Of a stretch of 52,531 bases of DNA, positions 1-52,531 are shown in pieces. How positions within the stretch are numbered: position 1 is the first letter of the stretch; every line of letters starts with the position of its first letter. The notes under the pieces were generated by a model that saw only the letters and a list, made by a program, of their open reading frames with translations, searched no databases and was not told the DNA's origin. Source of the stretch: an uncultured Clostridia bacterium (lineage in GTDB: Bacteria > Cyanobacteriota > Vampirovibrionia > Gastranaerophilales > Gastranaerophilaceae); contig CAMEWS010000008.1 of NCBI GenBank assembly GCA_945946765.1, positions 1-52,531 on the forward strand, read 5' to 3'. The translations under genes and the position numbers were made by a program.

Positions 1-158
1 TAAGTATCATTTTTCGAGAGGTGGTAGACACGCAGTTGACAATTTAATATTATAGTTTGGGCGTGTGGTACTCTGCCGAGAAAAATGATTAAGTATCATT
101 TTTCGAGAGGTGGTAGACACGCAGTTGACAATTTAATATTATAGCTTGGGCGTGTGGT
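1..158 (+). repeat. Tandem 89-bp array of tRNA-Leu 5' fragments
   Basis: Bases 1-69 recur at 90-158 with a single visible difference (tttggg versus cttggg), a period of 89 bp. Each unit holds a tRNA-Leu D-arm piece (tggtagacacgc, 22-33 and 111-122), the tRNA upstream segment beginning agttgacaattt, and the first 11 nt of tRNA-Leu (gggcgtgtggt). In the upstream copy the tRNA body is interrupted by the 41-bp hairpin at 70-110. The second copy runs straight into the intact tRNA-Leu gene. The array is cut by the window start, so the copy number is unknown. An assembly artefact at a contig end is possible. Confidence 0.85.
70..110 (+). repeat. 41-bp imperfect palindromic element
   Basis: The element starts ACTCTGCCGAG and ends CGAGAGG. 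Its core is a 9-bp perfect inverted repeat, AAAAATGAT and ATCATTTTT around TAAGT, flanked by the shorter CTCT/AGAG pairing. It sits exactly where the intact tRNA-Leu has GGAA (159-162). A near-identical element lies at 18235-18274 on the other strand. The right half of another copy begins the window at base 1. No coding capacity. Confidence 0.8.
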
Positions 159-226
159 GGAATGGTAGACACGCTAGTCTTAGGAACTAGTGCGCAAGCG
201 TGGGAGTTCGAGTCTCTTCACGCCCA
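148..226 (+). tRNA. tRNA-Leu (anticodon UAG)
   Basis: The acceptor stem is gggcgtg (148-154) with cacgccc (219-225) and discriminator A226. The anticodon arm is ctagt/actag around cttagga, giving anticodon TAG (181-183) for CUA/CUN codons. A long variable arm (tgcgcaagcg) marks a class II leucine tRNA, and the T-loop ttcgagt is present. CCA is not encoded. The upstream flank is duplicated in the array at 1-158. Confidence 0.95.
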
Positions 227-230
227 GTAT

Positions 231-264
231 AAAAGGCAGGATAAGTTTTTATCCTGTCTTTTAT
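231..264 (+). terminator. Rho-independent terminator of tRNA-Leu
   Basis: Thirteen bases (231-243, aaaaggcaggata) pair with 250-262 (tatcctgtctttt) around the loop agtttt, with one G-T wobble. The 3' arm ends in a T run. It lies 5 nt past the tRNA. Confidence 0.85.
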
Positions 265-406
265 TATGTTTAAAATTTATATTTCTAAAAACACAATTCA
301 ATAACACAACTATTAATAGTTGTGGTTTGGGTATAATTTGTTTTAATACTCCAAAGATTCTTTATAATTGAATGTGCTAAAATCTGTTGTATTAAAGGTT
401 TTGGGA

Positions 407-634
407 TTATGCTTCTAAATCCAATTTAAGCAATTCGAGTTGTTTTTCATTTTCAAGTTTTTGCAGATAATCATAAAAAATATCAGCCGGAATATCAAGA
501 TTTTCTGAAGCGTTAATCCAGTCATTTTTATATTCATTGTATTGTTTTTCAATTTCCTTAGAATCTTTTTGAACAGACGGGTTTTGATTTCTTCCAAAAA
601 AATTTATTGGTGCGTTGTTATTAATGTTTAACAT
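407..634 (-). CDS. Small hypothetical protein, 75 aa
   Basis: I do not recognise this protein. It is short, charged and probably helical in its C-terminal half, which is rich in Lys, Glu and Leu. The N-terminus is Asn-rich (MLNINNNAPINFFG). There is no signal peptide, membrane segment or cysteine motif. The start at 634 is supported by a strong ribosome binding site, AGAAGGAG, 8 nt upstream. It is convergent with the tRNA-Leu terminator and divergent from the gene at 920. The good ribosome binding site makes it more likely real than a chance frame. Confidence 0.6.
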   Translation of the reverse strand: MLNINNNAPINFFGRNQNPSVQKDSKEIEKQYNEYKNDWINASENLDIPADIFYDYLQKLENEKQLELLKLDLEA

Positions 635-805
635 AGTAATTTCTCCTTCTGACGAGATAAAAACCTGAAAAAATTTTTTTGCTACGTGCGAAAATGATCA
701 AATTTTGATGAATATAAAATCACAATAAGATGGTCTTGTTAAGAAGAGTTAAGTAGGTGTTTTGCGTTTACAAAATGTTACAATATTACGAAACCCTGTG
801 ATAGC

Positions 806-834
806 TTGATAAAATCCCGATAGGATAGTATAGG
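806..834 (+). promoter_or_regulatory. Possible sigma-70 promoter for the gene at 920
   Basis: TTGATA (806-811), a 17-bp spacer and TATAGG (829-834). The -10 is imperfect, so the call is tentative. The interval 635-919 holds no gene that I can see. Confidence 0.35.
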
Positions 835-919
835 ATAGGGTAATTGTGTTTAAAGGTTTTGGATGTGTCAGCCGATAGCTTTTTTGTGTGAAGTGTTACA
901 AAAGAAAAGGAGGCTATCT

Positions 920-2038
920 ATGCCAGGAGATTTATCAGTTAGCAAAATATATGTAGTCGGTACAGGTGAGCCCGGTGCGTCATCTTCAGTTGAGGCAACC
1001 GATGACAAAAAAGTATCGGTGTACGGTACGGAGATTGTAAAAGAGGCAGATTCGAATTTTTCAGCAACTCCATTATCTGAATCCCCCGCTAAGGAAGCAT
1101 TTAAACATTTTGGGAAAAAATATGATGATTTGGCAATGATGGATGTTAATAATACAATGGCAAAATTGCAAATGCAGTTAGATGATTTTACTGCGGAATG
1201 TCCAAATGTAAAACCGCCAAAGTTGCCTAATATGCCTGACCCAGCAAAATTTGAAAAAGGAAAAGACGGTTATCAAGCTTATAAAATGGCATTGATGCAA
1301 TATGAAAATGTTTGTTCAAACAAAATAGAAAACGCTACAAGAAAATCACTTACTGCAACGATACAGGGTTCAGCTGCTGAAACACAAGATGTTGTACGTT
1401 CAACGGCTAATGAAACTCAAATGGTGACAATTGCCGGTGCAGAATTTCTTGCGGAAAAAATTGATGAGTCGACAGTTGCTATTATTGCAAATAGTGAAGA
1501 AGAATACCAAAAACTTGAACAGCAAATAAAAGCAGTTGGCGGAAAAATTATTAGTGTAGTTCGCCAAGAAAGCGGGAAAATACGTGTTCAACTGCAACAA
1601 GGTTTTGATGATGTACATGGTCACATAAACAATGCAGAAATGAATATACATGGACATATAAATGTTGCTGAAAGGAATATACATAATCAATTATTTTCTT
1701 CTACAAATCGGATAACTGCTACAGTAAATAATAGAGCTGATGGTATTGAGAATAAAATGGATACTCAACACAATGATGAGGTTGAATATGAAGCTGCATT
1801 AACTGCTTATGATTCAAGAGTAGGAAAGAAAAATCGTACAAAAGAAAATCAAACGTGGGGGGGCAATACTTTAAACCTTATCTCAAGACAAAATCTCCCA
1901 ACGCCCATCAAGACTAAATTGGTCAAAGTTCTAACGAATGTGATGACTCAAGTACATTTGTCCGAAGCTGAAAAAGAACACATGTTAGGACGCATAAAAG
2001 AAGAATGTGCCAATGCAGGTGTTCCTTATCAAGAATAA
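920..2038 (+). CDS. Hypothetical helical/coiled-coil protein, 372 aa
   Basis: I do not recognise a family. The frame is open from 863, but ATG 920 (MPGDLSVSKIY) is chosen because AAGGAGG (907-913) sits 6 nt before it. There is no signal peptide or membrane span. A Pro-rich stretch (PPKLPNMPDPAKF) follows the first ~90 residues. The middle is helical, and around residues 230-255 a short repeat (HGHIN-NAEMNI, HGHIN-VAERNI, HNQLF) suggests a coiled-coil rod with regularly placed histidines. The C-terminal ~60 residues look like a small globular helical domain. It stands alone, with its own upstream region and a shared terminator downstream. A structural or secreted-effector role is possible but unsupported. 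Confidence 0.75.
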   Translation: MPGDLSVSKIYVVGTGEPGASSSVEATDDKKVSVYGTEIVKEADSNFSATPLSESPAKEAFKHFGKKYDDLAMMDVNNTMAKLQMQLDDFTAECPNVKPPKLPNMPDPAKFEKGKDGYQAYKMALMQYENVCSNKIENATRKSLTATIQGSAAETQDVVRSTANETQMVTIAGAEFLAEKIDESTVAIIANSEEEYQKLEQQIKAVGGKIISVVRQESGKIRVQLQQGFDDVHGHINNAEMNIHGHINVAERNIHNQLFSSTNRITATVNNRADGIENKMDTQHNDEVEYEAALTAYDSRVGKKNRTKENQTWGGNTLNLISRQNLPTPIKTKLVKVLTNVMTQVHLSEAEKEHMLGRIKEECANAGVPYQE

Positions 2039-2053
2039 GCACTAATCACAAAT

Positions 2054-2090
2054 AAAAAGATTTGCTTTGTTTTCAAAGCAAATCTTTTTA
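2054..2090. terminator. Bidirectional terminator
   Basis: A 15-bp perfect inverted repeat: aaaaagatttgcttt (2054-2068), loop gttttc, then its complement (2075-2089). It has A-rich and T-rich flanks on both sides. It separates the convergent genes ending at 2038 (+) and 2088 (-) and overlaps the last codon of the latter. Confidence 0.9.
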
Positions 2091-2516
2091 TTTATACAGA
2101 TTCTCTAATTCTGTTTTAAAATCTTTGTTGTTTTTAGAATAATTATTTATAAAATGAGAAAAAGTGTGGATTCTGTTAAACATTTCTTCGGTCATAATGT
2201 GTTCCATCCGACAGGCATTTAGTGTTGCTTCTTTTTCTTCCAGTTGCAAAACATCTTTAAAAAAGTTTGTCATAACCTGATGACGGATTAGCACTTTTTT
2301 TGCTGCAGTTTCACCGTCTTTGGTTAATGTGATGGGAGAATAAGGTGCATAATTAATGAGTCCTTTTTCGCAAAGGCTGTTGAGTGCACCCGTTACGGAA
2401 GCTTTTTTTACCTCCAAAATTTTGGCTATATCCGTAACTTTTGCATAACCGTTTTTTGTGGTTTCTATATAAATTGTTTCTAAGTAGTCTTCTTGACTGG
2501 GTGTGAGTTTTGCCAT
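2088..2516 (-). CDS. DtxR/MntR-family metal-dependent transcriptional repressor
   Basis: At 142 aa this has the short form of the family: an N-terminal winged helix (SQEDYLETIYIETTKNGYAK, then the recognition helix near KKASVTGALNSL) and the metal-binding/dimerisation domain, without the SH3-like tail of DtxR. Candidate metal ligands are Asp10/Glu13, His79 and the motif CRMEH. The Cys-x-x-Glu-His arrangement resembles DtxR/IdeR and streptococcal ScaR more than Bacillus MntR, which has Glu at the Cys position. So Fe or Mn is possible; the metal cannot be fixed from sequence. It is divergent from pgi, with 80 bp between the two starts. Confidence 0.85.
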   Translation of the reverse strand: MAKLTPSQEDYLETIYIETTKNGYAKVTDIAKILEVKKASVTGALNSLCEKGLINYAPYSPITLTKDGETAAKKVLIRHQVMTNFFKDVLQLEEKEATLNACRMEHIMTEEMFNRIHTFSHFINNYSKNNKDFKTELENLYK

Positions 2517-2596
2517 TTGTTACCTGTTTTTTTTAATATTATCATGATTTACGTAAAATATGGCAAAATTTTTTATTGAGGAGTGTTAGAACAGGC

Positions 2597-3988
2597 ATGA
2601 AAACAATTTTAAATTTAAATCCTTTATTTGTTTGCAAAAACAAACCTATGTTTAAGGCTCAGTTGCCTGTGTCTAATGAATTTATACAACCTCAGGTTCA
2701 AACTGTACCTCAGCCGACACTACTTGCTTATATGACTACTCGTTTGGGTGCAAAAAATCTCAGTGTTAATTTTTATAATATTCTTTCTTTAAATCAAATG
2801 TCGGAAAAATACGGACAGCTTGCTAAAAATACGGCAACGGATTTGACATCACGTGCAGGCAAAAAAGGGCAGGTGCTTAACTGGATAAAGGTTTTACCCG
2901 AAAATCAATTAAACAGACTGGATGAGATTTATTCACTTGCGGAATCTTTAAAAAACAACGGCGGCGGAAAGCTTGTCGTTATAGGTATTGGCGGTTCCAA
3001 ACATACGGTGGAAAATCTTTTGACTTTAAACGGTTATTCAGACAAGGCTGTCTTTTTGTCCGCCTGTGACCCTGACAGCGTAAAAGAGTTTTTTGAAAAG
3101 AATTTTAAAAACGGTGAAAAACCGGCCGTTATTGTTGCTTCAAAATCAGGTACAACATTAGAGCCTTCTTATGATTTTGAAATGGCTCAAAAAATTCTGG
3201 GTAACGATTTCAAAAACTATGTGTGTATTACTGATTCTGATGAATCTAAAAGCAAATTAAGACGGATTGCCAACCAAAAAGGCTACAAATGCGGGGTAAT
3301 ACACGATGATTGCGGCGGAAGGTTCGGGGCTTTTGACGACCATGCATTGGTTGCGCTTGCCTATTGTGGTATGCCAAAAGAAGATATGAAAAAAATGCTT
3401 GAGGCTTCTTTATCGGCACAAAAAGACTTTTTAAATCCTGATATAAACAAAAATATTGCACTGCAGCGAGCGGTGTTTAACACGGAATCCGTAATGAACG
3501 GTAAAAATAACCAATATGATTACTATTTTGGCGACCGTTTTAACGGCACAACTCTGTGGAATACGCAATTAAAAAAAGAATCACACAAATCGTTATACAA
3601 GCAATCGGGTGATTTAATTGCGCCTGCGTTTTTGCATAATTCCACAGAAAGCGACTTGGACGAAGGTAACACAACATCTTTTTATACCTTTAACAGAGTT
3701 AAAAATGACGGCAGTGAAGATTACAAAGTTGCAAACGCTTTGTTTAACGGCAGTTTAAAAGCGTACAGTGACAGACATCCTGTATCTGTTATAGAGTTAA
3801 AAGACCTTTCGCCCGAAAGTATTGCAAAGTTTGTGGAGTTAAAGCATTTTGAAACCATGTATACAGGCATGATGCTTCGTTCTTTAAAAAATGCTTCACA
3901 AACCCGACCTGATATACTCCCCGAAGTTGAACAACCACACGTAAAAATTTACAAAAAAGAAGTTGAAAAAATTCTTAATAAAGAATAG
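2597..3988 (+). CDS. pgi: Glucose-6-phosphate isomerase (divergent)
   Basis: Interconverts glucose-6-phosphate and fructose-6-phosphate in glycolysis. Two SIS-type sugar-phosphate domains are visible: VVIGIGGSKHTVENL (P-loop-like GIGGS), VASKSGTTLEPSY (the SKTGTT-type phosphate loop) and GGRFGAFDDHALVAL (equivalent to the GGRFS signature). The usual MESNGK-type signature is replaced by HNSTESDLDEGNTTSF, so it is a divergent member. ATG 2597 is preferred over the TTG at 2576, although GAGGAG at 2578-2583 is 13 nt from it. About 45 residues precede the first recognisable domain, an unusual Pro/Gln-rich N-terminal extension. The length (463 aa) is normal for bacterial enzymes of the shorter type. 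Confidence 0.85.
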   Translation: MKTILNLNPLFVCKNKPMFKAQLPVSNEFIQPQVQTVPQPTLLAYMTTRLGAKNLSVNFYNILSLNQMSEKYGQLAKNTATDLTSRAGKKGQVLNWIKVLPENQLNRLDEIYSLAESLKNNGGGKLVVIGIGGSKHTVENLLTLNGYSDKAVFLSACDPDSVKEFFEKNFKNGEKPAVIVASKSGTTLEPSYDFEMAQKILGNDFKNYVCITDSDESKSKLRRIANQKGYKCGVIHDDCGGRFGAFDDHALVALAYCGMPKEDMKKMLEASLSAQKDFLNPDINKNIALQRAVFNTESVMNGKNNQYDYYFGDRFNGTTLWNTQLKKESHKSLYKQSGDLIAPAFLHNSTESDLDEGNTTSFYTFNRVKNDGSEDYKVANALFNGSLKAYSDRHPVSVIELKDLSPESIAKFVELKHFETMYTGMMLRSLKNASQTRPDILPEVEQPHVKIYKKEVEKILNKE

Positions 3989-4051
3989 CTTATAGTTGAA
4001 ACACACCTTATTTTCGGGTATTTTGATTGATAGAAAAACGAGGTGTATGTT

Positions 4052-7000
4052 ATGAACATTTTTATAAAATATAAAACTGTTTTGATTTCAACAGCAAGTC
4101 TACTGCTTGTGCTTTATGCGGCATTTTTGTTTGTTTTGCCGAATGTTATCAATATAAATAATTATAAAAAAGATATCCAAAAACTTGTTTATGACAATGT
4201 TAAACTCAATTTTGATTTTGAAAATATCAAAATCGTGACAACTCCGACTTTAAAAGCAGGTGTGAACGTTAAGGGGGTAAAGCTTGCTTATCCGAGCGGA
4301 AAAGATATTTTAACGCTAAAAGAGGCAGAAGCAAAAATTTCATTGCTACCCTTGTTTTTAAAAACAGTTAAAGTTGCAGATGTTTATGCGGATACTCCGG
4401 TAATTTCTTTGCAAATGCAAAAAGACGGACAGTTGGATATAGTTGACTATGTAACAAAAAATTTGCCGCAGCAGGAACAAGTACAAACACAAGAAATTCA
4501 GCCTGCGGAACTTCCCGTCAAAATTTCCGATAATTTGCCCGATGTGGTAGTAAAAAATTATGCACTTGCTTTAAAAAGTGAAAAAACAAACAATACAATC
4601 TCCGTAAAAGGTGATGAATTTGTTTTGGACAAAGCTGTGTTAAATAAGCAATTCAGGGTTGCATCTAAAGGTAAAATCTTTTTAAATAATAATGAAAATA
4701 TTATTTATAACGCACGCTTAATGTCTTTTTGGCCCGCAATAACAACGGATAATCAAGCGGAACAATCAAAAGACATTCCTCAAATTGATTTTATTAATGA
4801 GATTGTGAAATTTAACCCTAAAGCCGATGTAAATTGTGATATTACGTTAAAAGAACATCAGGGTCATACAGATATTTATGGTTTTTTAAATGCGGAAAAA
4901 TTGTCTGTAAAGTTGGACGGTACAACCTTGCCCGAAAGCTATTTTAAGTTGCAATCAACAGGTCATAAAACACAGATTGATTCAAACTTGTTTATCTCAC
5001 CTTCTGAAAAGGCTCAAATTCTTGCCAATATTGCTCATGGCTTAAGAACACAAATCGAATTAAACGTGAAAACAGAAAAATTGACTTTTGCAGGGATTCA
5101 AAATTTTGCTAAATCTCTGTTGAATTCATTTAACATTAAAAACGATATAGCCTCATTAAATACAAAAGGGGTTATTAATGCGGATTTCACGCTAAAAACA
5201 GATCTTAAGCATTTTGAATCCTCAGGATATTTTAAAGTAATTGACGGTGCGATTACGCACAAAACAATACCTGCTGTGATTAATGCCATAAATGCAAATA
5301 TTGATTTTTCAAATAACCAATTAAATATAAAAAATACGACCGCAAACATTAATGGTGCCAAAATCAGTGCTATGGGTACAATAGACTCAAAAGCCAATGC
5401 CGATATTACTGTAAAATCAGACAATATTAACATTGCTCCGTTGTTCAAAGCTTTTGCGCCTTCGGATTTAAAGAAGATGTATGCTCTTAATAGCGGTGTT
5501 TTTAATGTAAACGTTAAGGCACAAGGTAAGTTGGACAAAATTCAACCGTCAGTTGAAGCTTTTTTGCGCAACTTTGTGTTGAAAACAAAGTACCCGATGC
5601 CTGTCGTCACAATAAAGTCGCAAGAAATTAAAGTGAATGTTACCCCCGAAAAATTGGTAATAGTTCCTTTTAATTTGCTTGTAAATTCTTCTAAAATAAA
5701 TGTTTCGGGCGGAGCGGAAAACCTCTTAAATGATATGAATATAAATATTCTAGCAAACGGTTCCGTTGCTGCTAACGATTTAAAGAATCTTTTGCCAAAA
5801 GAAGCAAGACCGTTTATAGGCGCAAAAGGTGCTATCCCGTTAAAAGCTTATATCAAAGGTAATGATAAGAAAATTGATATTACCGCTCAGGCTTATCCTT
5901 CTTCGGTTGCTCATTTTTCACCGGTTACGGTTAAAAAAATGGCAGGAGCAAACGGGCTTGTAAATTTTTCGGCAAGCTTTGCCAATGACAAGCTTATTAT
6001 TGAAGATGCAGGCTTGTATATGCCCTCTAAAGCTTTAAGCTCAGACTTTGCGGCGAACAAAAAAGGCTCTCAAAAAATTGCCGCAGCCACAGGAAGTATT
6101 ACAGACCTTTCTTCTTCTCATCCGATATTAAGATTGAATTTTTCCATACCCGAAAACTTGTTGCTTTCAAATGTTTCAATGCCTAATGCAAGTTTAAAGG
6201 CTCGTGGTGATTTGAATATCTCGGGTGACATAAACAGATTTGAGAACATGTCATACAAAGGCTTTTTGTCCGTAAATGACGTAAACGTACCCGAATTGCT
6301 TGTAAAACTTCAAAATGCGGATGTTGAGTTTAACGGTTCGGATATTGCGGCAAAAATCAACAAATTGGACTTAAACGGCACGACAATGAATATCGATGCA
6401 GATGCATCTACCCGTTTTACAAATGTGTTTAATATAAAACGTATGGTTTTATCAAGTGCAAACTTCGATGCGGACAAAATTTTTAAGGTAATGGATAAAG
6501 TTAATGCAATGTTGCCCCCCGCTGCTCCCGCAGGCTCGTCATCGGGCGGAAACTCAACTGCATTGGTAATGCCTGTAAAAATTTCCAACGGAACTTTGAA
6601 TATTCAAAAATTTGTTATGAAGCAAATTGGAGGAAATCTTGAAGCAAACGATGTTTCAGGCGATTTTACGTTGGTTAACGATTTGTTTAAATTAAACAAT
6701 TTAAAAGCCACTGTATGGGACGGATTTGTTAACGGTAATGTAACATATAATCTTAAAACAACCGCTGTTACCGCTAAAATTACGGGAAATAAAATTAATG
6801 CAAACCCTGCGGTTACAACTTTTGTGGGGCTTAAAGACCAAATAATGGGAAATATTGATTTTAATGCTGATATAAAACTCAAAGGTGCAACTTATGAACA
6901 GCAAATGAAAAGCCTTAACGGGAAAGTGACTTTTTCGTTAAAAGACGGACAAATGGGTAGTCTTGGAAGGTTTGAAACCTTCTTAAAAGCGGATAACCTG

Positions 7001-7699
7001 CTTACACAAAGCTTTATCGCAACAAAAGTCGGAAGTATAATATCCGCAATTGCACCGTTTAATACAGGCAAGTTTGCATATTTAACAGGGGACGTAAATA
7101 TTTATAACGGGGTGGCATCTCTTGATACCGTTAGGATTTCAGGCCCGCACATGTCTTTACTTTTGACGGGGAACGTAAATGTTTTGTCTATGATGTCAAA
7201 TATACAAATCTTGGGGTCGTTGTCACCCGAAGTTACAAAAGCTCTTGGCCCGATTGCGGATTTATCGGTGTGTAAAATCGTTTCGTATTTGTCCTCGTTC
7301 GGCTCGAAGGTGATTAACGTTTTCGGTAATTTTAATTTGGCAATGAAACAGGCGGAACTTAATAAAATACCTGCTCTTACACCTGCAAAAAGTAATACAA
7401 AATCGTTTAAAGTTGTATTATGCGGAAATTTAAATAACCCCGCTACTGCAATTAAAAAATTCCAATGGTTGAATACTCCCGAAAAAATTCAGGAAGAACA
7501 AGCTGCTATTAAGGACGCTACAGCGGTAAAAACTCCCGTAACAAAAGAGGAGATTAAAGAAAACCTTAAAGAAGGTGTAAAGCAAGGTGTTACAAATGCA
7601 ATACAAAATAATGAAACATTGCAGAAAAATAAAACCGTAAAATCCATTACGGATATTTATAATTTCTATAAAAACGCAGGGACTGCAAAAACGGAATAA
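4052..7699 (+). CDS. AsmA-family envelope protein, 1215 aa
   Basis: Large single-pass inner-membrane protein. One N-terminal transmembrane helix (about residues 8-30) is followed by the classic AsmA start (NINNYKKDIQKLVYDN, then TTPTLKAGVNVKGVKL) and about 1000 residues of periplasmic beta-rich repeats. An AsmA_2-like C-terminal block (near GKVTFSLKDGQMGSLGRF and LLLTGNVN) comes next. AsmA/YhdP/TamB-type proteins are bridge-like lipid carriers or outer-membrane assembly factors, so a role in moving lipid across the periplasm of a diderm cell is a reasonable inference. The charged C-terminal tail is helical. ATG 4052 follows GAGGTG (4040-4045), better placed than the GTG at 4043. Upstream ACACCT (4003-4008) could pair with AGGTGT (4041-4046) over the ribosome binding site. 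Confidence 0.85.
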   Translation: MNIFIKYKTVLISTASLLLVLYAAFLFVLPNVININNYKKDIQKLVYDNVKLNFDFENIKIVTTPTLKAGVNVKGVKLAYPSGKDILTLKEAEAKISLLPLFLKTVKVADVYADTPVISLQMQKDGQLDIVDYVTKNLPQQEQVQTQEIQPAELPVKISDNLPDVVVKNYALALKSEKTNNTISVKGDEFVLDKAVLNKQFRVASKGKIFLNNNENIIYNARLMSFWPAITTDNQAEQSKDIPQIDFINEIVKFNPKADVNCDITLKEHQGHTDIYGFLNAEKLSVKLDGTTLPESYFKLQSTGHKTQIDSNLFISPSEKAQILANIAHGLRTQIELNVKTEKLTFAGIQNFAKSLLNSFNIKNDIASLNTKGVINADFTLKTDLKHFESSGYFKVIDGAITHKTIPAVINAINANIDFSNNQLNIKNTTANINGAKISAMGTIDSKANADITVKSDNINIAPLFKAFAPSDLKKMYALNSGVFNVNVKAQGKLDKIQPSVEAFLRNFVLKTKYPMPVVTIKSQEIKVNVTPEKLVIVPFNLLVNSSKINVSGGAENLLNDMNINILANGSVAANDLKNLLPKEARPFIGAKGAIPLKAYIKGNDKKIDITAQAYPSSVAHFSPVTVKKMAGANGLVNFSASFANDKLIIEDAGLYMPSKALSSDFAANKKGSQKIAAATGSITDLSSSHPILRLNFSIPENLLLSNVSMPNASLKARGDLNISGDINRFENMSYKGFLSVNDVNVPELLVKLQNADVEFNGSDIAAKINKLDLNGTTMNIDADASTRFTNVFNIKRMVLSSANFDADKIFKVMDKVNAMLPPAAPAGSSSGGNSTALVMPVKISNGTLNIQKFVMKQIGGNLEANDVSGDFTLVNDLFKLNNLKATVWDGFVNGNVTYNLKTTAVTAKITGNKINANPAVTTFVGLKDQIMGNIDFNADIKLKGATYEQQMKSLNGKVTFSLKDGQMGSLGRFETFLKADNLLTQSFIATKVGSIISAIAPFNTGKFAYLTGDVNIYNGVASLDTVRISGPHMSLLLTGNVNVLSMMSNIQILGSLSPEVTKALGPIADLSVCKIVSYLSSFGSKVINVFGNFNLAMKQAELNKIPALTPAKSNTKSFKVVLCGNLNNPATAIKKFQWLNTPEKIQEEQAAIKDATAVKTPVTKEEIKENLKEGVKQGVTNAIQNNETLQKNKTVKSITDIYNFYKNAGTAKTE

Positions 7700-7753
7700 C
7701 CCTTTCTTGTTAAGGATTCTTGAGGATTTCTGTAATGGGTGCAAGTTGCAAAA

Positions 7754-8374
7754 CTAATTAATTTCTTTGCAAGCAAACTGCAAGAAGCTGCCCATGAGAT
7801 TTTCGTTCCACACTTTTATCTCGGGCGGTACTTTTAACACAGCGGGAGTAAAATTCCAAATATATTTTATTTTTGATTTTATTAAAAAGTCTGCAACCTC
7901 TTGCGCATGTTGACGGGGTACTGTCAAAATGGCAATGTCGACACCAAGACGGTCAACAAGGTTAGGAATTTTTGATATATGAAAAATTTGTTTGTTATTG
8001 ACCTGCATATCAACTTTTTGAGGGTCGTTGTCAAACAGGGCAAGTATATTTAAGCCGTAACTGTTAAAGCTGTCATATTTTGCAAGAGCCAATCCAAGGT
8101 GTCCTGCTCCTACAATAAAAGCATCTTTTGCGTGTGCAAAACCGAGTGTTTTTTCAATAGAATCTTTGAGCTCACTGACAATATATCCTACACGGCATTT
8201 GCCGGCATTGTTTAAAAGTTTAAAATCTTTTCTGACCTGAGAGTCATCAATACCTAAACGTTGAGCAATTTGAGGACTGGAAATCGTATCAATTCCCGCC
8301 TCTAAATATTCAACCAATATGCTGTGGTAAAGAGTTAATCTGTTTGTGATTTTTTCGGGTATATTTTTACTCAT
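7754..8374 (-). CDS. rex: Redox-sensing transcriptional repressor Rex
   Basis: Binds DNA when NAD+ is high and is released by NADH. It usually controls fermentation, hydrogenase and NADH-oxidising genes. An N-terminal winged helix (ITNRLTLYHSILVEYLEAG, then SPQIAQRLGIDDSQVRKDF) is followed by a Rossmann fold with the nucleotide loop VGAGHLGLALAKYDSF, and the domain-swap helix closes the C-terminus (WNENLMGSFLQFACKE). Length is 206 aa, normal for the family. The frame is open to 8449 but homology starts at MSKNIPEKITNRL, so ATG 8374 is chosen. It is divergent from the [2Fe-2S] gene at 8570, and a Rex-box-like site lies in the shared intergenic region. Confidence 0.95.
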   Translation of the reverse strand: MSKNIPEKITNRLTLYHSILVEYLEAGIDTISSPQIAQRLGIDDSQVRKDFKLLNNAGKCRVGYIVSELKDSIEKTLGFAHAKDAFIVGAGHLGLALAKYDSFNSYGLNILALFDNDPQKVDMQVNNKQIFHISKIPNLVDRLGVDIAILTVPRQHAQEVADFLIKSKIKYIWNFTPAVLKVPPEIKVWNENLMGSFLQFACKEIN

Positions 8375-8454
8375 AAAATGCTTTCTCAATCTTATGGACA
8401 AATTATATCTTAAATTGATAAAAAAATCACGATTTAAAAAAGTGAACAATTTCC

Positions 8455-8484
8455 TTGACTATTATTAATTAATTAACATAAAAT
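8455..8484 (+). promoter_or_regulatory. Promoter with Rex operator between -35 and -10
   Basis: TTGACT (8455-8460), an 18-bp spacer, then TAAAAT (8479-8484), pointing at the gene at 8570. The spacer is almost entirely the palindrome TTATTAATTAATTAACAT (8462-8479), which matches the Rex consensus TTGTTAANNNNTTAACAA at 12 of 14 fixed positions. Rex bound there would block RNA polymerase at low NADH. The site also lies about 90 bp before rex itself, so autoregulation is possible. Confidence 0.7.
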
Positions 8485-8504
8485 ATTAGTGGTATTGGTA
8501 ATTT

Positions 8505-8526
8505 GTCGGGGTCAGTTGACTATATG
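8505..8526 (+). repeat. Copy of the CAGTTGAC-type dispersed module end
   Basis: The segment gtcggggtcagttgactata matches the end of the module at 18137-18234 (gtcggagtcagttgacaata) with two differences. It lies downstream of the predicted -10, so it would be in the 5' leader of the gene at 8570. Confidence 0.55.
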
Positions 8527-8569
8527 TAAATTGCCATAATCGCATCCGTTTGAAATAAGGAAGTAAACA

Positions 8570-8824
8570 ATGGAAAAAGAAAAAACTCAAACAATTACAA
8601 TTAAAGTTTGTATGGGAAGTTCTTGTTTTGCAAGGGGTAATGCTGCAAACCTTGATTTTATCGAAAATTACGTTAAAGAACATGGTCTTGACGCAAAAAT
8701 CGAAGTTGTCGGTTCAAGATGTGAAGGCAGATGTGCTGTCGGCCCTAACGTTATTATTAATGGCGAAAATTGTGAATCAGCTTCACCCGTAAGACTTGAA
8801 TCCATATTGAAAAAATATTTATAA
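8570..8824 (+). CDS. Thioredoxin-like [2Fe-2S] ferredoxin, 84 aa
   Basis: A stand-alone version of the C-terminal domain of NuoE/HydC. The cluster ligands are the Cys-x4-Cys pair in VCMGSSCF and the Cys-x3-Cys pair in RCEGRCAVGP, the usual pattern for thioredoxin-fold [2Fe-2S] proteins. Such proteins are often found beside sensory and group B [FeFe] hydrogenases and probably carry electrons between them and NAD- or ferredoxin-linked partners. AAGGAAG lies 8 nt before the ATG. The gene is monocistronic, with its own Rex-type promoter and a strong terminator at 8833, although the hydrogenase-like gene follows 200 bp later. Confidence 0.9.
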   Translation: MEKEKTQTITIKVCMGSSCFARGNAANLDFIENYVKEHGLDAKIEVVGSRCEGRCAVGPNVIINGENCESASPVRLESILKKYL

Positions 8825-8832
8825 GAATTGTT

Positions 8833-8866
8833 CAGCCTGAAATCATTGGGTTTCAGGCTGTTTTGT
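8833..8866 (+). terminator. Rho-independent terminator
   Basis: cagcctgaaa (8833-8842), loop tcattggg, tttcaggctg (8851-8860), then ttttgt. A perfect 10-bp stem that isolates the small [2Fe-2S] gene from the operon starting at 9031. Confidence 0.85.
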
Positions 8867-8888
8867 CACTAAGATGTCGAATGTTTTG

Positions 8889-8916
8889 TTTACATCTGAA
8901 TTGCACAAAGTATAAA
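8889..8916 (+). promoter_or_regulatory. Promoter of the hydS-like operon
   Basis: TTTACA (8889-8894), a 16-bp spacer, TATAAA (8911-8916). It lies between the terminator at 8833 and the start codon at 9031, leaving a leader of about 108 nt that contains the inverted repeat at 8944-8980. Confidence 0.55.
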
Positions 8917-8943
8917 GGCTATAAATCCGACATTTGGGTAGTG

Positions 8944-8980
8944 ACTGTTCGGACATGTTAAAATATTACTTAAGAACAGT
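8944..8980. promoter_or_regulatory. Inverted repeat in the hydS-like leader
   Basis: ACTGTTC (8944-8950) and GAACAGT (8974-8980) are perfect 7-bp complements 23 nt apart. TTCGGA follows at 8948 and again at 8980, so a direct repeat overlaps. It may be an operator or an RNA stem; it does not match the Rex consensus. Confidence 0.4.
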
Positions 8981-9030
8981 TCGGAAATCATTAACCGTAT
9001 GAAAAATAAAAAATAATTGAGGTCTCTTTT

Positions 9031-10770
9031 ATGAATAATCAATATCCGATTTATACACTCCAAAATGAGTGCGTAGACTGTTATAAATGTATACGTGAAT
9101 GTAAAATGAAAGCTATCCGTATAGAAAACGGACACGCCTCCGTTATTCCCGAAAGATGTATTGCTTGTGGACATTGTGTGTTAATTTGTCCGTCAGAGGC
9201 AAAAAAAGTCAGAAACGATGTAAATAAAGCCCGAGCCGTTATTACAGCAAAACAGCGAGTGTTTGTTTCTCTTGCTCCAAGTTGGGCAGGTTTTTGGAAT
9301 TGTACCGCAGAACAATTGATTCTTGCATTTAAAAAACTCGGATTTGAAGGCGTTTCGGAAACCGCATTAGGCGCACAGGAGGTTTCCATAGAATTAACAA
9401 AGCTGTTATCCAAGAGAGAAAACAAAATACATATTTCAAGCGCTTGTCCTGCAATTGTGGATTATGTAAGACTTTATATGCCCGAGTATACAGAATTTAT
9501 TACTCCGTTGGGTTCTCCTGCTATGACCCACGCAAAACTTTTAAGAAAGCGTTACGGTGATGATATTGGTATAGTGTTTGCCGGGCCGTGTATTGCAAAG
9601 AAAAATGAGGCTGATAAAAACCCTGAGCTTATTGATGTTTCGCTTACATTTAAAGAAGTTGCGCAGTGGTTTGCTCAAGAAAACATTGACCCTTCACAAA
9701 TAGAAGTGCCTGCCGAAGCAAACGAGGTAAAATTTGTACCCAAAAAGGCTTACGAAGGAACATATTATCCTATAGAAGGAGGTATGAACAAAACTTTGCG
9801 TCTTTCAGGCTGTGCAAAAGACATACAACTTGTCAGCATAAGCTCCATAACTTCGTTTGAAACCGCATTGAGGAATTTTGATCCTAAACAGGTTGACAGA
9901 CCTATATTTTTAGAGGCTCTTGCCTGTGCGGGAGGTTGTGCAAACGGCCCGAGCAAAAATGCCGACAAGCCGGGTATTATGGCAATGACGGATATTTTAA
10001 GAACCGTTAAAATAAGAGAAGATGTCCCTTCAGAGCCTGAGGTTATAGTAGAAAAACAGTACGAGGCTTCTGCTCAAAATACAAAGAAATACACACCCGA
10101 ACAAATTGCGGAAGCAATGGCAAGTGTGGGTAAACACGGTGTTGAAGATGAAATAAACTGCGGCGGCTGCGGTTATGATACTTGCAGACAACTTGCGGAA
10201 GCTTTGTTGTCAGGCGATGCGGAACCATCCATGTGTGTTTCATACATGCGTAAACTTGCTATCAGAAAGGCAAGCGCAATGCTTCGTTCAATGCCTTCTG
10301 CAATTGTAATGGCGGATTCCGAATTGCGTATTCTCGAAACAAACGAAGCCTTTGTAAGAATGTTTGCACCCGATTTACTTGAAATCTTTAAAGACAGACC
10401 CGAAGGGCTTGCCGGCGGAGCTTTAGACAGAGTTGTACCGTTTGTGGATTTGTTTAAACGCAGCATTAAGTCAGGCAAAGATATTCACAAAGAACGTTAT
10501 CCCGTAGGCAAAAATCTTTATGATATTGCGGTATTTGAAATTGAACGTAACAAAATTGTCGGTGCTGTCATTACTGATGTAACCCAAACCGAAATGAAAC
10601 GTGAACAAATTGCAAGAAAAGCCCATGAAGTAATAGAAAAGAACATTGCGACAGTACAAAATATTGCTTGTTTACTGGGTGAACATATGGTGGATACGGA
10701 ATTATTATTAAGCCAAATCGCTCAGGGCTATGAAGAAAATACTCCCAATACGGAAGATGAGGGTAAATAG
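9031..10770 (+). CDS. Sensory-type [FeFe]-hydrogenase-like protein with PAS domain (HydS-like)
   Basis: The order is two [4Fe-4S] ferredoxin motifs (Cys14, 17, 20, 24 and Cys43, 46, 49, 53), an H-cluster domain, a second Fe-S module (CGGCGYDTCR, then C in PSMCVSYM) and a PAS domain (about residues 415-515). H-cluster loops are SSACPAIV, GPCIAKKNE and EALACAGGCANGPS. The four cluster cysteines remain, but the catalytic proton-transfer Cys (first Cys of TSCCP) is Ala, as reported for group C sensory enzymes such as Thermotoga HydS. A role as H2 or redox sensor signalling through PAS to the phosphatase encoded 2 nt downstream is inferred. The 579-aa length fits this class. RBS: gaggtctcttttATG, weak but present. 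Confidence 0.85.
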   Translation: MNNQYPIYTLQNECVDCYKCIRECKMKAIRIENGHASVIPERCIACGHCVLICPSEAKKVRNDVNKARAVITAKQRVFVSLAPSWAGFWNCTAEQLILAFKKLGFEGVSETALGAQEVSIELTKLLSKRENKIHISSACPAIVDYVRLYMPEYTEFITPLGSPAMTHAKLLRKRYGDDIGIVFAGPCIAKKNEADKNPELIDVSLTFKEVAQWFAQENIDPSQIEVPAEANEVKFVPKKAYEGTYYPIEGGMNKTLRLSGCAKDIQLVSISSITSFETALRNFDPKQVDRPIFLEALACAGGCANGPSKNADKPGIMAMTDILRTVKIREDVPSEPEVIVEKQYEASAQNTKKYTPEQIAEAMASVGKHGVEDEINCGGCGYDTCRQLAEALLSGDAEPSMCVSYMRKLAIRKASAMLRSMPSAIVMADSELRILETNEAFVRMFAPDLLEIFKDRPEGLAGGALDRVVPFVDLFKRSIKSGKDIHKERYPVGKNLYDIAVFEIERNKIVGAVITDVTQTEMKREQIARKAHEVIEKNIATVQNIACLLGEHMVDTELLLSQIAQGYEENTPNTEDEGK

Positions 10771-10772
10771 TT

Positions 10773-11948
10773 ATGTCAGAAAAAACTTTCTTTGTTGATA
10801 TTGATTGCTATCAACAGAAAAAAGACGGACAAAATACCTTTGGGGATTATTTTAAATCCAAAAGATATACGGATGAAGGACGTTTGCTTGCCGTTTTATC
10901 GGACGGTTTGGGCAGCGGTATAAAAGCCAATATACTTGCGACAATGACAGCAACGATGATTTTAAAATTCATCGAAGACGGTAAAGATATTTTAAAAGCC
11001 ACAGAAGTTATCATGAACTCTTTGCCCGTGTGTCAGGTGCGAAAAATCAGCTATGCAACGTTCTCTGCTTTTGAGTGCAGTGATGAAGGCTATATCAGGA
11101 TTGTTGAAGAAGGAAATCCTGATTTTATACATATTCATAACGGAAAAGTTGTAGAGCACAAACCTGAGGTCATAACTTCAAAAAAATTTACTAACAGACA
11201 CATGCATTTGTACAATTTTAAACTTGAGCCTGAGGATAGGCTGGTGTTCTGTTCGGACGGTGTTACTCAGGCAGGCATGGGTACTGATGAATACAAACTG
11301 GGCTGGCGGCGTGAAGGTTTGATAAAGTTTGTGGAAGATGAAATTGAACGCAACCCGACAATTTCAAGCAGTCATCTTGCACAGGAAATTGTAAAAGAAG
11401 CGATTAGAAAAGAACCTGAGAAAAAAGCAAAAGATGATGTGTCTGCATTGATTTTGTATTTCCGTAAGCCAAGAAAACTTCTTATTTTTACGGGCCCGCC
11501 GTATCGTCAGGACAGAGATTTTGAATATTCGAAAATTTTTGATGATTATGACGGTAAAAAGGCTATTGTCGGCGGAACAACGGCAAACCTTATTGCTCGT
11601 GAACTTAACAGAGAAATTACAACGGAAAAATATAATAAAGGCATGTTGCCGGCATGCTCTCACATGGAGGGTGTTGACCTTATTACGGAAGGTATTTTGA
11701 CTCTTACAAAGGTATTGGAATACCTCAATGAAGGTTACGACCGTTGGCCTGATGATGCGGCAGGCAGGCTTATTACGTTGCTTTTGGATTCCGATGTTAT
11801 TGAATTTATGATTGGTTCAAAATTGAATCAGGCGCATTATGACCCTGATTTGCCTTTGGAACTCGGAATTCGTAAAAATGTTGTAAAACAACTGGAAATA
11901 ATTTTATCAGGACGTTATATTAAAAAGGTAAACCTTAAATTTATTTAA
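10773..11948 (+). CDS. SpoIIE/PP2C-type serine phosphatase with extra C-terminal domain
   Basis: Residues 1-230 are a PPM/SpoIIE phosphatase: metal-binding motifs LSDGLGSGIKAN, VFCSDGVTQAGMG and KDDVSALILYF carry the expected Asp and Gly residues. Residues 231-391 form an extra domain (LLIFTGPPYRQDRD to KKVNLKFI) that I do not recognise beyond its known habit of being fused to phosphatases in [FeFe]-hydrogenase clusters. It follows hydS by 2 nt, so the two are surely co-transcribed and probably form one signalling pair, with HydS input and protein dephosphorylation output. The target is not visible here. The last gene of this part of the operon is followed by a 111-bp gap. Confidence 0.85.
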   Translation: MSEKTFFVDIDCYQQKKDGQNTFGDYFKSKRYTDEGRLLAVLSDGLGSGIKANILATMTATMILKFIEDGKDILKATEVIMNSLPVCQVRKISYATFSAFECSDEGYIRIVEEGNPDFIHIHNGKVVEHKPEVITSKKFTNRHMHLYNFKLEPEDRLVFCSDGVTQAGMGTDEYKLGWRREGLIKFVEDEIERNPTISSSHLAQEIVKEAIRKEPEKKAKDDVSALILYFRKPRKLLIFTGPPYRQDRDFEYSKIFDDYDGKKAIVGGTTANLIARELNREITTEKYNKGMLPACSHMEGVDLITEGILTLTKVLEYLNEGYDRWPDDAAGRLITLLLDSDVIEFMIGSKLNQAHYDPDLPLELGIRKNVVKQLEIILSGRYIKKVNLKFI

Positions 11949-12059
11949 GGTGACTTTGAGAAGGTGAGTATGTATAGGCAGAGTTAAATCGCTTGTGCAT
12001 GCAAACTGATTAAAGGAATTAAGAACACCGACAATTTAAATTAACAAAGGGAGAATTAA

Positions 12060-12323
12060 ATGACTGAAGCTTCAAAGGTATTGGTAGAACTATGTTTTGG
12101 TACAACCTGTTTTGTTATGGGGGCATCAAAACTACAGGAATTGGAATCACTCATTCCTCCGCAATACAGAAATAAAGTGGATATAAAAGCACACACCTGT
12201 TTGGATTTGTGTAAAAATGCAACTTACATGAAAGCTCCTTTTGTCAAAATTGACGGCGAAATTATTTCCGAAGCTACGGTTGAGAAGGTTTTGAAAGCAA
12301 TAGAAAGTAAAATAAATGGATAA
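12060..12323 (+). CDS. Thioredoxin-like [2Fe-2S] protein, 87 aa
   Basis: Second NuoE-C-terminal-like protein of the cluster. Ligands are Cys-x4-Cys in LCFGTTCF and Cys-x3-Cys in HTCLDLCKNA. It differs clearly from the copy at 8570, so it is not a recent duplicate. AAAGGGAG lies 6 nt before the ATG. Its stop overlaps the start of the next gene by 8 nt (frame ATGGATAA), which implies translational coupling and a dedicated electron-transfer role for the hydrogenase at 12316. Confidence 0.9.
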   Translation: MTEASKVLVELCFGTTCFVMGASKLQELESLIPPQYRNKVDIKAHTCLDLCKNATYMKAPFVKIDGEIISEATVEKVLKAIESKING

Positions 12324-13773
12324 CAGTAACACTACACACTTAAAAAGAGAAATATTAGTACGAATTATTAGAGCATTTCTTAATGATGAATTAAAAGATT
12401 TAACAAAACTTCCTTTTGAAATGCGCCCAAAAAATGCGGAAGTTCCTTACAGATGCTGCATTTATAAAGAAAGAGCTATTTTAAGACAAAGGGCGGTTGC
12501 AGGTCTTGGGCTTGCAGTGGAAAATGATGACGAAATGACATCCCTTGCAGAATATGCGCAACAGGCTCTAAAAAGAGAAAAACCTGAAGATACAATGCTT
12601 ACGGTTGTTGAAACGGCTTGCAAGGGCTGTGTACCCAGCAGAGTTTATGTAACAGAGCTTTGTCAGGGCTGTGTTGCAAGACCTTGTGTTTCCACTTGTA
12701 AATTTGGTGCAATACAAATTAAAGACGGCAAATCCGTTATTGACGGTGACAAATGTAAAAACTGCGGTATGTGTATGCAGGTTTGCCCGTACAGCGCAAT
12801 TGTCAGACTCAAAGTACCTTGCGAAGATGCTTGTCCCGTAAATGCAATTGCTAAAAATGAACAAGGTCACGCAGAAATTGATTTTGATAAATGTATAAGC
12901 TGCGGTGCTTGTGAAAGAGCTTGTCCGTTTGCAGCGGTTCATGAAAAAAGTCAGGTTATAGACATATTACAAAAAATCAAATCGGGCAAAAAAGTAGTGG
13001 CAATGTTAGCACCTGCAGTTGTCGGACAGTTGCCTGTTTCCGTAAATAAAATTGCTCAAGCGTTGATTCAATGCGGTTTTTCCGATGTAATGGAGGTTGC
13101 TGTCGGTGCTGATATTACGGCAAGAACGGAAGCAGAAGACTACAAAGAAAGAATGGAACGTGGTGACGAGTTTATGACAACTTCTTGTTGCGCAGCATAC
13201 AATGAGCTTGTGGATAAACACATTCCCGAACTCAAACCGTTCCGTTCGGAAACAAGAACACCAATGCATTACACTGCGGAGCTTGTTAAAAAACAAGACC
13301 CTGATGCCGTTGCGGTATTTATTTCACCTTGTGTTGCAAAAAGAAAAGAAACACAACATGATGAATATACTGATTACGTAATGAGCATTGAAGAAATGGG
13401 TGCGTTGTTTGTTGCAATGAATATCGAAGTTGCAAATTGTGACGATTTTGAATTTGCGCAAGAAGCATCTAAAGAAGGCAGATTCTTCTCTGTTACGGGC
13501 GGTGTTGCAGAATCGGTTAAAGTTGCGTTAAAAGACTTCCCTGAATTTTACCCGACTTGTGTAAACGGTCTGAATACAAAATCCGTAAGAGATTTGAAAA
13601 ACTGGGCGAAAAAAGGTGTTTGTCCGGAAGGCAATATTGTTGAAGTTATGGCGTGTGAAGGCGGATGTGTTGCCGGTCCCGTATGCTTGAACAACAAACG
13701 TATTACAACAAAGAAAGTTACCGAATACGCAAATGCAAGCAAATGCATTAATGATTTGGAAGAACAAAAATAA
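12316..13773 (+). CDS. Group B-like monomeric [FeFe] hydrogenase
   Basis: Expected to reduce protons or oxidise H2 using ferredoxin-type clusters. The N-terminal ~100 residues are a family-specific domain with a Cys pair (YRCCIY). Cys-rich Fe-S motifs follow (ACKGCVPSR, LCQGCVARPC, KCKNCGMCMQVCPY, KCISCGACERACPF). H-cluster loops are TSCCAAYNEL, SPCVAKRKE and EVMACEGGCVAGP, retaining both Cys of the first loop, so catalysis is likely. TSCCAAY rather than TSCCPAW, with no N-terminal [2Fe-2S] domain, points to group B rather than the bifurcating A3 enzyme at 33072. It is co-translated with the small [2Fe-2S] protein upstream and ends at a strong terminator. Confidence 0.9.
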   Translation: MDNSNTTHLKREILVRIIRAFLNDELKDLTKLPFEMRPKNAEVPYRCCIYKERAILRQRAVAGLGLAVENDDEMTSLAEYAQQALKREKPEDTMLTVVETACKGCVPSRVYVTELCQGCVARPCVSTCKFGAIQIKDGKSVIDGDKCKNCGMCMQVCPYSAIVRLKVPCEDACPVNAIAKNEQGHAEIDFDKCISCGACERACPFAAVHEKSQVIDILQKIKSGKKVVAMLAPAVVGQLPVSVNKIAQALIQCGFSDVMEVAVGADITARTEAEDYKERMERGDEFMTTSCCAAYNELVDKHIPELKPFRSETRTPMHYTAELVKKQDPDAVAVFISPCVAKRKETQHDEYTDYVMSIEEMGALFVAMNIEVANCDDFEFAQEASKEGRFFSVTGGVAESVKVALKDFPEFYPTCVNGLNTKSVRDLKNWAKKGVCPEGNIVEVMACEGGCVAGPVCLNNKRITTKKVTEYANASKCINDLEEQK

Positions 13774-13793
13774 GATAAAAAGACAAAAATATA

Positions 13794-13823
13794 AGAGGTT
13801 GATGAAAATCAACCTCTTTTTTG
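13794..13823 (+). terminator. Rho-independent terminator of the hydrogenase operon
   Basis: agaggttgat (13794-13803), loop gaaa, atcaacctct (13808-13817), then a T tract. A perfect 10-bp stem with a GNRA-type tetraloop. Confidence 0.95.
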
Positions 13824-13961
13824 TTTTTAGAAAAATATAGACCAAGTGGTCAATACGAAAATTCTTAAGCTTTAACCCCGTGATTGATGTTTTTGGCATG
13901 CTAAATCGGTATGATTTAGCTATAAAGTTGAGTAAAACTCTTGGGGAGTATAGAAAGAGTA

Positions 13962-15176
13962 ATGAGAAGTATCGCAAAATTTAGTGCAAAATTATCTTTA
14001 GCTGCGTTGGTGGTGGCTTTGAGTGTGCCGTCAGTTTTGGCAAACACTTTGTCCGAAATTCAAATTAATGCGCAAGAGTCAGGTTATGGTGTAGTTTTAA
14101 AAACAGACGAGGCTGTTCCTATTAAAAAGACAGTTACCGCAAATAACAAATTGTCAATCGAACTTAAAGATGTAGAAGTGTCTTCTGATTTAAACACTGT
14201 TTATAATAACGTTGAAAATATTGACAACGTTACGGTTGTTCCGTCAGGGAAAAGCGGTATAAAAATTGTAGTAAAAGGACAAAATGTTTCTGACAGCAAA
14301 ATTTATTTTGATAAGTCAAATACACAACCTGCTGTTGCACCTGCTCAAAAATCTTCTTATACTCAATCGATTCAATTAAGTGCGCCGGTATCAAGTTATA
14401 CACCAGTGTATAATCATGATGCTTTTCCTGTTGAAGAAGAATTGCAAACTTCTAATCCTCAATTAAATGAAATTTTAACAAAAATGCATATTGATAAAAC
14501 AATGCTTATTTCTGTGAAATCATTGATTAAAAAAGCAATAAATAAAACTAAATCAGGTGATATAAATATGATGACCGTGATGGGCGTTTTGTTTATAATG
14601 GCTGCATTTATGCTTAGACCTTCCAAAAAAGAAAAAACAGCATTAAAACAACAAAGTTTAAGCAGTATGTTGTCACGCCAAAATTCTAAAGATTCAAGCC
14701 AAAGAACTCTTCAAACGGAAAGAGAAATTGCTTTAAACAAAAACTTGGCGTCTTCAATGAATTTAAACAACAGAGGAGCTTCACTCAATTCGGGTTACGG
14801 AATGAAGGCTTATCAAAACAGCCAAAGAAATCCTTATACAACAAATTCTACATCAACAGGGGTTTCAGGAATCCCCAGAAGAACTCCTATTGCAGGAAAA
14901 TCTATTCCATCACAGCCTATAAAAAAACAGACAGTAAATAATAAACCTGTTTTAAATGATGTCAATTCTCCAATAAAACCTAAAGCACCTTCGGTTGTTC
15001 ATACTGCAATGAAGCCTAAGAATCTTGTTTCAGAAACAACATTGGATAATACTGATAGTTTGAAATTTTTGGAGTCAATAACAAAGATTTATGAAAAAAG
15101 CGGTAGAGCTGATCTGGCAAAAGGGTTGAAGGACAATCTTCAAAAAGCTCGTTCAAACAGGCATGCAATGGTATAG
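13962..15176 (+). CDS. AMIN-domain envelope protein, 404 aa
   Basis: The N-terminus is a signal peptide (MRSIAKFSAKLSLAALVVAL, cleavage after VLA). Residues ~30-110 form an AMIN domain (LSEIQINAQESGYGVVLKT to GIKIVVKGQ), a peptidoglycan-targeting beta module common in cyanobacterial-lineage proteins and in AmiC and PilQ. A helix-flanked hydrophobic segment (MMTVMGVLFIMAAFML) near residue 205 may anchor it in the membrane. The rest is Ser/Asn/Pro-rich and disordered, ending in a short helix. No catalytic domain is seen, so a cell-wall scaffold role is likely. ATG 13962 begins the signal peptide and is preferred over the TTG at 13941. Confidence 0.8.
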   Translation: MRSIAKFSAKLSLAALVVALSVPSVLANTLSEIQINAQESGYGVVLKTDEAVPIKKTVTANNKLSIELKDVEVSSDLNTVYNNVENIDNVTVVPSGKSGIKIVVKGQNVSDSKIYFDKSNTQPAVAPAQKSSYTQSIQLSAPVSSYTPVYNHDAFPVEEELQTSNPQLNEILTKMHIDKTMLISVKSLIKKAINKTKSGDINMMTVMGVLFIMAAFMLRPSKKEKTALKQQSLSSMLSRQNSKDSSQRTLQTEREIALNKNLASSMNLNNRGASLNSGYGMKAYQNSQRNPYTTNSTSTGVSGIPRRTPIAGKSIPSQPIKKQTVNNKPVLNDVNSPIKPKAPSVVHTAMKPKNLVSETTLDNTDSLKFLESITKIYEKSGRADLAKGLKDNLQKARSNRHAMV

Positions 15177-15237
15177 ACTAAAAACAATTATAAATATACA
15201 AGAGAGAGAAATTAATAGACGATACTCAACAATATAC

Positions 15238-15263
15238 GAGACACATAGTTGTCTCTTTTTTTT
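15238..15263 (+). terminator. Rho-independent terminator
   Basis: gagaca (15238-15243), loop catagt, tgtctc (15250-15255), then eight T. It ends the AMIN-gene transcript; the remaining ~125 bp before the patatin gene hold no gene that I can see. Confidence 0.8.
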
Positions 15264-15390
15264 TGCGAATTTTGGAGGTTTTAATGCAAAAATATACAAT
15301 GATATATTAAATTTTCGCCTTAATAATGCATAGTGAAATTTTGTAATTTATGCTTTAATATAACAATGGAGTTTGTTAAAGGGTTTTAAA

Positions 15391-16599
15391 TTGAGCGAAA
15401 TAGGAGCAAAAGATTATTTTTGTATATTCGGTGGCGGTGCAATCAGAGGGTTGGCATATATGGGCTCGCTTCAAGCTATGCAAGAAATCGGTATAAATAT
15501 TAAAGCTTATGCCGGTTCTTCTGTTGGCGCTGTTTTTGCTGCTTATGCAGCATTGGATTATACGGATGAAGAATATAAAACAGTTTTTGATGAAGTCAAT
15601 TTTGATTTGTTTGGTGATGTCAGATTGGATTTGGCAAAAAAATTTGCTATCAGTAAAGGAGAACGTTTTCTTGAATGGATACGTGCGGGGATAGAAAAAA
15701 AATATTACGGAGATTCGTATTCAAAAAATCAAAATAAACCCGTAACTTTCAAAGATATAGACAAAGATTTATTTGTTATTACTTCAAACATAAACGGATG
15801 TAAGCCTTATATTTTTTCAAAATACACAACTCCTGATTTTGAAGTAGCAAAAGCTGTGCAGGTTTCCACATCATTGCCCGGACTTTTTGCACCGTTTGAA
15901 TATAAAAACAATGTTTTAATTGATGGCGACATGATGAAAAGCTGGCCTATGTGGAAGGTTCATGAGTTGTTGTGTCCAAAAGATTGCAGGATAATAGAGT
16001 TTAGGCTTGAGGGCGGTAAATATTGGTATGATGTCAAAAATTCCGTTGAGTATTTAAATGCTGTGTTTGCGACATTGTCTAATTTTGCAACTGATTATAT
16101 TATGGAAACTTATCAACCAAAAGATAAGTTTGATTATGTAAAAATTAATACGGAACACATTTTGCCCGTACAGTTTACGTTGCCCAAAGATGAACGTGAA
16201 GGTTTGATTAAACTCGGTTATGAAACAACTAAAGAATATTTTACAAAAACTTTACTACAAAAGAAAAAAGAGATTTTGCCAAGATATACAGTAATTTTAG
16301 ACCATTTGATTAAAATCAAAAATTCAGTTAAAACAAATAAAATTTTAGATGCAAAATCTTATTTGTGCGATATGTTTGTTTATCTATGTGAATCAAAAAG
16401 ATATATAGATGCTCCGGTGTATGAAAATTTAGTTAAGCTTAAAGACTATTTCTTTTCAAATATAAAAGAGTCTTTCTTTTTTAAGTCTCTGTCTTTGAAG
16501 GATAAACGTCAAATTGAATTTTATGTAAACAAGTTAAATGATGATGTTTTGGAAAGATGTATGGAGTTGCAGGAGTATATAAGAGAGTTTGATAAATAA
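15391..16599 (+). CDS. Patatin-like phospholipase
   Basis: The catalytic elements are visible near the N-terminus: an oxyanion loop GGGAIRG, the nucleophile elbow GSSVG (GxSxG) and the aspartate in LIDGDMM, where the usual DGG/DGA is DGD. This Ser-Asp dyad family hydrolyses acyl chains from phospholipids. The C-terminal ~180 residues are helical and family-poor. No signal peptide is seen, so it is cytosolic or membrane-associated. Start choice is uncertain: TTG 15391 has AAAGGG 7 nt upstream, while the TTG at 15373 has no usable site; there is no in-frame ATG nearby. Convergent with the stomatin gene across a shared terminator. Confidence 0.85.
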   Translation: MSEIGAKDYFCIFGGGAIRGLAYMGSLQAMQEIGINIKAYAGSSVGAVFAAYAALDYTDEEYKTVFDEVNFDLFGDVRLDLAKKFAISKGERFLEWIRAGIEKKYYGDSYSKNQNKPVTFKDIDKDLFVITSNINGCKPYIFSKYTTPDFEVAKAVQVSTSLPGLFAPFEYKNNVLIDGDMMKSWPMWKVHELLCPKDCRIIEFRLEGGKYWYDVKNSVEYLNAVFATLSNFATDYIMETYQPKDKFDYVKINTEHILPVQFTLPKDEREGLIKLGYETTKEYFTKTLLQKKKEILPRYTVILDHLIKIKNSVKTNKILDAKSYLCDMFVYLCESKRYIDAPVYENLVKLKDYFFSNIKESFFFKSLSLKDKRQIEFYVNKLNDDVLERCMELQEYIREFDK

Positions 16600-16629
16600 A
16601 AACCGCTCTTTTAAATAAAGAGCGGTTTC
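16600..16629. terminator. Bidirectional terminator
   Basis: aaccgctcttt (16601-16611), loop taaat, aaagagcggtt (16617-16627). A and T runs flank both sides, serving the convergent genes ending at 16599 and 16648. Confidence 0.9.
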
Positions 16630-16647
16630 TATTTTATAATACAAATT

Positions 16648-17661
16648 CTATTTTGCAGCACCGTCCAACATTTGTTTAATGCCGTCAACAGAGCTTAAGA
16701 TGCCCGTTGCTTCGTATGGCATATAAACAACTTTGTTGTTTTCGCCTTCAACCATTTGTTTTAGTGTTTCAAGATATCTTACAGCGATAAGGTATTTATC
16801 GGGCTGACCGTTACCTTGGATAGCTTCAATTGTTTTGGTAATGGCAGTTGCTTCTGCTTCAGCCTGTTTAATACGTGCTGCTGCCTGACCTTCCGCAACC
16901 AGTCTTGCCGCTTCTTTTTCACCTTCCGCTTTTAAAATTGCGGCTTGTTTTTGACCTTCTGCTTTGTTAATTGCAGAGGTTCTTTCACCTTCTGCTTTAA
17001 GGATAGCCGCTTGTTTTAAACCTTCTGCTTCAAAAATTGCCGCACGTTTTTCTCTTTCTGCTTTAACCTGTTTTTCCATTGATGCTTGTACATCAGCGGG
17101 CGGTGTAATGTCTTGTAATTCAATACGGTTAACCTTTACACCCCATTTGTTTGATGCATCGTCAAGAGTTTCTCTAAGTTTTGCGTTGATAGTGTCACGT
17201 GAGGTTAAAGTTTCGTCCAAACTCATTTCACCGATAACGTTTCTCATTGTTGTAAGTGTTAATTTTTCAATCGCTTCGGGCAAATTTTGAATACGATAAG
17301 CAACGCTTTTTGCATCCATAATTTGGAAGTAAATTAATGCGTTAATTGAGATAGAAACGTTGTCTTTTGTAATTACGTTTTGTCTTGGGATATCCATTAC
17401 GGATTCACGAAGGTCAATAATTGTTTTTTCGCTTTCAAAAGAATAGCTTCTTCCGTCAATGCTTTTTTGAGAGTATTTCCATTTGATTTTTCTCGGATAT
17501 TCAAAAAACGGAACTATGATGTGAAACCCTGCGTAAAGCACTTTTTCAAACGCACCGAGTCTTTCGATAATCATAGCTTCTTCCTGTTGGACAATTTTTA
17601 TACCTGCAAGGAAATACGCTATTACCAGTACAAGTATTACAATAAATAAAATCGCACCCAT
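16648..17661 (-). CDS. SPFH/stomatin-like membrane protein (QmcA type)
   Basis: One N-terminal membrane helix (residues 2-19) is followed by a band-7/SPFH domain (IVQQEEAMIIERLGAFEKVL to NRIELQDITPP). A long Ala/Glu/Lys coiled coil then repeats AEGxKQAAILKAEGE, as in QmcA, and a hydrophobic tail follows. Proteins of this class form oligomeric rings that organise membrane microdomains and regulate FtsH or other proteases. Its partner NfeD is encoded 21 nt upstream, the conserved nfeD-qmcA (ybbK/ybbL) arrangement. At 337 aa the length is typical. Confidence 0.9.
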   Translation of the reverse strand: MGAILFIVILVLVIAYFLAGIKIVQQEEAMIIERLGAFEKVLYAGFHIIVPFFEYPRKIKWKYSQKSIDGRSYSFESEKTIIDLRESVMDIPRQNVITKDNVSISINALIYFQIMDAKSVAYRIQNLPEAIEKLTLTTMRNVIGEMSLDETLTSRDTINAKLRETLDDASNKWGVKVNRIELQDITPPADVQASMEKQVKAEREKRAAIFEAEGLKQAAILKAEGERTSAINKAEGQKQAAILKAEGEKEAARLVAEGQAAARIKQAEAEATAITKTIEAIQGNGQPDKYLIAVRYLETLKQMVEGENNKVVYMPYEATGILSSVDGIKQMLDGAAK

Positions 17662-17682
17662 CTTTTCCTCTTTTCTCTTTTA

Positions 17683-18111
17683 TTATTTTATTGGTACTAC
17701 ATAAAATACAATGTTGTCATTTTTAACAATTTTGGCATATTTGCCTTTTTCAATAGTTTCACCGTTTAGGGATTTTGCTTGCCATTCTTCACCGAATATT
17801 GCAATTCTTCCCGAGTTTTCAGTAACGGTTTCGACAACGGAAGCTGTTTTCCCTGCATACATTTCTATTGTTTCAGGTTTGTCACTGTTTTTCTTTTTTA
17901 TAAGAAAAGGTCTTAGCCATATTAAAAATATTGTGCTGAAAAATCCGAAAATAAGAACCTGCCATATTAAAGCAAGACCAAAATATGCACAAATTGCCGC
18001 AATAAAGCAACCGAGTGCAAGGTTAAAAAAGAACAACACCGGTGTAAACATTTCAATTATAAAAAATACTACCCCTGAAATGCACCAAATTTGCCATAAG
18101 TGTAACGCCAT
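17683..18111 (-). CDS. NfeD-like membrane protein
   Basis: 142 aa with three to four hydrophobic helices in the first 80 residues (IWCISGVVFFIIEMF, FFFNLALGCFIAAICAYFGL, FSTIFLIWLRPFLI). A C-terminal OB-fold of the NfeD type follows (GKTASVVETVTENSGRIAIF, then EEWQAKS). It functions with the SPFH protein encoded next. AAAGGAGG lies 5 nt before the ATG. The dispersed repeat module ends only 25 bp upstream, so the promoter must lie inside or beyond repeat DNA. Confidence 0.9.
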   Translation of the reverse strand: MALHLWQIWCISGVVFFIIEMFTPVLFFFNLALGCFIAAICAYFGLALIWQVLIFGFFSTIFLIWLRPFLIKKKNSDKPETIEMYAGKTASVVETVTENSGRIAIFGEEWQAKSLNGETIEKGKYAKIVKNDNIVFYVVPIK

Positions 18112-18136
18112 ATAAGCCTCCTTTATTTAGTATTTC

Positions 18137-18234
18137 ATATTGTCAACTGACTCCGACTACTTGTTGAACCTGTGCAAAAAACAAGTTCATTCTTATTAAC
18201 AAGTTCGGCACAGGCAACAAGTGCATGGGGTCAC
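18137..18234 (-). repeat. Dispersed module GTGACCCC to CAGTTGACAATAT
   Basis: Read on the minus strand it runs from gtgacccca to cagttgacaatat. Inside, acttgttgcctgtgc and gcacagg-tt-caacaagt form a long interrupted hairpin. The same two ends delimit 30432-30537; the right end alone is also at 8505 and, diverged, in the array at 1-158. Confidence 0.7.
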
Positions 18235-18335
18235 CCCTCTCAAAAATGATACTTAATCATTTTTTCGGCAGAGTGCAAAATGCTAGACTTGGCGTCATTC
18301 GCACTCCGTTACACTTCTACAAACGAAGCCGCCTC
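18226..18335 (-). repeat. Dispersed repeat carrying the palindromic element
   Basis: On the minus strand it reads from gaggcggcttcg, through aagtgtaacggagtgcgaat, to gtgacccca. It matches 52458-52531 almost base for base, except that here the ~40-bp hairpin element (18235-18274) occupies the place of GGAA at 52519-52522. No open frame of note. With the module at 18137 it fills the interval 18112-18399. Confidence 0.85.
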
Positions 18336-18399
18336 AGACATATTATACAGATATTAACAGGGGTTGGCAATGTGATTCATACAGGGAGTGTATTTGTAT

Positions 18400-18684
18400 T
18401 TAGTCGGAAAAGCCGCCTTCTTCTATGCAGTAATGAGCTTCTTCAAGTCCGTATTTGTCATGCACTCGACACACATTGCAAAGACAGCCTTTGTCTTCAT
18501 CTATGCATCGGCTTTTTGTGTAAGCACAAAAAAGATTTTCCAAACTGTTTACATTTTCCAGTCCTTTAAACATATCTATCATATTGTGCGGCATTTCTTT
18601 TACTTTGCAGGAAGTTGTATATGAAGGGCATTTTAAACAGTTGCACATTTCAAGATTTTCTTTCGTTTTTTCCACTTGAGCCAT
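18400..18684 (-). CDS. Cysteine-rich DUF2769-like protein, 94 aa
   Basis: Ten cysteines in 94 residues: C14, 16, 19 and 26 (CNCLKCPSYTTSC), C53 and C60, and C67, 69 and 72 (GCLCNVC), with C86 near the end. The pattern resembles the DUF2769 family of small proteins, probably binding zinc or an Fe-S cluster; the function is unknown. The start is well supported by AAAGGAG 5 nt before the ATG. Its downstream side abuts the dispersed repeats. The family assignment is from memory of the CxCxxCP and GCxCxxC pattern. Confidence 0.75.
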   Translation of the reverse strand: MAQVEKTKENLEMCNCLKCPSYTTSCKVKEMPHNMIDMFKGLENVNSLENLFCAYTKSRCIDEDKGCLCNVCRVHDKYGLEEAHYCIEEGGFSD

Positions 18685-18790
18685 ATTTTCTCCTTTATTT
18701 AGAATTACTTTTTAAATAAAATCTGATACTCATTCAATTAGGTTGTAAGTAATGCTAAAACCAAAAAATATTTTAGAAAAAAATAATAAA

Positions 18791-18840
18791 TAAAGAATCG
18801 GATAAACCGTTTTGCAGAGAATGATTTGTCCGATTCTTTA
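18791..18840 (-). terminator. Terminator of the Ycf45-like gene
   Basis: taaagaatcggataaa (18791-18806) pairs with 18825-18840 over 16 bp with one wobble and an 18-nt loop. On the minus strand the stem is followed by a T-rich tract. It lies 79 bp beyond the stop at 18919. Confidence 0.7.
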
Positions 18841-18918
18841 AATTTTAATTTAAATGGTGTTTGTTATTTAATCTTGTGTTTGTAGCGGGGCTTAAAACTA
18901 ATATTTAGAGGCGGATGC

Positions 18919-20496
18919 TTATATACAATCTTTGCCGCCGACAATTTTAAGGTGTCTTTCGTTGCCGTCACCAATGCTTATGGAATTAAGATTGTGTTGT
19001 TCAACAAGCTCGTGCTGCATTTTTCGAATTTGTTGATTTTGCGGAGAAAGCTCAATGTCTTCCCCGTTTTTTAGTACTTTGTCAATAGCCTCTTTTGCTT
19101 CATCAAGTGCTTCTTCCGTTGCATCGTGAAAAACCACTCTGTTGTCGTCTTTTAAACCCAGTGCTTCTTTAAGAACTTTTTGTACCTGAGAAGTTGAATT
19201 TGAGCGCACATAATATATAGGCAGTCTGTATTCGTTTGCAATGCTGAGAATTTTGTTACCGCCTTTTGCAAAGTTTTTGTGGGCAATGATGATATCCGCA
19301 TCATCTATATTTTTGGTTAATTCAGCATCAAGGTTTAGTCTTTCTATTGATTTATCCATAATAGAACGGCTTACTGCGTAAATATAGATTTTTTTGTATC
19401 CTTTGACTTCTTTTACGTATTTTTCTCTTGAAAAACTAAAGTTAAGAGCATTGTTTGCCGAGGTTATTCTGTTGTCCAATTCATTGATTTTTTCAACAAT
19501 AGTCGGCTCTGGCGGCTGGGACATATCCACTTTACGGATGGTCGGTTTTATCGGCCAACCTCGTAAGATGCAGTCTACAGCTTCCGCTGTATTCGGATAA
19601 ACAGCCAATGTGTTTCTGTCAATAATTTCTATGACAATATCAAAAGTCGGTTGTTTTTCTCTTTCAAGAACAGTTTTTTGACAAGCTCGTCTTTTTGCTT
19701 CATCATCGCCGAGTGTTACGGATTGAATACCGCCTACAAGGTCTGATAAAACAGGGTTTTTGATAAGGTTTTCAAGTGAGTTGCCGTGTGCCGTTGCAAT
19801 AAGCATAACCCCTCTTTCGGCAATTGTTCTTGCGGCTTGCGCTTCCGCTTCCGTACCTATTTCATCAACAACAATTACTTCCGGAGTGTGGTTTTCAACC
19901 GCTTCTATCATTATATCTTTTTGATATTCGGGTTGTGTTACCTGCATTCTTCTTGCGTGACCGATAGCAGGGTGTGGAGTGTCACCGTCACCGGCAATTT
20001 CGTTAGATGTATCTACAACAACTACACGCTTGTGCAAATCGTCTGCAACAAGACGTGATATTTCCCTTAGTTTTGTTGTTTTTCCTACACCCGGTCGTCC
20101 TAAAAACAGTATGCTTTTATTCTGTGTGACAAAATCCTTGATGCAAGCAATTGTACCTGTTACAACTCTCCCTATTCTGCACGTTAATCCTACGATTTTT
20201 CCTTGTCGATTTCTTATGGCACTAATTCTGTGTAACGTCCCCGGAATACCCGACCGATTGTCTTTGGTAAATTCTTGAACTCTCTCGGTAATATATTTTA
20301 TGTCTTCATCGACAATATATTCTTCTCCGAGATAATCTATGGTTCCTCCGGCATGCCTTATTTCAGGCTGTCGACCTAAATCTAAGACCAACTCAATTAC
20401 ATCTTCTAATGTTTCGTAGCTGAGACACCTTGTAATCTTAGGTGGTAGAATTTCAATTAACCTATCAAGGTCACTGTGAAATTGTACATTATTCAT
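18919..20496 (-). CDS. Ycf45-like AAA ATPase with R3H domain
   Basis: Residues ~20-310 form a SpoIIIAA/Ycf45-type ATPase: Walker A FLGRPGVGKTTKLREI, Walker B EVIVVDEIGTEAEAQ, sensor-type ATAHG. The C-terminal ~60 residues hold an R3H-like nucleic-acid domain (RKMQHELVEQHNLNSISIGD). The middle has a helical linker and a second alpha/beta region (IYIYAVSRSIMDKSIERLNL). This architecture is known from cyanobacteria and plastid genomes (Ycf45) and supports the lineage. Binding to single-stranded nucleic acid is inferred; the cellular role is not established. It has 525 aa, is monocistronic, and starts in an AT-rich region with no strong ribosome binding site. Confidence 0.85.
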   Translation of the reverse strand: MNNVQFHSDLDRLIEILPPKITRCLSYETLEDVIELVLDLGRQPEIRHAGGTIDYLGEEYIVDEDIKYITERVQEFTKDNRSGIPGTLHRISAIRNRQGKIVGLTCRIGRVVTGTIACIKDFVTQNKSILFLGRPGVGKTTKLREISRLVADDLHKRVVVVDTSNEIAGDGDTPHPAIGHARRMQVTQPEYQKDIMIEAVENHTPEVIVVDEIGTEAEAQAARTIAERGVMLIATAHGNSLENLIKNPVLSDLVGGIQSVTLGDDEAKRRACQKTVLEREKQPTFDIVIEIIDRNTLAVYPNTAEAVDCILRGWPIKPTIRKVDMSQPPEPTIVEKINELDNRITSANNALNFSFSREKYVKEVKGYKKIYIYAVSRSIMDKSIERLNLDAELTKNIDDADIIIAHKNFAKGGNKILSIANEYRLPIYYVRSNSTSQVQKVLKEALGLKDDNRVVFHDATEEALDEAKEAIDKVLKNGEDIELSPQNQQIRKMQHELVEQHNLNSISIGDGNERHLKIVGGKDCI

Positions 20497-20679
20497 TATT
20501 TAATGCCCTTTCAATCGGCTGATACTTGTTGTTTTGGTCTCCTTGATTCTTGTTTTAATTTCTTATCTTCATTTATATTATAACATTATTTTTTGCACAA
20601 TTCATTATAGAATCATACTACTGATGTAGTAAATTTACATATCTTTATAAAAACAATAACAACTACATCCGTTGTTGTA

Positions 20680-20708
20680 TTGTGGAACTTTGCCTTCATT
20701 CATATAAT
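20680..20708 (+). promoter_or_regulatory. Sigma-70 promoter of the amber-interrupted gene
   Basis: TTGTGG (20680-20685), exactly 17 bp, then TATAAT (20703-20708), 32 bp before the start codon. A near-perfect inverted repeat, aataacaac and gttgttgtatt, lies just upstream and overlaps the -35 (20655-20681), a possible operator. Confidence 0.6.
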
Positions 20709-20740
20709 AATGATAATTGTTAAAATTATAAGGATAGAGT

Positions 20741-21982
20741 ATGAAAAATTATGCTAAATTTTTGATATCGTTATTATTAATGTTTTGTTTTACGAATTGT
20801 GTTTTTGCTCAAACAGAGGAATTAAATTCCGCAGATGTTAATACGCAGCAGGAAGCAACAGTTACGGAATCGGCAGTTGCAGAACCTGAAGTTGTCGTTG
20901 TGACAGATAATAGCGATACAGATACAACTGATTTGAACCTTCAGACAACTGAACCGATTTCTCCGGAAGAAAAAAGTATTGCAGATAAAGCTCTTACTCC
21001 TGTTGGTTGGGTAATAGGCGGTGTAATTGCTCCTGTATATCTGGGAGTAGATTTTACAAAAGATGCGATTGAGTGGACTGTTGAAAATGTTGTAGCTCCA
21101 ATAGGTGACGGAATTTCATGGAGTTATGATTATGTACTTAAGCCGGTAGGACACGGAGTTGTAAAAGGTACAGAATTAACCGTAACAGGTATTGGTTGGA
21201 CGATTGACAAAACCGTTGACGGAGCAGAATTTATTTGTAAATATACTGTTGTTCCTGCTGTAAAGCTTGGTATCGACGTTACAAATGCAGGATATTAGTA
21301 TGTAATTGTACCAATAGGCAAAGGCTTTGTTGCCGGTTCAAGATATACACTTGTGCCAATAGGCGAAGGAATTGCTTGGAGTATGGAAAAAACTTTTGAC
21401 GGTATTGGTTGGACGGCAGATTCTTTTATAGATGGTATTGATTGGGTATCTTCCAATGTTTTGGAACCCGTAGGCAAGGTTGCGGTTAATTCATGTTTTT
21501 ATACATCAAAAGCTTTGTGGGAAGGTGCTAAATTTGGTGCACAATATACTCTTGTACCGACTGCAAAGGGGTTGGCATGGGGTGCTAAAACTACGGGTAA
21601 AGGACTAATGATTGGTTCAAAATATACAATTGTACCTGTTTTAAAAGGTGCAACGTGGGGTGCACAAACAGTTTGGCAGGGTGCGGAAATTGGTGCGAAA
21701 TACACTATTGTACCTGCAGCAAAGGGCGTAAAAGCCGGTGCTGAAACTATTTGGTCAGGACTTGAAACAGGTGCAAAATACACAATTGTTCCTATAGGCA
21801 AAAGTGTGGAGTGGACAGCGGATGCTATTGGTGACGGTGTAGAATGGACAGGACAGAATATTGTTGTACCCGTAACTAAAGGAATAGGGTCGGGAATAGA
21901 AAAAACTCTTTCCCCTATCAACAATGCAGCAAAAGCCACAACCGAAAAAATTAAATCTTTAAGAAGAAAAAACGAAAATTAG
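20741..21982 (+). pseudogene. Secreted repeat protein interrupted by an in-frame amber codon
   Basis: Two frames, 20741-21298 and from 21299 on, are in the same register and are separated only by TAG at 21296-21298. Read through, the product is 413 residues: a signal peptide (MKNYAKFLISLLLMFCFTNC, cleavage near VFA/Q), an acidic Thr/Glu linker, then tandem ~26-residue repeats of the form GAKYTIVPxxKGxxxGA. The TAG falls at the Lys/Arg/Gln position of the repeat (GAKYTIV, GSRYTLV and GAQYTLV versus GY-stop-YVIV), so a single change from CAG or AAG explains it. The downstream part has no ribosome binding site of its own; its longest frame opens with a GTG at 21353. TAG ends many other genes here, so general recoding is unlikely. 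It may be a fresh nonsense mutation, a truncated but functional 185-aa product, or readthrough. I do not know a function. Confidence 0.75.
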
Positions 21983-21984
21983 TT

Positions 21985-22584
21985 TTATTTTTGAGCGCCT
22001 GTTGGTGTTAATTCCTTCAGACGCTTTTTTACATCCTCGTTATCGGGTTTTATTCTTAATGCATTGTTGTAGTGAGTTCTTGCGTTGTGTTCATCGTTTA
22101 GTTTTTCGTAGCAGATTCCGAGTTTGTAATTTGTTTTAAAATCATTTTGGTACCCGTGAGTGTACGCCCATTTGTAATAGTCGATGGCTTCCGTGTAGTC
22201 ACCTTCCTGAAAAAAAGTTTCGCCAAGATAAAAAGTAACTCTAGGGTTATCGGGGTTAAAATTGAGTGCCATCATAAGAGCGTTTTTGGCATCTCTTGTT
22301 TTATTTTGGTGTAATGCTACCCTTGCGTGACCGACAAGTGCATTTGCATTTGAGATGTCTGTTCTTGAGGCTTGATAATAAAAGTATTTTGCGGCATTAA
22401 GGTACTTTTCGCTATCGGTTTTATCGGTTAGCGTTTCGTAATAATCGACAATTTTATCGCCTTTTATGCAATTGATATCCGTCGCTGATTGTGTTGCAAC
22501 GTTCGCATTTACAGGTGTTGGTGTTTTAATAAACAAAATAAAACTTACTATTATAATTCCGAGTGCAGGTATTATTTTTTTCAT
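21985..22584 (-). CDS. TPR-repeat protein, 199 aa
   Basis: The N-terminal hydrophobic segment (residues 4-20, IIPALGIIIVSFILFI) is a signal anchor or signal peptide. Three to four tetratricopeptide repeats follow (ANALVGHARVALHQNKTRDA, PRVTFYLGETFFQEGDYTEA, FKTNYKLGICYEKLNDEHNA). It is a periplasmic protein-interaction scaffold; no partner can be named. It is convergent with the amber-interrupted gene, 2 bp away with no terminator between them, and divergent from the nuo operon. Confidence 0.85.
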   Translation of the reverse strand: MKKIIPALGIIIVSFILFIKTPTPVNANVATQSATDINCIKGDKIVDYYETLTDKTDSEKYLNAAKYFYYQASRTDISNANALVGHARVALHQNKTRDAKNALMMALNFNPDNPRVTFYLGETFFQEGDYTEAIDYYKWAYTHGYQNDFKTNYKLGICYEKLNDEHNARTHYNNALRIKPDNEDVKKRLKELTPTGAQK

Positions 22585-22683
22585 AAAAAAATTAAACTTA
22601 ATAATTCACAACAATATTATTATAACACTATTAATATGTGATATAAATAAATATGTCAGGTATTATATCAGGAGAAAGCCTAA

Positions 22684-23199
22684 GTGGAGTCAAACATTAT
22701 TTATTTTTATTCTGTGTTTTTTCTGATTTTAGGTTCTGCGGCAGGTATAATTTTTTCTCCTAAAATGTATATGTCTTTGCTTTCTTTGTTTGTTTTGTTT
22801 TGTTCATCTTCTGCATTGTATTTTGGTTTTGGAGCTAATTATACTGCAATTTTTCAGTTAATTTTATGCGGAATTGTATTATCCGGATATCTGTTTTTGT
22901 TGTTGAAAAAAATCGGCACTATGGATTTAAAATTGAAACTAAACAGTGTCGGCAAAATTATTGTTTCTTCAATGACAGTAGCTGTTTTGGGTGTTTTATT
23001 TTTATTGTTTTTTGTAGAAGAATTTGAAAATTCTTTGTATGAAGTGTTTAATTTTGTGCAGGAAAAATCTTTTGATGCAATAAATTTTGTCGCAAATATT
23101 TTTCCATTGCACTTGGTCATTATTTTTGTGTTTGTTAGTGCAATTGTGTTGAGAGTATTTTTGAGCGGTTTGAACCCCAACAATGAGGAGCAAAATTAA
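22684..23199 (+). CDS. nuoJ: NuoJ-like complex I subunit
   Basis: A membrane protein of 171 aa with five hydrophobic helices (LILGSAAGIIFSPKMYMSLL, AIFQLILCGIVLSGYLFLLL and others), matching NuoJ in size, order and place before NuoK. NuoJ lies next to the ubiquinone channel in complex I. It starts with GTG 22684, 9 nt after GGAG. The stop overlaps the nuoK start (TAATG). Sequence identity is low, and the call rests on position plus topology. Confidence 0.8.
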   Translation: MESNIIYFYSVFFLILGSAAGIIFSPKMYMSLLSLFVLFCSSSALYFGFGANYTAIFQLILCGIVLSGYLFLLLKKIGTMDLKLKLNSVGKIIVSSMTVAVLGVLFLLFFVEEFENSLYEVFNFVQEKSFDAINFVANIFPLHLVIIFVFVSAIVLRVFLSGLNPNNEEQN

Positions 23200-23522
23200 T
23201 GAACGTATTTTTCAATATAGGGCTGCTTCATTATTTGGTTTTATCATTTTTGCTGTTTTTAACAGGCTTGCTTGGGGTATTGATTTCAAGAAACATGTTG
23301 AGGGTCTTGATGTCTGTTTTGATAATGACGATTTCTGTAGTGATAAACTTTTTAACTTTTGGATTTTATTGTGACAGGTCATTGGAAAATGCAAACATTA
23401 TCAGTGTTTTAGTATTGATTATTGCTGTTATACAAATATTTATAGGTTTGGTTATTTTATATAAAATTAACAGTTCTAACGAGTTTTTGGATTCAGAAAA
23501 AACAAAAGACAAGGAGAGTTAA
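23199..23522 (+). CDS. nuoK: NuoK-like complex I subunit
   Basis: 107 aa with three transmembrane helices, the NuoK/MrpC fold (LLHYLVLSFLLFLTGLLGVL, RVLMSVLIMTISVVINFLTF, IISVLVLIIAVIQIFIGLVI). The membrane-embedded Glu of NuoK helix 2 is not obvious: the segment reads RVLMSVLIMTISVVIN where E. coli has an acidic residue. A second acidic position is Glu84-like in RSLENANIIS, just outside the helix. Overlapping TAATG junctions couple it to nuoJ and nuoL. Confidence 0.8.
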   Translation: MNVFFNIGLLHYLVLSFLLFLTGLLGVLISRNMLRVLMSVLIMTISVVINFLTFGFYCDRSLENANIISVLVLIIAVIQIFIGLVILYKINSSNEFLDSEKTKDKES

Positions 23523-24676
23523 TGGAGTTTTTTGTAGAAAATATTAGTCTTGTTTTGTTCTTGCCGGCAATAATGTGTTTTCTTGTTGGTATAAACGGTC
23601 TTTTGTCAAACAGGCTTGATAATACATCCCTCTTTTTGGTAAGCTCGGCTTCCTCTTTTATAAATGTATTATTTGGAATTGCTGTTTTTGTTTATTCGGG
23701 GATTAATAATTTATCTGTATCCTCTGATTTTCAGTGGTTGAGTTTTGAAAATATAAATTTTTATCTTGGTACTTTTTTGGACAGAACATCGGTTTCTTTT
23801 TTGTTGGTATCTGCTCTTTTGTGCTTTTTTATACAGATATGGGGGTTTTTAAAATTAAGGGATAACAAAGATTTTGCTCGTTTGTTATTTTATTTGAATC
23901 TTTTTGCTCTTGGTTTAAACGGAGTGTTTGTAAGCTCTAATATTTTTCAAACATATATGTTTTGTGAAGTAGTTGGGGTTGCTTCTTATTTGTTGATAAA
24001 TTCTGATTTTTCAAACAGAGAACATTCAAAAGCTGGGATAAAATCCTTTATTTATAACAGAGTTGGCGATTTGGCTTTGTTGTTTTGTGTTTTGACAATA
24101 ATGTATTATGCAGTTGTATATAATGAGTTATCGGAAGTAAGTGCACTTTCGTATTCCAATATAGGAAATGTTGCGGCAAGCATTGGCTCTTTAATGAGCG
24201 AGCCTTTATTTGTTATTTTTAATTCTTTTTTAATTCTTGTTGTATTAATGAAGTTTATGCAGGCATTTGTTTATATTACGTTTGAACCAAAACCCAATAA
24301 TCATCAGGATTTTATAGTGCTTTTGCAAAACAGCTTGATAGCTTTAATCGGATTGTTTTTGTGTTTGAGATTGAATCCGTTTTTCTTTACTCTTGATAAA
24401 AACATATGGTGGACAATACCCGCAATTTTGGGAATTATTTTTATGGTTATTTTTGCAAGCAAACTGTTTTTATCGTTTTGCAAATTATGTGCTTGGGTGG
24501 AGAAGTATGTCGTGGAATTGTTTATAAATTTGTCTGAGCTTGTAGTTCGTGCATTGTCTTATTTGAGCGGAAGATTTCAAGTTGGCAATTTCCAATCGTA
24601 CTTGTTGTATTCAATCGGCGGCTTGGCTGCAATACTTTTATTTGTACTTGTGTTTTATGAATTATTGATAAAATAA
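23522..24676 (+). CDS. nuoL: Shortened NuoL-like antiporter subunit, 384 aa
   Basis: It corresponds to the first half of NuoL: the glutamate helix (FCEVVGVASYLL, equivalent to E. coli Glu144) and a Lys in LMKFMQAF (equivalent to Lys229) are kept. The following segment that carries [20 protein letters not shown] in ordinary NuoL is replaced by EPKPNNHQDFIVLLQNSLIA, without the histidines. The second half (helices 9-14 and the long lateral helix) is missing; only three or four extra helices follow. Usual length is about 610 aa. The gene is not frameshifted and ends 15 nt before nuoM, so the reduction looks old and under selection. Confidence 0.75.
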   Translation: MEFFVENISLVLFLPAIMCFLVGINGLLSNRLDNTSLFLVSSASSFINVLFGIAVFVYSGINNLSVSSDFQWLSFENINFYLGTFLDRTSVSFLLVSALLCFFIQIWGFLKLRDNKDFARLLFYLNLFALGLNGVFVSSNIFQTYMFCEVVGVASYLLINSDFSNREHSKAGIKSFIYNRVGDLALLFCVLTIMYYAVVYNELSEVSALSYSNIGNVAASIGSLMSEPLFVIFNSFLILVVLMKFMQAFVYITFEPKPNNHQDFIVLLQNSLIALIGLFLCLRLNPFFFTLDKNIWWTIPAILGIIFMVIFASKLFLSFCKLCAWVEKYVVELFINLSELVVRALSYLSGRFQVGNFQSYLLYSIGGLAAILLFVLVFYELLIK

Positions 24677-24691
24677 TCGGGGAGCGTTTTA

Positions 24692-26215
24692 ATGAATTGT
24701 TTATCTTTAATATGGTTGATATTTTTACCTGTAATAGCGGCAATTGTGATAATGTTTCCTGAGTTTTCAAATCATCAGGTGAAGGTAAGAAGGTTTGCAA
24801 AGTGGTTTGCGGGTTTTCATTTTATATATTCTTTGTTGTTTTTGGCTTTTTTTGATTCCGGCTTGTATGGAATGTCTTTTGAAAAAGAACTTACCTTTTT
24901 GGGTGCATCTTGGTTAAAAAGTCTTGGCATAAGTGCCAAATTTGCCGTTGACGGAATTGCGTTGTTAATGGTTGTATTGTCGACTTTTGTAGTGTTTATA
25001 ACTTTGTTTATGAGCAAAATGCATATAAGGTCTAAACACAAATTGTATTATTCAATGGTGTTTCTTTTAGAATCTGCTATTTTGGGTACATTTTGTGCAA
25101 AAGATATGTTTGTGTTCTTTATTTTGTGGGAATTAACTCTTATTCCTCTTTATTTTCTTGTTTCTCAATGGGGGAATTCTGAGGCAAGACGTGCTGTAAT
25201 GAAATTTACTGTTGCTTCGTTTATTACAAATATGTTTTTGTTTTTCGGGATGTTGATTCTTTATTATTACAATTTTGCGATAAGTAATGTGCTTACTGCA
25301 AATATAGAGTCTTTAAATATGGATGAAACGGTTTTTCCGTTGTGGTTTCAGATTTCGGTGTTTGTTTCATTTTTTATCGGTTTTGTGTTGAGAGTTATGC
25401 TTGTGCCTTTTCACAATTGGTACCCCGATATACAAAATAAGGCGGCAACGCCGGTAAATATTTTGATTGCCGGCTTGATTCCGATTACGGGAGTTTATGC
25501 GTTGATTCGTTTTAATATGCAGTTGTTTCCTGAAATTTTTAAAATTTTTGCCCCTGTCTTGCTTGTGTGGGGATTGGTAAATATTGTTTACGGTGCAGCT
25601 CTTTCTTTTGTTCAATACGATATAAAGAAAATGATATCTTATGCAAATATTGTTTCTTTGGGGTTTGTGACGGTCGGACTTGCCTGCTTAAACAAAACAG
25701 GGTTTGATGGTGCTGTGTTTAATGCCGTTGCAGGTGCAATTGTGTTTAGTGCATTGTATTGTGTTATATCAAGCGTTCAGTTTAGGACAAAAACAACTTG
25801 TATTACCGCACTCGGTGGTTTGGGACAGGTTATGCCAAAGTGCATGTATACGGCATTGATTATATGTTTTGGTGCAATAGGTGTGCCCTTTTTAATAATG
25901 TTTACACCACGCTTGATGATTTTAACTGGTGCAATGCTTTCAAATCTTGAACAACAACTTCTTGTAAAAGTTGCTGCAATTATAGGCTTGCTTGTATTGG
26001 TATTGTCTGCCGGATTTATAATGTACTTTTTTTACAAAGTTTTTTGTTCCGTACTTTTGGACAGTTGGAAAAAGATTAAAGATCTTTCTGTTCAAGAAAC
26101 AAGCATACTTGCTTCACTTTGCCTTTTGATTGTATATTTTGGTATAAATCCAATGAGTATAATACAAATATACAGGTCTGTTTCGAGTATAATTTTAGAT
26201 GTATTACAGGTATAA
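24692..26215 (+). CDS. nuoM: NuoM-like antiporter subunit with altered channel residues
   Basis: 507 aa with about 14 hydrophobic helices, full length. The glutamate helix is intact (FILWELTLIPLYFL, Glu144 of E. coli NuoM). Other channel residues differ when aligned by eye: Lys234 is Arg (LRVMLVPFHNWYPD), Lys265 is Ile (IAGLIPITGVYALIR) and Glu407 is Arg (GVPFLIMFTPRLMIL). A proton path of the standard kind is therefore doubtful, although the fold and order are typical of complex I. Confidence 0.85.
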   Translation: MNCLSLIWLIFLPVIAAIVIMFPEFSNHQVKVRRFAKWFAGFHFIYSLLFLAFFDSGLYGMSFEKELTFLGASWLKSLGISAKFAVDGIALLMVVLSTFVVFITLFMSKMHIRSKHKLYYSMVFLLESAILGTFCAKDMFVFFILWELTLIPLYFLVSQWGNSEARRAVMKFTVASFITNMFLFFGMLILYYYNFAISNVLTANIESLNMDETVFPLWFQISVFVSFFIGFVLRVMLVPFHNWYPDIQNKAATPVNILIAGLIPITGVYALIRFNMQLFPEIFKIFAPVLLVWGLVNIVYGAALSFVQYDIKKMISYANIVSLGFVTVGLACLNKTGFDGAVFNAVAGAIVFSALYCVISSVQFRTKTTCITALGGLGQVMPKCMYTALIICFGAIGVPFLIMFTPRLMILTGAMLSNLEQQLLVKVAAIIGLLVLVLSAGFIMYFFYKVFCSVLLDSWKKIKDLSVQETSILASLCLLIVYFGINPMSIIQIYRSVSSIILDVLQV

Positions 26216-26236
26216 AAACGTAGTGGAGCACGATTA

Positions 26237-27679
26237 ATGTCTGAGATAACAGAGGCTTATTTGCCTGAGTTTATAATAACAATATTTATTATTTTTAATT
26301 TAATAGCTTCGCTGTTTTTTAGCACCTACTTGTACAAACTTTCAAAGTGGGTGACTTTGCTTGGTATTGTTCTTGCCATAGCAGCAACTTTTTATTTGCA
26401 AATAGAACCCGAAGCAATTGTTTTTAACGGTGCATTTTTAACCAATATTTATACCGTGTTTTTTAAGATACTAATACTTATTGCAGGCTTTTTTCTTACC
26501 TTGCTTTCAAGAAATATGATTAGAGAAAAGCGTGACAGGGCATTTGAGTATTTCAGCGTGTTTTTGTCGGGAATTCTTTTTGCAATGTGTACGGTAAGCT
26601 CAATAGATTTTGTCAGTCTGTTTGTTTCTCTGGAAGCTTTGGGTTTAAGTTGTTATTTAATGTTGACTTTGAATAAAAAAACTGATGCTAAACAGCTTAC
26701 ATTCGGTTATCTTGTGCAAAATGCGGTTGTATCCACATTGTTTTTAGCGGGGTTGTCGTTTATATACGGAATCAGTGCACAATTTAGTTTTGAAAACATA
26801 AGCTTGTTTTTTGTGAATTCAGGCATGACATCAGGGCAGCCTCACGTTCTTTTGACTTTTTCGTTAATACTTATAATCTGTACGATTTTGTTTAAACTCG
26901 GGCTTGTTCCTTTTTCAAGCTGGCTTCCCGATACATTTGAAGGAGCAAGTTATCCTATAGGCGCATATATGTCATCTATCCCTGTTCTTGCAGGGTTTGG
27001 CATATTGTCGAGAATTTTGATGACCTTTTTACCGTATACAGTAACAATGAAAATAATACTTGCGAGCATTGCCGTTATTACAATTATATTTGGCTCATTG
27101 TCTGCAATTAGGCAAGATAGCCTAAAAAGGTTAATGGCATACTCTATGAGTGTTAATTCAGGTATCGTATTGTTAGGTTTGTGCGTATTTTCGGTTTACA
27201 GCTTGTCTGGAGTTTTGTTTTATCTGTTTTGTTATTTGTTTGCAAATATCGGTGCTTGGGCTGCAGTAATTTTGCTTTACAACTCATCAAAATTAGAAAA
27301 TATAAATGATTTAAAAGGTTTGATTTACCACAGACCATACTATGTAATAGCATTTACGGTTGTTTTAATTGCTCTTGCCGGACTTGCTCCCACAAGCGGA
27401 TTTGTTGCAAAGATGTATATTTTTTCTGCGGTAGCACGTTCGGGATTTATATTTTTACCGTTTTTACTTTTGGCAATGTTGGCTTCCGTAATTATGATTT
27501 ATGGCTATTGGCGTATAATAAGAGCAATGTTTCGACGGGTAGAAACAAATATTGAAATTGATAACAGAGTTATCTCGTCAAAATTCATTTTATATGCCTG
27601 TGCATTTGCTACTGTTTTTATTTTTCTGTTTGCTGACAGATTGGTTCGATTGTGCCAGTTAGTTGCTTATTATATGTAA
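26237..27679 (+). CDS. nuoN: NuoN-like antiporter subunit
   Basis: 480 aa with about 14 helices. The glutamate in LFVSLEALGLSCY is kept, as are the Lys in FKLGLVPFSSWLPD (Lys217 of E. coli) and in TSGFVAKMYIFSAV (Lys395). The Lys247 position is Val (SSIPVLAGFGILSR). It is the last gene of the operon and ends at a strong terminator. No nuoA-D, H or I genes lie in this window; NuoE/F-type subunits occur only in the hydrogenase operon at 30587. Whether a whole complex exists cannot be told from this window. Confidence 0.85.
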   Translation: MSEITEAYLPEFIITIFIIFNLIASLFFSTYLYKLSKWVTLLGIVLAIAATFYLQIEPEAIVFNGAFLTNIYTVFFKILILIAGFFLTLLSRNMIREKRDRAFEYFSVFLSGILFAMCTVSSIDFVSLFVSLEALGLSCYLMLTLNKKTDAKQLTFGYLVQNAVVSTLFLAGLSFIYGISAQFSFENISLFFVNSGMTSGQPHVLLTFSLILIICTILFKLGLVPFSSWLPDTFEGASYPIGAYMSSIPVLAGFGILSRILMTFLPYTVTMKIILASIAVITIIFGSLSAIRQDSLKRLMAYSMSVNSGIVLLGLCVFSVYSLSGVLFYLFCYLFANIGAWAAVILLYNSSKLENINDLKGLIYHRPYYVIAFTVVLIALAGLAPTSGFVAKMYIFSAVARSGFIFLPFLLLAMLASVIMIYGYWRIIRAMFRRVETNIEIDNRVISSKFILYACAFATVFIFLFADRLVRLCQLVAYYM

Positions 27680-27712
27680 AAATACCACCATGATAATAAG
27701 GTGGTATTTTGT
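27679..27712 (+). terminator. Terminator of the nuoJKLMN operon
   Basis: aataccacc (27681-27689) pairs with ggtggtatt (27700-27708) around a 10-nt loop, followed by ttgtattttt. The 9-bp stem begins 1 nt after the nuoN stop codon. Confidence 0.85.
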
Positions 27713-27886
27713 ATTTTTTAATGCAGTAAATCTCAGAAATATTCCTTCGATATTACTAATGTATCATTCATATACCGGAAATTAAAAGGCATTTAGGATA
27801 TTGTGTAGATATTGTTACAAATATGATGTAAAAGTTCTGATTTTTAATACAGATACAATATTTTACTTGTGTGTTAATATAGCATT

Positions 27887-29263
27887 ATGGCTAAACTTAA
27901 AACAAAATGGATTTGTCAAAATTGTGGATATGAAACCGCAAAATATTTGGGCAAATGTCCCGATTGCGGGAAATGGGGCACGCTTGTCGAGGAGGTCTTT
28001 GAAACTTCGTCATCTTCTCAAAATTCAAAAACCATTCTAAATGATACTGCTCCTTGCCTTATTAACGATATTGAAATTGATAATTCCATACGGTTTACAA
28101 CCGGCATAGAAGAATTTGACAGAGTTTTGGGCGGAGGCTTGGTGCAAGGGTCTATTGTTTTGTTGGCAGGCGATCCCGGAATCGGAAAATCAACAATTCT
28201 TTTGCAGACTGGTAAAACCATTACAAAAGACGGAAGAAAAGCGTTATATGTTTCTGCGGAAGAATCCGCCTCGCAAATAAAATTAAGAGCACAAAGGCTG
28301 GGTGTAAATTCAGATTCTTTGTATATATATTCTCAAACAAGTTTTGAGGCAATAAAAAAGCAGATAGAAGAAATTAAACCCGAAATCCTTATTGTTGACA
28401 GTATTCAGGCGGTTTATACGGATAATGTGTCAAGTTCTCCCGGAAGTGTTTCTCAAATCCGAGAATGTACAAATATCCTTATGGATATTGCTAAAAATAA
28501 AAATATAACAGTGGTTGTGATTGGGCACGTTACAAAAGAAGGCAGTATTGCAGGTCCGAAAATTCTTGAACACATGGTAGATACTGTTATTTATTTTGAA
28601 GGTGACAGATATAAATCTTACAGGCTTTTGAGATGTATGAAAAACCGTTTTGGTACAACAAATGAAGTCGGTGTGTTTAATATGTGTGATGACGGTTTGC
28701 ATGAAATTTCCAATCCGAGTGAAATGTTTTTGGATGAACGCACGGGAAACAATACCCCGGGAAGTGTTATTATTGCTACAAACGAAGGTACCCGTCCGTT
28801 GTTGATAGAGATTCAAGCCCTTGTCGGAACAACGCCTTATCCCTCACCAAGAAGGGTTTCTAATGGGATTGATTATAACAGACTGCTTCAAATTCTTGCA
28901 GTGCTTGAAAAAAGAATTGGTTTGAACCTCAGTAAACAGGATGTTTATGTAAACGTTATTGGCGGTATTGAACTTGATGAACCCGCAGCGGACTTGGGAG
29001 TTGCATTGGCTGTTGCTACTTGTGCCAGAGATGTCTGTGTAAGTGCAGATACGGTAATTGTGGGTGAAATTGGCTTGTCGGGTGAGATAAGAGCGGTGAA
29101 TAACCTTGATAAGCGTATTAGAGAAGCAGAAAAATTAGGGTTTAAAAAAATTATTGTGCCGTCTGCCAATAATGTAAAAAAAGAGGAGTTTAAACAAATA
29201 AATATTGTTGAAGTTCACAGGCTTACGGATGCAATTACTTCTTGTTTAAACAAAGAAAATTAA
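27887..29263 (+). CDS. radA: DNA repair protein RadA/Sms
   Basis: Promotes branch migration during recombination repair. An N-terminal C4 zinc motif (CQNCGYETAKYLGKCPDC) precedes the RecA-like ATPase with Walker A GDPGIGKST, the RadA signature KNRFG (CMKNRFGTTNE) and a C-terminal Lon-like domain (VYVNVIGGIELDEPAADLGV). The 458-aa length is normal. No clear ribosome binding site precedes the ATG (ttaatatagcattATG). It stands alone between two terminator or leader regions. Confidence 0.95.
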   Translation: MAKLKTKWICQNCGYETAKYLGKCPDCGKWGTLVEEVFETSSSSQNSKTILNDTAPCLINDIEIDNSIRFTTGIEEFDRVLGGGLVQGSIVLLAGDPGIGKSTILLQTGKTITKDGRKALYVSAEESASQIKLRAQRLGVNSDSLYIYSQTSFEAIKKQIEEIKPEILIVDSIQAVYTDNVSSSPGSVSQIRECTNILMDIAKNKNITVVVIGHVTKEGSIAGPKILEHMVDTVIYFEGDRYKSYRLLRCMKNRFGTTNEVGVFNMCDDGLHEISNPSEMFLDERTGNNTPGSVIIATNEGTRPLLIEIQALVGTTPYPSPRRVSNGIDYNRLLQILAVLEKRIGLNLSKQDVYVNVIGGIELDEPAADLGVALAVATCARDVCVSADTVIVGEIGLSGEIRAVNNLDKRIREAEKLGFKKIIVPSANNVKKEEFKQINIVEVHRLTDAITSCLNKEN

Positions 29264-29336
29264 TAATTGCATATAGGCATTTGTCAAAATTTTTTATATC
29301 AATTAATGCCATTTTACTAATTTCATCTATATATAC

Positions 29337-29454
29337 GATTACCAATATTTCTTTATAAGTAGAATGTTAATATACACCATCACTATAAGGTGAGGCAGAT
29401 TTGTTATTTTTGATTAACAACTGTGAGGTTTATTAGGGGAAATCGTTGGTAATC
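29337..29454. promoter_or_regulatory. Long-range inverted repeat in the sigma-factor leader
   Basis: GATTACCAA (29337-29345) and TTGGTAATC (29446-29454) are perfect 9-bp complements 100 nt apart. The second arm ends 7 nt before the start codon of the sigma-factor gene. AGGGGA (29435-29440) is the only Shine-Dalgarno-like sequence and is 21 nt from that ATG, just beside the stem. Confidence 0.4.
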
Positions 29455-29461
29455 AACACAA

Positions 29462-30286
29462 ATGAGTGAAGAATTAGAATACAGTTCTTATAGCAATATA
29501 AAAAGACTTTCCGATGAAGAGCTTGAGTCACTTTGGCTTGAGTACCTTGCGGATAAGTCTAAAAAGGTGTTGAGAGATAAGCTTATTGTTCAATATATTT
29601 ATCTTACAAGATATGTTATCGGGCGTATAAAAATGAATCTTCCTGCAACTTTTACCGTTGAAGATATTACAAGCTACGGTGTGGAAGGTCTTATTGATGC
29701 AATTGAAAAGTATACCCCTGATAAAGGCGCAAGGTTTGAAACTTATGCTTTGATGAGGATTCGTGGTGCGATTATTGATAAAATTCGTTCTCAAGATTGG
29801 ATACCTCGTTCTACAAGAAGAAAAATTAAAGAAATTAAGACAGTTGCTGAAAATCTTAAACAACAGCTTGGGCGTGCTGCTACAACTACTGAACTTGCAA
29901 ATGCAATGAATATGGAAAAAGAAAAAATAGAAGCACTGCTTGCGGAAGAAATGCAAGTTGGCTCTATTTACGATAAGAAGGGCACTTCTGATGAAAGCGT
30001 TGAAATTATTGACACAATTCAGGATGAAAATTCCAAAAATCCATTGGAACAGCTTGTAGACAAAGATGTTAAACATGAATTGCAAGTTGCATTAAAGCGT
30101 CTCCCTGAGCGTGAAAGAATGATAATGGTACTTTATTATCACGAAAACATGACGTTAAAAGATATCGGAGAGGCAATTAATGTTTCAGAATCAAGAGTTT
30201 GCCAACTTCATGCACAAGCAATTATGAAACTTAAAAACATATTAAGTTCTAACAGATCAGACAGATTGAAAAAAAGTATCGTTTAA
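29462..30286 (+). CDS. FliA/WhiG-type sigma factor
   Basis: 274 aa. Region 2 is clear (LIVQYIYLTRYVIGRI, then GARFETYALMRIRGAIIDKI), followed by the FliA/WhiG-typical SQDWIPRSTRRKIKEI, region 3 (GRAATTTELANAMNMEKEKI) and region 4 with a helix-turn-helix (MTLKDIGEAINVSESRVCQL). Sigma-28-type factors drive late flagellar and chemotaxis genes; a flagellin gene lies 6 kb away. A SigB/F-type stress or developmental role is the alternative. No anti-sigma gene is adjacent. Translation may be governed by the inverted repeat that reaches the start codon. Confidence 0.85.
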   Translation: MSEELEYSSYSNIKRLSDEELESLWLEYLADKSKKVLRDKLIVQYIYLTRYVIGRIKMNLPATFTVEDITSYGVEGLIDAIEKYTPDKGARFETYALMRIRGAIIDKIRSQDWIPRSTRRKIKEIKTVAENLKQQLGRAATTTELANAMNMEKEKIEALLAEEMQVGSIYDKKGTSDESVEIIDTIQDENSKNPLEQLVDKDVKHELQVALKRLPERERMIMVLYYHENMTLKDIGEAINVSESRVCQLHAQAIMKLKNILSSNRSDRLKKSIV

Positions 30287-30431
30287 TTGATAGAAACTCA
30301 ACTAATCAAATGTATCATTTAGTTAGAGGACTGTTTGTGAAGTTGTTTGTGATATCGTGATTTTGTGCTAATATATTGTTAGCATTTGTTGTGAATAAAG
30401 CCTAAGGCGGATAAGCTTGTATTAATCGAAA

Positions 30432-30537
30432 GTGACCCCTTGGACTTGTTGACGGACTGAACTTTACATAATAGTTAAAAATACAGGTTTGCCGGTCGCA
30501 TCGGTTCAATCATAGTTCGGTATCAGTTGACAATATA
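30432..30537 (+). repeat. Dispersed module GTGACCCC to CAGTTGACAATAT
   Basis: Same ends as 18137-18234: gtgacccc at 30432, then acttgttg, and tcagttgacaatat ending at 30536. The inside differs. It stops about 50 bp before the hydC start. The interval 30287-30586 otherwise holds a TGCTAA/TTAGCA inverted repeat near 30367 and no gene. TTGACA at its end has no well-spaced -10. Confidence 0.6.
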
Positions 30538-30586
30538 AAAAACACGATTTTGGTCTAATATTATTTTGTGAAAAGGAGAGTAATAA

Positions 30587-31087
30587 ATGAGCTCACAGAC
30601 TCACGCAGGACTTGACTACTCAAAGGTTGATGAAATTTTGGCATCTTATGAGTACAAAAAGTCTAATTTGATTGCAATTTTGCAAAAAGTACAAGAAGTG
30701 TTCCGTTATTTGCCGTTAGATGTGATGACATATATAGGGACAAAAATTGAAGGTTTGTCACCTGCAACAGTATACGGTGTTGCAACTTTTTATGCGCAAT
30801 TCAGTTTGCAGCCCAAAGGTAAATACGAAGTTAAAGTTTGTGACGGTACGGCTTGTCACGTTAGAGGCTCAATGCCCGTATTAAACGCTATTCACAAATG
30901 TTTAGATTTAAAAGACGGTAAATTTACAACAGAAGACGGCTTGTTCTCCGTTGAAACAGTAAGCTGTCTGGGTGCTTGCGGTCTTGCTCCCGTTGTGGTG
31001 GTTAACGGTACTGTTTATCCGCAAATGACTGCAGATGCAATTAAAACAGTAATAGAAACAATCATGGGCGAAGAAAGGGGCAACTAA
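30587..31087 (+). CDS. hydC: Electron-bifurcating hydrogenase subunit HydC (NuoE-like)
   Basis: 166 aa. An N-terminal helical domain precedes a thioredoxin-like [2Fe-2S] fold with ligands Cys-x4-Cys (VCDGTACHVRG) and Cys-x3-Cys (VSCLGACGLAP). Together with HydB and HydA it makes the trimeric NADH/ferredoxin-dependent [FeFe] hydrogenase; HydC carries electrons between the clusters. It overlaps hydB by 1 nt (TAATG). The upstream repeat module may carry regulatory sequence. Well-formed ribosome binding site: AAAGGAG, 9 nt before the ATG. Confidence 0.95.
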   Translation: MSSQTHAGLDYSKVDEILASYEYKKSNLIAILQKVQEVFRYLPLDVMTYIGTKIEGLSPATVYGVATFYAQFSLQPKGKYEVKVCDGTACHVRGSMPVLNAIHKCLDLKDGKFTTEDGLFSVETVSCLGACGLAPVVVVNGTVYPQMTADAIKTVIETIMGEERGN

Positions 31088-32943
31088 TGACTACAACTTT
31101 AATAAACATAAAAGCCGAACAAGAAAGAGTCAAAGAGCAAATTAAGGCACAAGGCTTGCGTGTTCTTGTTTGTGCGGGTACAGGCTGCGTTGCCAACGGC
31201 TCGTTAAAGGTTATAGAAAAGTTTAAAGAACTGGGTGTTAATGTACGTCCAATGACTCAACAAGATAAAGTGACAATTGTTCCTACAGGTTGTCACGGTT
31301 TTTGCGAACAAGGTGTTCTTGTTGTAATTCCCGATTTGGATGTTACATACGTAAGAGTAAAACTCGAAGATGTAGAAGAAATTGTTGAAAGCCATATTAA
31401 AGAAGGCAAACCTGTTGAAAGACTTCTTTATGTTGACCCCAAAACTCAAGAACACGTTTTTAAAAACGAAGAAATCAATTTTTACGCAAAACAAACAAGA
31501 ACAACTCTTGCAAATTGCGGCGAAATAAATGCGGAATCTTTAGATGAAGCACTTGCTGTCGGAGCTTATGAAGCTTTGCACAAAGTTTTGGAAAAAGGCG
31601 ATTCAGATTGGGTTATTGAAGAAATTACCCGTTCAGGACTTCGTGGCAGAGGCGGCGGTGGTTTCCCGACAGGTATGAAGTGGAAATTCACTGCAGCCAA
31701 CAAAGGCGGAAAAAGCTACGTTGTTTGTAACGGTGATGAAGGCGACCCCGGTGCATTTATGGATAGAAGTGTTATGGAGGGTGACCCCCACAAACTTCTT
31801 GAAGGTATGGCTATTGCAGGTTATGCAATCGGTGCGGATGAAGCTTATATCTATGTAAGAGCCGAATATCCGCTTGCTATTCACCGTTTGAGAGTGGCTA
31901 TTAAAGAAGCCGAAGAAAGAGGTTATCTCGGTAAAAATATAATGGGCTCGGATTTCAATTTTGAAATTCATATTAAAGAAGGTGCAGGCGCATTTGTTTG
32001 CGGTGAAGAAACAGCTCTTATTGCATCTATTGAAGGTGAAAGAGGTATGCCCAGACCAAAACCGCCGTTCCCTGCAAATAAAGGTTTGTTTGGCAGACCT
32101 ACATTGATTAACAACGTAGAAACACTTGCCAATGTTGCTCCTATTATACTCAAAGGCGCAGATTGGTTCAGCTCTATGGGTACGGAAAAATCAAAAGGTA
32201 CAAAAACTTTTGCTTTGACAGGCGAAGTTAACAACACAGGTCTTATCGAAGTACCTATGGGTACAACTTTAAGAGAAATTGTATTCGATATTGGTGGCGG
32301 TATAAGAGGCGGCAAGAAGTTTAAAGCCGTACAAATAGGCGGCCCGTCAGGCGGTTGTTTGACCGAAGAACACCTTGATTTGCCTATGGATTACGACAAC
32401 CTTATTGCCGCAGGAGCAATGGTAGGTTCAGGCGGTCTTGTTGTTATGAATGAAGACACCTGTATTGTTGAAGTAGCAAGATTCTTTATGAACTTTACAC
32501 AAAACGAATCTTGCGGAAAATGTGTACCTTGCCGTGAAGGTACAAAAAATATGTTGAAAATATTGGAAAGAATCGTTAAAGGCAAGGGTGAAATGAAAGA
32601 TATTGAAACCCTTGAAGAACTTGCCACTGCAGTAAAAGACGGTTCTTTGTGCGGCTTGGGTAAAACCGCTCCAAACCCTGTTTTATCAACATTAAAATAC
32701 TTTAAAGATGAGTATATCGCTCATATTAAGGATAAAAAATGTCCTGCAGGGGTTTGTGAAGCTATGAAAACAATTACAATTGATGCAGAGCTTTGCAAAG
32801 GTTGTACAAAATGTGCAAGAACTTGCCCTGTCGGTGCAATCGAAGGCACTGTGAAAAACCCGCACCACATTGACCAATCAAAATGTATCAAGTGCGGTGC
32901 GTGTGCAAGTGCTTGTCCGTTTAAGGCTATTAAACAGTCTTGA
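31087..32943 (+). CDS. hydB: Electron-bifurcating hydrogenase subunit HydB (NuoF-like)
   Basis: 618 aa in the order expected: an N-terminal [2Fe-2S] thioredoxin-like domain (VCAGTGCVANGS, PTGCHGFCEQG), the FMN/NADH-binding NuoF core (LRGRGGGGFPTGMKW, YVVCNGDEGDPGAF), the NuoF [4Fe-4S] (SCGKCVPCREGTKNM) and two C-terminal [4Fe-4S] motifs (CKGCTKCARTCPV, CIKCGACASACPF). FMN is the site of flavin-based electron bifurcation, joining NADH and reduced ferredoxin to H2. hydA follows after a 128-bp gap with two hairpins. Confidence 0.95.
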   Translation: MTTTLINIKAEQERVKEQIKAQGLRVLVCAGTGCVANGSLKVIEKFKELGVNVRPMTQQDKVTIVPTGCHGFCEQGVLVVIPDLDVTYVRVKLEDVEEIVESHIKEGKPVERLLYVDPKTQEHVFKNEEINFYAKQTRTTLANCGEINAESLDEALAVGAYEALHKVLEKGDSDWVIEEITRSGLRGRGGGGFPTGMKWKFTAANKGGKSYVVCNGDEGDPGAFMDRSVMEGDPHKLLEGMAIAGYAIGADEAYIYVRAEYPLAIHRLRVAIKEAEERGYLGKNIMGSDFNFEIHIKEGAGAFVCGEETALIASIEGERGMPRPKPPFPANKGLFGRPTLINNVETLANVAPIILKGADWFSSMGTEKSKGTKTFALTGEVNNTGLIEVPMGTTLREIVFDIGGGIRGGKKFKAVQIGGPSGGCLTEEHLDLPMDYDNLIAAGAMVGSGGLVVMNEDTCIVEVARFFMNFTQNESCGKCVPCREGTKNMLKILERIVKGKGEMKDIETLEELATAVKDGSLCGLGKTAPNPVLSTLKYFKDEYIAHIKDKKCPAGVCEAMKTITIDAELCKGCTKCARTCPVGAIEGTVKNPHHIDQSKCIKCGACASACPFKAIKQS

Positions 32944-32965
32944 TATTGACCGACAATGCCAAAGC

Positions 32966-33040
32966 CCCTGAAGCGAGTTCAGGGTGACATCAAAATTTAA
33001 CTGTAATTTCGAATTTGTTTCGGAATCCCCGTGAAACGGG
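32966..33040 (+). repeat. Two hairpins between hydB and hydA
   Basis: CCCTGAA (32966-32972), loop GCGAG, TTCAGGG (32978-32984); then CCCGT-GAA-ACGGG (33028-33040), with TTCGAATTTGTTTCGGAA between. Neither stem has a T-run, so both look like extragenic palindromes or mRNA-processing structures rather than terminators. Confidence 0.6.
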
Positions 33041-33071
33041 TCAATAATTAAAATTAATAAAGGAAAACAAT

Positions 33072-34853
33072 ATGAGCGATAAAAAAACACTTATAATAAA
33101 TGGAAAAGAAGTAGAGTTCACCGATGAACCGAATCTTCTTGAAGTAATAAGAAAAGCAGGCTTTAATGTTCCCACATTTTGTTACCGTCCCGATTTAACA
33201 CAGTACGGTGCTTGCAGAATGTGCGTAGTAGAAGTTGAATACCCCAACGGAAGAACGGTTATCAATTCTTCTTGTACAATGCCACCCGAGGCTAATATAA
33301 AGGTTAAAACAAATACTGAACGTACAAGACGCATCAGAAAAACTGTTTTGGAACTCTTGCTTGCAAACCATGACAGAGAATGTACTACCTGCGACAAGTC
33401 AGGCAAGTGTGAACTTCAACGTTATGCGGAAGAATACGGTATTAAAGACGTATCAAAATATGTTCAACTTCATAAAGACAGATTCAAAGAGATAGACCCT
33501 TGGAATCCTTCTCTTGTTCGTGACCCTAACAAATGTATTCTTTGCGGTGCTTGTGTAAGGGCATGTGCTGAATTTCAAGGTCATGCGGTTTTGGGCTTTG
33601 CAAACAGAGGTTCAAAAACCGTTGTTCAACCTATGGCAGGAAAACCGCTTGCAAGCGTAGACTGCGTATTTTGCGGACAGTGTCAGGCTGTTTGTCCTAC
33701 AGGGGCTTTGACAATCAAAAATGAAGTTAATGATGCGTGGAAACTTATTACGGATAAAGATGTAAAAGTAGTTGCGCAAATTGCACCTTCTGTTCGTGTA
33801 GCAATCGGAGAAGAATTCGGACTTGAACCCGGTGAAAATTCAATCAAGCTAATCAACGCTGCGTTAAAAGAAATCGGCTTTGACCTTGTGTTTGATACAA
33901 ACTTCTCTGCTGACCTTACCATTATGGAGGAAGCACACGAGTTTGTTGAGAGAGTCAGCAAGGGGGAAAACTTACCGTTGTTCACATCTTGTTGTCCTGC
34001 TTGGGTCAGATATATGGAAACACAACATCCTGATATGCTGCACCATTTATCAAGCTGTAAATCTCCTCAAGGAATGCTTTCACCCGTTCTTAGAGAGCTT
34101 GTTCCTCAATATTTTGAAGGCTTTACAAAAGAAAATCTCAAAATTGTTTCCATTATGCCTTGTACAGCAAAAAAAGCTGAAGCAAAACGTGAAGAATTGA
34201 GAAAAGACGGAGTATTTGAGACCGATTTGGTTCTTACTACTCAAGAACTTGCAAAAATGATTAAGAGTGCAGGTATTGACTTTAAAGCACTGGAACCGGC
34301 AGAAGGTGACAGTCCGTTTGCATTATATTCCGGTGCAGGTACTATATTTGGTGCATCAGGTGGTGTTGCGGAAGCTGCAGTTAGAACCGCTTACGAATTT
34401 GTAACGGGTGAACCCTTGTCAGACGTTGATATTAAAGGTATGAGAGGGGTAGACAAAAACAGCAGATGCAAAGACGTTGAGTTGGATATCAAAGGCACAA
34501 AAGTAAAAGTTAGAGTTGTTTCTACTTTAAAAGAAGCTGAAAAGTGCATTAAGGAAATTAAAAACGGTACTGCAGATTTTCATATGCTTGAAGTTATGGC
34601 TTGCCCCGGAGGTTGTATCAATGGCGGCGGTCAACCTTTGAGCTTTAACGATTCAAAAGTTAAAGAAAGACGTGCCGAAGGTCTTTATAAAGAAGATAGC
34701 GAACTTCCGTACAGACGTTCTAATGACAATCCTGATATCAAAAAACTTTATCAGGAATACTTAGAGGCTCCGGGGTCGCATAAAGCACACGAACTCTTAC
34801 ACACTGTGTACAGAGATAAATTTAAAAACTCTTATAAAGATGTTGTGAAATAA
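33072..34853 (+). CDS. hydA: Electron-bifurcating [FeFe] hydrogenase HydA (group A3)
   Basis: 593 aa: an N-terminal [2Fe-2S] plant-type domain (FCYRPDLTQYGACRMC), the His-ligated [4Fe-4S] (LLLANHDRECTTCDKSGKCE), two ferredoxin clusters (CILCGACVRACAE, CVFCGQCQAVCPT) and the H-cluster domain with all three canonical loops: TSCCPAW, MPCTAKKAE and EVMACPGGCINGGGQP. It is the catalytic subunit. The C-terminal ~80 residues (LYKEDSELPYRRSNDNPDIK on) are typical of the A3 form. AAAGGAAAA lies 5 nt before the ATG. A very strong terminator follows. Confidence 0.97.
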   Translation: MSDKKTLIINGKEVEFTDEPNLLEVIRKAGFNVPTFCYRPDLTQYGACRMCVVEVEYPNGRTVINSSCTMPPEANIKVKTNTERTRRIRKTVLELLLANHDRECTTCDKSGKCELQRYAEEYGIKDVSKYVQLHKDRFKEIDPWNPSLVRDPNKCILCGACVRACAEFQGHAVLGFANRGSKTVVQPMAGKPLASVDCVFCGQCQAVCPTGALTIKNEVNDAWKLITDKDVKVVAQIAPSVRVAIGEEFGLEPGENSIKLINAALKEIGFDLVFDTNFSADLTIMEEAHEFVERVSKGENLPLFTSCCPAWVRYMETQHPDMLHHLSSCKSPQGMLSPVLRELVPQYFEGFTKENLKIVSIMPCTAKKAEAKREELRKDGVFETDLVLTTQELAKMIKSAGIDFKALEPAEGDSPFALYSGAGTIFGASGGVAEAAVRTAYEFVTGEPLSDVDIKGMRGVDKNSRCKDVELDIKGTKVKVRVVSTLKEAEKCIKEIKNGTADFHMLEVMACPGGCINGGGQPLSFNDSKVKERRAEGLYKEDSELPYRRSNDNPDIKKLYQEYLEAPGSHKAHELLHTVYRDKFKNSYKDVVK

Positions 34854-34868
34854 TTTAAGTACTCGTAC

Positions 34869-34912
34869 AAAAAGACGAAATCCTGTTTAAAATGCAGGAT
34901 TTCGTCTTTTTA
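34869..34912 (+). terminator. Terminator of the hydCBA operon
   Basis: Seventeen bases (34869-34885, ending gacgaaatcctg) pair with 34895-34911 around a 9-nt loop, and the 3' arm ends in five T. Perfect stem. Confidence 0.95.
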
Positions 34913-34998
34913 TGCTAAAATATTTGTCTGAGAAGGCCGCACTGCAGCCTATATCGGTTGATTATGTAAAAAAGTAAAATAACGGAAATATAGCAATA

Positions 34999-36066
34999 AT
35001 GACAGATTTAAACATAAGAGAAATACAAGAACGAAAAGAACTTGAAGAACTCAGCCCGTTTGCGGCCAAAAGTGCATTGTCAAAAGGCAGAGCAAGAGAA
35101 GAAGAAAAGTGTAATTTGCGTACGGAGTACCAAAGAGATTGTGATAGAATTATACATTCTAAGGCATTCAGACGTTTAAAACACAAAACACAGGTGTTTT
35201 TTTCACCTACAAACGACCATTTTAGAACCCGTATGACTCATACACTTGAAGTTTCTCAAATTGCAAGGACAATAGCCCGTGCGTTAAATCTTAATGAAGA
35301 TTTGGCAGAAGCTATTGCGCTCGGTCATGATTTGGGTCATACGCCTTTTGGACACAGCGGAGAAGATGTTTTGAATGAAATTATGGATGCAGGGTTTCGT
35401 CATGCGGAACACTCCGTGCGTGTTGCAACAATAATCGAAGATTTAAATCTTACACAAGAAACTCTTGACGGTATATTAAATCATTCGGGCTCTTTAAAAA
35501 AAGAAAGCAAAGCTTATACACTCGAGGGTAAAATAGTAAAACTTTCAGACAAAATTGCCTATATTAACCACGATATTGATGATGCAATGAGAGCAGGAAT
35601 TATAAAGGAATCAGACCTTCCGCAAGATTGTATACAGTATTTTTCATTAGACAGAAGTGAACGTATTAACAAAATGGTTATGGATATTGTTCTTCATTCT
35701 AAAGATAAAGACCATATAAGTATGTCGGAAGAAGCGTTTTATCATATTGATAAATTGAGAACTTGGATGTTTAGGAATGTTTATACAAATTCTCTTGCCA
35801 AGAAAGAAGAATCTAAAGTAAAAGGTATTGTTTACGGTTTGTTTAATCACTATGAAGCACTTTTAAAACAAAAAATGCCTAACCAAAATGAAGAGGAGAT
35901 AAAACGTACCGTTTGTGATTATATTTCGGGTATGACAGACAGATATGCCATTCAAAAATATGAGGAAATATATATACCTCAGTCGCTGCAAGCAGTGTCT
36001 GATGACGAGTTTTTATTTACTTTGGCAAAAATAAATAATCTTAGTGTACAGTTGACTGTGTTGTAA
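34999..36066 (+). CDS. dgt: Deoxyguanosinetriphosphate triphosphohydrolase
   Basis: Hydrolyses dGTP (or other dNTPs) to nucleoside and triphosphate. HD-domain metal ligands are seen: His in RMTHTLEVSQIARTIAR, the HD pair in ALGHDLGHTPFGHSGED, and Asp in ISDKIAYINHDIDDA-like KLSDKIAYINHDID. The 355-aa length matches the shorter bacterial dGTPase-like type. No strong ribosome binding site is visible (cggaaatatagcaataATG). It is not clearly part of an operon, and flagellin is convergent downstream. Confidence 0.9.
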   Translation: MTDLNIREIQERKELEELSPFAAKSALSKGRAREEEKCNLRTEYQRDCDRIIHSKAFRRLKHKTQVFFSPTNDHFRTRMTHTLEVSQIARTIARALNLNEDLAEAIALGHDLGHTPFGHSGEDVLNEIMDAGFRHAEHSVRVATIIEDLNLTQETLDGILNHSGSLKKESKAYTLEGKIVKLSDKIAYINHDIDDAMRAGIIKESDLPQDCIQYFSLDRSERINKMVMDIVLHSKDKDHISMSEEAFYHIDKLRTWMFRNVYTNSLAKKEESKVKGIVYGLFNHYEALLKQKMPNQNEEEIKRTVCDYISGMTDRYAIQKYEEIYIPQSLQAVSDDEFLFTLAKINNLSVQLTVL

Positions 36067-36184
36067 TCAGTAATTGGCTTGCTATAATAAGTTAGCAATA
36101 TAATGGCGAGTATTTCAACAAAACAAAACACTTAAAATTTGAAGACCTTTGCTTATTTAGGTAGAATTAGTGTAAGTTTTGAGC

Positions 36185-37942
36185 TTATCTTAAATCATTA
36201 AGCATATTCAAAAGCATAGCGGGTTGAAAATTTTGTGTTTGAACAATTAATGCTGCCGTTGTGTTAACCATGATTTCAGCTTTAGTGTAATTAGCACTTT
36301 TTTCTGCAATATTAGTATCTGTAATATTTGTGTAGGCTGAGGTAAGATTTTCAATTTTTGCTGAATTGATGAGGGCGGCATTTCCCAAACTGCTTTGTGA
36401 AAGTTCAATATCTGTTGTTTTTTTAGAAATTGTACCAATAGCCGCTTGTGCACAGACAGAAGCATTATGACAACCTTCTACTGTTGAAAGGTCTATATTC
36501 ATTGCTCCTAAATCAAGACCTGTATTGATTGTTACTGAATTTGATTGAGAAGTATTGTCTTCTCCTGTTTTAATACATTTTTCGTTGTTACCTCTTTCAA
36601 AATACCAGTTATTGTTGTTTTTGCCCACTCCTTTTAAAACAGGTGGAATTGAACAAGATAATTCCCAAACTTCGGAGTCAAGTCCTTGTTTATCCCAAAA
36701 TTCATGTGAAGCAAACTCCGAATGTTCCACAGCAATACTGTTTGTAATTGTACCTTCTGCGAAGTCAATTGCACTAAGAGTTGAATCTTTTTTATCTGCC
36801 CAAGTGTTTTCAACATTAGAGGTGTTTGCTGTTCTTCCGCAAATTAAGCCAGTGTTATTGTTACCTGAGGTATTACTTGTTGTATAACAGTTATTGATTC
36901 TGCTAAAGTTGTAACCAACAAGTCCACCGACATTGTTGTTGCCTGAAATATCACATGATGAATAACAATTAGTTATTTTTCCTACATTATTTCCGGCAAG
37001 ACCGCCAACAGTATCATTACTTCCTGAAACACTACCTGTAGCAAAACAATTGGAAATTGTGCCAATAACGTTATTGCCAACAAGTCCGCCAACAGTGGTA
37101 TTTCCAGATACATTACCAACAACATAACAGTTGGTTATTGTTGCATTTCCGTTGTTGCCTACAAGTCCTCCGACAGATTCTTTTCCTTTGATATCTACAT
37201 TTTCAAGACCAAGATTTTTTATTTCCGTGCCGGTATTCATAGTAGCACCAAATAGTCCTACAAAGCTTGTATCTGTTTTGTTAATTGTTAAATTCTTAAT
37301 AACATATCCGTTACCGTCAAAAACTCCTGAAAATTGTGTATCTGTTCCGCTTGTTCCAATTGGTTCCCAGTTGTTAACAGATGATAAGTCAATATCATTC
37401 ATCAGAATGTATTTTCCTGACAAATTGTTTCTTACATTGTTTAAATCCTCAGCTGTATATATAGCGGTATAATTGGGAGGAATTGTGTTTGTTGAAACAC
37501 TTGATATACTATTTGTAGTTGATATTGAACCAAAAACATTTATCCCGTTAAAAGTAGTGTCAGTATTTTGTTTTTTAATATCATCCACAAGTGCATTTGC
37601 TTCTTTATTTAATGTATTTCTTTCACTATATGTTAAAGTTGGGTCAGTACCTTGAATAGCTAAATCGTTAATGCGATTTAAGTCCTCAGCTATATTATTC
37701 ATAACATTTTCAGCGGTACTTAATATAGAAGAACCTATTGTAATATTGTTTTGAGCTTGTTTTAGAATTCTTATTTGAGAATTTACGCTTCGTGAATCAT
37801 AATAACCTGCAACATCATTAGCCGTCTGATTTATACACTTGTCCGCAGATACTTTTTGCAACGAAGCGTTCAAAATATTATTAGATGTATTTAATTTATT
37901 TTGTATCCCTAAAAGTGAGGGATTAACATTAATCGATAACAT
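36185..37942 (-). CDS. Flagellin with a GLUG-repeat middle domain
   Basis: Residues ~1-145 are a flagellin N-terminal D0/D1 domain (SINVNPSLLGIQNKLNTSNN to NTTFNGINVFGS-like TTFNGINVFG). The last ~95 residues match the C-terminal D1/D0 (ALINSAKIENLTSAYTNITD, NYTKAEIMVNTTAALIVQTQ, ending LLNMLNDLR). Between them is a beta-rich region holding five ~26-residue GLUG repeats (VGGLVGNN..ITNCY, VGGLVGNN..ISNCF, VGGLAGNN..ITNCY, VGGLVGYN..INNCY), a fold common in secreted adhesins and IgA-peptidase-like proteins. The first ATG (37948) overlaps AAAGGA, so the second ATG at 37942 is preferred. No cap or hook gene is adjacent. The domain would be displayed on the filament surface. Confidence 0.85.
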   Translation of the reverse strand: MLSINVNPSLLGIQNKLNTSNNILNASLQKVSADKCINQTANDVAGYYDSRSVNSQIRILKQAQNNITIGSSILSTAENVMNNIAEDLNRINDLAIQGTDPTLTYSERNTLNKEANALVDDIKKQNTDTTFNGINVFGSISTTNSISSVSTNTIPPNYTAIYTAEDLNNVRNNLSGKYILMNDIDLSSVNNWEPIGTSGTDTQFSGVFDGNGYVIKNLTINKTDTSFVGLFGATMNTGTEIKNLGLENVDIKGKESVGGLVGNNGNATITNCYVVGNVSGNTTVGGLVGNNVIGTISNCFATGSVSGSNDTVGGLAGNNVGKITNCYSSCDISGNNNVGGLVGYNFSRINNCYTTSNTSGNNNTGLICGRTANTSNVENTWADKKDSTLSAIDFAEGTITNSIAVEHSEFASHEFWDKQGLDSEVWELSCSIPPVLKGVGKNNNNWYFERGNNEKCIKTGEDNTSQSNSVTINTGLDLGAMNIDLSTVEGCHNASVCAQAAIGTISKKTTDIELSQSSLGNAALINSAKIENLTSAYTNITDTNIAEKSANYTKAEIMVNTTAALIVQTQNFQPAMLLNMLNDLR

Positions 37943-38128
37943 ATCCATTCCTTTTTTATGTTTAAGTATCCTTACAATTATATAATTCCCTCTTAGAGAC
38001 TATTCTAAACATATTCATACATGTTTGTTACAAAAATTAATATTGCTGTTTGGTCATTCATAATGTTACTTGTAATTATTATATTTGTAAGATTGTAAAA
38101 TAATTTTTAAATGACTACAAAAATATTA

Positions 38129-39976
38129 TCATATTATTTGCACATTTGGATTAAAAAAGTTATATACAACTTTTGCGGTACGTTTGGGAATGTGCTTGCA
38201 TAATTCTTCATATGATGCTAACGAAATTCTTTTTATATCTTTTAATTGGTTCATCAAAATTTCTTTGTTTGTTTTTGACAAACCTTTGATGTCGTCGAGT
38301 ATTGATTCAGTAGCCTTTTTGCCCCTCAAATTCCTGTGATAAGTTATTGCAAAGCGATGCGCCTCATCTCTAATTCGTTGAAAGAAATACAAAGCAGGCG
38401 AATTTATCGGGAAAATTACAGGTTGTGACTCTTTAGGTTTAAAAACTTCTTCCAGCCTTTTTGCAAGAGAAACAATATCAGGATAAACGCCTTTTTCTTC
38501 AAACACCTCCATAACGGAAGACAACTGCCCTTTCCCGCCGTCAATAATAATTAAATCGGGGAAGGGTAATTTCTCTGACAATTTGCCAAAATATCTGCGT
38601 TCAACAACCTCTTGCAATGATTTAAAATCATCGGGTTTGGATTCGGTAGAACGCACTTTGAATTTTCTGTAACGTGATTTTTTGGGCATTCCGTTTTCAA
38701 ACGTAACCATTGATGCAACCGTATTTGTTCCTTGAATATGAGAAATATCAAAACATTCTACGATATAAGGAAATTTTGTAAGTTCAAGTTTTTCCTGAAT
38801 ATATGCTCCAATATCATTGTAATCACGTTGAATTTCCGACAATTTTTCCAGTTTGACTTTTTCAAAATAGAATTTTGCATTTTTTTGTGCAAGATTCAAG
38901 AGTTCAATATTTCGTTTTGTTGGAGAATCCGTAATTTTAATCTTCTTTTGCGCCTGAGATTCAAGCCATTTTGTATAAAGTTCAATCTCCTGTGTTTCCA
39001 ATATTTTGGGCAAAACAATCGTTGCCGGAATTTCGGATTCTGATGCCATTGTGTAATACTCTTTTAAAAATGTCGTTAAAACTTCATTTTCCGCAGAAAG
39101 ATTGGCATTTGAAAATTGAAAATCTTTTTTATCAATAAGCCGTCCTTGTCTAATCTGTAAAAGTGAAACAACAAAGAGATTGCCTTCATAATACAGAGAA
39201 ATAATATCCTGATTTATATTTGTATTTTCAAAGACAACTTTTTGATGTTCCATTGTTTTTTGAACATCCATCCAACTGTCACGATATCTTGCGGCTTTTT
39301 CAAACTCTTGGGCTTGCGCATATTTTTCCATTTCTTTTTTTAATGCGCCTATAAGTTCTTTTTGTTTTCCGGTTAAAAACAATTCAACATTTTTAAGGAT
39401 ATCTTTATACTCGTCTGTGGAAACTTTTCGCTGACAAGGTGCCATGCACCTGCCGATGTTATAATAAAGACAGGGGCGGTCTTTGAATTTTGGAGTTTTG
39501 CATTGTTTCAATGGGAACAGTTTTTTTATCAAATCCAAAGTTGCATACATTGCCCGAGAATCCGTATATGGCCCGAAATATTTACCTTTTATTTTATTTT
39601 TGTTGGTTTTTCTTGCAACTATAATACGGGGATATTCTTCCTCTGTTATAACAAAGTAAGGAAATTTTTTATCGTCTTTTAAAAGCACGTTATACTTGGG
39701 TTTATGCTTTTTTATAAGATGAGATTCCAAAATTAACGCTTCGACTTCGCTATCTGTGACGATAAACTGAATCTTTGCAATTTGAGGAACCATGACCCTC
39801 AATTTTGGAGAATCATGGTTCTTGTTAAAATAGCTGTATACCCGCTTTTTTAAGTTCTTGGCTTTTCCTACATAAATTATTTCGCCGTCTTGGTCAAAAT
39901 ATTGGTAAGAACCGCTTAATTCGGGTATAATTGCCAATGTTTGTTTAACTTCTTTTGGTAAATTTTGCGTTGACAT
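38129..39976 (-). CDS. uvrC: Excinuclease ABC subunit C
   Basis: Nucleotide-excision repair endonuclease. GIY-YIG domain at the N-terminus (SGSYQYFDQDGEIIYVGKAK), UVR motif (KEMEKYAQAQEFEKAARYRD), the UvrC RNase-H-like domain (CFDISHIQGTNTVASMVTF, LIIIDGGKGQLSSV) and the C-terminal region. The C-terminal helix-hairpin-helix is short (KRISLASYEELCKHIPKRTA). 615 aa, normal. It is 20 bp downstream of the Bax-inhibitor-like gene and probably the last gene of a minus-strand operon. Confidence 0.95.
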   Translation of the reverse strand: MSTQNLPKEVKQTLAIIPELSGSYQYFDQDGEIIYVGKAKNLKKRVYSYFNKNHDSPKLRVMVPQIAKIQFIVTDSEVEALILESHLIKKHKPKYNVLLKDDKKFPYFVITEEEYPRIIVARKTNKNKIKGKYFGPYTDSRAMYATLDLIKKLFPLKQCKTPKFKDRPCLYYNIGRCMAPCQRKVSTDEYKDILKNVELFLTGKQKELIGALKKEMEKYAQAQEFEKAARYRDSWMDVQKTMEHQKVVFENTNINQDIISLYYEGNLFVVSLLQIRQGRLIDKKDFQFSNANLSAENEVLTTFLKEYYTMASESEIPATIVLPKILETQEIELYTKWLESQAQKKIKITDSPTKRNIELLNLAQKNAKFYFEKVKLEKLSEIQRDYNDIGAYIQEKLELTKFPYIVECFDISHIQGTNTVASMVTFENGMPKKSRYRKFKVRSTESKPDDFKSLQEVVERRYFGKLSEKLPFPDLIIIDGGKGQLSSVMEVFEEKGVYPDIVSLAKRLEEVFKPKESQPVIFPINSPALYFFQRIRDEAHRFAITYHRNLRGKKATESILDDIKGLSKTNKEILMNQLKDIKRISLASYEELCKHIPKRTAKVVYNFFNPNVQII

Positions 39977-39996
39977 GGCACTGATATAGCTTAAAT

Positions 39997-40731
39997 TTAA
40001 TTATCTCTTAATTTTGAAAGTAATCTTAAAACTTCCACGTAAAGCCATACCAAAGTAACAAGCAAACCGAATGCACCATACCATTCGTAGTCCTTTGGCA
40101 TAAGGTTTTGTGCACCTTTTTCAATAAAATCAAAATCCAAAATTAATGACAACGCCGCTACTGCACAAATTATCACGCTTGCCACAATACTTATAGGTCC
40201 GGAACCGTTTAAAAATGGAATAGAAAAGCCAAAAAATGAGCCTACAATTTCAATAAGATAAACAATCAAAATAGCTGTTATTGCACTCATAATAACCGCT
40301 CTAAATTTTTCAGTAGCTTTAATTGCACCTATTCTGTATAAACTAAGCATTACAAAAAATGTTGCAAATGTTGCAGTAACCGCCTGCAAAGCGATACCGG
40401 GGAATTGAGCTTCCGCCATTAATGTTAACGCTGCCAACAAAGCACCTTCAGCGAAAGCATATACGGGTGACAAAAATTTTGCCAATTTAGGCACAAATGA
40501 TGTAACAAGCCCTGTTCCCAACCCAACAAACAAAGCTATTGTCATTATGGTCATAACTTTGTCGGCATAACCGAGCATTGCTTCATAAACAACAGCCGCA
40601 GCAGAAATTGCAGCTATTAAAAGCAAAACCAGTGTTTTATTGACAGTGCCGGAAACGGTCATAGGTGCGCTTTCCAACATTTGTACATCAGCATTATCCA
40701 TTTTTGATAATATCGGGTTTGAACTTCTCAT
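39997..40731 (-). CDS. Bax inhibitor-1/YccA-family membrane protein
   Basis: 244 aa with about seven hydrophobic helices. The first 30 residues (MRSSNPILSKMDNADVQ) are the usual soluble start of the bacterial BI-1-like group (SSNPxL). The last helices (LILDFDFIEKGAQNLMPKDY, WYGAFGLLVTLVWLYVEVLR) carry the Asp pair typical of the pH-dependent calcium-leak channel family. The substrate is not known here. AAAGGAG 6 nt before the ATG gives a good start. The gap to uvrC is 20 bp and to the HD protein 53 bp. Confidence 0.85.
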   Translation of the reverse strand: MRSSNPILSKMDNADVQMLESAPMTVSGTVNKTLVLLLIAAISAAAVVYEAMLGYADKVMTIMTIALFVGLGTGLVTSFVPKLAKFLSPVYAFAEGALLAALTLMAEAQFPGIALQAVTATFATFFVMLSLYRIGAIKATEKFRAVIMSAITAILIVYLIEIVGSFFGFSIPFLNGSGPISIVASVIICAVAALSLILDFDFIEKGAQNLMPKDYEWYGAFGLLVTLVWLYVEVLRLLSKLRDN

Positions 40732-40784
40732 ATATTTTCTCCTTTTTATAATCTCTTAATAGCATATTTTTTTAAATAATTCAA

Positions 40785-41366
40785 TTATTCAATTATAAAA
40801 TTCAATTGTGTATTAAAGGTTGATTCAAACAAATCTTTTTTGTGCTCTGCTGCTTTTAGGCTAGGTTTAAAACCTATTGTTTTAATAAACAAATTTAAGC
40901 AATCATTTGTTTTTTCGGCGCGCATTCTTAAAATTAAATTTTTATGTGGTTTGTCCAAACCGTCTGCAATCCTAAGCAACGAAGCCAGCTTGTTAACAAG
41001 ATCTTTAGAATTATCTGTTAATTTTGCATAAAATTCATGTTCTGCTTCGTCGGGCAAACTGTTTCTGTGATACCTTGCAATATTGGCAACAATAAGAGTT
41101 TCTTCTTCATCGAAGCTTTCAAGACCTTCTTGTAAAATTAAATCCATAGTGTGTTTGTGATGTGATTTTTTTTCAATATAATAACCGATATCATGAAGTT
41201 TAGCTGCTGAGCAAAGATATGCTTTTTCTTTTTTTGAAAAATCAAAAATAATTCCGTTTAGTGCTTCAAAAAGCATTACAGAGTATTTTTCAACCTCAAG
41301 GGCATGTTCTTTATCTAAACAATATTTCTCAAAAATTTCAGATTGATTCATCAATATTTTATTCAT
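40785..41366 (-). CDS. HD-domain protein related to Ppx/GppA C-terminal domain
   Basis: 193 aa. The HD fold has its metal pair in AAKLHDIGYYIEKKSHHKHT, with a further His in NIARYHRNSLPDEAEHEF and Asp in LLRIADGLDKPHKNL, the layout of the C-terminal part of exopolyphosphatase/guanosine pentaphosphatase without the N-terminal actin-like half. A nucleotide or inositol-polyphosphate substrate is possible. It overlaps the CheA stop by 8 nt (ATGAATAA), so it is translated with the chemosensory genes. Confidence 0.85.
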   Translation of the reverse strand: MNKILMNQSEIFEKYCLDKEHALEVEKYSVMLFEALNGIIFDFSKKEKAYLCSAAKLHDIGYYIEKKSHHKHTMDLILQEGLESFDEEETLIVANIARYHRNSLPDEAEHEFYAKLTDNSKDLVNKLASLLRIADGLDKPHKNLILRMRAEKTNDCLNLFIKTIGFKPSLKAAEHKKDLFESTFNTQLNFIIE

Positions 41367-44300
41367 CTTTCAACAACTTTTCTATTGTATCTAACAAATA
41401 ATCTTGGTTAAAATTACCTTTTTTAATATATGCATCAACATCCGGAATTATATCTGTTACATTTTCGACATCATAAGAAGATATGATTATAATTGGTATA
41501 TCTTTGAATTTTTTATGAGCTTTTAATTCATTAACAAACATGTTACCGTCCATTTCCGGCATTTCCAAGTCTGATAAAATAAGGTCAAAATCCGTTTTAT
41601 ATAAAACTTCAAAAGCTTCACGAGGATTTTTAACTATTTCAAAGCTATATCCCCAATGAACAAGAATGTTTTTTAACAACTCTCTTGTTGTCATTGAATC
41701 GTCAACAATAAGTATTTTATAATCTTTATTGGTTTTAGTATTTATATTGCGTTTATGTACACTTAACAAAGGGTTTTCAATAGGAGCATAAGTATATTTG
41801 TACAATTCCTGTAAATTTAAAATTAAGCATGTTTCACCATTGGCAAGCGTAGTAATACCTGATATATTTTTAAGCTTTATAATCGGGGCTTCAAGTTTCT
41901 TTTGTAGAATATTTTGGTCTCCAATTATTTTATCAACAATAATTCCCATAAGACAGTTTTCGACTTCTACAAGAAGCACTGTTTTTTTGTCTTCATTAAG
42001 AATATCCTCTGAGGTGGGAAGATTCATCAATTCACTCAAATAAAACAAATTAACTGTTTGTTCGTCAATCACAACAGATTTTATATCATTACGAGTATAA
42101 ATGTCTTTATTATTAACCCAAGAAACATTTTTTATTGCCGTCATAGGGACAGCAAAATATTGCTCTGAAGCTTTTACTATAAATGCCTTTAGGGTAGACA
42201 TAGATACCGGTAACTCTATTGTGATTTTAGTGCCCTTATTGGGTATAGAAAATACTTTTACGGAACCGTTTAATTGTGAAATTTTTGTTTGAACAATATC
42301 AAGTCCGACTCCTCGACCTGAAATTTCTGTCACAACTTGTTCTGTGGAAAAGCCCGGCCAAAAGATGATATTCATTATTTGTTCCGCAGAAAGGTATTCG
42401 GCCTCTTTTGAGGTAATCATACCTTTTTCTACTGCTCTTGCAACTATTTGTTTTAAATCTATTCCTCTGCCATCATCATGAACTTCGATTACAATTTTAT
42501 TTTGCAAATTACGAGCAATTAAGTAAATTTTACCTTTTGGTGATTTGCCTGCCAGAATCCTTTCTTGAGGTGTTTCTATACCATGATCTATCGAGTTTCT
42601 TATAATATGCATCAAAGGAGCTTTAATTTCTTCTATCACTTTTTTATCGGCACTTGTTTCGCTTCCTGATATGAGCAGTTCGATTTCTTTGCCTGTATCC
42701 TTAGATATATCCCTTATCATTCTGGGGAACATGTGGAAAATTGTAGCTAACGGCAAGACTCTAATGTTTTTAATCATTTCTTCCAACTGAGTTGTAAGAA
42801 TATTCATTTTAGTGTCTTCTTCATCCGTAGCTTTTTGCAAATTTATAATTTTGTTTTGCATTTTTATAATTTTTGCTGCATTTTCTTGGAAAATAGAAAA
42901 GACTTGTTTTATAAATACAGACAATGTTGCATAATCGATTTTAGCGTCTGAGTTAAGATATTTTCTGTCATAATATTTTATAAAACTTTGAGATTTGTGG
43001 TTAAAATTGCGCCATTCAATTGTGTCACTAAGCATACTTTCAAGCTCTGACATATTTTTTTTGTATTTAATTCGCCCAATAATAAGCTCGCCTATTTGAT
43101 TTACCAATCTATCAAGTTTTTTTGAATCTACACGCAAAGTTTTAATAGAAGTTGCTTCAAACGAGTTAAAGAAATCCTGTGCTTTTTTTATTGGCAGGGA
43201 AGCCTCATCAATTGTAGATGCAATAGCTGTAATAGGGTTAACCGATCTGTTAATATCAAGCATTTGCTTGATTATATCAAGCCGCTGTAATATAAGAGAG
43301 ATATCTTCTTCTTTGTTTTTGGAGTCTAGTGTCATTTGTTCAATTGAAGATAAACTTTGTTTTAAAATAACAATGACTTCTTTTTCAGGGAGTGAATTTT
43401 CTTGTTTTACAAGTTCAAGAATTTCTTCTATTTTATGCACAATATCTGAAACTTCTTTGTTTTTGCTTATTTCAATAATAAGCTCCAACGTTTCTTGTAA
43501 AGCAGGAATTTGAGTTAAACTTGACTCTAAATTACATAAACCGTCTTTTATAAATTCAATTTTTTCAACAAAATTCCGAATAACAGAAGTTTCTTCGATG
43601 GGAATGTGTTTTTCTTCTTTAGATTCATTTTCCGGCTCAAATTTTTGTGCTACTTTCCTTTTTAAATCAAATTTTTCAAGATCTAATTTTTCATATAATT
43701 TGTTTAAAAAATCAGTTATATTAATAATTTTGTCATCAATGTCATTAACTTCATCTTTTGTCATCATATTAGAATTTAACATAACAAAAGTTACTTTATC
43801 TTTAATGCATTGAAGTTCATTTTTAATATCATAACAATTTGTATTTTTAAACTTTTCAGACAATTGCTCAATAATATCGGCAAATGTTTCAAGATAAGAA
43901 GAACCCTCGTCACCGCTTAAATTACGTAATAAAACATACGCTTCAGAAATAAGCCCGTTTATTGCAATCGAAGTTTTTTTTATTTCATCGTCTTTGTTGT
44001 CAGATTTTAACTCATCGCCTAAGAGACTTTGATTATCATCATATTTGTCATCATCCGTATTCTTTTTTTTGAATTTGTTTATTAAAGAATCAATATAATC
44101 TATGTGTTTTTGGATATCATCCGAATAATACTCCCTCTTTATCTTTACGGATTCTTGTATTAAATCCGAAAGTAAATCGGTTGCTTTGTACAATGCATCT
44201 GATATTTCTCTGTTTATATCCAGTTTGTTTTCTTTTGCTAGTCCTAAGACATCTTCCGCCTTGTGAGCAAGTCTTTGGATGTTATTAAATCCAATCATTC

Positions 44301-44472
44301 TTGCTGCACCTTTCAAGGAGTGTGCATCTCTAAATAAATAGACAATTAAGTTTTTGTTGTTGGGTGATGATTCCAACTGCAAAAGATTGTTATTCATTTT
44401 TTGGATGATTTCTTCTGTTTCACCCCTGAATATATTTAAAATTTCTTCAAATTCTTCCGGCAGAAAATCCAT
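41359..44472 (-). CDS. CheA-type histidine kinase with C-terminal receiver
   Basis: 1037 aa in this order: an Hpt domain with the phosphorylated His51 (RDAHSLKGAARMIGF), a long acidic/helical linker, a dimerisation helix (KLDRLVNQIGELIIGR), an ATPase with N-box HIIRNSIDHGIETPQER, G1 VHDDGRGID and G2 EISGRGVGLDIV, a CheW-like domain, and a receiver (ILIVDDSMTTRELL, DLEMPEMDG, IIIISSYD) at ~915-1037. This CheA-REC form is used by cyanobacterial PilL/PixL-type systems that govern type IV pili and phototaxis, as well as by some flagellar systems. No CheB, CheR or CheY lies nearby. It follows the chemoreceptor gene by 17 bp. Confidence 0.9.
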   Translation of the reverse strand: MDFLPEEFEEILNIFRGETEEIIQKMNNNLLQLESSPNNKNLIVYLFRDAHSLKGAARMIGFNNIQRLAHKAEDVLGLAKENKLDINREISDALYKATDLLSDLIQESVKIKREYYSDDIQKHIDYIDSLINKFKKKNTDDDKYDDNQSLLGDELKSDNKDDEIKKTSIAINGLISEAYVLLRNLSGDEGSSYLETFADIIEQLSEKFKNTNCYDIKNELQCIKDKVTFVMLNSNMMTKDEVNDIDDKIINITDFLNKLYEKLDLEKFDLKRKVAQKFEPENESKEEKHIPIEETSVIRNFVEKIEFIKDGLCNLESSLTQIPALQETLELIIEISKNKEVSDIVHKIEEILELVKQENSLPEKEVIVILKQSLSSIEQMTLDSKNKEEDISLILQRLDIIKQMLDINRSVNPITAIASTIDEASLPIKKAQDFFNSFEATSIKTLRVDSKKLDRLVNQIGELIIGRIKYKKNMSELESMLSDTIEWRNFNHKSQSFIKYYDRKYLNSDAKIDYATLSVFIKQVFSIFQENAAKIIKMQNKIINLQKATDEEDTKMNILTTQLEEMIKNIRVLPLATIFHMFPRMIRDISKDTGKEIELLISGSETSADKKVIEEIKAPLMHIIRNSIDHGIETPQERILAGKSPKGKIYLIARNLQNKIVIEVHDDGRGIDLKQIVARAVEKGMITSKEAEYLSAEQIMNIIFWPGFSTEQVVTEISGRGVGLDIVQTKISQLNGSVKVFSIPNKGTKITIELPVSMSTLKAFIVKASEQYFAVPMTAIKNVSWVNNKDIYTRNDIKSVVIDEQTVNLFYLSELMNLPTSEDILNEDKKTVLLVEVENCLMGIIVDKIIGDQNILQKKLEAPIIKLKNISGITTLANGETCLILNLQELYKYTYAPIENPLLSVHKRNINTKTNKDYKILIVDDSMTTRELLKNILVHWGYSFEIVKNPREAFEVLYKTDFDLILSDLEMPEMDGNMFVNELKAHKKFKDIPIIIISSYDVENVTDIIPDVDAYIKKGNFNQDYLLDTIEKLLKDE

Positions 44473-44489
44473 TTAATATTCCAAACTAA

Positions 44490-45503
44490 TTATATGTTCT
44501 TTAAATTTCCGATACTCTCAATATTGGTATTTACCAGATTTAACATATCTTTTAAATCACAAGTGTTTTCTTTAATGCTTTTTATAACTTCATCCGAGAA
44601 TTTTTCTTGGTTATCAAGATTTACACTTACATTTTCAATATATTTCATTAATACATTCAATGCTTCATTTAAAGCTTTAAAGTTTTCATCTATATTACCG
44701 GCAAGTTTAACACCCGATTCAATTTCTTTGCTACCTTCTTCCGTTGCCATAACGGTAGAATTAGTTGTGTGTTGAATATCATTAATCAAAGAAGATATTT
44801 TTGTTGTTGCTTGTTTTGATTCATCGGCAAGTTTTCTGATTTCACCTGCAACTACGGCAAAACCTTTACCATGTTCACCTGCACGTGCTGCTTCTACGGC
44901 TGCATTTAAAGCCAACATATTTGTTTGTTCGGCAATGTCTTCAACAAGACCGATGATAGAACCGATTTGTTGAATATATTCGCTCAATTCTAATATTAGT
45001 TCTGCAATGATTTGTATACGTTGTTTTAAAACAATCATTTTATCAATATTTGCTTGTACGGGCTTTTGTTCCAAATCAGCATCTTTTAACGCTTGAGAAA
45101 CTTTGTATAAAATTTCCTTTGAAGCCTGTTTTAATGAAAAAGATATAGACTTAACTTTTTCAGCGTTTCCTGACGTTTGAGAAAAAGCTGTTTCATATTT
45201 TTTCAATGCATTTTTTTGAGCAATAGCCGAGTCTAATATTTTTGTGGCTGAATCTGATGTTTTTTGGGAACTCTGTTTAAGTTCTTTACGGAGTTCTCGT
45301 ATCAACCACTCTCTGGTTAATATATATTGCCCCAAGTATATGATAAATAGAACAGACATTCCGATTATAGATGTAGCAGACCAAAGATTGTCCAAGGTAA
45401 TTATAACAATCAAAACCATCAACAAAACTATAAATATAACATCCAGTACAAATTTTATATCTGATTTTGTCTTGTAATTAAATCCTGCACTGCTGTTCAT
45501 CAT
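44490..45503 (-). CDS. Methyl-accepting chemotaxis-type receptor without a large sensor domain
   Basis: 337 aa. Two hydrophobic helices (about residues 17-37 and 45-60) lie within the first 65 residues and leave no periplasmic domain. A cytoplasmic helical rod follows with the receptor tip [20 protein letters not shown] and [15 protein letters not shown]. It must therefore sense a membrane or cytoplasmic cue, or act as a hub for other proteins. Methylation is uncertain because no CheR is encoded here. It is the first gene of the minus-strand chemosensory operon and divergent from the CheW-type gene. Confidence 0.9.
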
Positions 45504-45621
45504 AAACTCTCTTTCAAACTAATCTTTCAAAATTCTTGTTATTTTAGGCAAATATGCAATATAATTATTTTATTACAAATTTAAATTTACGACAATATGC
45601 AGAACTATGAGATGAAATAAT

Positions 45622-46656
45622 ATGGAAAATACAAGACCTCTATTTAATAATGATGAATCAAACAATCTTCATTTGTGTTTTTTGTTGGATGACAAAACAT
45701 ATGCCGTTAAGGCAAAAAATGTTTTAGAGGTAGCTACATTGCCTTTAATTAATGATTCACAAAAATTGCCTGAATACATTGTCGGAATTTTAAATTACAA
45801 TGATTTATTCATCAATGTAATTGATATTAGAAAAGTGTTTTCTATCCCAACTCAAAAATATGAGTTATCAAATAAAATTATAATAATAAAAGGAGAAGAA
45901 TCCTTATTTGCAATCATTGTTGATAAAGTTACGGATTTTTTCTCTGCTACTTTTCAAGAGATTCAACACGTAATGGGTGAATCAACAGGTAATATCATCA
46001 AATCATTTTATAAAATAAATGATAACATTATAAACATTATAGATATTACAAGCATCGAATCTCTAGTGAAAAAAAATCATAATAAAGAGAATGAAACAAA
46101 CTATACAGCACTTTTCCCACAAGACGAAGAATCCGTATTTGTCTTGCAAAAAAGAAAAAATGAAATTGCCAAAATACCGACAATGAATTTAGAAACTACA
46201 ATTTATGGGAAAGACCAGTATGTTATTTTTCATATAGCAGAGCATACTTATTGCTTATATTCCTATTACGTCAAAGAGCTCACAAACACTAAAAATTATC
46301 AATTGACAAAAATACCATACACTCCTGACTTTATTCAAGGAATTATAAACATTAAAGGTAATTTTTATTCAGTCTTGAATCTTAAAAAATTTATTGGATA
46401 CAAGCCTGACGATTTTAATCCGGAAGCCGGTAAATTGATTGTTATCAATTCATCTGAAATAAAACTTGCTTTGTGGGTGGATGATATAGTTAATATTATC
46501 AATATTGATAAGCAAAATATCATAAATAAAAACGATAAAAGGTTGGATGATTTATTTGTTAAAGCAGAAGCTTATATAAATAATAAAGTTTATAATATTT
46601 TAAATTTTGATAAACTTGTAAACGATGAACGATTGTATGTAGATAATTCAAATTAA
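45622..46656 (+). CDS. Tandem CheW-domain protein
   Basis: Two CheW domains: residues ~10-150 (LCFLLDDKTYAVKAKNVLEV to DNIINIIDITSIE) and ~195-335 (VIFHIAEHTYCLYSYYVKEL to YNILNFDKLVND). No receiver domain is present, so it is a double adaptor rather than CheV. It would couple the receptor at 44490 to the CheA at 41359. It is divergently transcribed from them across 118 bp. A weak ribosome binding site (gagatgaaataat) precedes the ATG. A 3-nt gap to the DNA glycosylase gene suggests co-transcription. Confidence 0.85.
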   Translation: MENTRPLFNNDESNNLHLCFLLDDKTYAVKAKNVLEVATLPLINDSQKLPEYIVGILNYNDLFINVIDIRKVFSIPTQKYELSNKIIIIKGEESLFAIIVDKVTDFFSATFQEIQHVMGESTGNIIKSFYKINDNIINIIDITSIESLVKKNHNKENETNYTALFPQDEESVFVLQKRKNEIAKIPTMNLETTIYGKDQYVIFHIAEHTYCLYSYYVKELTNTKNYQLTKIPYTPDFIQGIINIKGNFYSVLNLKKFIGYKPDDFNPEAGKLIVINSSEIKLALWVDDIVNIINIDKQNIINKNDKRLDDLFVKAEAYINNKVYNILNFDKLVNDERLYVDNSN

Positions 46657-46659
46657 GCA

Positions 46660-47238
46660 ATGAAATTATTACCTCAAAATTTTTATAAAAGAGATACGTT
46701 AACAGTAGCAAAAGACCTTTTGGGTTGTATTTTTGTCAAAGAAGATTTTAAAACGGGATTAATGCAATTAGGCAGAATAGTGGAAACAGAAGCCTATACC
46801 CAAAATGATCCGTCTTGTCACGCATACAGAGGCAAAACAAAACGCTCAATAACTTTATTTAAAGATCCGGGACTTAGCTATGTATATTTCACTTATGGTA
46901 TGTATCACTGTATAAATATTGTTACAGAACCATTTGATACGGCAGGTGCTGTTTTAATAAGAGCACTTGAACCAATCAAAAATATAGAAAACACAAACGG
47001 ACCTGCAAAATTATGCAGAGAAATGAACATAACAAAAGAACACAACGAATTAAAGGTTTTTGATAAAAATTCGGTAATTAGGGTTTATCAAGGCGTACCA
47101 CCCAAAGAAGAAGACATTGTACAAACAACAAGAATAGGAATTAAACTTGCGGCTGATTATCCTTGGCGTTTTTATGACAACTCAAGCAAATATGTTTCTA
47201 AAAAAATAAAATGTTTAAGTTATAATTTACCTAAATAG
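46660..47238 (+). CDS. 3-methyladenine DNA glycosylase (AAG/MPG family)
   Basis: Removes alkylated purines in base excision repair. The fold start KRDTLTVAKDLLGCIF, the catalytic Glu region GRIVETEAYTQNDPSCHAY and the DNA-intercalating Tyr region SYVYFTYGMYHCINIV are all present, followed by AGAVLIRALEPI. 192 aa is typical. It lies 3 nt after the double-CheW gene and 17 nt before the membrane protein gene, an operon by spacing only, with no functional link that I can see. Confidence 0.93.
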   Translation: MKLLPQNFYKRDTLTVAKDLLGCIFVKEDFKTGLMQLGRIVETEAYTQNDPSCHAYRGKTKRSITLFKDPGLSYVYFTYGMYHCINIVTEPFDTAGAVLIRALEPIKNIENTNGPAKLCREMNITKEHNELKVFDKNSVIRVYQGVPPKEEDIVQTTRIGIKLAADYPWRFYDNSSKYVSKKIKCLSYNLPK

Positions 47239-47255
47239 AAATTCGGAGCTGAGGT

Positions 47256-49442
47256 ATGTTATTTTTTATATCTTTATTAATGGTGTTTATTTCATCTTAT
47301 TTGATGGCATCAGTGTTGTCACCCAAAGATACAAATAATCGTCCGACCGGTGTTTATCCTTTTTTATACACTTTATTAATAATGTTTGCACAAGTTGTTT
47401 TGACTATGGAAGTGCTTTCTTTGTTTAGTGCAATTAAAGAAATACCCGTACTGATTTTTAATGCCTTATTTCTTGTCAGCGCAGTTTATTTATGGATAAA
47501 AAAAGACAAACCTCTTTATGTTCCCGACATCAAAACCTGCTTAAAAAAAATATTTAACGGATTAAAAAGAGATAAATTCCTTGCTGTTATGGCATTTGGT
47601 TTTGTGTTTTTTATAATCAGTGTTATCCTTCTTGATTTGTTTTTGCCCGTAAACGGCGGAGATGCGCTTACTTATCATCTTAACAGGTCATCATATTGGC
47701 TTTTTCAAGGCAATTTGAATCACTTTACGATTTCTGATGACAGAAATCTCGTTATGCCGATAAATTCGGAAATTTTATACCTTTGGAATTTATTATTTTT
47801 TAAAAATGATATAGGCTTGTATTTCATTTCATTTATAGGTTACATTGCCGTAATTTTTTCCATATACAACATATTGGAATACTTCGGCTTTTCTCAAAGA
47901 AGAAAACTTTGGGCTGTTTTTATTCTTTCTTCTTTTGCTTCCGTAATGGCAGAAGTATCCAGCCTTGAAACAGATGTGTTAATTGCAGGTACAATGCTTT
48001 CGGGTATTACAATATTTTTATATGCATTAAAAGATAACAATAAAACGGGCTTGTATTTTTCTTCGCTTGCTTGTGCTTTGGCTATGGGTACAAAATCACC
48101 TGCAATAATTGTTATGCCGGGTGTGTTTTTACTCATGAGTTATTTTGCGTACAAAAAATTGCAAAAAAACTTTTACAAACCTATATTGTTTTTTTCCGGA
48201 TTGTTGATTGCAAACTTTTTGATATTTTCAAGTTATAACTACATATTGAACTTTATGGATTTTCATAACCCTTTAGGCAGCGAATCATCAAGAGCAATAC
48301 ATGGTTTTAGGGGCGGAATAAAAGCCTATATTGCCAATTATATAAGATATATTTTTATGATGTTTGATTTTTCGGGTTTTCGATACAGTGAATATGTGGG
48401 CGAACATATTTTAAATGCCAAATTTGCAATCTTTGATTTCTTACATATTCCTCACGAACTTGGTGTTGAAATGTCAGACAACAACGAAATCAACAACCGT
48501 TTTGTAAACGTAAAAGTAGGTACAGGTCTTTTGGGCTTTTTATTGTTTCTTCCGTCAGTAATTACTGCATCAATACTCGGATTTTTCAAAAAATGCGGAA
48601 AGAAAATACACTCTTTATGTGCTTTTGGGTGGATGTTTTTTATAAATGTAGCTTGTTTGTCGGGCGCAATTGCTTATATGGTTTTCAGTATACGTTTTAT
48701 GACGTTTATTATCCTTCTATCTTGTCCTGTATTGGCACTTTCTTATATCAAAAAAGCAAATTTGATAAAATGCTTGATACTGTTTTTTGTAATGTCTTAT
48801 TTTCTTGTAATGAGCGTTAACCTGTCAGGAAGACAACATGCACAAATTATGGATGTTATGTTAAAAACAAAAACTCTTAATGAGGCACGTGAACAAATTC
48901 GCTGTGCTTTATACACTGGATTTGAAGGCAAAAGACCTGAATGTTATGTAACAGAGCACATTAAAACATTACCTAAGAATACAAAACTCGCTTTCTTTTT
49001 TGGCGCAATGGATGCAACCTATCCAATAAATATGTTAAATGCTCACGGCTATAAAATTGATACACTTCTTCCCGAAAAAGCACCGACATATAATTTAGAA
49101 CAATATGACTATATAATTACAACAAACAAGATACTTGCAAGTACAGTACTCTTAACAGATACAAAAAACACCGAAATTAAATACAAGGTCGATAAAAGAG
49201 GATATGCTTATTATCCCGAATATATGCCGTTTTCTTGTGTTTATGAAACCGAAACCCCCAACAAAGGATTCTATACAAAAGATTTAAAAAATGCGGTTAT
49301 AACAGATTCTCGTTGTATGATAGACACTCCGTTTTTTGAAGATAAAGGGTTTGAACTAATAAAAGCAATAAATTTTACATCCGAACAGCGTGAACAAACA
49401 AAATTTGTGTCTATCTATAAAAATATAAGAAAGAAAAATTAA
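47256..49442 (+). CDS. GT-C-type membrane glycosyltransferase-like protein
   Basis: 728 aa, with about 12 hydrophobic helices in the first 520 residues and a soluble C-terminal domain of about 200 residues. Between the early helices, NGGDALTYHLNRSSYWL carries the acidic residue and Tyr-His expected in the first external loop of GT-C (PMT/ArnT-like) enzymes. It would transfer sugars from a lipid-linked donor to an envelope acceptor. The donor and acceptor are unknown. GGAG lies 8 nt before the ATG. Confidence 0.7.
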   Translation: MLFFISLLMVFISSYLMASVLSPKDTNNRPTGVYPFLYTLLIMFAQVVLTMEVLSLFSAIKEIPVLIFNALFLVSAVYLWIKKDKPLYVPDIKTCLKKIFNGLKRDKFLAVMAFGFVFFIISVILLDLFLPVNGGDALTYHLNRSSYWLFQGNLNHFTISDDRNLVMPINSEILYLWNLLFFKNDIGLYFISFIGYIAVIFSIYNILEYFGFSQRRKLWAVFILSSFASVMAEVSSLETDVLIAGTMLSGITIFLYALKDNNKTGLYFSSLACALAMGTKSPAIIVMPGVFLLMSYFAYKKLQKNFYKPILFFSGLLIANFLIFSSYNYILNFMDFHNPLGSESSRAIHGFRGGIKAYIANYIRYIFMMFDFSGFRYSEYVGEHILNAKFAIFDFLHIPHELGVEMSDNNEINNRFVNVKVGTGLLGFLLFLPSVITASILGFFKKCGKKIHSLCAFGWMFFINVACLSGAIAYMVFSIRFMTFIILLSCPVLALSYIKKANLIKCLILFFVMSYFLVMSVNLSGRQHAQIMDVMLKTKTLNEAREQIRCALYTGFEGKRPECYVTEHIKTLPKNTKLAFFFGAMDATYPINMLNAHGYKIDTLLPEKAPTYNLEQYDYIITTNKILASTVLLTDTKNTEIKYKVDKRGYAYYPEYMPFSCVYETETPNKGFYTKDLKNAVITDSRCMIDTPFFEDKGFELIKAINFTSEQREQTKFVSIYKNIRKKN

Positions 49443-49459
49443 CAATACTTGTATTTAAA

Positions 49460-49488
49460 TTGACAGCAGGTTTTGTCAAAAGTAAAAT
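49460..49488 (+). promoter_or_regulatory. Sigma-70 promoter of the riboswitch transcript
   Basis: TTGACA (49460-49465), exactly 17 bp, TAAAAT (49483-49488). The expected transcription start is near 49495, a few bases before the riboswitch core. Confidence 0.8.
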
Positions 49489-49508
49489 CGAAAAATAAGA
49501 TAAAAAAG

Positions 49509-49622
49509 AAGGAAATAAGGTGCAAGTCCTTAGCTGAGCCGCAACCGTACAGCCGGAACACTTCAAGGGATGAATAGTTTTATATTCCCCTTACAAACCA
49601 CCGATGTCTCGGGATTTAGGCA
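49509..49622 (+). ncRNA. Cobalamin-riboswitch-like leader RNA
   Basis: Conserved core elements appear in order: GGAA (49511), GGTGCAAGTCC (49519-49529), GCTGAGCCGCAACCGT (49533-49548), then after a stem-loop (aaggg/ccctt) the second block ACCACCGATGTCTCGGGA (49597-49614) and AGGC (49618-49621). These match the core blocks of cobalamin riboswitches: GGUGNAAUCC, CCCGCNACUGU and GCCACUG...CGGGAAGGC. The classical 3' B12 box is not visible, so it is probably a short (class II or adenosylcobalamin-variant) form. Downstream are a hairpin at 49621-49655 and CCCT (49663-49666), which can pair with the AGGG (49686-49689) ribosome binding site of the next gene. Translational control is inferred. Confidence 0.8.
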
Positions 49623-49697
49623 CGGAATACATAATAACAAGACATTGTATCCGTGTTTATAACCCTTTGTATAGGATTTAAGAACAGGGATTTTTTT

Positions 49698-50396
49698 ATG
49701 GCAGCAACCGTAACAAGAGGTTCCAACAGCAGAATAGGCACTTGCCCCCATGGGCTTCCTCTTGGTGCTTGTCCGATTTGTAACGGTATGGGCGGTGGCG
49801 GAGGCATAAAAAAAGACAACAAGCCCAAAGAAATGTCTTACAACGAATGTTATGCCGTATGGCAAATGATGAAAGCACAAAAAGCCGCTCATAAACAAAC
49901 AATGCAATTATTTGCTGCGCAAGATTTGTCAACAAAATTAAATAAAATTCAAGAACAAATCAACGCAATGAAAATAGCCATACAAAATTCTAACCTGCCA
50001 AAACCTGTTATTCAGGCTTTTAATATTCTGGCAAACTCTGTACTTACTCCGCTTGTTAAAGCAGCACAATCAATTACAAACACCCTTCAAAATATTGCTA
50101 ATACCGTAATGAAAACCTTAAGCGAAATTAAGCAAAAAATGGTAGACATTGCAGACAAGTTAACGGCGATGTTTGGAGAAGCAAAAGCGGCACTGCAAAA
50201 GAAAATAAACGAAAAATTCAAGGATATTAAAAAGAAAATCTTCAATCTTTTCGGACTCACAAATGTTAATGATGAAGAAGACGAAGAAGCTAAAAAAATA
50301 GAAGAAGCGAAAAGACTGTTTGAACTAAACACGGCAAAAGAAGCACTATTCCAACTGTTTGACCCGACAGAAGAAGAAAAAGAAGAAAATCAATGA
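49698..50396 (+). CDS. Zinc-ribbon and coiled-coil protein under the riboswitch
   Basis: I do not recognise the family. The start is ATG 49698, 7 nt after AGGGA; the frame is open to 49653 but those residues lie inside the leader. Residues 13-24 (CPHGLPLGACPIC) form a compact zinc-binding-type motif followed by NGMGGGGG. The rest (~190 aa) is helical: a Lys/Gln-rich coil (MSYNECYAVWQMMKAQ, KLNKIQEQINAMKIAIQ), a central helical bundle (VIQAFNILANSVLTPLVKAA) and an acidic tail. No signal peptide. Its stop overlaps the next start (ATGA), so it forms an operon with the membrane protein that follows. Confidence 0.8.
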   Translation: MAATVTRGSNSRIGTCPHGLPLGACPICNGMGGGGGIKKDNKPKEMSYNECYAVWQMMKAQKAAHKQTMQLFAAQDLSTKLNKIQEQINAMKIAIQNSNLPKPVIQAFNILANSVLTPLVKAAQSITNTLQNIANTVMKTLSEIKQKMVDIADKLTAMFGEAKAALQKKINEKFKDIKKKIFNLFGLTNVNDEEDEEAKKIEEAKRLFELNTAKEALFQLFDPTEEEKEENQ

Positions 50397-51883
50397 GCTA
50401 TATAAAACCCTATCAAGATACAGAAACCCAACGTCAATATCGCAACCATACACAAACTCAAAAAAAATTAATTTCGGAAATGAAAGAAGGTGTGGTTGTA
50501 AATTCCATGATAAAAGACAACCAAGACTCACCAAACATCGGGAATATGTACGACAGTCTTGTTATCCCTGATAGAACAGTTCAACCTGATAGTTTTGAAC
50601 ATATTGATTTAAAACACCACAACAAAAAACAAAATTCACAGCACAAAAGTTTGACACCTTTGCTTGCGGCAACTACAACACTTTTTGGTATCCTTGCAGG
50701 ATCAATGGCACTATTATCCAGAGCCGCCAAACACAAAGCAGTATTGCCTGATTGGAAAACATTACCCGAAATCCCTAAAAACGTTGCAATAAATAACGAA
50801 CCTCATTTTGTTACTTATTTAATGATACGTGACCCCAATATGCGCAACATTCTCGGGGCTTTGGGAGTATTTGTCCTTAGTGCGGCAGGACTTGCGGGCA
50901 AAAACTTTGTAGACGGCGTAAAAGAAATTTGGGTACGTAAAAAACAAGCCGATGTACAAAAAGATTTGCAAGAAAAACTTATCGCCGTAGAAACCCAAAG
51001 TTTTTCGGGTAAAATGCAAATATTAAGAAACATGCTTGCCGAAAAAGCAAAAGAGTTGGATTCTATTTTGCATAAAGAAAATATTGGTAATGCCAACACT
51101 ACTTTCAGAAAATTTATTTCTTTTAAACAATCAAATAACGAAAAAACAGAAAAAAACATTTTGGGATATGCTGCTGTGGGTGTAACTACCGCACTAATTA
51201 GTTTATTAGGATTTCTTGCATTTAAAAATGTACAAAAAACCGCAAAAATATACGAAAATTACTCAAGACAAATGGAAGATAAGATAAAAAAACTTATTGA
51301 TTCAAACACAAATTGGGATAATGAAACACTGGCTAAGGTTAAAAATATTTGTGTATCAATGAATTATTCGGCAAAAAAAATAGAAGCAACGCTAAAAGAT
51401 GCCAAAGGTCTTCCTGACGGGTTTATTACGGAAGTAAAAAAAGAAGCTGAAAAAGTAACACAAGAAGGTGCGGAAGCAATTGCGGGAAAACCCGGAACAA
51501 AACCGTCTTTGTATTCTCACACTGATGATGACAGAGCACACCTTTATAACATGATAGTAAACTGGGAAAACCCTCTGTTAAAAATCCTTTTTGCAGGATT
51601 ATCCACCGTTACAACGGTCGGATATGTCGGAACAGCCGCAATTGAAGGTATTAAAGAAGCACAAGTTATCAAAGAAAACGCAAAAACAGAACTTGACTTA
51701 CAAAAACGACTGGTTAACGTTGAATTAAACAATTTTGAAACTAAAAAACGCAGTGTTATTGACCCGATGATAGAAGAGTTTCGCATACAGGCAATGCAAG
51801 GCAAAGACAAGAATGAGTTAAAAACAAGAGCGGAAAACATACTTTATGAAATCAAAAACGGTCCGCCGTTTGTATATTCATAA
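50393..51883 (+). CDS. Membrane protein of unknown function with an internal duplication
   Basis: 496 aa. Hydrophobic segments lie near residues 87-106 (LTPLLAATTTLFGILAGSMA), 150-168, 260-280 (LGYAAVGVTTALISLLGFLA) and 400-420. Two similar blocks are seen, each a hydrophobic segment then a Lys/Glu-rich helix: NILGALGVFVLSAAGLAGKN with VDGVKE..KKQADVQKDLQEKL..VE, and KILFAGLSTVTTVGYVGTAA with IEGIKE..KENAKTELDLQKRL..VE. No known family. The first 60 residues are polar and disordered. Overlap with the previous gene (ATGA) means coupled translation. Confidence 0.8.
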   Translation: MSYIKPYQDTETQRQYRNHTQTQKKLISEMKEGVVVNSMIKDNQDSPNIGNMYDSLVIPDRTVQPDSFEHIDLKHHNKKQNSQHKSLTPLLAATTTLFGILAGSMALLSRAAKHKAVLPDWKTLPEIPKNVAINNEPHFVTYLMIRDPNMRNILGALGVFVLSAAGLAGKNFVDGVKEIWVRKKQADVQKDLQEKLIAVETQSFSGKMQILRNMLAEKAKELDSILHKENIGNANTTFRKFISFKQSNNEKTEKNILGYAAVGVTTALISLLGFLAFKNVQKTAKIYENYSRQMEDKIKKLIDSNTNWDNETLAKVKNICVSMNYSAKKIEATLKDAKGLPDGFITEVKKEAEKVTQEGAEAIAGKPGTKPSLYSHTDDDRAHLYNMIVNWENPLLKILFAGLSTVTTVGYVGTAAIEGIKEAQVIKENAKTELDLQKRLVNVELNNFETKKRSVIDPMIEEFRIQAMQGKDKNELKTRAENILYEIKNGPPFVYS

Positions 51884-51925
51884 TTTTATACAATATGTAA
51901 TACATAATTTAATATAAGGAATATT

Positions 51926-52459
51926 ATGACAATTACACCTGTTGCTTTTCACAACTTTATACCGACACAAAGACAAACAAATACGGACGAACCTTGCATA
52001 CTTGTTGCTCAATTTTGCAAATCCTTTAAATTGCCTGATGAAAAAAGGAATCATGCAGATTTTGACGAACAACTGACAGCAAGAATATCGTCATATAAAG
52101 ATGCGGCAATAAAGCCTGTAACAGATATGCTTAAAAAAGCTGATGACGAAAAAGACATAACAGCAGGGCTTTTTTTGTTGAACAGAATTATTGATGCGGG
52201 AGCAAAAACTGTTGGAAACACTTACCCTATTATATCAAGATTTAATTATTCACCATCACACAATGTTCAGGTAATGCTTGCTGGAATTTACAGAAAAACT
52301 CTTGTCCCTGACGGATTCGGCCCTCTTGTAACAATGTTTTTAAGCAATGCAAAAAAACCGACACAAATACCTTTTGACCCGAATGAAGAAGTAGGCGGCG
52401 CAATACTTGAATACCTCAGAAATAATTCAGCAATAAATAATTATTCTAAATATGTTTGA
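51926..52459 (+). CDS. Hypothetical helical protein, 177 aa
   Basis: I do not recognise it. After a polar N-terminus (MTITPVAFHNFIPTQRQTNT) it is all-helical, with HEAT-like helix pairs (AAIKPVTDMLKKADDEKDIT, AGLFLLNRIIDAGAKTVGNT, VGGAILEYLRNNSAI). No signal peptide. AAGGAATATT precedes the ATG at a good distance. It is 42 bp after the membrane protein gene and probably the third gene of the riboswitch operon. Its stop codon overlaps the start of the dispersed repeat. Confidence 0.75.
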   Translation: MTITPVAFHNFIPTQRQTNTDEPCILVAQFCKSFKLPDEKRNHADFDEQLTARISSYKDAAIKPVTDMLKKADDEKDITAGLFLLNRIIDAGAKTVGNTYPIISRFNYSPSHNVQVMLAGIYRKTLVPDGFGPLVTMFLSNAKKPTQIPFDPNEEVGGAILEYLRNNSAINNYSKYV

Positions 52460-52531
52460 GGCGGCTTCGCTTGGAAAAGTGTAACGGAGTGCGAATGACG
52501 CCAAGTCTAGCATTTTGCGGAAGTGACCCCA
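52458..52531 (+). repeat. Dispersed repeat, hairpin-free version
   Basis: It begins within the stop codon of the gene at 51926 and reads gaggcggcttcg, aagtgtaacggagtgcgaat, gacgccaagtctag, cattttgc, GGAA (52519-52522), gtgacccca, then the window ends. It equals the repeat at 18226-18335 without the ~40-bp hairpin. Truncated by the window. Confidence 0.85.

Follow-up and report, generated by a model that had tools for sequence, protein, structure and literature searches.

B12 is a contested nutrient of the gut. In the order Gastranaerophilales, CobS and BtuC-type permeases are rare, yet the B12-dependent reductase and the riboswitch are common among the genomes nearest to the window's. CobS is missing from 380 of 383 sampled genomes and a strong BtuC-type permease from 353; among the 40 genomes nearest to the one analysed here, 34 have an NrdJ-type B12-dependent ribonucleotide reductase above the cut-off and 39 have a B12-type riboswitch. 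The window, the whole stretch of DNA that was analysed (52,531 nucleotides, contig CAMEWS010000008.1), ends with a B12-type leader and three genes, P1, P2 and P3 (the trio), all on the forward strand. What do these genes do behind such a riboswitch? The riboswitch singles out a small, testable set, three proteins with no curated family match in uncultured gut relatives of cyanobacteria.

The leader starts with a sigma-70-type promoter, TTGACA-17-TAAAAT, at 49460–49488 (11 of 12 matches), in agreement with the clean promoter of the original prediction. The predicted cobalamin riboswitch was confirmed, but its subclass is AdoCbl-II (RF01689), not RF00174. The aptamer at 49500–49571 matches RF01689 over the full length with 32 bits (E 1.3e-5 for 601 bases scanned), below the Rfam cut-off of 36.5, and a gathering-score scan of the window gave only a tRNA above the cut-off. 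Among five trio leaders scanned, L022, L035 and L080 passed the RF01689 cut-off, and L001 and L012 were below it. RF00174 (Cbl-I) was ruled out as the subclass, with no match across the window's genome and matches in 8 of 14 control genomes. The leader model R1, the alignment of which included the window's own sequence (as L082), gives 75.9 bits at 49502–49570.

The covariation of the aptamer is 0.309 against 0.165 in shuffles, and none of 500 shuffles was as high. The set comprised 52 of 81 aptamers; near duplicates, L009 and L010 (which the search pattern missed) and five leaders with long P6 insertions were excluded. In helices P3–P6, 91.5% of the alignment cells are paired. P3 and P4 covary, the core is invariant and P6 never varies. 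When pairs and pair types with changes on both sides are counted in these helices, they are no more frequent than in shuffles; 120 and 124 of the 500 shuffles, respectively, reached the counts. The full-length match, the covarying P3 and P4, the invariant core and an L5–L13 kissing loop that covaries across the wider leader family are points of likeness to AdoCbl-II. In the table of a 2010 paper (PMC2864571), AdoCbl-II is listed from marine samples. In contrast, the leaders described here belong to a mostly gut-derived order, and most of them bear a hairpin that covers the ribosome binding site.

A P13-like hairpin of the expression platform, the loop of which would be L13, is located at 49599–49625; an alignment of 17 close-clade leaders shows it to be conserved. 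For L5–L13, 63 of 81 leaders of the wider family were scorable, and none of 20000 permutations was as good; with 19 distinct combinations, one of 20000 was as good. Within the window's clade (L001–L020 and the window), 12 of 21 leaders, including the window, are not scorable, and the other nine score 1 or 2 of 4, a poor fit. Further downstream, the anti-Shine-Dalgarno arm AUCCGUGUUU (49649–49658) faces the Shine-Dalgarno arm GAACAGGGAU (49682–49691), which is followed by a T run and the start codon at 49698. The conserved form of the partner strand is (A/G)UCC(G/U)UGUU, present in 17 of 20 close relatives and in the window. A CCCT/AGGG pairing had been predicted at the ribosome binding site. 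This pairing exists in the window, but it is not the conserved one: CCCTT is found near the same place only in L015 and L016 among the 20 close relatives, and the pairing was rejected as a conserved switch.

The hairpin over the ribosome binding site is seen in most trio leaders. A strict contiguous-helix test on 79 leaders (L047 and L048 were omitted for a misplaced start) was positive only in part: 35 beat 99% of shuffles and 48 beat 95%. The window's helix contains a mismatch and fails this test, since 77 of 100 shuffles did equally well. The anti-binding-site arm might instead pair with the 5' part of the aptamer. This part was the best partner within the aptamer in 66 of 79 leaders, but the pairing outdid 95% of shuffles in no more than 19 of the 79, and no claim is made for it.

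The following switch is proposed. In a cell with sufficient B12, the corrinoid-binding riboswitch would lower the expression of the P1–P2–P3 operon; the OFF direction is presumed. Ligand binding would stabilise the aptamer and the L5–L13 kissing loop. The downstream strand, left free, would mask the ribosome binding site by pairing with it and turn translation off; the U-run may also stop transcription. Under B12 scarcity, the ribosome binding site would be open and the trio would be made.

The aptamer precedes the trio in the window and in 80 of 80 relatives, the loci of which were collected by protein similarity to P1 and not via the leader. P2 adjoins P1 in all 80 loci, and P3 is next in 79; in the remaining locus (L049) the contig ends. 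The original prediction had named as contrary evidence trios that lack the leader while the leader stands before ordinary B12 genes. The leader was found with the trio in every locus and also before B12 genes, and the prediction withstood this comparison. The leader model gave 65 hits, spread over 39 of the 40 related genomes scanned: the trio (34, scored as P1 read behind the leader), nrdD (20), TonB receptor/btu genes (5), metE (2), and cobT, a cbiM operon (CbiM being its second gene), an OprB porin and a radical SAM gene (one each). Family scans were run on eight nrdD, one metE, the TonB receptors of G020 and G030, cobT, the porin, the radical SAM protein and CbiM; the remaining targets, including the btu operon of G035 by its FecCD match, were named from coordinates or translated sequence. 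Known B12 regulon genes (nrdD, metE, TonB receptor/btu, cobT and cbiM) account for 29 of the 65. Because the leader model also marks these genes, the trio is a member of the B12 regulon. Control of the trio by the riboswitch is nearly certain.

From the co-targets we infer that the ligand is a corrinoid. The window's copy is below the Rfam cut-off, as might be expected of an aptamer that senses some other ligand. However, related leaders pass this cut-off, and within this bacterial order the same leader model marks nrdD, metE, TonB-receptor/FecCD operons, cobT and cbiM, so a non-corrinoid ligand is very improbable. To our knowledge, the trio genes were not previously known as targets of an AdoCbl-II riboswitch. 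Membership of the trio in the B12 regulon was not found in the literature on Gastranaerophilales, Melainabacteria or Vampirovibrionia, B12 and riboswitches, a search that covered few subscription journals. Even if the trio is not an importer, it is a new branch of this regulon.

The three genes are closely linked, as predicted: P1 (49698–50396) and P2 (50393–51883) overlap by 4 bases, and P3 (51926–52459) follows after a 42-base gap. P1 has 232 residues, with an N-terminal C-x-H...C-x-x-C site (CPHGLPLGACPIC), the motif originally reported, followed by long amphipathic or coiled-coil-like helices. Cys16, His18, Cys25 and Cys28 are invariant in 31 sequences (the conservation analyses took in 31 of 81 proteins). 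P2 is a membrane protein of 496 residues with four hydrophobic segments and a strongly conserved tail, NGPPFVYS. Its two halves are related, as had been noticed (BLASTP of half against half, E 2e-8, with filters and composition correction off). P3 (177 residues) is an all-helical, ARM/HEAT-like repeat protein; it matches only generic ARM/HEAT proteins, and this shared repeat fold shows no function. In Pfam and NCBIfam, P1 and P2 have only weak matches that fall short of the cut-offs and the window's P3 has none, so no curated family is matched; PDB sequence profiles gave no credible match to P1–P3. The structure model of P2 is of low confidence (pLDDT 61.5), and Foldseek gave no usable match for it. 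P1 was absent from phage records and P2 from plasmid records, and viral contigs held no confirmed relative of P1.

As for the limits of the cluster, the upstream PMT-like gene (47256–49442) was rejected as a part of it, since only 17 of the 80 related loci have this gene. The window stops at 52531, 72 bases past P3, so further genes of the window could escape notice; in eight relatives for which every gene was listed, no shared gene was found 3' of the trio.

The distribution of the trio partly complements known B12 acquisition. P2 is present in 343 of the 383 sampled genomes of the order, and P1 was assumed from P2 in these. A strong FecCD (BtuC-type) match, defined by an E value below 1e-40, a cut of our choice that excludes 4 of 34 matches (G025, G036, G050 and G270), occurs in 9 of 40 P2-less genomes versus 21 of 343 P2-bearing ones (Fisher p 0.0017). 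The genomes are related; at the genus level the enrichment is 7 of 12 versus 7 of 45 (p 0.005), with genera tallied by hand. The three genomes with CobS are all P2-less. In all nine P2-less FecCD genomes, the permease gene is preceded at a distance of 2.1–2.4 kb by a riboswitch on the same strand, and a TonB-receptor-like ORF separates the two. P2-less genomes with no riboswitch match lack NrdJ above the cut-off in 16 of 17 cases versus 13 of 40 hand-picked P2-bearing genomes (p 2e-5); the order-wide riboswitch search used stricter filters, and weak riboswitches were possibly missed among these genomes. In the window's genus, G020 is the sole P2-less genome of 23 and also the sole one with FecCD, which sits in a riboswitch-led btuB-C-D-F-like operon; the window's genome (80% complete) gave no FecCD match. 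Among the 21 P2-bearing genomes with strong FecCD, 11 have it behind its own riboswitch. P2, FecCD and CobS are all absent from four genomes with a riboswitch before nrdD only (G195, G287, G334 and G343, 85–93% complete), from G119 (99% complete), which has NrdJ and no riboswitch match, and from G027, which has CobT.

BtuC-type permeases and CobS are enriched in P2-less genomes, and an acquisition role is favoured. We infer that the trio most likely serves corrinoid acquisition; this is the best explanation, and we give it slightly better than an even chance. P2 would be the membrane part, P1 a metal- or corrinoid-binding partner acting through its C-x-H...C-x-x-C site, and P3 a protein-binding ARM/HEAT scaffold. 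The trio would take the place of BtuB–BtuCDF in bacteria most of which have neither a BtuC-type permease nor CobS. Several observations count against acquisition: P2 resembles no known transporter, the trio has no ATPase, the 21 P2-bearing genomes named above have a strong FecCD as well, six genomes are without P2, FecCD and CobS alike, and a few keep P1 but not P2. Moreover, NrdJ has no match in 11 of 40 sampled trio-bearing genomes and is missing from six of the nine P2-less FecCD genomes, so the B12 enzyme to be supplied there is only putative. The fuller proposal, which we rate somewhat below even, is that P1, zinc-ribbon-like with its CxH...CxxC site, P2 with its duplicated four-segment membrane architecture and the ARM/HEAT-like P3 may make up a corrinoid acquisition system of a new, non-homologous class, kept in place of BtuBCDF in most Gastranaerophilales and with no ABC ATPase of its own. 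If the trio does import corrinoids, it adds a new class to the vitamin transporters.

The prominence of nrdD among the targets (20 of 65, eight checked by family scan) also suits a B12-independent backup produced in the absence of B12, in the way that nrdD backs up nrdJ and metE backs up metH. In 7 of 80 loci, a second riboswitch is found upstream of the trio on the opposite strand; in L022 and L080 it precedes an nrdD-like gene (by eye). An nrdJ-like gene is directly upstream of the trio leader in L012 (by eye), likewise NrdJ in G013. Most P2-less FecCD genomes show no further riboswitch, be it on nrdD or elsewhere. Seven of the nine have the btu riboswitch alone, so loss of the trio is not clearly separable from loss of other riboswitch targets. 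A backup role is nevertheless rather unlikely. None of P1, P2 and P3 is enzyme-like, and the trio is retained in 11 of 40 sampled trio-bearing genomes with no NrdJ match (two others have weak ones only). Riboswitch-led backups persist in genomes with access to B12, metE in the CobS genomes G025 and G031 and nrdD in G044 (the one case found among the nine P2-less FecCD genomes), whereas the trio is absent from all three.

Five genomes (genera g33 and g43) retain P1 and two P3-like genes and have no P2; P2 is thus not indispensable. This variant, the four invariant Cys/His residues of P1 and the helical, scaffold-like make-up of P1–P3 would fit a response to B12 starvation other than transport, such as internal handling of corrinoid or cobalt, remodelling, storage or a change of the envelope. 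Genomes with BtuCDF should still need internal handling, however, and acquisition is the simplest explanation of why the trio tends to be missing where FecCD or CobS is present. We consider a non-transport response unlikely.

In the case of corrinoid acquisition, the trio can be compared with known systems. BtuM and ECF-CbrT are B12 uptake proteins other than BtuFCD; BtuM, a small membrane protein, acts on cobalamin through a cysteine. P1–P3 gave no match to these proteins in Pfam, NCBIfam or PDB profiles. BtuFCD-type domains (FecCD permease, ABC ATPase and BtuF-type binding protein) were not found in P1–P3. The trio differs from BtuB–BtuC–BtuD–BtuF in that no sequence relation was found and it has no TonB receptor, ABC ATPase or FecCD domain. 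The two are alike in being led by the same riboswitch class in the order, and the Btu set is present where the trio is missing (G020, genus g48); the G020 proteins match the NCBIfam BtuF, BtuC and TonB-B12 models, all below the cut-offs. The guess of corrinoid uptake or handling gains indirect support from the phylogenetic profiles and from five genomes (G170, G200, G203, G257 and G276), in which a btuB-C-D-F-like operon divergently adjoins the riboswitch and trio.

For 49460-52459 of the window, the original prediction described a promoter, an RNA resembling a cobalamin riboswitch, and three genes of unknown function; the RNA is real. In a sensitive scan of 601 bases, positions 49500-49571 match the entire AdoCbl-II model RF01689, scoring 32 bits against a cut-off of 36.5 (E 1.3e-5). 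At Rfam's own threshold, the only match of the whole window is a tRNA gene (148-226), and the classical model RF00174 has no match anywhere in the window's genome. A second AdoCbl-II copy of the same genome (42 bits) is located upstream of the anaerobic ribonucleotide reductase gene nrdD. RF01689 itself is already known, and appears in PMC2864571 as AdoCbl-variant, marine. The three genes of the trio follow the aptamer on the forward strand: P1 (49698-50396), P2 (50393-51883) and P3 (51926-52459). P1 (232 aa) has an invariant C-x-H...C-x-x-C site followed by amphipathic helices. In P2 (496 aa), four hydrophobic segments are spread over two related halves, and the tail is strongly conserved. 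For P3 (177 aa), the structure prediction, of good confidence, gives an ARM/HEAT-like helical protein. No curated family scored above its cut-off for any of the three.

Relatives were collected by P1 similarity, ignoring the leader, and the best 80 of 151 matches were used. P2 adjoins P1 in all 80, and P3 follows P2 in 79; in the exception, L049, the contig ends there. A covariance model was made from 52 of the 81 aptamers. It finds the aptamer upstream of P1 in 80/80 relatives and in the window with at least 59 bits, its own input sequences matching by construction. The leader is thus conserved with the trio, as had been proposed for checking. With Rfam's own model, the leaders of L022, L035 and L080 are above the cut-off, and those of L001 and L012 are below. 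In the 52 aptamers, compensatory changes are many in P4 and fewer in P3, and a pseudoknot-like column pair (33/55) alternates between G-C (33/52) and A-U (17/52). In the 63 of 81 leaders that could be scored, the L5 loop covaries with the downstream L13 loop, and 0 of 20000 permutations were as good; the window is among the 18 unscored leaders, and the fit is poor in all nine leaders of its clade that were scored. Kissing of L5 and L13 is already described (PMC9600662). In the leaders of L011, L054, L060, L063 and L077, P6 of the aptamer contains an additional insertion.

Most leaders have a hairpin whose 3' arm is the ribosome binding site, with a short U-run ahead of the start codon. The letters of this hairpin differ by clade (GUCCUCU/AGAGGAU, AUUCCUUGU/ACAAGGAAU and AUCC(G/U)UGUU/AACAGGGAU). 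In the window, 49649-49658 pairs with 49682-49691 with one mismatch, and the shorter leaders of L069 and L079 are without the hairpin. A scan of the window's leader gave no terminator; therefore, action on translation is the simpler reading. By analogy with the co-regulated genes, we infer that B12 would switch the trio off.

The model gave 65 matches in 39 of 40 whole genomes, the majority from the window's genus and the remainder from its family and order. The targets were named by reading the downstream sequence, and family scans were concordant in those tested. The matches precede the trio (P1) in 34 cases, nrdD in 20, TonB-receptor/btu operons in five and metE in two, and cobT, a cbiM operon, an OprB porin gene and a radical-SAM gene once each. 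Therefore, the trio is the commonest target of this riboswitch in these genomes, with the reservation that the model itself derives from trio leaders. The trio was not met as an RF01689 target in the literature searched. The OprB-type porin gene (L133 2328-3988, G027:C76) and the radical-SAM/SPASM gene (L140, G027:C126) are unusual B12 targets.

The original prediction had guessed a B12-responsive membrane system. That a corrinoid riboswitch controls the trio is nearly certain, and corrinoid acquisition is the reading of its role that best fits the gene-presence profile; we regard it as marginally probable. P2 is present in 343 of the 383 genomes of the order. CobS, required for B12 synthesis, is found in three of the 383, all among the 40 P2-less genomes. 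Strong BtuC-type FecCD (E below 1e-40, a cut chosen here) is found in 30 genomes, 9/40 P2-less and 21/343 P2-bearing (p 0.0017). Among the 23 genomes of the window's genus, G020 is the sole P2-less and the sole FecCD-bearing one, and its four btu-like genes were compared with families by family scans. In all nine P2-less FecCD genomes, a riboswitch is located 2.1-2.4 kb upstream of FecCD on the same strand. A TonB-receptor-like ORF lies between the two in G020, G247, G031, G033, G044, G305, G337, G369 and G372. Of the 21 P2-bearing FecCD genomes, 11 have the riboswitch in this same position, five have none nearby, and in five (G170, G200, G203, G257, G276) the btu-like operon and the riboswitch-trio are arranged divergently, side by side.

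The riboswitch was seen in 23 of the 40 P2-less genomes and not in 17. NrdJ, the B12-dependent ribonucleotide reductase, is missing above the cut-off in 16 of these 17 and present in 14 of the 23. Five of the 23 carry P1 and two P3-like genes in place of P2, and another has P1 at a contig end. FecCD or CobS occurs in 11/17 riboswitch genomes without P1 or P2, compared with 21/349 with P1 (P1 being presumed wherever P2 was found; p 3e-9). As genomes are not independent, a recount by genus gave 7/12 and 7/45 (p 0.005). Another of the 17, G380, has a TonB receptor behind the riboswitch on a short contig. Acquisition fits best because riboswitch-led backups persist in some B12-making or B12-importing genomes without the trio, namely metE in G025 and G031 and nrdD in G044.

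Several results stand against acquisition. Both P2 and strong FecCD are present in 21 genomes. A variant cluster exists without adjacent P2, made up of the riboswitch, P1, P3 and another P3-like gene (L180-L184, in G116, G256, G277, G367 and G197). Seven P2-less FecCD genomes show no other riboswitch target either, and the trio is without any energy-coupling protein. G027 (CobT), four genomes with nrdD only and G119 are exceptions that the profile does not explain. G119 is 99% complete and has NrdJ, with no riboswitch match and no P2.

The promoter of the window is overlapped by an inverted repeat, TTGACA...TGTCAA (49460-49479), and L001 carries the palindrome GTACTTTTTGTAAAAAGTAC at the matching place. 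The repeat could be an operator for a further regulator. Upstream, ORFs that by eye resemble CheA, a methyl-accepting protein and a CheW-like protein are located at 41359-46656, and such ORFs are also upstream in the close relative L001. In L014 (1382-5792), a PMT-like membrane glycosyltransferase gene upstream of the trio is duplicated in tandem. Two different trios were observed within one bin, E19__bin50 (L010, L074), and likewise in G004; either contamination or a true second copy may account for them. A short start, M-x-I...SFG or FKG-like, is common by eye to several proteins (L081 1698-3080, L008 and the N-termini of P3), and is perhaps a lineage-specific targeting signal.
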